33,017 nt of DNA from a virus. Below are positions 1-33,017 of the stretch, piece after piece. The DNA lies in IMG/VR virus record IMGVR_UViG_3300032282_000378, positions 1 to 33,017 of that record, one strand, 5' to 3'. Under the pieces are notes generated by a model. It was not told the origin of the DNA. It did no database searches and saw only the letters and a program-made list of their open reading frames with translations. Position 1 is the stretch's first letter; every line of letters begins with the position of its first letter. Position numbers and translations under genes: made by a program.

Positions 1-126
1 CAGCCAGAAGGCGGTCCACGTAAAAAATCATTCTGCGCCCGCATGAGCGGTATGCCTGGTCCAATGAAGGATGAGAAGGGTCAACCGACACGTAAGGCAG
101 CGTCACTGAAAAGATGGAAATGTTAA
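1..126 (+). CDS. C-terminal end of a small basic phage protein (truncated by window start)
   Basis: The frame is open from base 1 to a TAA at 124-126 and gives 41 residues with no visible start, so the gene begins outside the window. The visible tail is basic and carries the segments KKSFCARMSGMPGPMKDEKG and TRKAASLKRWKC. I recognise this as a conserved phage tail sequence of unknown function, probably the family called DUF6321, though I recall that name from memory and cannot test it. It lies just before the cluster of small Lys/Gly-rich late proteins and probably belongs to the same operon. No catalytic motif is visible. Confidence 0.7.
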   Translation, partial: QPEGGPRKKSFCARMSGMPGPMKDEKGQPTRKAASLKRWKC

Positions 127-128
127 GT

Positions 129-365
129 ATGGAAATTACAGTAGCGTGGACCGGTGGATTAACGCTGTTTACTAGCTTATTCGCATATATTGCGCATGAG
201 AAGTTTTCTGAACTTTCGCGCGTAACGATTCTGTTGAACAGAACTCGTGAGGAGATTGCTCGTGATACAGCGACTAAAGCAGAAGTGGCAAGAGTTACAG
301 ATCACATCGACCAGCGGTTTAATCGGCTGGAAGAAAAAATTGACCAGCTTATTAGCAAAGGATAA
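129..365 (+). CDS. Small membrane protein with C-terminal coiled coil
   Basis: This 78-residue protein has one hydrophobic segment near its N-terminus (about residues 5-21, TVAWTGGLTLFTSLFAYIA). A charged, heptad-like helix follows, ending in RFNRLEEKIDQLISKG. I chose the ATG at 129 because a GGAAA purine run lies about 8 nt upstream and it clears the previous stop at 126. An in-frame ATG at 114 would add five residues (MEMLS) and overlap the previous gene, and it cannot be excluded. The architecture of one membrane anchor plus a coiled coil is common in small phage inner-membrane proteins, including holin- or spanin-like ones. However, the likely lysis genes are at about 15 kb, so I do not assign a lysis role. 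The gene ends 3 nt before the next start. Confidence 0.7.
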   Translation: MEITVAWTGGLTLFTSLFAYIAHEKFSELSRVTILLNRTREEIARDTATKAEVARVTDHIDQRFNRLEEKIDQLISKG

Positions 366-368
366 GTT

Positions 369-1232
369 ATGAAACGCAAAGTTAAGCGTTATGCCGGAAA
401 TGATGAAAGCTTAGTCGAGGACCAAGAGCCAATTGAGAAGTTTAATAAGGCTATGGAAGATCGTAAAGCTAGATCTGAAAACTTAGGGGATACATCTGCT
501 GAATTTGCGCGCCCACTTAAGGGGTTATATTCTGGTGATAAGACTGCATCCTTTAAAGCTGAGCCAGGCGAGGGTGAGGCTGAGCCGGTTAAGCCAATTC
601 GTCAGGCTGGTCGCATTGTATCCAAGAAAGAACTTGCAGATACCGGCCTTACTCTTAGAGAGTTCCTAAACCGCGAGCGCAACTTAAAGCGCCGTGGCGA
701 TATTGATGAAAATGAAGCTGCTGCCGAAGCCCGCATGAATAAAATCGGCAAGAAATATAGCGATTCAAAGAAAGTTCCAGAAGCTACGCCAGAACAATTA
801 GCCGCCAGGAAAAAACGGGAGCGCGAACAGGCGCTGGAAGAATCCCATCCAGAAGAACTGCTTATTGGCGGGCCGCTGTTGAAAGCTGGTCGTTCTGCTA
901 TTGGTGCTTTGCGCGGCGCCAAAGAAGTCGGCAAGCGAATTGAGCCGTATATGGAAAGCACGGCCAGAGATTTAGCTACACGCGGCGGCAGAGAAGTTGG
1001 TCGGCGCATAGATGATCTGCGAACTATTTATGATAATGGCGTACCTAAGCTTGCTAGTAACGTAAAACGGATTGGCAGTGAGGCGCTTAAACTCAGTGGG
1101 TACAAAAAAGGTGGCTCGATTAAGTCATCTAAAATGGGTTCTGTGAAGACTGCAAAACCAAAAATGACATCAGCCTCTAGCCGTGGTGACGGCATCGCCC
1201 AACGTGGCAAAACTAAAGGAAGGATTATTTAA
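369..1232 (+). CDS. Charged phage protein with the shared C-terminal KKGG...RGKT tag
   Basis: A 287-residue, highly charged protein. Most of its length is Lys/Glu/Arg-rich and predicted helical. It includes a stretch around residues 90-160 (LREFLNRERNLKRRGDIDEN and onward) with little hydrophobic core. The last 43 residues hold a tag, YKKGGSIKSSKMGSVKTAKP then SASSRGDGIAQRGKTKG, which recurs at the ends of the next two proteins and in altered form in the third. I do not recognise a known function. The location among late genes upstream of the neck proteins suggests a virion or packaging-associated role. The start follows the previous stop by 3 nt with only a weak ribosome-binding site. Confidence 0.75.
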   Translation: MKRKVKRYAGNDESLVEDQEPIEKFNKAMEDRKARSENLGDTSAEFARPLKGLYSGDKTASFKAEPGEGEAEPVKPIRQAGRIVSKKELADTGLTLREFLNRERNLKRRGDIDENEAAAEARMNKIGKKYSDSKKVPEATPEQLAARKKREREQALEESHPEELLIGGPLLKAGRSAIGALRGAKEVGKRIEPYMESTARDLATRGGREVGRRIDDLRTIYDNGVPKLASNVKRIGSEALKLSGYKKGGSIKSSKMGSVKTAKPKMTSASSRGDGIAQRGKTKGRII

Positions 1233-1234
1233 TC

Positions 1235-1945
1235 ATGGCAAAAACAAAGAAGATGGCATTTGGCGGTATGGGTAATGCAGCAATGTCCTCTCGTGGTGGC
1301 ATTCCAGCGTCGGTTCGTAACAGCATTCGTAATGCTCCAACTGCTCCAATGCAACCTGTTATGGCTCGTCCAGCGCCGCCAATAGTTGAAAAACCAAAAG
1401 TAATACAACCGGGGCCATCGCCAGTAAATTATGCGCAGCTGGAAGCGGAAAAAAGAGCAGCGCAACCAGCTATAGGATCCAGTCCTTTTAATACAGCCAT
1501 ATCGACTCCTACGGGCATTGTTAGTGGTGGATTGGGTGCCGGCCCAATTGGTGGAAACGCTCCAACGGGAAAATCTTTTGATTTTGGATCAATAGGAATG
1601 TCTGGCCCATCCATAGCGCAACAAACTAGCGGATATAAAAAAGGTGGCAAGGTTTGTTACGCGGGCGGCGGGAAAGCAGAAGAAAAGAAAGAAGCTCCAA
1701 TTCCAGCGGAAACTTTGGCCTCAATGAGGCGCCAAGCTGCTCAGGAAAAGGCAGATCGCAAGCAGGCTGAAGAGCAGAAGGCTGGCGAAAAAGAAGTAAG
1801 AACAAACATGGGAAGACTTGGCTTTAAAAAGGGCGGTGCTATCAAAGCAAGCAAGATGGGCGCTGTCAAAGTAGCTAAGCCTACAATGCGTTCCGCATCT
1901 TCGCGTGCTGACGGGATTGCCATTCGCGGCAAAACAAGAGCATAA
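1235..1945 (+). CDS. Low-complexity phage protein with the shared C-terminal tag
   Basis: A 236-residue protein. The first half is Pro/Gly/Ala/Ser-rich and probably disordered (PVMARPAPPIVEKPKVIQPG). A helical Lys/Glu/Gln stretch follows at about residues 148-190. It contains the GYKKGGK element twice in variant form: internally near residue 134 (GYKKGGKVCYAGGG) and at the start of the terminal tag (FKKGGAIKASKMGAVKVAKP, then SASSRADGIAIRGKTRA). The tag matches the preceding gene closely in protein but less so in codons, which suggests selection on the peptide. The start lies just after the preceding stop, with AGGATT upstream. Function is unknown; I infer a late, probably virion-associated protein. 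Confidence 0.75.
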   Translation: MAKTKKMAFGGMGNAAMSSRGGIPASVRNSIRNAPTAPMQPVMARPAPPIVEKPKVIQPGPSPVNYAQLEAEKRAAQPAIGSSPFNTAISTPTGIVSGGLGAGPIGGNAPTGKSFDFGSIGMSGPSIAQQTSGYKKGGKVCYAGGGKAEEKKEAPIPAETLASMRRQAAQEKADRKQAEEQKAGEKEVRTNMGRLGFKKGGAIKASKMGAVKVAKPTMRSASSRADGIAIRGKTRA

Positions 1946-1946
1946 A

Positions 1947-2195
1947 ATGAAAAAATCTAAATGTTATGCTGATGGCGGAACGGTAAACCCGCAAGCCCCA
2001 ACATATCCTTTTGGGGTAAGTAACCAATACGGCGCCACAACTGGCACCACTCAGCCGATCAACCAAACATTTAATATGGCCCCTTCTACGCAAACAGACC
2101 AGTCTCAGCAGGCTGGTTATAAAAAGGGCGGCAAAATTAAATCTGCATCTTCCCGTGCAGATGGTTGCGCCATTCGTGGCAAAACGAGGGCATAA
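1947..2195 (+). CDS. Small phage protein with the shared C-terminal tag (short form)
   Basis: This 82-residue protein starts MKKSKCYADGGTVNPQAP. It has a Gln/Thr/Asn-rich middle and ends GYKKGGKIKSASSRADGCAIRGKTRA. The tag is a condensed version of that in the two preceding proteins: the KKGG and ASSRADG...RGKTRA parts are kept and the middle is lost. I chose the ATG at 1947, immediately after the previous TAA and with a weak AAGAG site. An upstream in-frame start at 1905 would lie inside the conserved tag of the previous gene and is unlikely. Its stop overlaps the next start by one base. Function is unknown. Confidence 0.75.
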   Translation: MKKSKCYADGGTVNPQAPTYPFGVSNQYGATTGTTQPINQTFNMAPSTQTDQSQQAGYKKGGKIKSASSRADGCAIRGKTRA

Positions 2196-2569
2196 TGCCA
2201 ACAGTGTCTAAGAAACAAGAGCGCTTTATGCAGGCTGTAGCTCATAACCCTGCATTTGCAAAGAAGGTGGGAGTTCCCACAAAAGTCGGCAAAGAATTCA
2301 CTAAATCGGAGGGTGGCATGGCTGAATCCAAAAAGATGGTTGGTAAAGAAGTTGCGTTCATGAAGAAAAAAGGCGCGCCTCCGTCAATGATTAAACATGA
2401 GGCAGCAGAAATGAAAGCCATGAAAAAAGGTGGAATTATTGCCAGCAAGATGGGTAAAGTAAAGACTGCTGCGCCTAGTCGTGACGGCGTTGCCATGAAG
2501 GGCAAGACTGTCGGCAAGCAGGTAAAAATGGGTGGTGTTAAGGCTGCTGTTAAAGGCGGGAAGTGCTGA
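2195..2569 (+). CDS. Small basic phage protein (SKKQ-RFM N-terminus, KKGG/SRDG tail)
   Basis: A 124-residue, strongly basic protein. It opens with MPTVSKKQERFMQAVAHNPA, a motif I recognise from small phage and bacterial proteins of unknown function that begin SKKQ.RFM (DUF3008-like by memory, unverified). The middle carries a Met/Lys/Glu helix (MKKKGAPPSMIKHEAAEMKA). The tail, MKKGGIIASKMGKVKTAAP then SRDGVAMKGKTVG, is a diverged form of the tag seen in the three upstream proteins, followed by extra Lys/Gly residues. The ATG at 2195 is chosen because it overlaps the upstream TAA by one base and follows a CGAGGG site. An earlier in-frame start at 2165 lies inside the upstream gene. Confidence 0.75.
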   Translation: MPTVSKKQERFMQAVAHNPAFAKKVGVPTKVGKEFTKSEGGMAESKKMVGKEVAFMKKKGAPPSMIKHEAAEMKAMKKGGIIASKMGKVKTAAPSRDGVAMKGKTVGKQVKMGGVKAAVKGGKC

Positions 2570-2570
2570 G

Positions 2571-2825
2571 ATGATGGCGTCCCGAGGTATGGGGGCAGTG
2601 ATGTCTTCCAAGATGCCTGGCGGCAAGAAGAAAGCGCGACGGGATAATACTGACTTTACTCAGTATGCCGAGGGCGGCGAGGTGTGGGATAAAGCCAGAC
2701 CTAAGAAACTCGGCAAACCTAAAAAGTTAAGCTCAGCAAAGAAGTCTGCTGCTAAGGCAGCGGCCAAAGCTGCTGGTAGGCCGTATCCAAATTTAATCGA
2801 CAATATGCGTATGGCGAGGAAATAA
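2571..2825 (+). CDS. Small histone-H1-like basic phage protein
   Basis: An 84-residue protein with about one quarter Lys/Arg. Its centre (KKLGKPKKLSSAKKSAAKAA) has the Ala/Lys-rich look of histone H1 tails and bacterial nucleoid-like proteins. It also contains YAEGGEV, similar to the short A-x-GG elements in several other proteins of this phage, and ends PYPNLIDNMRMARK. I chose the ATG at 2571, just after the previous stop at 2569; an ATG at 2574 is an equal alternative. Nucleic-acid binding is inferred from composition only. The stop overlaps the next start by one base. Confidence 0.7.
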   Translation: MMASRGMGAVMSSKMPGGKKKARRDNTDFTQYAEGGEVWDKARPKKLGKPKKLSSAKKSAAKAAAKAAGRPYPNLIDNMRMARK

Positions 2826-3001
2826 TGGCTGAAAAATGGATTCAAGAAGCTATTAAGAAAAAGGGCGCTTTGCGATCTACTCTTGGGGCCAAAGAAGGTA
2901 AGCCTATCTCGGCTAAGAAGCTGGCTGCTGCCGCCAAGAAGCCGGGCGTAACAGGCCAGCGTGCTCGACTTGCTCAGACTCTTAAAGGTTTGAAAAAATA
3001 A
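2825..3001 (+). CDS. 58-residue basic phage protein (MAEKWIQ...TGQRARLAQTL)
   Basis: A 58-residue reading frame starting MAEKWIQEAIKKKGALRSTL. It continues with a Lys/Ala segment and ends TGQRARLAQTLKGLKK. It overlaps its neighbours by one base on each side (TAATG at 2823-2827 and again at 2999-3003), so it sits exactly in the operon. The sequence type looks familiar from small conserved proteins next to neck genes in related phages, but no function is known to me. It is very basic and without cysteine. Together with the upstream gene it forms a pair of H1-like basic peptides, possibly DNA-associated. Its size makes it easy to miss in automatic annotation. Confidence 0.75.
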   Translation: MAEKWIQEAIKKKGALRSTLGAKEGKPISAKKLAAAAKKPGVTGQRARLAQTLKGLKK

Positions 3002-3744
3002 TGGCATACACAACTTCTACTACATCGTTCAATCCAACTCTTAATGAGTTGATTGAGGAAAGTTTTGAGCGCTGCGGTAAGGAGTTGCGTAGTGGTTATG
3101 ATTTTCGTACTGCGCGCAGAAGCTTAAACTTTTTATTAACGGAATGGGCTAATCGCGGCATTAACCTTTGGACTATTGAGCAGGGGCAAATTACTCTAGT
3201 GCAAGGGCAGACTACATATGACTTGCCAAATGATACAGTTGATTTACTTGAGCATGTAATTCGCACGCAGCCAGGGCAGATTGGCAATCAGACTGATATT
3301 AATATCAGCCGGATTAGTGTTTCTACTTATTCGACGATCCCAAACAAGATCACTCAGGGACGGCCTATTCAGGTATGGGTAAATAGACGTTCTGGCCAGA
3401 CAACAGATTTATTGGGCGCGACGCCTGCATATCCACAGATTAATGTCTGGCCATCGCCAGATCAGGGGACGTTATCCAATCCATACTATTACTTTGTGTA
3501 CTGGCGCCTAAAGCGCATGGTGGACGCTGGTAATGGTGTAAATGTCGAAGAGATTCCATTCCGCTTGCAAAATGCTTTGGTTGCTGGTTTGGCTTATATG
3601 CTTGCAATGAAGTTGCCGGAGATTTCGGAAACGCGTATTTCCATACTTAAATCACAGTATGATGAGGCATGGGACTTGGCCGCCTCTGAAGATAGAGAAA
3701 AGGCGCCAGATCGTTATGTTCCGCGCATGAGTTTTTATCGGTGA
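3001..3744 (+). CDS. P22 gp4-like tail accessory / head-tail connector protein
   Basis: A 247-residue protein with hallmarks of the P22 gp4 tail accessory family, which stabilises the portal-tail junction. These are an N-terminal helical segment (NELIEESFERCGKELRSGYD), the stretch RRSLNFLLTEWANRGINLWT, a beta-rich centre (TTYDLPNDTVDLLEHVIRTQ) and a C-terminal helical region (ALVAGLAYMLAMKLPE) followed by an acidic/basic helix. Length is close to that of podoviral homologues. Its placement upstream of an SU10-type adaptor and a gp10-like tail gene supports a neck role. It starts in a one-base overlap with the previous stop. Confidence 0.82.
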   Translation: MAYTTSTTSFNPTLNELIEESFERCGKELRSGYDFRTARRSLNFLLTEWANRGINLWTIEQGQITLVQGQTTYDLPNDTVDLLEHVIRTQPGQIGNQTDINISRISVSTYSTIPNKITQGRPIQVWVNRRSGQTTDLLGATPAYPQINVWPSPDQGTLSNPYYYFVYWRLKRMVDAGNGVNVEEIPFRLQNALVAGLAYMLAMKLPEISETRISILKSQYDEAWDLAASEDREKAPDRYVPRMSFYR

Positions 3745-3747
3745 TTT

Positions 3748-4176
3748 ATGGCCAGTAAATATGCAAGTGGCAAGAATAGTATTGCTGAGTGTGATCGGTG
3801 CGGCTTTAGGTATAAGCTGAAAGAGCTAAGAAAGCTGACGATTAAGACTAAGCAAGTTAGCATTAAAGTGTGCCGTACCTGTTGGGAGCCAGATCAACCT
3901 CAGTTGTCTTTGGGCTTGTATCCAGTTAATGACCCGCAAGCTGTGCGAGAGCCTAGACCAGACGTTAGTTACTATCAATCTGGATATACTGGGCTTCAAT
4001 TAACTGAACAGCCAGGAACTGGGGTAAATGCAAATGGGTATCCTGAGAGCGGTAGTAGGGTCTTCCAGTGGGGCTGGAATCCAGTAGGCGGAGCAAGGCA
4101 GTTTGATGTGGCATTAACACCAAACTACTTAAACCTAGTATCCCAAGTAGGTACGGTAACAATCTCAATATCTTAG
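3748..4176 (+). CDS. Virion-associated protein with a CxxC...CxxC zinc-ribbon-like element
   Basis: A 142-residue protein whose N-terminal half holds two CxxC pairs, at Cys15/Cys18 (CDRCGFRY) and Cys42/Cys45 (VCRTCWEP). The 23 residues between the pairs are basic. This spacing suits a small zinc ribbon, so metal binding is likely. The C-terminal half is Gly/Pro/Tyr-rich and ends in a short beta-like segment (LTPNYLNLVSQVGTVTIS). I recognise it as a conserved neighbour of neck genes in related phages, but I do not know its function. Two explanations are open: a zinc-stabilised structural protein, or a DNA-contacting head-closure factor. Confidence 0.7.
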   Translation: MASKYASGKNSIAECDRCGFRYKLKELRKLTIKTKQVSIKVCRTCWEPDQPQLSLGLYPVNDPQAVREPRPDVSYYQSGYTGLQLTEQPGTGVNANGYPESGSRVFQWGWNPVGGARQFDVALTPNYLNLVSQVGTVTISIS

Positions 4177-4185
4177 GAGCATCAA

Positions 4186-4350
4186 ATGGACAAAAAAGAA
4201 GTTAAGCAGATCGCGGATAAAGAAGTAAAAATCCACGAAAAGAAGATGCACGGCATGAAAAAAGGCGGCGTTACTAGCCTTGAGATGAAAAAAATGGGTC
4301 GCAATCTTGCCCGTGTAATGAATCAAAAGTCTGGTTCAAGAGGTCGATAA
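4186..4350 (+). CDS. 54-residue basic phage protein with a KKGG element
   Basis: A short frame of 54 residues, MDKKEVKQIADKEVKIHEKK and onward, containing MKKGGVTSLEMKKMGRNLAR and ending NQKSGSRGR. It has a good ribosome-binding site, AGGAG at 4174-4178, about 7 nt before the ATG. Its TAA overlaps the next ATG by one base. The first half should form a charged amphipathic helix. The KKGG step is shared with the tagged proteins at 0.4-2.6 kb. Function is unknown. Codon use and operon position make it a credible gene despite its size. Confidence 0.75.
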   Translation: MDKKEVKQIADKEVKIHEKKMHGMKKGGVTSLEMKKMGRNLARVMNQKSGSRGR

Positions 4351-4619
4351 TGGCCAAGTTCTCACAAAAGGTAATGGGCAAAGAAGTGGGCTCTGCCTCC
4401 GTGTACGCTAAACCACATACGATGGATGGTAAAGATATGAAGCCGACAAAAAAGGTTGACCCAAGCACGTTGAATGCGCGTGAACTTAGCCCGCGTACTG
4501 GCGTGCAGCGAGTAAGTTCTGGCGATCCTGGCGCCAATGACGTTAAAAAAGATGGCATTAAAATGCGTGGCGCTGGTGCTGCAACTAAGGGCACGATGTC
4601 TCGTGGACCAATGGCGTAA
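4350..4619 (+). CDS. Small phage protein ending in a Gly/Thr/Arg-rich tail
   Basis: An 89-residue protein starting MAKFSQKVMGKEVGSASVYA and ending in the basic, Gly-rich segment DGIKMRGAGAATKGTMSRGP. The tail resembles, loosely, the RADGIAxRGKT tags of the upstream basic proteins (DGIxxRG). The start overlaps the previous stop by one base, and the next gene starts 3 nt after its stop. No cysteines or hydrophobic segments are present. It resembles small conserved proteins seen in related phages; its role is unknown. Confidence 0.7.
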   Translation: MAKFSQKVMGKEVGSASVYAKPHTMDGKDMKPTKKVDPSTLNARELSPRTGVQRVSSGDPGANDVKKDGIKMRGAGAATKGTMSRGPMA

Positions 4620-4621
4620 TT

Positions 4622-5329
4622 ATGAATTACACTGAACTTGTCGCATCTATCCAGTCATACACGGAAAACAATTTTCCGGATGTTGTGCTGGCTAGTGGCG
4701 CTATTGAAACGACTACCGAGCAGGTAAATAGATTTATCCAGCAGGCAGAACAACGTATTTTCAATACAGTTCAGTTTCCTTCATTGCGCAAAAACATGAC
4801 AGGAAGTTTGCAGGTAAATAATAAATACCTTAAAGCTCCGGATGATTTTTTGGCCGCGTATTCTTTGGCTGTAATTGCAAACTATGGCACTGCAACAGAG
4901 ACCTATAAGTTTTTGCTAAACAAAGATGTTAACTTTATCCGCGAGGCATACCCAACGCCAGCGGATACAGGGGTTCCTGAATACTATGCTTTGTTTGGTC
5001 CGGCCATTGTGAATAGTTCGATTACCAATGAATTGACCTTTATTCTTGGCCCAACGCCGGATGATAATTACACGGCGGAACTTCATTTTTATTACTACCC
5101 AGAATCAATTACAACTGCCGGCACTACTTGGCTCGGCGATAATTTTGATTCGGTATTGTTATACGGCTCATTAGTAGAGGCTTATACCTTTATGAAGGGC
5201 GAGACTGATTTAATTAGTCTGTATGACGGCAAATACAAAGAGGCGCTATCAATGGCTAAACGTCTGGGCGATGGTATGGAACGCCAAGATGCTTATCGTT
5301 CTGGACAATATAGACAGGCGGTAACTTGA
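4622..5329 (+). CDS. SU10-type phage adaptor (neck) protein
   Basis: A 235-residue protein with the pattern of podoviral adaptor proteins of the SU10 adaptor type. An N-terminal Y-T-E-L...I-Q-S-Y-T-E-N segment comes first. Next is a helix, VNRFIQQAEQRIFNTVQFPS, with conserved R-K (RKNM), then the LKAPDDFLAAYSLAV region. The C-terminus is helical, with Tyr/Asp (GSLVEAYTFMKGE, YDGKYKEALSMAKRL). These proteins sit below the portal and join the head to the tail nozzle. Family recognition is from memory of these motifs. Together with the gp4-like gene upstream it defines a neck module. Confidence 0.75.
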   Translation: MNYTELVASIQSYTENNFPDVVLASGAIETTTEQVNRFIQQAEQRIFNTVQFPSLRKNMTGSLQVNNKYLKAPDDFLAAYSLAVIANYGTATETYKFLLNKDVNFIREAYPTPADTGVPEYYALFGPAIVNSSITNELTFILGPTPDDNYTAELHFYYYPESITTAGTTWLGDNFDSVLLYGSLVEAYTFMKGETDLISLYDGKYKEALSMAKRLGDGMERQDAYRSGQYRQAVT

Positions 5330-5330
5330 T

Positions 5331-5777
5331 ATGAGTATTTCTCAAACAGCTACTACCAGCTTTAAGATTGAGTTGATGCAAGCTCAGCACAATTTTGGCC
5401 CAGTATCTGCAAACACATTTAAGATTGCTTTATATACGGCGCTTTCATCAATTGGTCCGGCTACTACTGTTTACACAACAACGGATGAAGTAGTGGGATC
5501 TGGATATACTGCCGGCGGGAATATCCTTGTTATCAGTGTTACGCCGACGGCCGGCAATAACACAAGCGGGATTCCGACTGCGTATATTTCATTTGATGAT
5601 TCTGTCTGGAGCAACGCAACATTTGTGACGCGCGGTGCGTTAATTTACAACGCAACAAACGGCAATAAATCTGTTGCTGTATTAGATTTTGGGTCAGACA
5701 AGACTGCAAATAATAATACTTTCCAAATAACTTTTCCAACGGCAAACGCAAGCAATGCGATTGTGCGTATTTCATAA
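5331..5777 (+). CDS. Beta-rich virion structural protein, paralogue of the gene at 5991
   Basis: A 148-residue protein rich in Thr/Ser/Asn/Ala and predicted beta strands. Recognisable parts are HNFGPVSANTFKIALYT, VVGSGYTAGGN and a C-terminal strand set ending FQITFPTANASNAIVRIS. The gene at 5991-6500 shares the same order of elements (HNFGTG, SGTGYTAGG, TLTMPSNSTTTALIRLA), so the two are paralogues. This protein type is common among structural genes of podoviruses, and I infer a tail or head-surface component. No enzyme motif is seen. The start follows the preceding stop by one base. Confidence 0.7.
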   Translation: MSISQTATTSFKIELMQAQHNFGPVSANTFKIALYTALSSIGPATTVYTTTDEVVGSGYTAGGNILVISVTPTAGNNTSGIPTAYISFDDSVWSNATFVTRGALIYNATNGNKSVAVLDFGSDKTANNNTFQITFPTANASNAIVRIS

Positions 5778-5786
5778 GGAAAAAAT

Positions 5787-5981
5787 ATGGCATTGGTTAC
5801 AACCACCAAAGGCGAAATGGATGATTCCTTGCTTGAGAAAAAAGAAGGAAATGTCGATAACGAAAATGAATACACTACTTGGGTAGAGTATTGGTTAGAT
5901 GGCGAATTGGTGCATCGTTCCGCCCATGTTCAACTAAAAAAGGCGGTGATGTTTGCTGCTGAAGCTGCGTCTTTCGCATAA
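5787..5981 (+). CDS. Small acidic conserved phage protein
   Basis: A 64-residue protein (MALVTTTKGEMDDSLLEKKE and onward) with a Trp/Glu/Tyr-containing beta-like centre (EYTTWVEYWLDGELVHRSAH) and a C-terminal hydrophobic helix (KKAVMFAAEAASFA). The centre looks like a two-strand hairpin. AAGGA at 5777-5781 is a clear ribosome-binding site. It lies between two paralogous structural proteins, a position that suggests it is co-expressed with them as a virion component or assembly factor. Function is unknown. Confidence 0.7.
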   Translation: MALVTTTKGEMDDSLLEKKEGNVDNENEYTTWVEYWLDGELVHRSAHVQLKKAVMFAAEAASFA

Positions 5982-5990
5982 GGAAATATA

Positions 5991-6500
5991 ATGGCAAACA
6001 CACAAGCAATGTCTACGTCATTCATGGGGAAACTCCTGACTGGCACGCATAATTTTGGTACCGGCGTTGTGCGCGCGGCTACGACCGCTGATACATTTTA
6101 TGGTGCGCTGCTATTGGCAAGTGGCACATTTAATGCGTCATCCTCTGCTTATACTGGCACGGTTGGTTCGGTTACTATGTCTGGCGAGGTATCTGGCACT
6201 GGCTATACGGCCGGTGGCGTAGCAATTACCAATGCTACACCGCCGACAGCTACGAATAGCTCATCGACTGCGGGCGTAGCATACTGGACTCCTTCTGCCA
6301 GCATCACATATACGACAGTAACTTTAACTACTGCGTTTGATGCGGTAATGATTTATAACTTTACGCAAGGCTCTGCCGGATCATATCCAGCCGTAAGTAT
6401 TCATACGTTTGGTTCGCAGACTATTACTGCGGGTACGTTTACGTTGACGATGCCATCTAATAGCACAACTACCGCTCTGATTCGTTTGGCTACAACTTAA
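5991..6500 (+). CDS. Beta-rich virion structural protein, paralogue of the gene at 5331
   Basis: A 169-residue Thr/Ala/Ser-rich protein. It shares the element order of the 148-residue protein upstream: HNFGTGVVRAA, a beta-rich middle with GTGYTAGGVAIT, and the end segment FTLTMPSNSTTTALIRLATT. It is about 20 residues longer, mainly in the Thr/Ser-rich middle. I infer a surface-exposed virion protein, possibly a decoration or tail component. The two copies are separated only by the 64-residue gene. AAGGA precedes the start. A perfect hairpin follows the stop and lies just upstream of the next gene. Confidence 0.68.
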   Translation: MANTQAMSTSFMGKLLTGTHNFGTGVVRAATTADTFYGALLLASGTFNASSSAYTGTVGSVTMSGEVSGTGYTAGGVAITNATPPTATNSSSTAGVAYWTPSASITYTTVTLTTAFDAVMIYNFTQGSAGSYPAVSIHTFGSQTITAGTFTLTMPSNSTTTALIRLATT

Positions 6501-6502
6501 TA

Positions 6503-6536
6503 AAGGATAGCGGGGAAACCCGCTAGAGTAGCTATG
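6503..6536 (+). promoter_or_regulatory. Hairpin between a Shine-Dalgarno sequence and its ATG
   Basis: AAGGA lies at 6503-6507 and the start codon at 6534-6536, far too distant for normal initiation. Between them is a perfect 7-bp stem, TAGCGGG (6508-6514) with CCCGCTA (6519-6525), closed by a GAAA tetraloop. Folding brings the AAGGA to about 8 nt from the ATG. No T-run follows, so it is not a typical terminator. A similar bridging arrangement is described for some phage T4 genes (gene 38, gene 25). Its use here is inferred. Confidence 0.55.
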
Positions 6537-7586
6537 TCCTTCGGATTTTCCACGTTTGCCCAGGTACCATTTGCTGCTGTACCCATAACAAATGTGGATG
6601 TTGCTCTTACGGGAGTGCAAGCATCCGGGGCGGTTGGTAGTGTTACAGAAACAACTTCAGTAGCGTTAACTGGGGTATCTGCATCTGGGGATGTTGGAAC
6701 TGTTGCAGAAACAAATGCGGTTGCGGTAACTGGCCTTGAGGCAGCAGGAGCAGTAGGTACAGTTGCAGTTGGAGCCAGGTTAATAGCATTAACTGGCGTT
6801 GAGGCAGTGGGCGCAGTAGGAACAGTATCTCGTAATGGAGCAATTGCTCTTACGGGTGTCCAAGCTTCCGGTGCCGTAGGAACTGTAATTGCATCACAAA
6901 GCATTACAGCAGCGCTTTCTGGAGTGACTGCATCTGGAGAAGTTGGAACTGTTACATCTTCTCAAAGCACCGATGTTGCGCTTAGCGGTGTATTTGCATC
7001 TGGCGAAGTTGGAAGTGTTAGTTTTACTAAGATAGAGTTATTAACAGGTGTTGAGGCGGCGGGCTCAGTAGGAAATACAGCCCCAGCAATTTCTGTTTCG
7101 TTGACGGGTGTTGAGGCGGCGGGTGTAGTAGGAAATATATCTTCGGCTAGCGCTTTAGATATTATTGGCGTGGTTGCTGAAGGATTTGTTGGCGATGTAA
7201 TTTTTAACATTGATTTAGCGTTAACAGGAGTTAATGCCTCTGGCGAAGTCGGCACAATTGATTATGCAAAAGTTGGAATATTAACTGGAGTAGATGCAGT
7301 TGGCGCAGTAGGATCGGTAACATCAACCAATCGGACGGTAGCATTAACTGGTGTGCAGGCCAATGGCCAGGTTGGTAATGTTGGGAAAATTTATTGGACG
7401 GTTATAGATGACGGCCAAATACCAAGTTGGCAGAATATAGATGATTCGGAATCTTCTAATTGGCAAATTATAGATAACGGACAATCTGCTAATTGGCAAA
7501 ATGTAAGCGACTCGCAGGCCCCGAGTTGGCAGAATGTGGATGATTCGCAGACTCCAAACTGGGAAGAAATAGAAATGACTGTGTAA
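6534..7586 (+). CDS. Tandem-repeat tail/fibre-like protein (20-mer and 11-mer repeats)
   Basis: A 350-residue protein built almost wholly of repeats. Residues about 24-283 hold thirteen units of about 20 residues with core ALTGVxASGxVGTV. Residues about 285-344 hold five 11-residue units of the type QNVDDSQTPNW, each ending in Trp. The first set has the alternation expected of stacked beta strands. The acidic Trp repeats could form a second stacked or binding region. It lies next to the fibre genes, so a tail or fibre role is inferred. The start has no near Shine-Dalgarno site except through the hairpin at 6508-6525. Confidence 0.72.
   Translation: MSFGFSTFAQVPFAAVPITNVDVALTGVQASGAVGSVTETTSVALTGVSASGDVGTVAETNAVAVTGLEAAGAVGTVAVGARLIALTGVEAVGAVGTVSRNGAIALTGVQASGAVGTVIASQSITAALSGVTASGEVGTVTSSQSTDVALSGVFASGEVGSVSFTKIELLTGVEAAGSVGNTAPAISVSLTGVEAAGVVGNISSASALDIIGVVAEGFVGDVIFNIDLALTGVNASGEVGTIDYAKVGILTGVDAVGAVGSVTSTNRTVALTGVQANGQVGNVGKIYWTVIDDGQIPSWQNIDDSESSNWQIIDNGQSANWQNVSDSQAPSWQNVDDSQTPNWEEIEMTV
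6603..7566 (+). repeat. Coding repeats: 13 x ~20 aa, then 5 x 11 aa
   Basis: The region encodes thirteen ALTGVxASGxVGTV-type units, then five WQNxDDSQxxN-type units. The DNA copies differ mostly at third positions and in the linker residues. They are therefore protein-level repeats rather than recent exact duplications. Confidence 0.75.
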
Positions 7587-7595
7587 GGATAAATT

Positions 7596-8684
7596 ATGGC
7601 CGTAACAAACTTCTCTCCCCTTCTTGGCTTGGCGTTGCCAACCACAGGAGATTTATCTGGCATTTGGGGCACAACGGTCAATAATTCGATTACCAATCTT
7701 ATTGATTCTGCTGTAGCCGGAACAACCACTCTTAGCGCGGATGTTGATGTAACACTATCAACTACTAACGGATCTGCCAATCAGGCGCGGAATGCAATAA
7801 TTCTTTGGACGGCTACTGGCACAACTACCAGGAACATTACTGCTCCTGCGCAATCCAAAGCTTACCTAGTAATTAATTCAACCGGTGGCACGCAATCTAT
7901 TGTTATTCGCGGGGCTGGGCCAACTACTGGCGTGACAATTCCTGCTGGTGCTCGGGCGTTAGTAGCGTGGAATGGATCAGATTTTGTTAAGATTGTTAGT
8001 AATCCTGTAAACCTTACAAGCGATGTAACTGGTGTATTACCTGAAGCTAACGGTGGTACGGGCGAATCTACTTATACCAATGGCCAGTTATTGATTGGGA
8101 ATGCGGCTAATGGGCTAACTAAATCTACTCTGACTGCCGGCAGTAACATAACCATTACTAATGGAGATGGCGCAATTACTATTGCCGCCGCCGCACAAAG
8201 CACAACATTCAGTGAGTTAATTACAGTTACTGGAACTGCGACTACTGCTGGCGGTATAGCATTAGGGGAGGATTCAGATAATGGGGCAAATACCGCTACC
8301 GTAAAAGCACCAGCAGATATTACTTCTAACTACACTTTAACCTTGCCGCAAACTGATGGCACTACGCTTGGATATTTAAATATCCCGCAATCAGGTACGG
8401 CAAAAACAACAAATTACGCATTAGCAACTACGGATGTTGGTAAGGTAATTGAGGTTGGAACGGGTGGCTCTATTACGGTGCCTGACGCCACGTTTTCTGC
8501 CGGCGATGCCATCATTATCTTCAACAATACAAGTGGCTCAATTACAATGACCATGACGATTACAAACGCCTATATTGCTGGCACGAACGTGGATAAGGCA
8601 ACAATCAACGTGCCAACTCGTGGCGTAGCTAATATATTGTTTGTTACAGGTACGACCTGCGTAGTTACTGGAAACGTGAGCTAA
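7596..8684 (+). CDS. Tail fibre-like structural protein
   Basis: A 362-residue Thr/Ala/Gly-rich protein. Residues about 1-135 begin VTNFSPLLGLALPTTGDLSG and form a beta-rich N-terminal domain of a type I know from phage structural proteins. The middle has PEANGGTGESTYTNGQLLIG and LTAGSNITITNGDGAITIA, segments frequent in tail fibres. Residues about 274-362 form a separable domain (TDVGKVIEVG...AGDAIIIFNN...RGVANILFV). That domain recurs as a free-standing gene at 14657-14932. It heads a run of four fibre-type genes. No depolymerase motif is evident. Confidence 0.72.
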   Translation: MAVTNFSPLLGLALPTTGDLSGIWGTTVNNSITNLIDSAVAGTTTLSADVDVTLSTTNGSANQARNAIILWTATGTTTRNITAPAQSKAYLVINSTGGTQSIVIRGAGPTTGVTIPAGARALVAWNGSDFVKIVSNPVNLTSDVTGVLPEANGGTGESTYTNGQLLIGNAANGLTKSTLTAGSNITITNGDGAITIAAAAQSTTFSELITVTGTATTAGGIALGEDSDNGANTATVKAPADITSNYTLTLPQTDGTTLGYLNIPQSGTAKTTNYALATTDVGKVIEVGTGGSITVPDATFSAGDAIIIFNNTSGSITMTMTITNAYIAGTNVDKATINVPTRGVANILFVTGTTCVVTGNVS

Positions 8685-8687
8685 ACA

Positions 8688-10070
8688 ATGGCATTAGTCC
8701 TCAAAGACAGAGTAAAGACTACGACTACGACGACAGGCACAGGTACTGTCACGCTAGGTGCTGCGGCTGCTGGCTATCAAGGATTCTCAGTCATTGGGGA
8801 CGGGCAGCAGACTTACTATGTAATCTCTGACGCAACTAGCTGGGAAGTCGGCCAAGGCACTTATACGGCCTCTGGCACTACTCTCTCACGCACTACTGTC
8901 TTTGAGTCTAGCAACAGCAATGCCTTAGTAGACTTCGCCGCTGGCACTAAAGATGTGATCGTAGGCTATCCAGCAGAGGCTACAGCAGGTGGTGTACCTA
9001 ACTGTGATAACTCATCTATAGGTACTGATCTATCAGGCTGGTCTGCGTTTCAGACTGCGCTACAGAGCGGTGTAACAGGCGGTACGTTGTTTGGGAATAA
9101 TGGGACTAATGGGATTGTTAGTACGTATAGTTTAGTTTATACGGCAGGGGCTTATTCTGGAGGTGTTCTTGCGCCCAATGGAGATATTCATTTTATTCCA
9201 AGTTCAGCGGCGTCAGTTGGGCAAAAAATATCTTCTACCGGAATTGTATCTACATATTCTTTAGTTTTTACACAGGTTGCTACTCCGGGGCCTTTTTCTG
9301 GTGGCGTTCTAGCATCTAACGGAGATATTCATTTTGTGCCGGGTAGAGCAGTTGGGCAAAAAATATCTTCTTCTGGTGTAGTTAGTACGTATAGTCTAGT
9401 TTATACAGTGGCGGGCTCATACAATGGCGGCGTGTTAGCGCCAAATGGCGATATTCATTTTGTTCCTTTTAATGCAGTTGTAGGTCAAAAAGTATCCGCT
9501 GCGGGAGTCGTATCTACGTATAGTTTAGTCTATACGGCAGGTAATTATGTTGGCGGTGTTTTAGCTTCTAACGGCGATATACATTTTGTTCCCGGTGGCG
9601 CTCAAGTTGGTCAAAAAATATCCGCAGCAGGCGTTGTTTCTACTTATTCACTCACTTACACAACAGGAAGTGCTTATCGCGGAGGGGTTCTTTCACCTAA
9701 CGGTGATATTCACTTCATTCCAACTAATGCAAATAGAGGTCAGAAAATATCTGCCGCAGGGGTTGTATCTACTTACTCATTAGTTTATACGGCAGGCAGT
9801 TATCAAGGCGGCGTATTAGCCCCTAACGGCGATATTCATTTTGTTCCAACTTCTGCTGCTGTAGGCCAAAAAGTATCGACTGCTGGAGTTGTTTCTACTT
9901 ATTCATTAGTTTATACAGTAAGTGGAGCTTATGTAGGTGGCATTTTAACTCCTACTGGAGATATTCAATTTATTCCTAACAGTGCCGTTGTAGGCCAAAA
10001 AATCTCCACGAATCCCGGTCAACCACTAGGTCTTGGCGTATGCCTAAGCTCGTTCCTTAACAAATTCTAA
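8688..10070 (+). CDS. Fibre protein with seven propeller-like repeats, copy 1
   Basis: A 460-residue protein. Residues 1 to about 100 ([49 protein letters not shown]) form a virion N-terminal domain shared with the next two genes. From residue 142 there are seven units of 42-45 residues with consensus [12 protein letters not shown][15 protein letters not shown] and VGQKIS. A short tail ends CLSSFLNKF. Seven units of this size are typical of a seven-bladed beta-propeller, which is inferred, not shown. Variation is concentrated between VYT and GGVL and after HFVP, as expected for exposed loops. The role is probably receptor binding. Confidence 0.75.
9111..10011 (+). repeat. Seven 42-45-aa repeats in fibre copy 1
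   Basis: Seven successive [11 protein letters not shown]...VGQKISAA units. The second is the longest in its loop (TQVATPGPF). The fifth has NRGQK in place of VGQK. The units differ in DNA at many synonymous sites, so they are not recent exact copies. Confidence 0.8.
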
Positions 10071-10072
10071 TT

Positions 10073-11470
10073 ATGACATTCGTTATTCGTGATCGCATAT
10101 TAGTAACCAGTACCACTACAGGTACGGGAACATTTACGCTTGGGGCGGCGGTAGCAGGCTATCAAGACTTCTCTAGCATTGGTAACGGAAATACAACCTA
10201 CTACACGATTACAGACAACACGAACTGGGAAGTGGGCATAGGCACATACACTTCTAGCGGCACAACACTAGCCCGTACACAGGTGCTTGATTCAAGTAAC
10301 AGCGGCGCGTTAATAGACTGGCCATCAGGCACTAAGAACGTCTTTGTGCCACAGCCAGCTATCAATACGCAAGGCTCTGCGCCTACAGGTGACAATAGCT
10401 CAATTGGTACAAGCCAAGTAGCGTTTAACAACTTCCAGAAGAACATACAGGCTAGTGTAAACGGTGGCAATACGTTTAATAACAATGGCGTGGGTGGGAT
10501 TGTTAGTACGTATAGCTTGGTTTATACGGTAGCACTTGCTTACCGTGGCGGCGTATTAGCTCCTAACGGGGATATTCATTTTGTTCCTTATAGCGCAAGA
10601 GTTGGACAAAAAATATCAGCCGCTGGGGTAGTTTCTACTTATTCTTTAGTTTATACAAATAGCACTGCTTATTGGGGTGGCGTGCTTTCTCCAAGCGGAG
10701 ATATCCACTTTGTCCCATATAATAATGGAGGTGTTGGGCAAAAAATAAATGCTTCTGGGGTGGTTTCTACGTATTCATTAGTTTATACCGCTTCCGGTAG
10801 AGCTTATGTCGGTGGAGTTTTGGCCCCTAATGGGGACGTTCATTTTATTCCAGGCAATGCTCCTATTGGTCAAAAAGTATCCTCGGCCGGCGTTGTTTCT
10901 ACGTATTCATTAGTTTATACCGTGGGAGATGGATATGCTGGTGGAGTTTTAGCATCAAACGGAGATATTCATTTTGTTCCAAACCAAGGTAATAGGGGTC
11001 AAAAAATATCTGCCGCAGGCGTTGTATCTACATACTCAATAATTTATACAAACACAAGTGGAGCTTATTCTGGAGGTGTGTTGGCTCCAAATGGGGATAT
11101 TCATTTTGTTCCAAATACGGCGCCAGTAGGGCAAAAAATATCTTCTGCTAATGTGGTTTCAACTTACTCTTTGATTTATACAACATCAAATGGAGCGTTT
11201 AATGGTGGCGTATTAGCTCCAAATGGAGATATTCATTTTATTCCATCCGCTGCTTCGGTAGGTCAAAAAATATCAGCAGCAGGTGTTGTATCCACTTATT
11301 CTTTAGTTTACACAGCAACAAATGCTTATACAGGCGGGGTTCTTACGCCCAACGGAGAAATTTATTTTGTAAATACTCTTCCGACAGCAGTCGGGCAAAA
11401 AATATCTACTTGCCCTGCCATTCCTTTTGGCGTTGATACCTGTCTTAGTTCATATCTCAATAAGTATTAA
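10073..11470 (+). CDS. Fibre protein with seven propeller-like repeats, copy 2
   Basis: A 465-residue paralogue of the preceding gene, with the same N-terminal domain ([40 protein letters not shown]). Seven repeats again begin at residue 142, and it ends CLSSYLNKY. Here the NRGQKIS variant is in repeat 4, as in copy 3, while copy 1 has it in repeat 5. This suggests repeat gain or loss with the total kept at seven. Each copy has its own start close behind the previous stop. All three are probably expressed together, giving mixed fibres or alternative binding proteins. Confidence 0.75.
   Translation: MTFVIRDRILVTSTTTGTGTFTLGAAVAGYQDFSSIGNGNTTYYTITDNTNWEVGIGTYTSSGTTLARTQVLDSSNSGALIDWPSGTKNVFVPQPAINTQGSAPTGDNSSIGTSQVAFNNFQKNIQASVNGGNTFNNNGVGGIVSTYSLVYTVALAYRGGVLAPNGDIHFVPYSARVGQKISAAGVVSTYSLVYTNSTAYWGGVLSPSGDIHFVPYNNGGVGQKINASGVVSTYSLVYTASGRAYVGGVLAPNGDVHFIPGNAPIGQKVSSAGVVSTYSLVYTVGDGYAGGVLASNGDIHFVPNQGNRGQKISAAGVVSTYSIIYTNTSGAYSGGVLAPNGDIHFVPNTAPVGQKISSANVVSTYSLIYTTSNGAFNGGVLAPNGDIHFIPSAASVGQKISAAGVVSTYSLVYTATNAYTGGVLTPNGEIYFVNTLPTAVGQKISTCPAIPFGVDTCLSSYLNKY
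10496..11413 (+). repeat. Seven 42-45-aa repeats in fibre copy 2
   Basis: Seven [11 protein letters not shown]...VGQKISAA units. The sixth starts NVVSTYS rather than GVVSTYS. The last diverges to GEIYFV. A 25-nt exact match to copy 3 lies in the first unit (10518-10542). Confidence 0.8.
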
Positions 11471-11479
11471 GGATTCGTT

Positions 11480-12865
11480 ATGGCGTATGTCGTTAAAGAC
11501 CGAGTAAAAGTAACTAGCACCACTACTGGTACCGGCACGTTCACGCTTGGCGCTGCGGCAGTAGGGTTCCAGAGTTTCTCAGTTATCGGCGATGGCAACC
11601 AAACGTATTACTGCATTACAGACGGAACAAATTGGGAAGTAGGTATTGGAACCTATACTGCGTCTGGTACGACTCTTTCTCGCTCACCATTTGAATCCAG
11701 CAATAGTAATGCTCTGGTAGACTTTCCCGCAGGTAGCAAGGATGTATTTGTTACATTCCCGTCAGAGAATACGTTAGGCACTGTGCCAACGGCTGACAAT
11801 AGCTCAGTAGGCACTGACTTGGTAGCGTGGCTGAACCTGAAAAAGCAGCTAGATGCAGGTGTAGTGAATGGTGTGCCGTATGCCAATAACAATACGAATG
11901 GAATTGTCAGTACGTATTCAATGGTTTATACGGTAGCACTTGCTTATCGTGGTGGTGTACTAGCTCCTAATGGCGATGTGCATTTAGTTCCCGCAAATGG
12001 CAGAGTTGGCCAAAAAATATCGCTTAACGGTACGGTATCTACTTACTCTTTAGTTTTTACCGGTTCCGGTTTATATTGGGGAGGGGTACTTGCTTCTAAT
12101 GGGGATATTCACTTTATCCCTTATAACAATACAACAACCGGACAAAAAGTAAATTCTTCTGGAGTAGTTTCCACTTATTCGTTAATTTATGCGGTTAATA
12201 ATGCTTACGTTGGCGGTGTTTTAGCCGTTAACGGGGATATAAATTTTATTCCATCGCAGGCCGCGGTTGGACAAAAAGTATCAGCGGCTGGCGTCGTATC
12301 TACTTATTCACTTGTTTATACAAATGCAAACGGAGGCTATGCTGGAGGCGTGTTGGCTTCTAATGGCGATATTCATTTTGTTCCAAACGTCGCAAATAGA
12401 GGCCAGAAAATTTCTGCTGCCGGCGTAGTTTCAACATATTCCTTGATTTATACAAGTACAAGTAGCGCTTATTCTGGGGGCGTTTTGGCTGCAAATGGCG
12501 ATATACACTTTGTCCCATTAAATGCGCCTGTTGGTCAAAAAATATCTTCTACTGGTGTTGTATCCACTTACTCGTTGGTTTATACAAATTTAAATGGAGT
12601 TTCCAATGGTGGAGTATTGGCCCCTAACGGTGACATACATTTCATTGCCTTTCGCGAGGTCGGACAGAAAGTATCATCAGCAGGCGTTGTTAGTACATAT
12701 TCATTGGTCTACACAGCGGCCGGTGTTTATATAGGCGGGGTTTTAATGCCCAATGGGGAAATACATTACGTGCCTTACGGCAATTCAGCCGTAGGTCAAA
12801 AAATCTCTACGAACGTACAACAAAAAGTAGGTTATGCTTTAAGCCCGTTTTACAATAAATTTTAA
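11480..12865 (+). CDS. Fibre protein with seven propeller-like repeats, copy 3
   Basis: A 461-residue third paralogue. The N-terminal domain is [40 protein letters not shown]. Seven repeats start near residue 141, and the end is ALSPFYNKF. Units 1 and 2 match copy 2 in their variable segments ([20 protein letters not shown]), so copies 2 and 3 are the closest pair. The final residues keep the pattern S-x-x-x-N-K-F/Y seen in all three, perhaps a trimerisation or capping end. A ribosome-binding AAGGA precedes the start. The next gene is a glycosyltransferase/methyltransferase-like fusion. Confidence 0.75.
11900..12820 (+). repeat. Seven 42-45-aa repeats in fibre copy 3
   Basis: Seven [11 protein letters not shown]...GQKISAA units. 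The 25 nt at 11922-11946 are identical to copy 2, although the flanking codons differ. This suggests local gene conversion between the two copies. Confidence 0.8.
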
Positions 12866-12897
12866 TAATTTATCAACTACCACAGCAAGGAGAAGCC

Positions 12898-14244
12898 GTG
12901 TACAACAGAGATAAAATCATAGAAACAATGCAGGAAATTTACGACGAATCTAAGACAATTGCGCCTTACGTCTTGATTGCACAACCACGTCGTAACTTGG
13001 AAGAAACCGCAGCACAGAATTTTGATGGGTATGATGGCCTGCACATTGATTTGATGGGCTTCTCCCACGGGTTTGTGCATATTGGCGGTGAGAAAGTAGA
13101 TGTTGCCCGTAACTATCTTATAGAGCAGGCGCTAGCATCCGGCGCTAAGTACCTACTATTCATTGGAGAAGATACTGTTCTTCCTTATGATGGCTTCAAG
13201 GTATTACATGAGACAGCAGAGAAGAATCCTGATGCAGTAGTAACAGGTGTGTATTACATCAAATGCTCTGACGCCATGATTATGGTGCGCAATAAGGACT
13301 GGATCACTATTCCTAACGTCGATCCAGGCCAGTTGATTGAAGCGTGGCAGACAGGTATGGACGTTATGCTAATCCCTATCTCCATCTTGCAAGCAATGAA
13401 GGATGAGGCTCCTGACTTGCCATTTACCTGTATTGGCAACAACATCAATGATGAGATACCGTTTATCGGCGAGGATAACTTCTTCGTCCACCGCCTGCAT
13501 AAGCGCGGGACTCGGCTTCTAGTTAACACTGACGTTCAATGTCTGCATATGGACTTGGCTACAGGTATGTACACGGCTCATCCATCTGTAGACTTAAACA
13601 AGTATTACACGAACATCAAGCCTACCCGACCACTGACATTAGATGACAAAGAGTTTATTGACCGCCGCTGGGCTGATCGTCTTCCTGAAGGCACCGGTAG
13701 CTATAAGTCTGTAATCGCAAAGCTGCTAGAAGAAGGCCAGCCAATTAAGTTCAATATGGGATGCGGCCGCGACCGCTTACCGGGTTATCTTGGCGTTGAT
13801 ATGCACAGCGATACAGCCGATATTAAGCAAGACATCATGAAGCTAGATCTGCCAGAGCAGTGCGCTGACGAGATATTTGCCAGCCATGTAATTGAGCATA
13901 TTCCTCAACATCGCGCTCCTAGCGTTTTAGAGAAATGGTTGAATACGCTAAAAGCTGGCGGCATGTTGGTGCTTGAGACTCCTGACCTTGCTGGCTTATG
14001 CAAAGATTACCTTGAGCAAGACGGTGCGGATCAGCACATGACGGCAATGTGCATCTATGGCGCGCACGTAGACCGTATTACGCCTGAGACTCAGGAAAAA
14101 GGTGCCTTGTCACCGCATCTGTGGGGATATACGCCTAAGTCGCTGACCGACTTGTGCAAGGCTGTTGGCTTTAAAGACATCAAGATTCTGCCGGTAACAG
14201 GTCAGCATCCTGGTAAGAACTTTAGATTGGAGGCAGTTAAATGA
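12898..14244 (+). CDS. Glycosyltransferase-like / SAM methyltransferase fusion protein
   Basis: A 448-residue protein with a GTG start and a strong AAGGAG site 5 nt upstream. The N-terminal half looks like a GT-A fold glycosyltransferase: VDVARNYLIEQALASGAKYL (from about residue 67), then FIGEDTVLP around Glu91-Asp92 at the place of a metal-binding DxD-like site. The C-terminal half is a class I SAM-dependent methyltransferase. It has FNMGCGRDRLPGYLGVD near residues 285-301 (glycine-rich loop plus acidic residue) and SHVIEHIP near 331-336, ending with GYTPKSLTDLCKAVGFKDI. It may modify fibre proteins or host glycans. Substrate is unknown. Confidence 0.72.
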   Translation: MYNRDKIIETMQEIYDESKTIAPYVLIAQPRRNLEETAAQNFDGYDGLHIDLMGFSHGFVHIGGEKVDVARNYLIEQALASGAKYLLFIGEDTVLPYDGFKVLHETAEKNPDAVVTGVYYIKCSDAMIMVRNKDWITIPNVDPGQLIEAWQTGMDVMLIPISILQAMKDEAPDLPFTCIGNNINDEIPFIGEDNFFVHRLHKRGTRLLVNTDVQCLHMDLATGMYTAHPSVDLNKYYTNIKPTRPLTLDDKEFIDRRWADRLPEGTGSYKSVIAKLLEEGQPIKFNMGCGRDRLPGYLGVDMHSDTADIKQDIMKLDLPEQCADEIFASHVIEHIPQHRAPSVLEKWLNTLKAGGMLVLETPDLAGLCKDYLEQDGADQHMTAMCIYGAHVDRITPETQEKGALSPHLWGYTPKSLTDLCKAVGFKDIKILPVTGQHPGKNFRLEAVK

Positions 14245-14660
14245 TTTCTCTTGAGGGTTTGCAGTCTGGGGTTGCCGGTGAAGACCGCGCCATCGCTATT
14301 CTGAAAGTTGAACATAACAGCCAGACGTATGACTGGATGACGTTTGTGCCGCCTGATGCTGATCTGGCCACTTATATTGCAGCTTCAGAGGCGCGGATTA
14401 AAGCAGAGATTGATGCCAAAGAAGCACTATGGGCAGCTAGTCCTAAAATGCGTGAGATTGATGGCATTGATGGCAAAGAAATGGTTGCCATTGATAAGTC
14501 TGAGATTGTTCGTGCGGATAACCCTGACTACTATGCCAGCCGCCGAGCAGAGTATCCTGCACTTGGTGACCAGCTTGATGCGGTTTGGAAGGGCGCTGAT
14601 GCTATGGCGGCGATGGCGGCTAAGATTGCAGCGGTTAAGGCAAAGTATCCCAAGCCATGA
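14241..14660 (+). CDS. Tail fibre assembly/chaperone-like protein
   Basis: A 139-residue protein overlapping the previous stop by four bases (ATGA). It is predicted helical and charged, with a C-terminal motif RRAEYPALGDQLDAVWKG. The YPxxxDQLDxxWKG signature occurs in phage proteins near fibre genes, including XkdW-like and tail-fibre-assembly-type proteins. The N-terminal half has beta strands (AIAILKVEHNSQTYDWMTFV). A role in fibre folding or attachment is inferred from this motif and from the three fibre genes just upstream. Confidence 0.65.
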   Translation: MISLEGLQSGVAGEDRAIAILKVEHNSQTYDWMTFVPPDADLATYIAASEARIKAEIDAKEALWAASPKMREIDGIDGKEMVAIDKSEIVRADNPDYYASRRAEYPALGDQLDAVWKGADAMAAMAAKIAAVKAKYPKP

Positions 14661-14932
14661 ACCATGTGCTGTCCAAAGGAGAAGTCGGTAAGATTCTCAG
14701 AATAGATACCGCGGGAGTCATTACGATTCCTAGCGGTGTTTTTTCTCAAGGGGATGTGATTGTTATGTTCAATAACACAGATAAGTCATCAACAATTCAT
14801 TCTTTGGTTGACCATACATATCGCGGGGCATTTAGACAGCCAAGATTATTTATTGAGTTTCCCCCTAGGGGCTTGGCTAATATCTTATTTGTTGACGATA
14901 CGATTGTAGTAATTTCAGGAGATGCAATATGA
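14657..14932 (+). CDS. Free-standing fibre domain, related to the C-terminus of the 7596 gene
   Basis: A 91-residue protein coupled by ATGA overlaps to both neighbours. It follows the same pattern as the last ~90 residues of the 362-residue fibre protein: VGKILRIDTAGVITIP versus VGKVIEVGTGGSITVP, GDVIVMFNNTD versus GDAIIIFNNTS, and PPRGLANILFVDDTIVVISG versus PTRGVANILFVTGTTCVVTG. It is therefore a stand-alone version of that domain, probably beta-sandwich-like. It may add a separate subunit to the same virion structure. Confidence 0.68.
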   Translation: MNHVLSKGEVGKILRIDTAGVITIPSGVFSQGDVIVMFNNTDKSSTIHSLVDHTYRGAFRQPRLFIEFPPRGLANILFVDDTIVVISGDAI

Positions 14933-15045
14933 GCGGAATACTTTTAGCTTTTGTTGGCGCATCGTTTGGGTCAGCTCCGATTGCTGTAGTAGGTAATGGA
15001 TCATTTTCTGGCGCCGCTATGGCAGTTATTGCTTTTGGCGGATAA
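14929..15045 (+). CDS. 38-residue hydrophobic peptide before the holin
   Basis: A 38-residue frame, MSGILLAFVGASFGSAPIAV and onward, ending AAMAVIAFGG. It is almost wholly hydrophobic and small, with no charged residue. Its ATG overlaps the upstream stop (ATGA, 14929-14932), and the holin starts 3 nt after its stop. It could be a small membrane peptide of the lysis module, such as an antiholin-like or pinholin-like factor, or a small virion peptide. Function is unproven. The precise coupling on the 5' side is the main reason to accept it as a gene. Confidence 0.55.
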   Translation: MSGILLAFVGASFGSAPIAVVGNGSFSGAAMAVIAFGG

Positions 15046-15048
15046 TTT

Positions 15049-15534
15049 ATGCTAACGCTATTTACAACACTAATCTCTTTTCTGTCTGGCGGTTTGCCCA
15101 AGTTATTAGATTTTTTCCAAGATAAGCAAGACAAGAAACATGAACTAGCCTTGGCGCAGATTCAAATGCAGATGCAGTTAGAGGCGCAGAAGGCTGGGCT
15201 TCAAGCCCAAGAGCGCGTTGAAGAAATTCACACCGAGCAAATTCAGATTCAGACGCAGGCTACCGAGCGGCAGGCACTCTATGCCCATGACATTGAGATT
15301 GGAAAAGGTGCGTCACAATGGGTAATTAATGCCCGTGCGATGGTGCGGCCTACGATTACTTATGGCCTATTCTTCTTACTAGTCGGCATTGATATTGCTG
15401 GCGTCTGGTACGCGTGGACAATGAACGCGTCTTTTCCTGACATGATGAAGTTAATCTGGGGTGATGACACGCAGATTATTTGGGCATCCGTTGTGAGCTT
15501 TTGGTTTGGAACGCAGGCGTTTAGCAAAAAATGA
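15049..15534 (+). CDS. Holin of the GTA-type three-TM family
   Basis: A 161-residue membrane protein. An N-terminal hydrophobic/amphipathic segment (LFTTLISFLSGGLPKLLDFF) is followed by a long Gln/Glu-rich coiled coil at about residues 24-80. Two clear transmembrane segments follow, near 101-123 (PTITYGLFFLLVGIDIAGVW) and 140-157 (IIWASVVSFWFGTQAF). This layout fits the GTA_holin_3TM family, and the next genes are a lipoprotein and a lysozyme. It probably opens the inner membrane for the signal-less lysozyme. Confidence 0.78.
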   Translation: MLTLFTTLISFLSGGLPKLLDFFQDKQDKKHELALAQIQMQMQLEAQKAGLQAQERVEEIHTEQIQIQTQATERQALYAHDIEIGKGASQWVINARAMVRPTITYGLFFLLVGIDIAGVWYAWTMNASFPDMMKLIWGDDTQIIWASVVSFWFGTQAFSKK

Positions 15535-15692
15535 TACGGCTACTACTGCTGGTTAGTGTTTTAGGCTGCGCAGATAAACGTGCAGATTGCATTGAAACTG
15601 CTAGGAATTCCTACGTAAAAATGCACCCAAAGATGAGCTACAGTGAGCTATCTACCAAGGGCAAAGAGTTTGAGCGGGGTTGTCCGCAATGA
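15531..15692 (+). CDS. Small lipoprotein in the lysis cassette (Rz1/o-spanin-like position)
   Basis: A 53-residue frame with an N-terminal lipoprotein signal, MIRLLLLVSVLGC, where Cys13 follows a V-L-G lipobox. The mature part is short and charged, with Cys20 and Cys51 possibly forming a disulphide (ADKRADCIETARNSYVKMHP and FERGCPQ). It overlaps the holin stop by four bases (ATGA) and the lysozyme start likewise. This suggests an outer-membrane lysis protein, but it lacks the proline-rich character of classical Rz1 and no Rz partner is seen next to it. The assignment as a spanin is inferred from position. Confidence 0.65.
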   Translation: MIRLLLLVSVLGCADKRADCIETARNSYVKMHPKMSYSELSTKGKEFERGCPQ

Positions 15693-16183
15693 AATTCACC
15701 GCCCTGCACGAACTTAAGTATCACGAGGGAGTAAGGAAGAAGCCTTACTTAGACAGTGTGCTTTTGTGGACAACTGGCGTAGGCCATCTTATTGCGCCGA
15801 AAGAACATTTGGAAATGACGTTTGTTCAGCGCAAGGAAGCCAAGGCTGCGGGGTTATTAAAGTGCCCAGCCGAGTGGGATAGGAGTTTAACCAATGCGGA
15901 AGTTGACGCGATTCTTGTGGCTGACCTTGGCCGTTTTGAGAGAGGCGTTCTACGTCTTTGCCCTGATGGGCTTACTCAAGGGCGGTTTAACGGGCTTGTC
16001 AGTTTTGCATTCAATGCAGGGTTAGGTCGGCTAAAGGGTTCGTCTATCCGCGCTAGGCATAACCGTGGCGATTTTGGTGGCGCTGGTGATGCTTTTCTGC
16101 TATACAGAATGGCAGGTGGCGTGGTTCAAAGGGGCTTAGAAATCCGCCGCAAAGACGAACGTGCAATGTACCTGAACGGGTAA
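15689..16183 (+). CDS. Phage lysozyme, GH24 (T4-type) endolysin
   Basis: A 164-residue muramidase that cuts the N-acetylmuramic acid-N-acetylglucosamine bond of peptidoglycan. The catalytic triad spacing of T4 lysozyme is present: Glu13 (YHEGVRKKPYLD), Asp22 and Thr28, in the frame E-x8-D-x5-T, followed by TGVGH. A further conserved block is RFNGLVSFAFNAGLGRLKGS. I chose the ATG at 15689 because it overlaps the previous stop as ATGA. A TTG start three codons upstream is possible. There is no signal peptide, so export through the holin is expected. Confidence 0.88.
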   Translation: MKFTALHELKYHEGVRKKPYLDSVLLWTTGVGHLIAPKEHLEMTFVQRKEAKAAGLLKCPAEWDRSLTNAEVDAILVADLGRFERGVLRLCPDGLTQGRFNGLVSFAFNAGLGRLKGSSIRARHNRGDFGGAGDAFLLYRMAGGVVQRGLEIRRKDERAMYLNG

Positions 16184-16186
16184 AAG

Positions 16187-18550
16187 ATGCCATTATCAAA
16201 GATACAATTTAAACCAGGTGTTAACCGCGAGAATACGCGATATACCACCGAGGGTGGTTGGTACGAGTGCGACAAAATTAGATTCCGCCAAGGCAATCCA
16301 GAAAAGATTGGCGGTTGGACTGCATTTAGTTCCAATACATTTGTTGGGGTTTGCCGCGCATTATGGAATTGGATTACGCTTGCTGCTGCAAATTTAGTCG
16401 GGGCCGGAACTAACTTAAAGTATTACATTAACCAAGGTAGTGTTTTTTATGACATCACCCCGATTCGTTCAACTGTAACACTTACAAATCCATTTACTGC
16501 TACCAATGGCTCTGCAATTATTACTGTTGTTAGCGCTGCGCATGGTTGCGGGACTGGCGATTTTGTAACTTATAGCGGCGCTGGAATTACTGGACTTGGC
16601 GGAAATATTACAGCTACGGTATTAACCAACGAATTTCAAGTTACTGTTATTGATAAAAACTCCTACACAATTACAGTCGATGTTTTAGCAAATGCAACTG
16701 ATGTTGCCGGATCTCCTGGAGGCGGGACAGTTGTAACTCAATACCAAGTTAATGTTGGTCCAGCTATTCAAGTTCCGTTGACTGGATGGGGAGCTGGAGG
16801 ATGGGGCTTGGGGACTTGGGGTTTTGGTCAAACAACGGCAAATTCTTTGCAGCTTTGGAGTAATTACAATTTTGGAGAAGATTTAATATATGGTCCGCGT
16901 GGTGGCGGCATTTATTATTGGAGGGCCAGTATTGGGACTAGCCCAATTCAATCAACAATTACAATTGGGGTGCCTGCTTTAATTACGCTGCCAATTGATT
17001 TTTATGTTTCAAATGGAACTGCAATTTCATTAATCTCAACTGGCGCGTTGCCAACTGGGTTGACTGTTGGGCCAATTTACTATGTGGTTAACTCAACAGG
17101 AAACACATTTAATTTGGCAACTTCCTCTACGCTTTCTGCAACATTAAGCTCTGTAGTTATTACTGGCAATGCGGGGCAGTTTTCTTGTGCTGCATCATCT
17201 GTTGCGCTTGTTGTAGGGCAATCTTTAACAATATCTGGAACATATGGTGGCACTGGATCTATTGCCGGATATGCCAACCCAACAATATATTATATTGTTG
17301 CAACCAATGGCAGCACAACATTTACGTTATCCACGACGCCAGGTGGTAGCGGAGTAACAACAACGGCTGGAACACCGACAGGCTTAACGTACACATTATC
17401 AACTGTAATTAACACATCCGGCGCACAATCTGGCCTTCAATATGTGTCTCAACGCGGAATAAATTTGGCGTTATTGGGCGATTCTGACACGCCTATTTAT
17501 CAAAATTATTTAGTAGTTTCGGATGCGTCTAGGTTTGTATTGGCTTTTGGAACAAATGACTATGGTTCTACTACATTAGACCCAATGCTTATTCGCTGGT
17601 CAGATCAAGAGAATCCATTTGTTTGGAAGCCAGCCATTACAAATCAGGCAGGCAGCATACGTTTATCTCACGGTTCGCAAATTGTATCGGCAATTCAATC
17701 CCGCCAAGAAATTGTGGTATTTACCGATCAAGCAGTATATTCATTGCAATATCTTGGCCCGCCATTCGTGTGGAAAACAGAATTGCTTGGCGATAACATT
17801 TCAGTAATGGGTCCCAATGCTTTGGCATTAGCATCTGGGGTAATTTACTGGATGGGGGTAGATAAATTTTACATGTACGATGGCAGGGTGCAAACTCTTA
17901 ACTGCGACCTGCGTAGATATGTATTTCAAGATTTAAATATTGAGCAGCGCGAACAAGTATATGCCGGCACTAATGAGGCATTTAATGAAATATGGTGGTT
18001 CTATTGCTCATCTGATAGCACTGTTAGCAATCGCTATGTAATTTTTAATTACCTTGAAAAGGTTTGGTATTACGGAACAATGGGCCGGACGGCGTGGCTT
18101 GATTCTGGATTGCTGCCATACCCGATTGCAGCAACATACAATAACTTATTGGTAAATCAAGAGGATGGCATTGATGATTTGGAGACCGGGACTGCCGCTC
18201 CAATTAATGCGTATATTAGTTCTTCCGAATTTGACATTGGGGATGGGCATAACTTTGGATTTGTGTATCGGATAGTTCCCGACCTTACATTTTCCGGTTC
18301 TACAAATGATGCCGCTCAAGTAACAATGACATTGTATCCATTAGAAAATTCTGGTTCTGGCGTAAGTAATTCTGGTAGTGCTCCAGTTATACGGTCAACT
18401 TCTTACAATATTGTTGAAAAGTTTACTGGGCAAATATATACAAGGGTGCGCGGAAGACAAATGATTTTTAAAATTGAGTCTACGGACACTGGAACTACTT
18501 GGCAACTTGGCGCTCCACGTATTGATATCCGGCCGGACGGCAGAAGGTAA
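16187..18550 (+). CDS. P22 gp10-like tail nozzle / DNA-stabilisation protein
   Basis: A 787-residue protein. The N-terminus, PLSKIQFKPGVNRENTRYTTEGGWYECDKI, then VRFRQGxPEKIGGW in the form IRFRQGNPEKIGGW, is the hallmark of the P22 gp10 family (packaged DNA stabilisation protein). These proteins form the tail nozzle as a beta-propeller-based hexamer. A Thr/Ser/Gly-rich insertion at about residues 250-420 holds repeat-like beta segments. The region near 460-600 includes DNPxxWxxA-like LIRWSDQENPFVWKPAI and LGDNISVMGPNALALASG. It begins 3 nt after the lysozyme stop. With the gp4-like and adaptor proteins it completes a podovirus-type tail. Confidence 0.8.
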   Translation: MPLSKIQFKPGVNRENTRYTTEGGWYECDKIRFRQGNPEKIGGWTAFSSNTFVGVCRALWNWITLAAANLVGAGTNLKYYINQGSVFYDITPIRSTVTLTNPFTATNGSAIITVVSAAHGCGTGDFVTYSGAGITGLGGNITATVLTNEFQVTVIDKNSYTITVDVLANATDVAGSPGGGTVVTQYQVNVGPAIQVPLTGWGAGGWGLGTWGFGQTTANSLQLWSNYNFGEDLIYGPRGGGIYYWRASIGTSPIQSTITIGVPALITLPIDFYVSNGTAISLISTGALPTGLTVGPIYYVVNSTGNTFNLATSSTLSATLSSVVITGNAGQFSCAASSVALVVGQSLTISGTYGGTGSIAGYANPTIYYIVATNGSTTFTLSTTPGGSGVTTTAGTPTGLTYTLSTVINTSGAQSGLQYVSQRGINLALLGDSDTPIYQNYLVVSDASRFVLAFGTNDYGSTTLDPMLIRWSDQENPFVWKPAITNQAGSIRLSHGSQIVSAIQSRQEIVVFTDQAVYSLQYLGPPFVWKTELLGDNISVMGPNALALASGVIYWMGVDKFYMYDGRVQTLNCDLRRYVFQDLNIEQREQVYAGTNEAFNEIWWFYCSSDSTVSNRYVIFNYLEKVWYYGTMGRTAWLDSGLLPYPIAATYNNLLVNQEDGIDDLETGTAAPINAYISSSEFDIGDGHNFGFVYRIVPDLTFSGSTNDAAQVTMTLYPLENSGSGVSNSGSAPVIRSTSYNIVEKFTGQIYTRVRGRQMIFKIESTDTGTTWQLGAPRIDIRPDGRR

Positions 18551-18552
18551 CT

Positions 18553-18864
18553 ATGTCTACTGGAACCACAAAAGCGCCCGCATTACCACTGGCTCCGCTA
18601 GAATATAGCCGCCAGTACCAAGATCAACTTAACAATATTTTGCGGTTATATTTTTCGCAGTTAGATAACCCAGGGACTATTGCTGGGTCAATGCAAAGAA
18701 CAGCGGCATCCACAATTGTTGCCGCATTAAATTTTAGCCAATTAGATATTGCTACAAATACATTTGTAGTTAGTTTTCCAACTGAGGCGGATTTTACTGA
18801 TTTGCGAGTTGGGGATGTATATTACGATACAACAGCCGGCAATGTCTTAAAGATAAAGGTCTAA
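18553..18864 (+). CDS. Small conserved phage structural-region protein
   Basis: A 103-residue protein. Helical N-terminal half: LEYSRQYQDQLNNILRLYFS. C-terminal beta segments: FVVSFPTEADFTDLRVGDVY and TTAGNVLKIKV. It lies between the gp10-like gene and the first internal virion protein, 2 nt from the former's stop and 1 nt from the latter's start. It resembles small proteins seen at this place in related phages. I cannot name a function, and a small tail or scaffold component is only an inference. Confidence 0.65.
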   Translation: MSTGTTKAPALPLAPLEYSRQYQDQLNNILRLYFSQLDNPGTIAGSMQRTAASTIVAALNFSQLDIATNTFVVSFPTEADFTDLRVGDVYYDTTAGNVLKIKV

Positions 18865-18865
18865 T

Positions 18866-21388
18866 ATGAGCCTCCATAACTTAGCGCAACACATGCAATC
18901 CGCTGGCCGCGGGAAAGATTCCATGCTGGTGCATATGACTCCTAGCGAAGTACATGGGCTACAAAAGCTAGCGATGGCGCATGGCGGATCTCTTACCATT
19001 AACCCTGAGACTGGGCTTCCTGAGGCTGGATTCCTATCTTCTATATTGCCAATAGTTGCTGGGTTTGCTCTTGGCCCAGCAGGACTTGGTATGACCGCAA
19101 TGAATGCTAGCTTAGCGGTGGGTGCAGTTAGTGCGCTGACCACAGGCAGTTTGAGCAAGGGCATTATGGCTGGCTTAGGCGCCTACGGCGGTGCTGGCTT
19201 GGGTGCTGGTCTTGAATCTATGGGTGCGGCCGCCGGCGCTGCGGCTCCAGCAGCAAGCACATTAGGTTCTGCTGCGGCATTGCCGGGCGCAGCCCCAGGT
19301 GCGTTCCCAACTATGATTCCTAATATAACCGCATCGCCGCTAGCGGGGGCAGCAGTTGCTCCTGGCATGACGGCAGCAGGTGGATTTTCAGGATTGCCAG
19401 CGTCATCATTGGCAAATGCAAATACAGCAAGCTCAATGTTTGGCGGCGTTGCTCCAGAAGCAATTGTGCCGCCTCCACCACAAACTGCGTTAACGCAAGT
19501 TGCGCAACCTCCAGTTGCACCAATACCAGAAGTTAGAATGGCGCCACAAATGCCCATTGCCCAACCGGCACAAAGTGTAATGTTTGGCGGTGGAAGTGCG
19601 CCGGCTACACAGCTAGGATATACCCCATCTAATCAATTGTATGCTCAACAAAACCCAGTATTGGCAGGGTTAAAAGCGGCAACATCAGATGGTATTGGCG
19701 GGCTTAAAAGTTTGTATAGCGCTATGGAAGAGAAGTCTCCTTACTCTGGTATGGCAGCAGGCTATAGCTTAATGAATGCGCTTAACCAGCCGACTACAGT
19801 TTCTGGCAAAAAACATAAATCTTTAATCCGCCCATACACTTTGGCTCGCAATAGAGTTATTGATAAAGATGTTGGCCCTAGTTCGTCGGCTGAACAGCGT
19901 TACTTTGATGATGTGTATACAGCGCAAACCCCGTATGAGGCGCCAGGTCCTGAATATGCAGCAGCCGGCGGCATAATGGGGATGGCTGATGGCGGTTATG
20001 TTAATGAAACATTAGATCAAGACGCAGTAAGCGTGGAAAGCGGAAAACCTGTTCAGCCACACCCTATATATATGGGAGTGCAATCCCAACAGCCACAGCA
20101 AAATATTATTGCTCAACCTGGTAATACGATGAGTACACCAGGATTTGCTAATGGGGGAATTGCAGCTTTTGCAGATGGCGGCGGAATGCCAGAGTACGAA
20201 TATTTAGGTAATAACCAATACAAATTAAAAAACCCAGTTAGCACTACCTCCACAACTACCCCTAAATTTAGCCCAACAGGGCAGAAGCTAGACGCATATG
20301 GCGGGTTCACTTCTCAATACGGGCAGTATGTAAATGCACAAGGTCAAGCCTTACCTTGGTATATGAATCCATCTACTGCCAATGACCCTGAAGCTGCAAA
20401 ACAACGCAGTCCAGTGGAGCAATCTCGCTTTCAAGGAATGTTGCAACAAACCGGAACAGCAACATCCGCCCCAGTAACAACCCAAGAGGGATTGGAGGCT
20501 ATTTACCAAAGTCAATTTGGAAGATCGGTTGACCCTGGTGGCATAGAGTCATATTTAAATAAAGGCTATACACCAGCACAAATTACTGGGTTTTTACAAA
20601 GTTCTGAAGAATATGCGCCGATAAAAGAAAAGATTGCAGCGGAAACTAAAGCCGCAGCAGCAGCATCTCCAACTCAAGTAGCAAATATATATAGTGATAT
20701 TTTTGGCCGTTCGCCAGATGTTGGTGGGCTGGATTATTATACTGGTCAACAAATGACACCAGAGGATATTAAAAAATCTTTGATGGAATCTGAAGAGTAT
20801 AAAAAGAAATTAACAACTCCTTTTGTTGCGCCGATTAGTTATACAGGCAGCTCATTATCTTATGACGAAATTAAAAATCAACTTGGTCATAATCCTACTT
20901 TGCAAGAAATTGGAACTGCCAATAGGGCATTTATTCCAAATAGAGCCACTATTGCTGGCGCGCCAGAATACCAAACGCCCGAACAACAACTTGGATTAGC
21001 TCCAACTAAAGCAATTAGCGCAACGCCAGATTTTTATTCTATGATGAATAAAAAGCTTGCTGAGCAAGGCGGGTATGCTGCCGGCGGAGATATTAATGCT
21101 TATAGTCTTGGCGGCTATTCTGATGGCGGACGTTTACTTAAAGGCCCTGGCGATGGCGTTAGTGATTCTATTCCAGCTAGTATTGGTGATCGTCAGCCTG
21201 CTCGTCTTGCTGACGGAGAGTTCGTTGTACCAGCCCGGATTGTTTCAGAATTGGGTAATGGCTCAACTGAAGCGGGTGCTAAACGTCTTTATGCGATGAT
21301 GGATAGGGTGCAAAAAGCACGCACCAAAACTATGGGCAAAGGTAAAGTTGCTGTTAACTCTAAGGCAGATAAATATTTGCCGGCATGA
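18866..21388 (+). CDS. Large internal virion protein with two DUF4214 units
   Basis: An 840-residue protein. N-terminus: MLVHMTPSEVHGLQKLAMAH, GGSLTINPETGLPEAGFL. A long Gly/Ala-rich hydrophobic tract (about residues 60-180) could enter membranes. Residues about 538-590 and 600-650 are DUF4214-like units (IYQSQFGRSVDPGGIESYL; IYSDIFGRSPDVGGLDYY). Short GGIMGMADGG, GGIAAFADGG and GGYSDGG elements recur. The C-terminus from about residue 757, LKGPGDGVSDSIPAS then ARLADGEFVVPARIVSELGN, is a conserved phage segment. It starts the internal or ejection-protein module. Membrane action is inferred. Confidence 0.7.
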   Translation: MSLHNLAQHMQSAGRGKDSMLVHMTPSEVHGLQKLAMAHGGSLTINPETGLPEAGFLSSILPIVAGFALGPAGLGMTAMNASLAVGAVSALTTGSLSKGIMAGLGAYGGAGLGAGLESMGAAAGAAAPAASTLGSAAALPGAAPGAFPTMIPNITASPLAGAAVAPGMTAAGGFSGLPASSLANANTASSMFGGVAPEAIVPPPPQTALTQVAQPPVAPIPEVRMAPQMPIAQPAQSVMFGGGSAPATQLGYTPSNQLYAQQNPVLAGLKAATSDGIGGLKSLYSAMEEKSPYSGMAAGYSLMNALNQPTTVSGKKHKSLIRPYTLARNRVIDKDVGPSSSAEQRYFDDVYTAQTPYEAPGPEYAAAGGIMGMADGGYVNETLDQDAVSVESGKPVQPHPIYMGVQSQQPQQNIIAQPGNTMSTPGFANGGIAAFADGGGMPEYEYLGNNQYKLKNPVSTTSTTTPKFSPTGQKLDAYGGFTSQYGQYVNAQGQALPWYMNPSTANDPEAAKQRSPVEQSRFQGMLQQTGTATSAPVTTQEGLEAIYQSQFGRSVDPGGIESYLNKGYTPAQITGFLQSSEEYAPIKEKIAAETKAAAAASPTQVANIYSDIFGRSPDVGGLDYYTGQQMTPEDIKKSLMESEEYKKKLTTPFVAPISYTGSSLSYDEIKNQLGHNPTLQEIGTANRAFIPNRATIAGAPEYQTPEQQLGLAPTKAISATPDFYSMMNKKLAEQGGYAAGGDINAYSLGGYSDGGRLLKGPGDGVSDSIPASIGDRQPARLADGEFVVPARIVSELGNGSTEAGAKRLYAMMDRVQKARTKTMGKGKVAVNSKADKYLPA

Positions 21389-21798
21389 AAATACAGCCAG
21401 TATCTATAGAATCCATACATATGGTATGGCCGAAGATAGAGCCATTTTTTATACGGTCCTTAAAAGAGGGCGGGTCTAACGAATACACAATAGACCAAGT
21501 TAAAGTTCGTGTAATAGATGGCACATGGCATGTAATTGTTTGGGTTAATGAAGAAGGCAAAATATGCGGGGCAGCGGCGGTGCAATTTTTTAATCGCCCA
21601 GATGCTAGGGTTGGCTTTATAGTGCTAATTAGTGGACGCATGTTATTTTTTAAAAATAATTGTTTTGAACAATTAAAAATGTATATGGTTGCAAATGGGG
21701 CTACTTGCATAGAAGGAACAGCAAGAGCATCAGTGGCGCGGTTATGGAGCCGATATGGGCTTACGGAAAAACATAGAACTGTAGGAGTTAAATTATGA
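21385..21798 (+). CDS. GNAT-like acetyltransferase-fold protein (T7 gp13-like position)
   Basis: A 137-residue protein overlapping the previous stop as ATGA. The beta-alpha order is GNAT-like: VKVRVIDGTWHVIVWVNEEG, GAAAVQFFNRPDARVGFIVL, then a helix and ANGATCIEGTARASVARLWS with the end RYGLTEKHRTVGVKL. The usual acetyl-CoA loop (Q/R-x-x-G-x-G/A) is not clear, so enzymatic activity is doubtful. T7 gp13, which assists assembly of internal core proteins, has a GNAT-related fold and a similar neighbourhood. A non-enzymatic assembly role is therefore a fair guess. Confidence 0.6.
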   Translation: MKIQPVSIESIHMVWPKIEPFFIRSLKEGGSNEYTIDQVKVRVIDGTWHVIVWVNEEGKICGAAAVQFFNRPDARVGFIVLISGRMLFFKNNCFEQLKMYMVANGATCIEGTARASVARLWSRYGLTEKHRTVGVKL

Positions 21799-23372
21799 GT
21801 CGAATTTCATTTGGCATGATTGAGGCTGGATATATTCCTGGCGATCTTGGCGCGTTTAAAAAAGAAGCCGGCAAAATAAAATTATATGGTGATAGTGCTC
21901 CCGCTCAGCCAACAGACATAACGCAACGCAGCGTTACTTTTCCGGAGCAATTACAACCCTATGTAGAAGAAACACTGGGGAAAGCAAAGGCTTTAACTGA
22001 GCAGCCATACCAAACTTACACCGGTCAACGGCAAGCTAAATTTGACCCGATGCAGTTGCAAGCTCAACAGGCGGCGGCTAATTTAGGGCCAGCCCAACAA
22101 TTGGGCACTGCCACGCAAATGGCTGGGCTAGCCGGCTTAGCTGCGGGAAATCTTAAGTATTCTCCAACATCATTTTCTAACCAATTTGTTGCGCCTCCGG
22201 CATATCAAAATACTCAATTTACCTATGAAAAAGTAAAGCCATCTACCCAAGCTGGCGGAACAATGGCAGGTGCTCAAACTGGATACGATCCAAGCTTAAC
22301 TAATTATCAAATGGGTCCGGTTAGCGATGTAACTACGCAATCATTTGCTACTCCTGATGCTGCTACATCTTACATGTCTCCGTATATGCAAAGTGTTGTT
22401 GATATACAGCAAAGAGAGGCGCAACGTGCTGCCGATATTGCTGGCACTCAACGTAGCGCGCAAGCTGTGGGATCTGGGGCATTTGGTGGATCTAGGCAGG
22501 CCATTATGGAAGCTGAAGCTGCGCGTAACCTTGCCCAACAAAAGGGGGATATTCAAGCTCAAGGATCTCAAGCCGCATTTCAGCAAGCTCAACAGCAATT
22601 TAATGCTGAGCAGGCCGCAAGATTGCAAGCGCAGCAAGCAAATCAACAGGCTGGTCTTACTATAGGGCAGCAAAATTTGGCGGCTAATTTGGGCGTTCAA
22701 CAACTTGGCAAGGGTCAAATTGGCCTGCAAACCGCATTAGCAAATTTATCCAATACCCAACAGGCGAATGTTCAAAACTTAGCGGCCAAATTGCAAACGC
22801 AAGGGTTAAATGCCCAGCAAGCTTTGCAGGCCGCTTTGGCCAATCAGCAAATGAATATGACTGCGCAGCAAGCAACAGAGCAGTCTAAGCAATATGGTTA
22901 TGGGCAAAGCATGACTGCCGCGCAACAGGCTGCACAGTACGGACTAGCCGCACAACAAGCGCAAGAACAGTCCAAACAATTTGGATCAAATCTTGGTTTG
23001 CAAGGAATCCAAGCTAGGTTATCTGCGGCAGGCACACTTGGTCAACTTGGCCAGACGCAATTTGGTCAACAGAAAGATATTATTAATGCTCAGGCTGCTG
23101 CTGGAGCGCAACGTCAAGCTGCGCAACAACAGTTATATGACACAAAATATCAAGACTTCTTGCGGCAACAACAATATCCATATCAACAATTAAGCTATAT
23201 GGCTGAGATGGAGCGCGGTACTCCATTAAGTAATTTTTCTCAATCTATGTATGCCGCTCCACCGTCGGTTGGAGCACAACTTGCTGGGCTTGGCACAGCG
23301 GCTTATGGTGCGAGTAGATATTTTGCGGGCGGTGGTTTGACTGCGCTGGCTTTGCATAACATGACTAAGTAA
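21795..23372 (+). CDS. Gln/Ala-rich coiled-coil internal virion protein
   Basis: A 525-residue protein overlapping the previous stop as ATGA. After an N-terminal region with QPYVEETLGKAKALTEQPYQ, residues about 195-455 are a long Gln/Ala-rich helical tract (QQAQQQFNAEQAARLQAQQA and similar), likely coiled coil. A hydrophobic C-terminus ends GASRYFAGGGLTALALHNMT. The short FAGGG end resembles the FADGG and YAEGG elements elsewhere. GGAG lies upstream of the start. It belongs to the internal or ejected virion proteins; no enzyme motif is seen. Confidence 0.68.
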   Translation: MSRISFGMIEAGYIPGDLGAFKKEAGKIKLYGDSAPAQPTDITQRSVTFPEQLQPYVEETLGKAKALTEQPYQTYTGQRQAKFDPMQLQAQQAAANLGPAQQLGTATQMAGLAGLAAGNLKYSPTSFSNQFVAPPAYQNTQFTYEKVKPSTQAGGTMAGAQTGYDPSLTNYQMGPVSDVTTQSFATPDAATSYMSPYMQSVVDIQQREAQRAADIAGTQRSAQAVGSGAFGGSRQAIMEAEAARNLAQQKGDIQAQGSQAAFQQAQQQFNAEQAARLQAQQANQQAGLTIGQQNLAANLGVQQLGKGQIGLQTALANLSNTQQANVQNLAAKLQTQGLNAQQALQAALANQQMNMTAQQATEQSKQYGYGQSMTAAQQAAQYGLAAQQAQEQSKQFGSNLGLQGIQARLSAAGTLGQLGQTQFGQQKDIINAQAAAGAQRQAAQQQLYDTKYQDFLRQQQYPYQQLSYMAEMERGTPLSNFSQSMYAAPPSVGAQLAGLGTAAYGASRYFAGGGLTALALHNMTK

Positions 23373-23381
23373 GAGGCAAAT

Positions 23382-25172
23382 ATGGCTATCCCAGGCATTC
23401 ACGAGATTCAAACGCTTGCTACTAAATATAGCAAGGCACAGCTACAAAAGATGGCTCAGATGGGCTTGATTGATTCTACTAAAGCTGTGATGGCTGGGAT
23501 GATGATTGACCGTATCTCCAAGCAAAATATGGCGCCACCAGCTACGACTGTTGCTGAGGATGCTCTTGCGCCGCCGGCACCACAGGGACCACCACAAGGT
23601 CAGCCACAAGGTGCGCCACAGGGTCAGCCGCAAATGGGCCCAAGCGGAGCGCCGCCAGAACAAAGTGCTGGAGTTGCTGGCTTACCTTCTAATATTCCTG
23701 AAATGGCTGGTGGGGGTATTGTCGCGTTTGCCGATGGCGGAGATGTGCCAGGTTATGCGGATGGAAAATTAATAGATATGCGCACCGATCCAGCAAGAAA
23801 GATTTCCGCTAAAACTCAAAATTTAAGGGATGAAGAAAGATACCAAATTCTTGCCGAAGAATTGCGAGATGAGCAGGCAAAAGAAGCAAGTGCGTCAGGT
23901 GTTGAAAAAATAAGTCATAAAAAAAATATTGAGGCGCTTCAAAGGGAAATGCGCACGATTAAACTTGCGCCGTCTGCCTCAAATCTTCCGGTTTCCAGCG
24001 CTGCCGCATCTACATTGCCGGCAAACCCAATTGCACCTGTTCCTGCAAAGCCAAATGCGCCCGCATCACAAGATACTGGGGATTATTTTAAAGACCCATT
24101 TGGAGCCCCTGATTACACAACAGAAGGTTTTAATCTTAAGCAGCGAATAGAGCCCGGTAAACCATATGAGCCAACTATCCAAGGGCAGGTCTTTGGGTAC
24201 GAACGCGGAATATTGCCTCCTATTGTTGAACCTAAAACTGCGCCTTCCGTTTCTGCCGGCCCAGAAACATTCCAGCCAAGAACGGACGTAGCGCCTCCAG
24301 CCGAACCAGTTATGCCTCGTGAGCGCGGAGAACGCGGTGCTCCAGAAGATTTAACTCGTATTGAAGCAGAGCAAATTGCAGTGCCAGAGGCAACCAGCCT
24401 TGGTGCTGAACGTGCGCGGCGCGAAGAGGCTTACAAGGAAGCTGGCGTAGATACAAACATGTATAAAGAGCTGATGGCAGAAGTTGCATCGCGCAAAGAA
24501 GGCGGAGCAAAGAAGCGAGAGCAGGCTTTGGGTATGGCTCTTATGATGACTGGCCTTGGTCTTGCTGGCGCACGAAGAGGCCAAGAGTTCCAAGCACTTT
24601 CTGGCGCTGGCCGTCAGGCATTAGCCCAGTTCCAAGGGGCGATGGACAACATTGTTGCCAACGAAGACAAGTTGGATAACATGGTCCGAGAACTTAAGAT
24701 GGCCGAGAATAATTACAAGAGGACTGGCGCCGAGAGTGATCTGGCCAGAGTGCGTGCGCGTGAAGATAAGATTGAGGCCATCAATGTTAAAAATACTGAA
24801 CTTAGAAATGCAGCTAACTTAGAAAGTCAAAAGCTTGCTGTTACAAAATACGGGTACGGTAAGCCCACCGCTGTAGTTGAAGCGGTGAATGAAATATTAA
24901 AAGATATGCCGCCAGGTACGCCGTTTATTAAAGGACTTGAGGCATATAATTTAAGCCAAAATATAAACAAGCCGCAGAATAAATTGTCATATGAAGAGGC
25001 CGCTAAGATTGTTAGCGCAGATGTGACTATTCCAGCAAAAGATAAGCCGGCAGCAATTGAGGCTATGTTGCGGCATGCGCAATCTTTGCAGGGTGGCGCC
25101 AGCGGAGGCGGTGGTTCGTTAATTCCAGGTAAAGATGGTTCGTTCAATTATGTTCCAGGCGGTACTAAGTAG
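23382..25172 (+). CDS. Internal virion protein with Pro/Gln-rich linker and helical C-terminus
   Basis: A 596-residue protein. Helical start (GIHEIQTLATKYSKAQLQKM), then a Pro/Gln/Gly linker at about residues 60-105 (PQGPPQGQPQGAPQGQPQMG). Next is GGGIVAFADGGDVPGYADGK near 110-130, with the AFADGG element also present in the 840-residue protein. A second Pro-rich region precedes a long charged helical part (about 310-500). Inside it are MGLLMMTGLGLAGAR-like hydrophobic residues (ALMMTGLGLAGARRGQEFQA), a possible membrane-active helix. The end is Gly-rich (GGASGGGGSLIPG). Confidence 0.68.
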   Translation: MAIPGIHEIQTLATKYSKAQLQKMAQMGLIDSTKAVMAGMMIDRISKQNMAPPATTVAEDALAPPAPQGPPQGQPQGAPQGQPQMGPSGAPPEQSAGVAGLPSNIPEMAGGGIVAFADGGDVPGYADGKLIDMRTDPARKISAKTQNLRDEERYQILAEELRDEQAKEASASGVEKISHKKNIEALQREMRTIKLAPSASNLPVSSAAASTLPANPIAPVPAKPNAPASQDTGDYFKDPFGAPDYTTEGFNLKQRIEPGKPYEPTIQGQVFGYERGILPPIVEPKTAPSVSAGPETFQPRTDVAPPAEPVMPRERGERGAPEDLTRIEAEQIAVPEATSLGAERARREEAYKEAGVDTNMYKELMAEVASRKEGGAKKREQALGMALMMTGLGLAGARRGQEFQALSGAGRQALAQFQGAMDNIVANEDKLDNMVRELKMAENNYKRTGAESDLARVRAREDKIEAINVKNTELRNAANLESQKLAVTKYGYGKPTAVVEAVNEILKDMPPGTPFIKGLEAYNLSQNINKPQNKLSYEEAAKIVSADVTIPAKDKPAAIEAMLRHAQSLQGGASGGGGSLIPGKDGSFNYVPGGTK

Positions 25173-25180
25173 GAATAAAT

Positions 25181-28100
25181 ATGCCAAGTGTTAATGTTGC
25201 CGGAGTTGGTGTTGTAAATTTCCCTGACACCATGTCTCAGGGGGACATTATCAATGCGATTGAAAGAGACATTCTTCCGTCTATTAAAAAGCCTGAGCCG
25301 CCATCTAAAGAACGCACATTTGGCGAAGCATTTCAAGACATTGGCGCTGGCGTTGTTTCCGGTGTTGGTGCAATAACTCAGTTGCCAGGACAGTTGTATG
25401 GCCTAGCGACAGGGGACTTTGAGAAATCGGGTTTGCTTGGTGCTGGCCAGGATATTCAAAAGTATGCGCAAACACTCAAATCTCCTGGCTTGCTGGCTAT
25501 GGAGCAAGAGCGCGCACAAAAGATTCAACAGGCCGAAAAAGAAGGGCAGCTTGCAGCATTTAAGACTGCGTTTTCAGAAACCATATCTAATCCTGCGTTG
25601 CTTACCAATTTCTTGGCAGAGCAAGCCCCCAATCTTATTCCTGCTCTTGGCGCGGCAAGAATAGCTAGTGCTGCTGCTGGCGCGCGTGCCGGCATATCTG
25701 CTGCGGTGCGTACTGGCGCAGTTCAACAGGGCGCCGATATTGGTGCGCAAGCCTATGAAGAAGTTTATAACGAGCTTCGCAAGGCTGGCATCCCAGAGGA
25801 AGAGGCATCTGGCCGCGCACTAGGGTATGCCCGCGCTACTGGTGCAAGTGCTGCGGTTATTAGTCTGCTTGCACAAAGATTGCCGGGCGCAAAAGCTTTA
25901 GAAGAAACACTGGCTGGCGTGCAGGGTCCTGGTGGCAGGGCATTCGGCGCTTTGCGTGGCGCACTAGGTGAGACTGCCAGTGAGATTACAGAAGAAACAG
26001 GCGGGAAACTTGCGCAGAATCTTGCGCTTCAACAAATTAATCCTGAGTATGCACTAACAACTGGTCTTGGCCAGACTGCTGGTATGGCTGCTATTGGCGG
26101 TGTTGGTATGGGCGGTATCAGTGGCGCGTTACAGCGTCCTGCCACGCCAGGAGAAATTCCTCCCACCACCCCACCATCAGCATTTGCCGCTACCGGCGAA
26201 GAGCCAGAAGGACCAACTCCTATTCCTGGTGTGCCCGCGTTAGAAGCGCCAGAAGTCAGACCTCCAACCACTTTTGCGCCACCCACTTTACCGCCAGTTA
26301 TTGAGCCGCCTCCTGTTGAGCTTCCTCCAGTTGCAGCGCGTCCTGAAATGCCAGCATATACGCCGCCGCCAAAAGCAGTAGCTGATATGAAAAATTATTT
26401 TGTTGGCAAACCAGAAGATTTTGGGTTGTCTTTTGCTGCCATTCAGAACCGCGATAGATCTAAACCAGCATCCATTCAGCAGATGACTAGTATTGCGGCA
26501 GAGCCTGATTACAACCGTATCAGCGTATCCAGAGACTTTGGATCTGGCGCGCCAGTAGTTATATCAGATGTGGAATTAAATCCTGCGCAGATGGGTAAGG
26601 TTGATGTGGTATCCGCCTCTGATGGCACCAAGATACCAGTCCAGTATGCTGTCTTAGAAGCGGGCCAAATTACGCCATCTAATCTGGCCGATGGATCTGC
26701 TGTGCCGCAGTATGCCGATCCCGCATTTGCTGGCATCCGCCCTGTTGCTGGCAATGGCCGCGTAGCTGGATTGCAGAAAGCTTACGGGCAAGATACGGCG
26801 GGCGATTATGTTCAAAGTCTTATCAATGATCCTGCACACGGAATCTCGCCAGATGTAATTTCTGGCATGAAGAACCCTGTGCTTGTCAGAGTTATGCCAA
26901 AGTCTTCGCTTACCCCTGACATTGCAGATAAAGGTAATGTTGGCGGGCAATTGGGCATGTCGCCGACTGAGCAGGCAAAGATTGATATGGGCCGCTTTGA
27001 TCTAGCGGGCGTAGAGTTTCTTGCCGATGGCTCGCCTACACGCAAAACATTGCAGCAGTTTATTGCTGCTATGCCTAAAGAAGAACAAGCAGCCTTGCTA
27101 AATAAACAGGGTACGCCTAATCCTATGGCCAAGATCCGTCTGGCCAATGCGTTATTTGCGCGGGCGTATGCGAATGATGCGTTGATTGATCTGTATGCAG
27201 AAGCTACTGACGCAGAGGCGCAACAAATATTGCGCGGCATGGCTATTGCGGCGGCGCCTATGTCTGAATTGGAAGGCGCTGGTGACTATGACATTCGCAA
27301 GTATGTGGCCAAGGCAGCAGAGTTAGCGGTAAACGCACGCCGGCAAGGGACCGATCTGGCAACGTATGCGCAGCAGGGCGATCTTGAGATGGATCCGCTT
27401 ACTCAGCAAATTGTGCAAATGTTTGCTGCCAATAAGAACGCGCCGCGTCGCATTGGTGATGCGCTAACGGGATTGGCGCAAGAGGCCAACAAGGCAAGCA
27501 CAGAATCTAAGGGCGGCCCAGACTTGTTTGGTAACGCGCCAGTTGGCCGCTCTATACAAGATATATTTGATACGCTACGTAGTGAGCCTACAGCTAAGGC
27601 GCCAATAGTTGAGGAGGCGCCACCAACACCGCCGGCTAAGCCAGCTAAGCCTGAGCGCGTTGAGTTTGTTATTGATAAAGATCCTGCCGACATTGCCAAA
27701 GAAATTAAAGGCATGTCGCTACCTAAGCTTACGAAGTGGCTGATAGATAACGCACCTAATAGTGCGGCAAAAGCTATTGCTGAGAAGATGTACACGCGTA
27801 TTAAGGAGTTTGACCAGCGCGGCGTTCCTATGAGTATGCGTGTTATGAGCGGCGCAACTAGGTCAGCCAAGGCATTAGGAAAATCTAAAATGCAGTGGGG
27901 CGCTACAACTGGAATTAGTTTTAGGGTTTTGTTAAATGGTGCAAACGCGCAAGGAAAAGCAGATAGCAAGACAGGCACGGACTATGAAACCATCATGCAC
28001 GAACTACTGCATGTTTGCACTCAAGCGCAACTTCATATGTTGCCGCGCAATGCTCAAGAAGTTGTTGAGATGGAGAGGCTTCTTAAATTAATTAACGCGC

Positions 28101-31100
28101 AAATTAAATCCGATGTTGCGGCTAATGTTACGCATCCTTTTATTGAGAAGATGCAAAGAGTTAAATCTGCAAGTCCTAAATCATGGGATAAGTGGGGGCC
28201 GATGCGGGATATTGATGAGGTTTTGGCGTGGGGATTAACTGACCCAGAGTACCAAAGCTATATTGCAACTATCCGCGTAACACCTAAGCAAAGTGCATTT
28301 ACCAAATTTGCAGAGGTTCTGCGTAACTTGCTCGGCCTTGATCCAAAGTACCAAACCGCATTAGAGCAACTGGCCGCTATCTCTGAGGATATTCTTACTG
28401 AGGCTACTGTGGATGTGGCCGCCATTACTGAACGCTATGGCACATTTTTAGGTACAAAGCTTGGGCCACGACAAGCGCCACCAGGGGCAACGGTATTGCC
28501 TTCCGAGGGCGAAGTTGAGTCCGAGATGGAAATACCGGAGTTTATTCGTCGGGGGGCGGAGGGGGTTGCGAAGAAAGCAGCCGGCCAGCGCACTCCGCCA
28601 GAGACTGCATTCGAGGGCGTGCCAGAAGATCTGATGGCCAAGATCCGTCCGTCGTTTTACCCAGAAAAGAAAACTATCCTTGATAAGGTTGAGGCCAACA
28701 AGGATAGATTCTTTCAGCGCATGGCTCAAGGTATTGCCGATCAATACCGCACGATTAAAGACTACAGTTCTGAAGCCTACATGATGGCTCGACTATCTAA
28801 AACTATTGATGGCGCGTTAGAAGGTCTGATGTTCAATGGCCAAGTTAAGCTAACCGACGGGGCGCTGGATATTAAGTCTGGAACCAAAGGGTTGATCCAA
28901 GCGCTTGAGCCTGTAGGTACAGAGGTTGACCGTTATCAAATTTGGGTAGCATTGAGCCGTGATGCGGATCTTGTTCGCAGCGGCAAAATATCTTCATTCA
29001 ACAAAGAGCTTGTCCAGCGCCGCAATGAATTAGCCAAGGGCACTCTCAATGGTAAATCTCGTTTAGAGATATATGAGGGTGTGCGAAAGGACATGAACGC
29101 GCTTAACAAGTCAGTGCTGGATATCGCACTCAAGCAAGGTTTGATTGATAAGGAAGCGTATGCGCGGTTTGCTAGTGACATTAACTATATCCCGTTCTAT
29201 AAGGCTATGGAAGACGGTGATATTCAAGGAGCTGCAACTGCATCTGGCTTAGCAAATCAACACTTCTCCAAAGAATTAAAAGGCGGCGAGAAGCCATTTG
29301 GCGATCTAATGGAGAACACTCTTCGCAATTGGAGTCATATCCTTTCTGCGTCAATGAAGAATGCCGCCGCCGTTAAAACTGTTGAGGCTGCTGTAGACAT
29401 GGGCGCCGCGTTTCCTAACCTTAAGGTTGGTCTGGAGTGGCGTGATGGCAAGGTATATTCAACCAAGTCCGGCGAGATGGTTGGCGATGGATCTTTGAAA
29501 CCTGGATACACTACGTCTGGCAAAGGCATGGCCAAGGTAATGATGGATGGTAATGTGGCTTACTTTGAAGTAACAGACCCATTGTTACTGGATGCCATTA
29601 TGTCTATCGGCTATATGGGCCCTAAGTCTAAGTTCTTAGATGTGGCCAAAGACTTTAAGAATATATTGCAGCTAGGTGTTACGGTTTCGCCGGCATTTAA
29701 AGTGCGCAACTTGTTCCGCGACTCTATCTCTGCGATGGCTGTTAGCGATATGAAGTTAAACCCGTTTGCCAATATTGCTCGCGGCTGGGCGCTGTCCAAC
29801 AAGAATAACCCCGCGCATATCTCGGCGCTTGCTGGCGGCGCGATCTTTAACTTTGGCTCTGCGTATGAAGGCGATCAGTCCAAGCTGATTAAGCGCCTGC
29901 TAGAAATGGGCGTTAATGAAAGCAACATCTTAGATACGCAAGAAAAAATTAAAGCTGGCTTAGGCAAAACATGGCGTGCGTACCAAGAATTTGGCAATAA
30001 GTCGGAATCCGCTAACCGTATGGCGCTATATCAACAGATGCGCGACAAAGGGATGAGTCATCTTGAGGCATCTTTCTATGCCAGAGACTTGCTAGATTTC
30101 TCTATGCAGGGATCTTTCCCCGCATTCCGCATGGTCACGCAAGTAGTGCCGTTCTTAAATGCCCGCGTGCAGGGTCTTTATAAGCTTGGCAGGGACGGCA
30201 TTATCCCTACTTCACGGGTTATCTATAACTCTGTAACTGGCAAGCCTATAGAAGCTACAGACGCGCAGAAAGCTGCGCAGTTCTCTACCGTTACTGGCGC
30301 CGTCGTGCTGGCTTCCTTGGCCTTGTATATGGCGTTTAAGGATGATGATGAGTTTAAGAAGCGCGAACAGTGGGACCGCGATAACTTTTGGTGGTTCCGC
30401 CTGCCAGGTATGGAAGCGGCCATTCGGGTTCCTAAGCCATTTGAGATCGGCGCATTCGGCACGATGGCTGAACGCACGCTAGAACAAATCATTGACAGCG
30501 GGGCAGAGGGCAAGATATTCGAGCAGAGCTTCAAGCGCATGATGTCTGACACGTTTGCGTTGAATCCTACGCCACAGATGATTAAGCCACTGGTGGATCT
30601 GTACGCCAACAAGGACAGCTTTACGGGTGCGCCTATCGAGACTGCCGGCATGGAGCGGCTATCTAAGGCAGAACGTTACTCAGAAGCCACCAGCCCGCTC
30701 GCCAAGGCGTTATCGCAAGTTTCCAATGTCTTCTTACCAGAAGCAGCAGAAATGTCTCCTGTGCAGGCTGATTATGCCATCAAGTCTTACTTTGGCTGGC
30801 TGGGTGGCACTATCGCGGCAACGTCGCACTATGCCGTTATGCCGTTCTCTAAGGGGGCCTATCCTGACCATAACTGGGCGGAGACCGCATCCCTTGGTTT
30901 TGTGAAGTCTTTGCCCACTACGCAGTCCCAATACGTCACGGCCTTCTACGAGAACAACAAGCAGATCAGCGAAGCCTATGCGGATATGCGGCACTATGCG
31001 GAGTTAGGCCAAGCGGAAAAGGTGCAGGAGATCATTGAAAAAAAGGGCGATAAGATTGCGATGGCCAAGTTTTACGATAAGACAGCCAAAGATATGGCAA

Positions 31101-31243
31101 AAATCCGCAAGGCTATTCAAGTTATCACGCACGATGAAACCATGACTGGCGCGGAAAAGAAGGAAGAGATCGACCGGCTCAAGCTTATCATCGGGGATCT
31201 GGCAGAGCAGGCGGAGACTGCCAGAAAATCTATGCGTAAATAA
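25181..31243 (+). CDS. 2020-residue polyvalent internal/ejected protein (ParB-like, HExxH, LPD38-like)
   Basis: A giant protein and the last gene of the late operon. Residues about 40-320 are helical and Ala/Gly-rich with hydrophobic stretches. A Pro-rich linker spans about 325-400. About 485-620 looks like a DdrB/ParB-like domain (VLEAGQITPSN, GIRPVAGNGRVAGLQKAYG near 524). His940-Glu941-x-x-His944 (MHELLHVC) is a zincin motif, with Glu/Asp candidates downstream (DIDEVLAWGLTDPE). About 1490-1620 resembles large polyvalent domain 38 (VRNLFRDSISAMAVSD near 1512). A hydrophobic helix lies near 1704-1720 (VTGAVVLASLALYMAF). Such proteins are thought to enter the host with the DNA; targets are unknown. 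Confidence 0.75.
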   Translation: MPSVNVAGVGVVNFPDTMSQGDIINAIERDILPSIKKPEPPSKERTFGEAFQDIGAGVVSGVGAITQLPGQLYGLATGDFEKSGLLGAGQDIQKYAQTLKSPGLLAMEQERAQKIQQAEKEGQLAAFKTAFSETISNPALLTNFLAEQAPNLIPALGAARIASAAAGARAGISAAVRTGAVQQGADIGAQAYEEVYNELRKAGIPEEEASGRALGYARATGASAAVISLLAQRLPGAKALEETLAGVQGPGGRAFGALRGALGETASEITEETGGKLAQNLALQQINPEYALTTGLGQTAGMAAIGGVGMGGISGALQRPATPGEIPPTTPPSAFAATGEEPEGPTPIPGVPALEAPEVRPPTTFAPPTLPPVIEPPPVELPPVAARPEMPAYTPPPKAVADMKNYFVGKPEDFGLSFAAIQNRDRSKPASIQQMTSIAAEPDYNRISVSRDFGSGAPVVISDVELNPAQMGKVDVVSASDGTKIPVQYAVLEAGQITPSNLADGSAVPQYADPAFAGIRPVAGNGRVAGLQKAYGQDTAGDYVQSLINDPAHGISPDVISGMKNPVLVRVMPKSSLTPDIADKGNVGGQLGMSPTEQAKIDMGRFDLAGVEFLADGSPTRKTLQQFIAAMPKEEQAALLNKQGTPNPMAKIRLANALFARAYANDALIDLYAEATDAEAQQILRGMAIAAAPMSELEGAGDYDIRKYVAKAAELAVNARRQGTDLATYAQQGDLEMDPLTQQIVQMFAANKNAPRRIGDALTGLAQEANKASTESKGGPDLFGNAPVGRSIQDIFDTLRSEPTAKAPIVEEAPPTPPAKPAKPERVEFVIDKDPADIAKEIKGMSLPKLTKWLIDNAPNSAAKAIAEKMYTRIKEFDQRGVPMSMRVMSGATRSAKALGKSKMQWGATTGISFRVLLNGANAQGKADSKTGTDYETIMHELLHVCTQAQLHMLPRNAQEVVEMERLLKLINAQIKSDVAANVTHPFIEKMQRVKSASPKSWDKWGPMRDIDEVLAWGLTDPEYQSYIATIRVTPKQSAFTKFAEVLRNLLGLDPKYQTALEQLAAISEDILTEATVDVAAITERYGTFLGTKLGPRQAPPGATVLPSEGEVESEMEIPEFIRRGAEGVAKKAAGQRTPPETAFEGVPEDLMAKIRPSFYPEKKTILDKVEANKDRFFQRMAQGIADQYRTIKDYSSEAYMMARLSKTIDGALEGLMFNGQVKLTDGALDIKSGTKGLIQALEPVGTEVDRYQIWVALSRDADLVRSGKISSFNKELVQRRNELAKGTLNGKSRLEIYEGVRKDMNALNKSVLDIALKQGLIDKEAYARFASDINYIPFYKAMEDGDIQGAATASGLANQHFSKELKGGEKPFGDLMENTLRNWSHILSASMKNAAAVKTVEAAVDMGAAFPNLKVGLEWRDGKVYSTKSGEMVGDGSLKPGYTTSGKGMAKVMMDGNVAYFEVTDPLLLDAIMSIGYMGPKSKFLDVAKDFKNILQLGVTVSPAFKVRNLFRDSISAMAVSDMKLNPFANIARGWALSNKNNPAHISALAGGAIFNFGSAYEGDQSKLIKRLLEMGVNESNILDTQEKIKAGLGKTWRAYQEFGNKSESANRMALYQQMRDKGMSHLEASFYARDLLDFSMQGSFPAFRMVTQVVPFLNARVQGLYKLGRDGIIPTSRVIYNSVTGKPIEATDAQKAAQFSTVTGAVVLASLALYMAFKDDDEFKKREQWDRDNFWWFRLPGMEAAIRVPKPFEIGAFGTMAERTLEQIIDSGAEGKIFEQSFKRMMSDTFALNPTPQMIKPLVDLYANKDSFTGAPIETAGMERLSKAERYSEATSPLAKALSQVSNVFLPEAAEMSPVQADYAIKSYFGWLGGTIAATSHYAVMPFSKGAYPDHNWAETASLGFVKSLPTTQSQYVTAFYENNKQISEAYADMRHYAELGQAEKVQEIIEKKGDKIAMAKFYDKTAKDMAKIRKAIQVITHDETMTGAEKKEEIDRLKLIIGDLAEQAETARKSMRK

Positions 31244-31249
31244 TTTGAT

Positions 31250-31290
31250 AACTCAACTGTAGGGAAACCTACAGTTGAGTTACCTTTTCT
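31250..31290 (+). terminator. Intrinsic terminator of the late operon
   Basis: A perfect 14-bp stem, AACTCAACTGTAGG (31250-31263) with CCTACAGTTGAGTT (31268-31281), is closed by a GAAA tetraloop. TACCTTTTCT with a short T-run follows. It begins 6 nt after the polyvalent-protein stop codon, so it ends the late transcript. Confidence 0.85.
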
Positions 31291-31308
31291 ACAAACTCAC
31301 AGCAATTT

Positions 31309-31337
31309 TTGACAATAGGTTCCCCAAGGGTGATAAG
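31309..31337 (+). promoter_or_regulatory. Possible promoter for the structured RNA
   Basis: TTGACA at 31309-31314 is followed after 17 nt by GATAAG (31332-31337, four of six matches to TATAAT). Transcription would begin near 31344 and would omit the outer strand of the first long stem. The promoter and the full stem therefore cannot both belong to one short transcript. Readthrough from the late operon is the alternative. Confidence 0.3.
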
Positions 31338-31767
31338 CCCCGCCGTTGACCTACCGCAGGTCACGACTAGGGGTATCATCCTTGCCCGATAATCACAAAT
31401 TGGCTGATATTGCCAGTTTGCTATTTGCCGATTAAGTCGGCTATCCAGCATTCCCTTGGGGCAGCGATTCTTTCAACACAGAGTTTGTCTCACCACTGGC
31501 CTCTGTATCTATGACAGTCCCTCGCTGACAGGCTATCCGACTCGCACGGGGGTGTACCGCGGCCGATGTATTCTTAGATGGCAGCCCATGTAGGCCCACT
31601 TCTATCGTGATCTGTGACGGTCTCGGAAAGCAAAAAGCCCTTAAGGTTTGGCTCTCCGTGTATGGGCACGCTGTCCAGAAGGACTGAGAACCAAAGCTTA
31701 AGGGCTAAGGTTGTTTGTCGCTGCCCATACAGAGACAAGCGAATATTAGGACAAGTCCTATTTTTTT
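31319..31767 (+). ncRNA. Candidate large structured phage RNA (about 450 nt)
   Basis: No supportable gene lies here, but many stems do. 5' part: 31326-31335/31374-31383 (10 bp), 31338-31341/31370-31373, inner 31348-31352/31358-31362, 31397-31404/31412-31419, 31427-31431/31437-31441, and closing 31322-31325/31458-31461. Middle: 31462-31467/31522-31527 enclosing 31478-31483/31501-31506. 3' part: 31636-31645/31697-31706, extended by 31647-31651/31691-31695 and 31653-31656/31686-31689. Inside it are two hairpins, 31657-31660/31667-31670 and 31673-31676/31681-31684. Two stems contain G-T pairs valid only for a + strand RNA. The context (phage, next to a tRNA, before a U-tract) recalls GOLLD and ROOL RNAs, but I cannot identify it as either. 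Confidence 0.62.
31747..31767 (+). terminator. Intrinsic terminator at the 3' end of the structured RNA
   Basis: TAGGA (31747-31751) pairs with TCCTA (31756-31760) around CAAG, followed directly by seven T (31761-31767). The stem is short but the T-run is strong. It is placed just after the last predicted RNA stem and 10 nt before the convergent tRNA end. Confidence 0.6.
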
Positions 31768-31776
31768 GCAAGAGTT

Positions 31777-31859
31777 TGTTGGCGGCTGGAGTTGAACCAG
31801 CTACAGACGAGTGGGTTATCGTGTTTTCCCATGCCGCTCTTCCGTTGAGCTACACCAAC
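31777..31859 (-). tRNA. tRNA-like gene with aberrant anticodon arm
   Basis: Read on the minus strand, GTTGGTG (from 31859) pairs with CGCCAAC (ending 31778) in a 7-bp acceptor stem, with A31777 as discriminator. The D-arm is GCTC-AACGGAA-GAGC, and the T-arm is GCTGG-TTCAACT-CCAGC. The acceptor contains a T-G pair valid only on this strand. Between the D- and T-arms are 34 nt instead of the 23 typical of class I. Only TGGG/CCCA can pair there, leaving a 12-nt loop (AAAACACGATAA) and no 7-nt loop with U33. No anticodon can be assigned. No CCA is encoded. It is the only supported gene on the minus strand. Confidence 0.7.
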
Positions 31860-31864
31860 ACGAC

Positions 31865-31914
31865 TGAGGACTGCCTTGCAAGTAGGCACTAGTATCGGCG
31901 TACCACAATCCTCA
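31865..31914 (-). other. Stem just upstream of the tRNA-like gene
   Basis: On the minus strand TGAGGATTG (31914-31906) can pair with CAGTCCTCA (31873-31865), 9 bp with one T-G pair that is valid only on that strand. A smaller TGCCT/AGGCA hairpin competes with its inner base pairs. It lies 6 nt before the tRNA 5' end and may be part of the tRNA precursor. Confidence 0.4.
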
Positions 31915-31941
31915 TGCGTCTTGGTGCAAGGATTAATTTTA

Positions 31942-31961
31942 ACAGGAACAAATGTTCCTGT
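31942..31961. promoter_or_regulatory. Perfect palindrome with GAAC-N4-GTTC core
   Basis: ACAGGAAC (31942-31949) and GTTCCTGT (31954-31961) form a perfect 8-bp inverted repeat around AAAT. The core GAACAAATGTTC fits the GAAC-N4-GTTC pattern of LexA boxes of Bacillus and actinobacteria. No T-run follows on the + strand. It could be a repressor operator or simply an RNA hairpin. Confidence 0.45.
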
Positions 31962-31969
31962 ATATATCC

Positions 31970-31999
31970 AAAAAAGAGGCGCATGGAGATGTGCGCCTC
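31970..31999 (-). terminator. Minus-strand terminator-like hairpin
   Basis: GAGGCGCA (31976-31983) and TGCGCCTC (31992-31999) form a perfect 8-bp stem with an 8-nt loop. Six A at 31970-31975 become a T-run after the stem on the minus strand, the pattern of an intrinsic terminator for transcription coming from the right. No minus-strand gene is visible to the right within this window. Confidence 0.55.
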
Positions 32000-32001
32000 A
32001 A

Positions 32002-32019
32002 ACTTCTCACCGGAGAAGT
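32002..32019. other. Second perfect hairpin, in an untranslated stretch
   Basis: ACTTCTC (32002-32008) pairs with GAGAAGT (32013-32019) around ACCG. It follows the previous hairpin by 2 nt. An AAGGAG-like sequence at about 32027-32032 follows, but no start codon or reading frame is found after it. The remainder, 32033-32110, holds only a short ACAAC-AG-GTTGT dyad (32083-32094). Confidence 0.45.
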
Positions 32020-32113
32020 ACCAACTGAAGGAGAGATTACACAGTAGCACAGGCCATTCCCAGGGGCAAGATTAAAACTTATACAACAGGTTGTTCCGGT
32101 ATGCAAATAACTG

Positions 32114-32142
32114 TTGACTATATCTAGTGATAGTAATATATT
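32114..32142 (+). promoter_or_regulatory. Sigma70-type promoter of the right-hand module
   Basis: TTGACT (32114-32119) and TATATT (32137-32142) are separated by 17 nt, with five of six matches to consensus at each element. The expected start is near 32149, about 26 nt before the ATG at 32175. The spacer contains an imperfect dyad (ACTAT at 32117-32121, ATAGT at 32130-32134) that a repressor could occupy. Confidence 0.7.
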
Positions 32143-32174
32143 TGAGTCTCATACAGAAAACATAAGGAGAAAAA

Positions 32175-32393
32175 ATGGATCATATCCAGCGTGCGCCACA
32201 GGCATTTCCTGATGCAACCAATTACGGGATGACACTACAAGATTATTTTGCGGCCAAGGCTATGCAGGCAATGATTGCCAATCCAGCGTGGTTTGGATCA
32301 CGCCGGTGGGAAACAGAAGAAGAGATGGCCCAGGACTATGCGGAAGAGGCGTACCTCATGGCAGACGCAATGATGTATGTAAGGGAGTATTAA
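32175..32393 (+). CDS. Small early-module protein (LQDYFAAKAMQA type)
   Basis: A 72-residue protein with a strong AAGGAG site at 32164-32169. The core is MTLQDYFAAKAMQAMIANPA, and the end is AEEAYLMADAMMYVREY. This sequence type recurs in many phages and prophages as a small protein of unknown function in replication or regulatory regions. It is the first gene behind the promoter at 32114-32142. It is predicted all-helical and acidic, with no catalytic signature. Confidence 0.75.
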   Translation: MDHIQRAPQAFPDATNYGMTLQDYFAAKAMQAMIANPAWFGSRRWETEEEMAQDYAEEAYLMADAMMYVREY

Positions 32394-32600
32394 ATGAGAG
32401 ACATAGTTTATATCGTTGGAATAATTTTTGGGATTGTGCTGTCATTAAATGTTGGCCGCGCAGAAGGAATTAAAGTTGGTCTTGCGACCGCTGCGGCAGA
32501 GAGCCCAGCTCCTATAAATTTAGAGAAACAATGCGTGGCATGGTTTTTTAATGCCGACCTTAAAGCAGCTAAGAAGCATATGTGCGGAGGGAAGAAATGA
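32394..32600 (+). CDS. Small membrane-anchored or secreted protein
   Basis: A 68-residue protein starting directly after the preceding stop. Residues about 4-22 (IVYIVGIIFGIVLSLNVGRA) are a hydrophobic helix, either a signal anchor or a signal peptide (a cut after GRA is possible). The rest is mildly basic with two cysteines (KQCVAWFFNADLKAAKKHMC). Function is unknown. The next start overlaps its stop as ATGA. Confidence 0.6.
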   Translation: MRDIVYIVGIIFGIVLSLNVGRAEGIKVGLATAAAESPAPINLEKQCVAWFFNADLKAAKKHMCGGKK

Positions 32601-32860
32601 TTGTCCAGGCAGAAGAGATGACGCAAGAAAAGCCAGATAGAAAATCCCGTGCCGGATTTAATCCGCACAAATTGTTTGACTATTTGATTGACCACTGCGG
32701 GTTTAAGAATGATGCAGACATTGCCATAAGATTGAAAACAACGGCGCCGGCAATTAGTCGCACTCGGCATAAAGTGTTTAAAGTCGGTCCGACTATGATC
32801 TTGGCAGTCTACGACGAGACAGATTTATCTATAGAGCAGATCAGGGAGCTTTGCAAATGA
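32597..32860 (+). CDS. Cro/CI-like helix-turn-helix protein
   Basis: An 87-residue protein with the pattern LFDYLIDHCGFKNDADIAIR, then LKTTAPAISRTRHKVFKVGP and DLSIEQIRELCK. The first two parts form a likely helix-turn-helix (ADIAIRLKTTAPAISRTRHK). Similar small proteins are familiar from betaproteobacteria and their phages, with LxNDAxLAxxLxVxPPxISxxRHG-type sequences. I chose the ATG at 32597 over a GTG at 32582 because it overlaps the previous stop as ATGA and follows GGAGGGAAG. It may repress the promoter at 32114-32142, but no operator test is possible here. Confidence 0.75.
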   Translation: MIVQAEEMTQEKPDRKSRAGFNPHKLFDYLIDHCGFKNDADIAIRLKTTAPAISRTRHKVFKVGPTMILAVYDETDLSIEQIRELCK

Positions 32861-33017
32861 GAGCGGAGCCTACCCGCGAATGGCAGGCAACGGTAGACCA
32901 TACTCGCCGCGAGGCCATGAGGACTATCTCAGACATTCGGCAGGGGGTAGTGAATGAAGAAGACATAGACAAGATGCAGAACTTCATATTGTTTGCACTG
33001 GCGCTGATGCTAATGGA
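32857..33017 (+). CDS. Small helical protein, cut off by window end
   Basis: An open frame that starts at an ATGA overlap with the previous stop and continues past the end of the window with no stop: MRAEPTREWQATVDHTRREA, then MRTISDIRQGVVNEEDIDKM and a hydrophobic end (NFILFALALMLM). A helical, charged first part precedes a possible membrane segment, of which only the beginning is visible. Function is unknown. Confidence 0.6.
   Translation, partial: MRAEPTREWQATVDHTRREAMRTISDIRQGVVNEEDIDKMQNFILFALALMLM

Follow-up and report, generated by a model that had tools for sequence, protein, structure and literature searches.

What does the virus record IMGVR_UViG_3300032282_000378 encode in the stretch behind its late gene, if not a protein? 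The window analyzed here is that whole 33-kb record (33,017 nucleotides), which is probably a fragment. Its late gene (25181-31243) encodes 2020 amino acids (aa), and the region 31319-31767, which begins past the stop codon of this gene, holds only short and overlapping open reading frames (ORFs) of 52 to 92 aa, none supportable as a gene; on this point, we agree with an initial annotation of the same DNA. That annotation proposed one large structured RNA, read from the + strand and ending in a U-tract terminator. We found that the window encodes a large, previously uncatalogued folded RNA on the minus strand. Thus, the proposal of a structured RNA is borne out by covariation, but that of a single element is not, as there are two modules, one with a terminator hairpin and one forming a core. 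That this is a structured RNA family of the minus strand is almost certain, and it very probably lies outside every described Rfam class. The RNA is a new class in the sense that it fits no described RNA family tested; orphan large phage RNAs are themselves a known category. The minus strand of the window carries, in order, a promoter-like site, a 5' module of ~105 nucleotides (nt), and a core of ~318 nt, the whole unit spanning ~430 nt:

31743 to 31771, minus strand: sigma-70-like promoter, with -35 TTGCAA (31771->31766), a 17-nt spacer, and -10 TAATAT (31748->31743)
31632 to 31736, minus strand: 5' module, with hairpin 1 and then a long, intrinsic-terminator-like hairpin ending in UUUUU; 5' end placed from the -10 box
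31722 to 31731, minus strand: kissing-loop strand A, UGUAUGGGCA, which pairs with A'
31659 to 31668, minus strand: kissing-loop strand A', UGCCCAUACA, located apically in the terminator hairpin
31311 to 31628, minus strand: core RNA, ~318 nt, with inferred ends; the best-conserved aligned part is 31620->31460

The late gene, used as a lead, yielded 80 relatives, and the RNA adjoins this gene in only one of them (locus L003). In many of the whole records behind the late-gene loci, the RNA was found at other positions, with 70 to 98% identity. Further members were gathered by pattern scans of IMG/VR. The core was matched by nhmmer in 136 loci, or ~124 distinct viral records once duplicate loci were removed, and covariance model R1 scores 143.5 bits on the window. 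All RNA-bearing records counted (44/44) have exactly one copy. Presence is patchy: in a set of 33 records, consisting of the window and 32 relatives where the DNA search had given little or nothing, five gave a match, one of them weak. DNA searches of 50,697 deposited phages uncovered one carrier only, MW202484 (Manatee Spring, circular, 41.8 kb), through a weak BLAST match that was confirmed by the covariance model at 62 bits. A hypothetical protein (UOF77725.1) is annotated across the RNA homologue of MW202484 (33625-33784, equivalent to L229 8043-8202) but probably does not correspond to a real gene. The stretches examined of related phages, cultured or deposited (Acidovorax AP1, Pseudomonas PS-1, Paracoccus Shpa, Achromobacter CF418P1, and two Manatee Spring genomes), did not contain the core, and the plasmid collection gave no match to the RNA. 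When 399 genomes from one bacterial order were searched with the covariance model, the only match was weak and shortened (33 bits). Four 18-mer pattern matches in genome contigs were judged to be chance, their alignment being confined to 18 to 24 matching bases. One further contig, L133 (IMGVR_UViG_2920412021_000002), ends inside RNA-like sequence (positions 1-43; 19-nt exact match, truncated model match of 10.9 bits) and may offer a pointer to a cultured host.

Structure in the core was assessed by covariation. When column pairs of a sequence-only alignment (A2; 65 sequences) were scanned without bias for helices, helices with many compensated changes emerged; most of the exceptions were C-A or A-C, combinations that become G-U when the opposite strand is read. 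In minus-strand orientation (alignment A3; 64 sequences), the best helices are nearly perfect. Across 37 pairs, 91.6% of A3 cells are paired, compared to 70.6% in shuffles; sliding the partners by 1 to 3 columns lowers pairing to 32 to 48%, a control that favors the structure to a degree because the structure was picked with the alignment in view. Both sides have changed in 29 of the 37 pairs, and 487 cells are changed on both sides versus 139 in shuffles, although these counts are not readable as probabilities since the sequences are related. The covariation score is 0.587, against 0.191 for shuffles and at most 0.122 for slid controls. It is the size of the effect, together with the strand bias described below, that makes the structure persuasive. 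The core contains at least eight helices supported by covariation, and two of them interlock to form an H-type pseudoknot:

31536-31533 with 31518-31515, minus strand: core helix 6 (A3 columns 96-99/115-118), 100% paired, 4/4 pairs changed on both sides
31528-31523 (CAGCGA) with 31467-31462 (UCGCUG), minus strand: core helix 7 (A3 columns 105-110/173-178), 100% paired in A3, both sides changed in 4/6 pairs

Helices 1 and 2 also cross, though part of helix 2 is misaligned (79.7% paired); pairing in helix 5 is weak, at 68%. The two copies of the motif GGCTATCC that had been pointed out at 31439 and 31531 are both present. The copy at 31531 sits in a covarying pseudoknot helix, and conservation is poor where that at 31439 lies, so the repetition seems coincidental. 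The peripheral 3' stems of the core (31326-31383) gained no support from a crude comparison of own with mixed pairing; this includes the proposed stem 31326-31335/31374-31383, where the pairing within a sequence is no better than pairing mixed between sequences. A 3'-terminal terminator is not evident in most members; in MW202484, the core is shorter and a T-run follows it. Both the core (A3) and the 5' module (alignment A4, below) show compensatory changes in excess of controls. The initial annotation had made its RNA depend on covariation among homologues, and covariation is present, in favor of a minus-strand structure.

Folding energy cannot decide the strand, since both strands fold better than shuffles (z of -4.9 for the + strand and -3.6 for the minus strand). 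The minus strand was assigned because, when the alignments are so read, G-U cells far outnumber A-C cells: 50 versus 4 in the five best-aligned core helices and 72 versus 0 in the 5' module. This makes a + strand transcript that stops at the U-tract near 31767 highly improbable. The slightly better folding of the + strand and a local hairpin with a U-run at 31745-31767 speak for it, but these ratios show the two local + strand G-T pairs from which that strand had been deduced to be misleading. Moreover, TTTTTTTGCAA at 31761-31771, taken for the end of a terminator, corresponds to the minus-strand promoter region TTGCAA-17-TAATAT read in complement, and the TAGGACAAGTCCTA hairpin is absent from L003 and L083, where the promoter is kept; conservation thus extends to the minus-strand promoter but not to the U-run or the hairpin. 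We give essentially no credence to a DNA-level element, a protein gene, or chance folding, for which strong inverted repeats and the hypothetical protein annotated over the MW202484 homologue could be cited, against covariation that includes pseudoknots, a G-U bias on one strand, and the frequent non-triplet indels of the core alignments.

The 5' region ahead of the core has the same layout in most members: a promoter-like site is followed by a short leader that contains strand A and then by a long hairpin that carries strand A' in its loop and ends in a U-run. Several unrelated hairpin types occupy this position among members. The promoter-like site is supported by its conservation in place: relatives keep a candidate promoter at the same position (TTGCAA-17-TATACT in L003 and TTGCAT-17-TACACT in L098). 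The best promoter score reaches at least 9/12 in 48% of 54 modules, compared to 4.8% in shuffles, and the promoter-like sites of these modules lie mostly 11 to 15 nt ahead of strand A. The copy in the window itself scores just 8/12 and was missed by the strict scan.

Alignment A4 comprises 26 sequences of the window-type 5' module. In it, 99.6% of A/A' helix cells are paired, and 5 of 10 pairs have changed on both sides; for the terminator stem, the values are 100% and 7 of 20. Folded alone, the 5' module of the window has a minimum free energy (MFE) of -47.9 kcal/mol and presents A and A' in the apical parts of two hairpins (loops UAUGGG and CCCAUA), indicating a kissing-loop pair that could form within one molecule or between molecules. 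The longest stretch over which leader and loop are exactly complementary averages 8.1 nt over 91 distinct modules, versus 5.7 nt when the two come from different members, and a complement of at least 7 nt occurs in 78% of own modules versus 15% of mixed modules; errors of the automatic stem finder in some of the 91 lower the figure for own complementarity. The 5' modules of the window and L003 are only 71% identical though their cores are 97% identical, and in L003, A and A' have been replaced together by a still-complementary pair, GCGGCGGC/GCCGCCGC. A G+C-rich stem directly followed by a U-run is present in the 5' module of the 26 members, and judged by sequence, the second hairpin resembles an intrinsic terminator. 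In eight loci (L103, L105, L106, L107, L132, L191, L194, and L209), a same-strand gene of ~88 aa, with no Pfam match, lies between module and core. Five others (L154, L157, L204, L221, and L226) have long hairpin insertions there; these have tRNA-like arms (an acceptor-like stem and D-like and T-like hairpins), recalling the tRNAs in the GOLLD linker. Both kinds of insert were identified partly by eye.

Complementary loops of changing sequence are familiar from other small RNAs. The pRNA of phi29, about 105 to 120 nt long, has two mutually complementary loops whose sequences vary between phages. The 5' module is similar in its length of ~105 nt and its two complementary loops that vary between phages, and it differs in ending with an intrinsic-terminator-like stem ahead of a second RNA and in having no Rfam match. 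In one locus (L198), a terminase-like large subunit that is not evidently a phi29-type packaging ATPase is encoded beside the RNA. The C4/CI immunity RNAs of P1 and P4 and the copy-control RNAs of plasmids also combine changing complementary loops with transcription attenuation. By analogy with these, the small module could be an antisense-type specificity RNA whose loops set self apart from non-self between phages. Attenuation by RNA kissing is a known mechanism, and the loops do diverge fast yet stay complementary, even where the cores are nearly identical, as in the window and L003. However, both partners here reside in the same RNA, and no tyrosine integrase was found in 32 records, many of them fragments, making lysogenic immunity unlikely for most. 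We therefore consider this reading very doubtful.

The conserved core also invites comparison with the large phage RNAs. An Rfam scan of the window at gathering scores gave no match, and at E<=5 the sole match above its gathering score was a minus-strand tRNA at 31859->31777. Neither ARAGORN nor Rfam matched a tRNA or tmRNA over 31311-31736. The covariance model of GOLLD (RF02032) had no match in the window (E<=5) or in 14 relatives (E<=2), nor did ROOL in full Rfam scans of the same sequences. GOLLD was likewise found in 0 of 32 mostly RNA-bearing records, by a search that matched no control genome either. Membership in either class was rejected on these covariance-model results, in keeping with the initial annotation, which could match the element to neither and suggested that it may be new, as it probably is. 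A published description of this RNA was not found in the open-access literature searched, which covers the field in part.

The resemblance to GOLLD is one of kind: both are large phage RNAs that lie near tRNAs in some genomes, with loop pseudoknots, a conserved 3' part, a variable 5' part, and tRNA-like inserts in some members. GOLLD is often longer than 800 nt, with a conserved 3' half, whereas the core here is ~320 nt and even the whole unit ~430 nt, and the RNA here lies by early replication genes with a kissing-loop terminator module upstream. ROOL is an ornate RNA of phages and prophages that has several pseudoknots and is often near tRNA islands (PMC12286853). Our RNA shares the ornate, multiply pseudoknotted character and is smaller, with another genomic context. 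In setting, it may work most like GOLLD and ROOL, given its phage origin, the tRNAs nearby in some members, and its conserved and variable parts (PMC12286853).

GOLLD and ROOL assemble into homo-oligomeric cages (PMC12286853), which raises the possibility that the RNA here is likewise an ornate self-assembling RNA, with kissing loops that join molecules and phage-specific loop codes. Its phage-borne, multi-pseudoknotted nature, the conserved 3' and variable 5' parts as in GOLLD, and the same-strand upstream tRNAs of some loci are consistent with this, and complementary loops could pair between molecules. Kissing within one molecule fits equally well, though; the RNA is much shorter and unmatched to GOLLD and ROOL in sequence or structure, and same-strand tRNAs upstream of the RNA were called by ARAGORN in just 5 of 73 nonredundant loci. 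Self-assembly of this type is thus unlikely. Big phage RNA classes are few, and the best-studied, GOLLD and ROOL, are still without an assigned function. The present RNA adds a class with more than 100 members, a supported secondary structure, a pseudoknot, a clear strand, and a promoter-like site, as well as a module with lineage-specific kissing loops, and its sequences are short enough to make and test. Common to more than 100 uncultured phages, it joins a short list of orphan large phage RNAs.

The position of the RNA in phage genomes bears on what it might do. Two neighboring elements flank it in the window:

31249 to 31282, strand unassigned: 15-bp hairpin separating the core from the late gene, + strand terminator-like by scan
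31777 to 31859, minus strand: tRNA-like gene upstream of the RNA (RF00005, 40.8 bits, E 5e-7), not called by ARAGORN

The element had been placed at the end of the late region, but relatives carry it beside early DNA-replication genes, and the relation of the window copy to the late operon is simply one of convergence. For most relatives, the RNA stands at the front of what is, by analogy, an early operon, with a ParB-like protein, a DEAD-box helicase, and a Toprim primase downstream on the same strand. The ParB-like cluster (weak Pfam match) is downstream on the same strand in 20 of 21 members and the helicase cluster in 19 of 20, which suggests early timing. Upstream, on the opposite strand, are a PD-(D/E)XK nuclease (17 loci) and a Sak-type annealing protein (12/13). 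In MW202484, the RNA homologue is found in the rightward operon after cro, and the temperate phage PS-1 has a similar helicase-primase cassette after cro. In 11 of 50 loci, including the window, the nearest downstream ORF that reaches 200 aa is encoded on the other strand; in the window, only the 15-bp hairpin and the convergent late operon lie behind the core and there is no same-strand gene. This hairpin is present in L003, is matched in part in L083, and is plausibly a bidirectional terminator. In L003, too, no same-strand gene directly follows the core, only the convergent late gene. Late-gene relatives that lack the adjoining RNA mostly have convergent genes after the late gene, so the placement in the window is probably not ancestral.

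A cis-acting role, in which the core would make elongating RNA polymerase pass terminators or the whole unit would serve as an attenuator of the replication genes, is favored chiefly by the early-operon position that the RNA has in most relatives. A precedent for the passing of terminators is HK022 put/EAR, leader RNAs of about 70 to 120 nt that head an operon and act on RNA polymerase. Such a leader would explain the same-strand ParB-like, helicase, and primase genes behind the RNA in most loci, the strong terminator-like stem directly downstream of the promoter, the single copy per genome, and the location of the MW202484 copy. Yet the likeness to put/EAR is one of working and of leader position only: no test indicated a relation, the core at ~320 nt is far larger than put, it is not always followed by genes, and it is placed after the very terminator that it would need to suppress. 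The next large ORF is on the opposite strand in the 11 loci noted above, and the window and L003 have no same-strand gene behind a core that is nonetheless 97% conserved between them. The adjacent late gene is only 86% identical in DNA, and a core that is better conserved than its coding neighbor, with no same-strand gene to act on, argues against a purely cis role. A cis-acting leader is a real though minority possibility.

The best explanation as a whole, to which we assign a probability of roughly 55%, is that of a minus-strand phage noncoding-RNA locus with the parts described above; our best guess at its working is an early, attenuator-controlled, stand-alone structural RNA. Host RNA polymerase would start the transcript early in infection, as we infer from gene context, and the kissing-loop hairpin would be a partial terminator (attenuator) at which some transcripts stop as a small RNA. 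Others are assumed to read through and make the core, which would fold and be trimmed to a stable RNA. The core would then have a host component as its target in trans, for which the ribosome and RNA polymerase are natural candidates. Action in trans is probable for the core in the window, as no same-strand gene lies behind it; a stand-alone, trans-acting RNA with an attenuator, taken as the full model, falls somewhat short of even odds. More tentatively, and with the odds well against it, the kissing loops may constitute a lineage-specific code by which copies of the RNA recognize themselves, for self-assembly or self-limiting attenuation, and the pseudoknotted core may act on host machinery early in infection.

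The surroundings of the RNA hold further elements. The tRNA-like gene upstream, whose nearness the initial annotation had rightly seen, has normal acceptor, D, and T arms and an enlarged anticodon arm; ARAGORN called no tRNA anywhere in the window. L003 and L083, although closely related loci, lack any match to this gene, so it looks like a recent insertion. Recurrent sub-threshold Rfam matches occur near the RNA locus in the window (31969-32036, minus strand), L099, L103, L106, and L107 (Betaproteobacteria_toxic_sRNA, 20 bits; anti-hemB, about 22 bits), each singly within chance. At ~31855-31925, the window contains a conserved, imperfect long hairpin, CCAACACGACTGAGGACTG...CAATCCTCATGCGTCTTGG, with a variable interior. 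Part of it is found in 25 loci (some duplicates), sometimes twice (L101 at 1207 and 1396; L163 at 3175 and 3406) and with identical mismatches, and it is possibly a further small RNA or a mobile hairpin.
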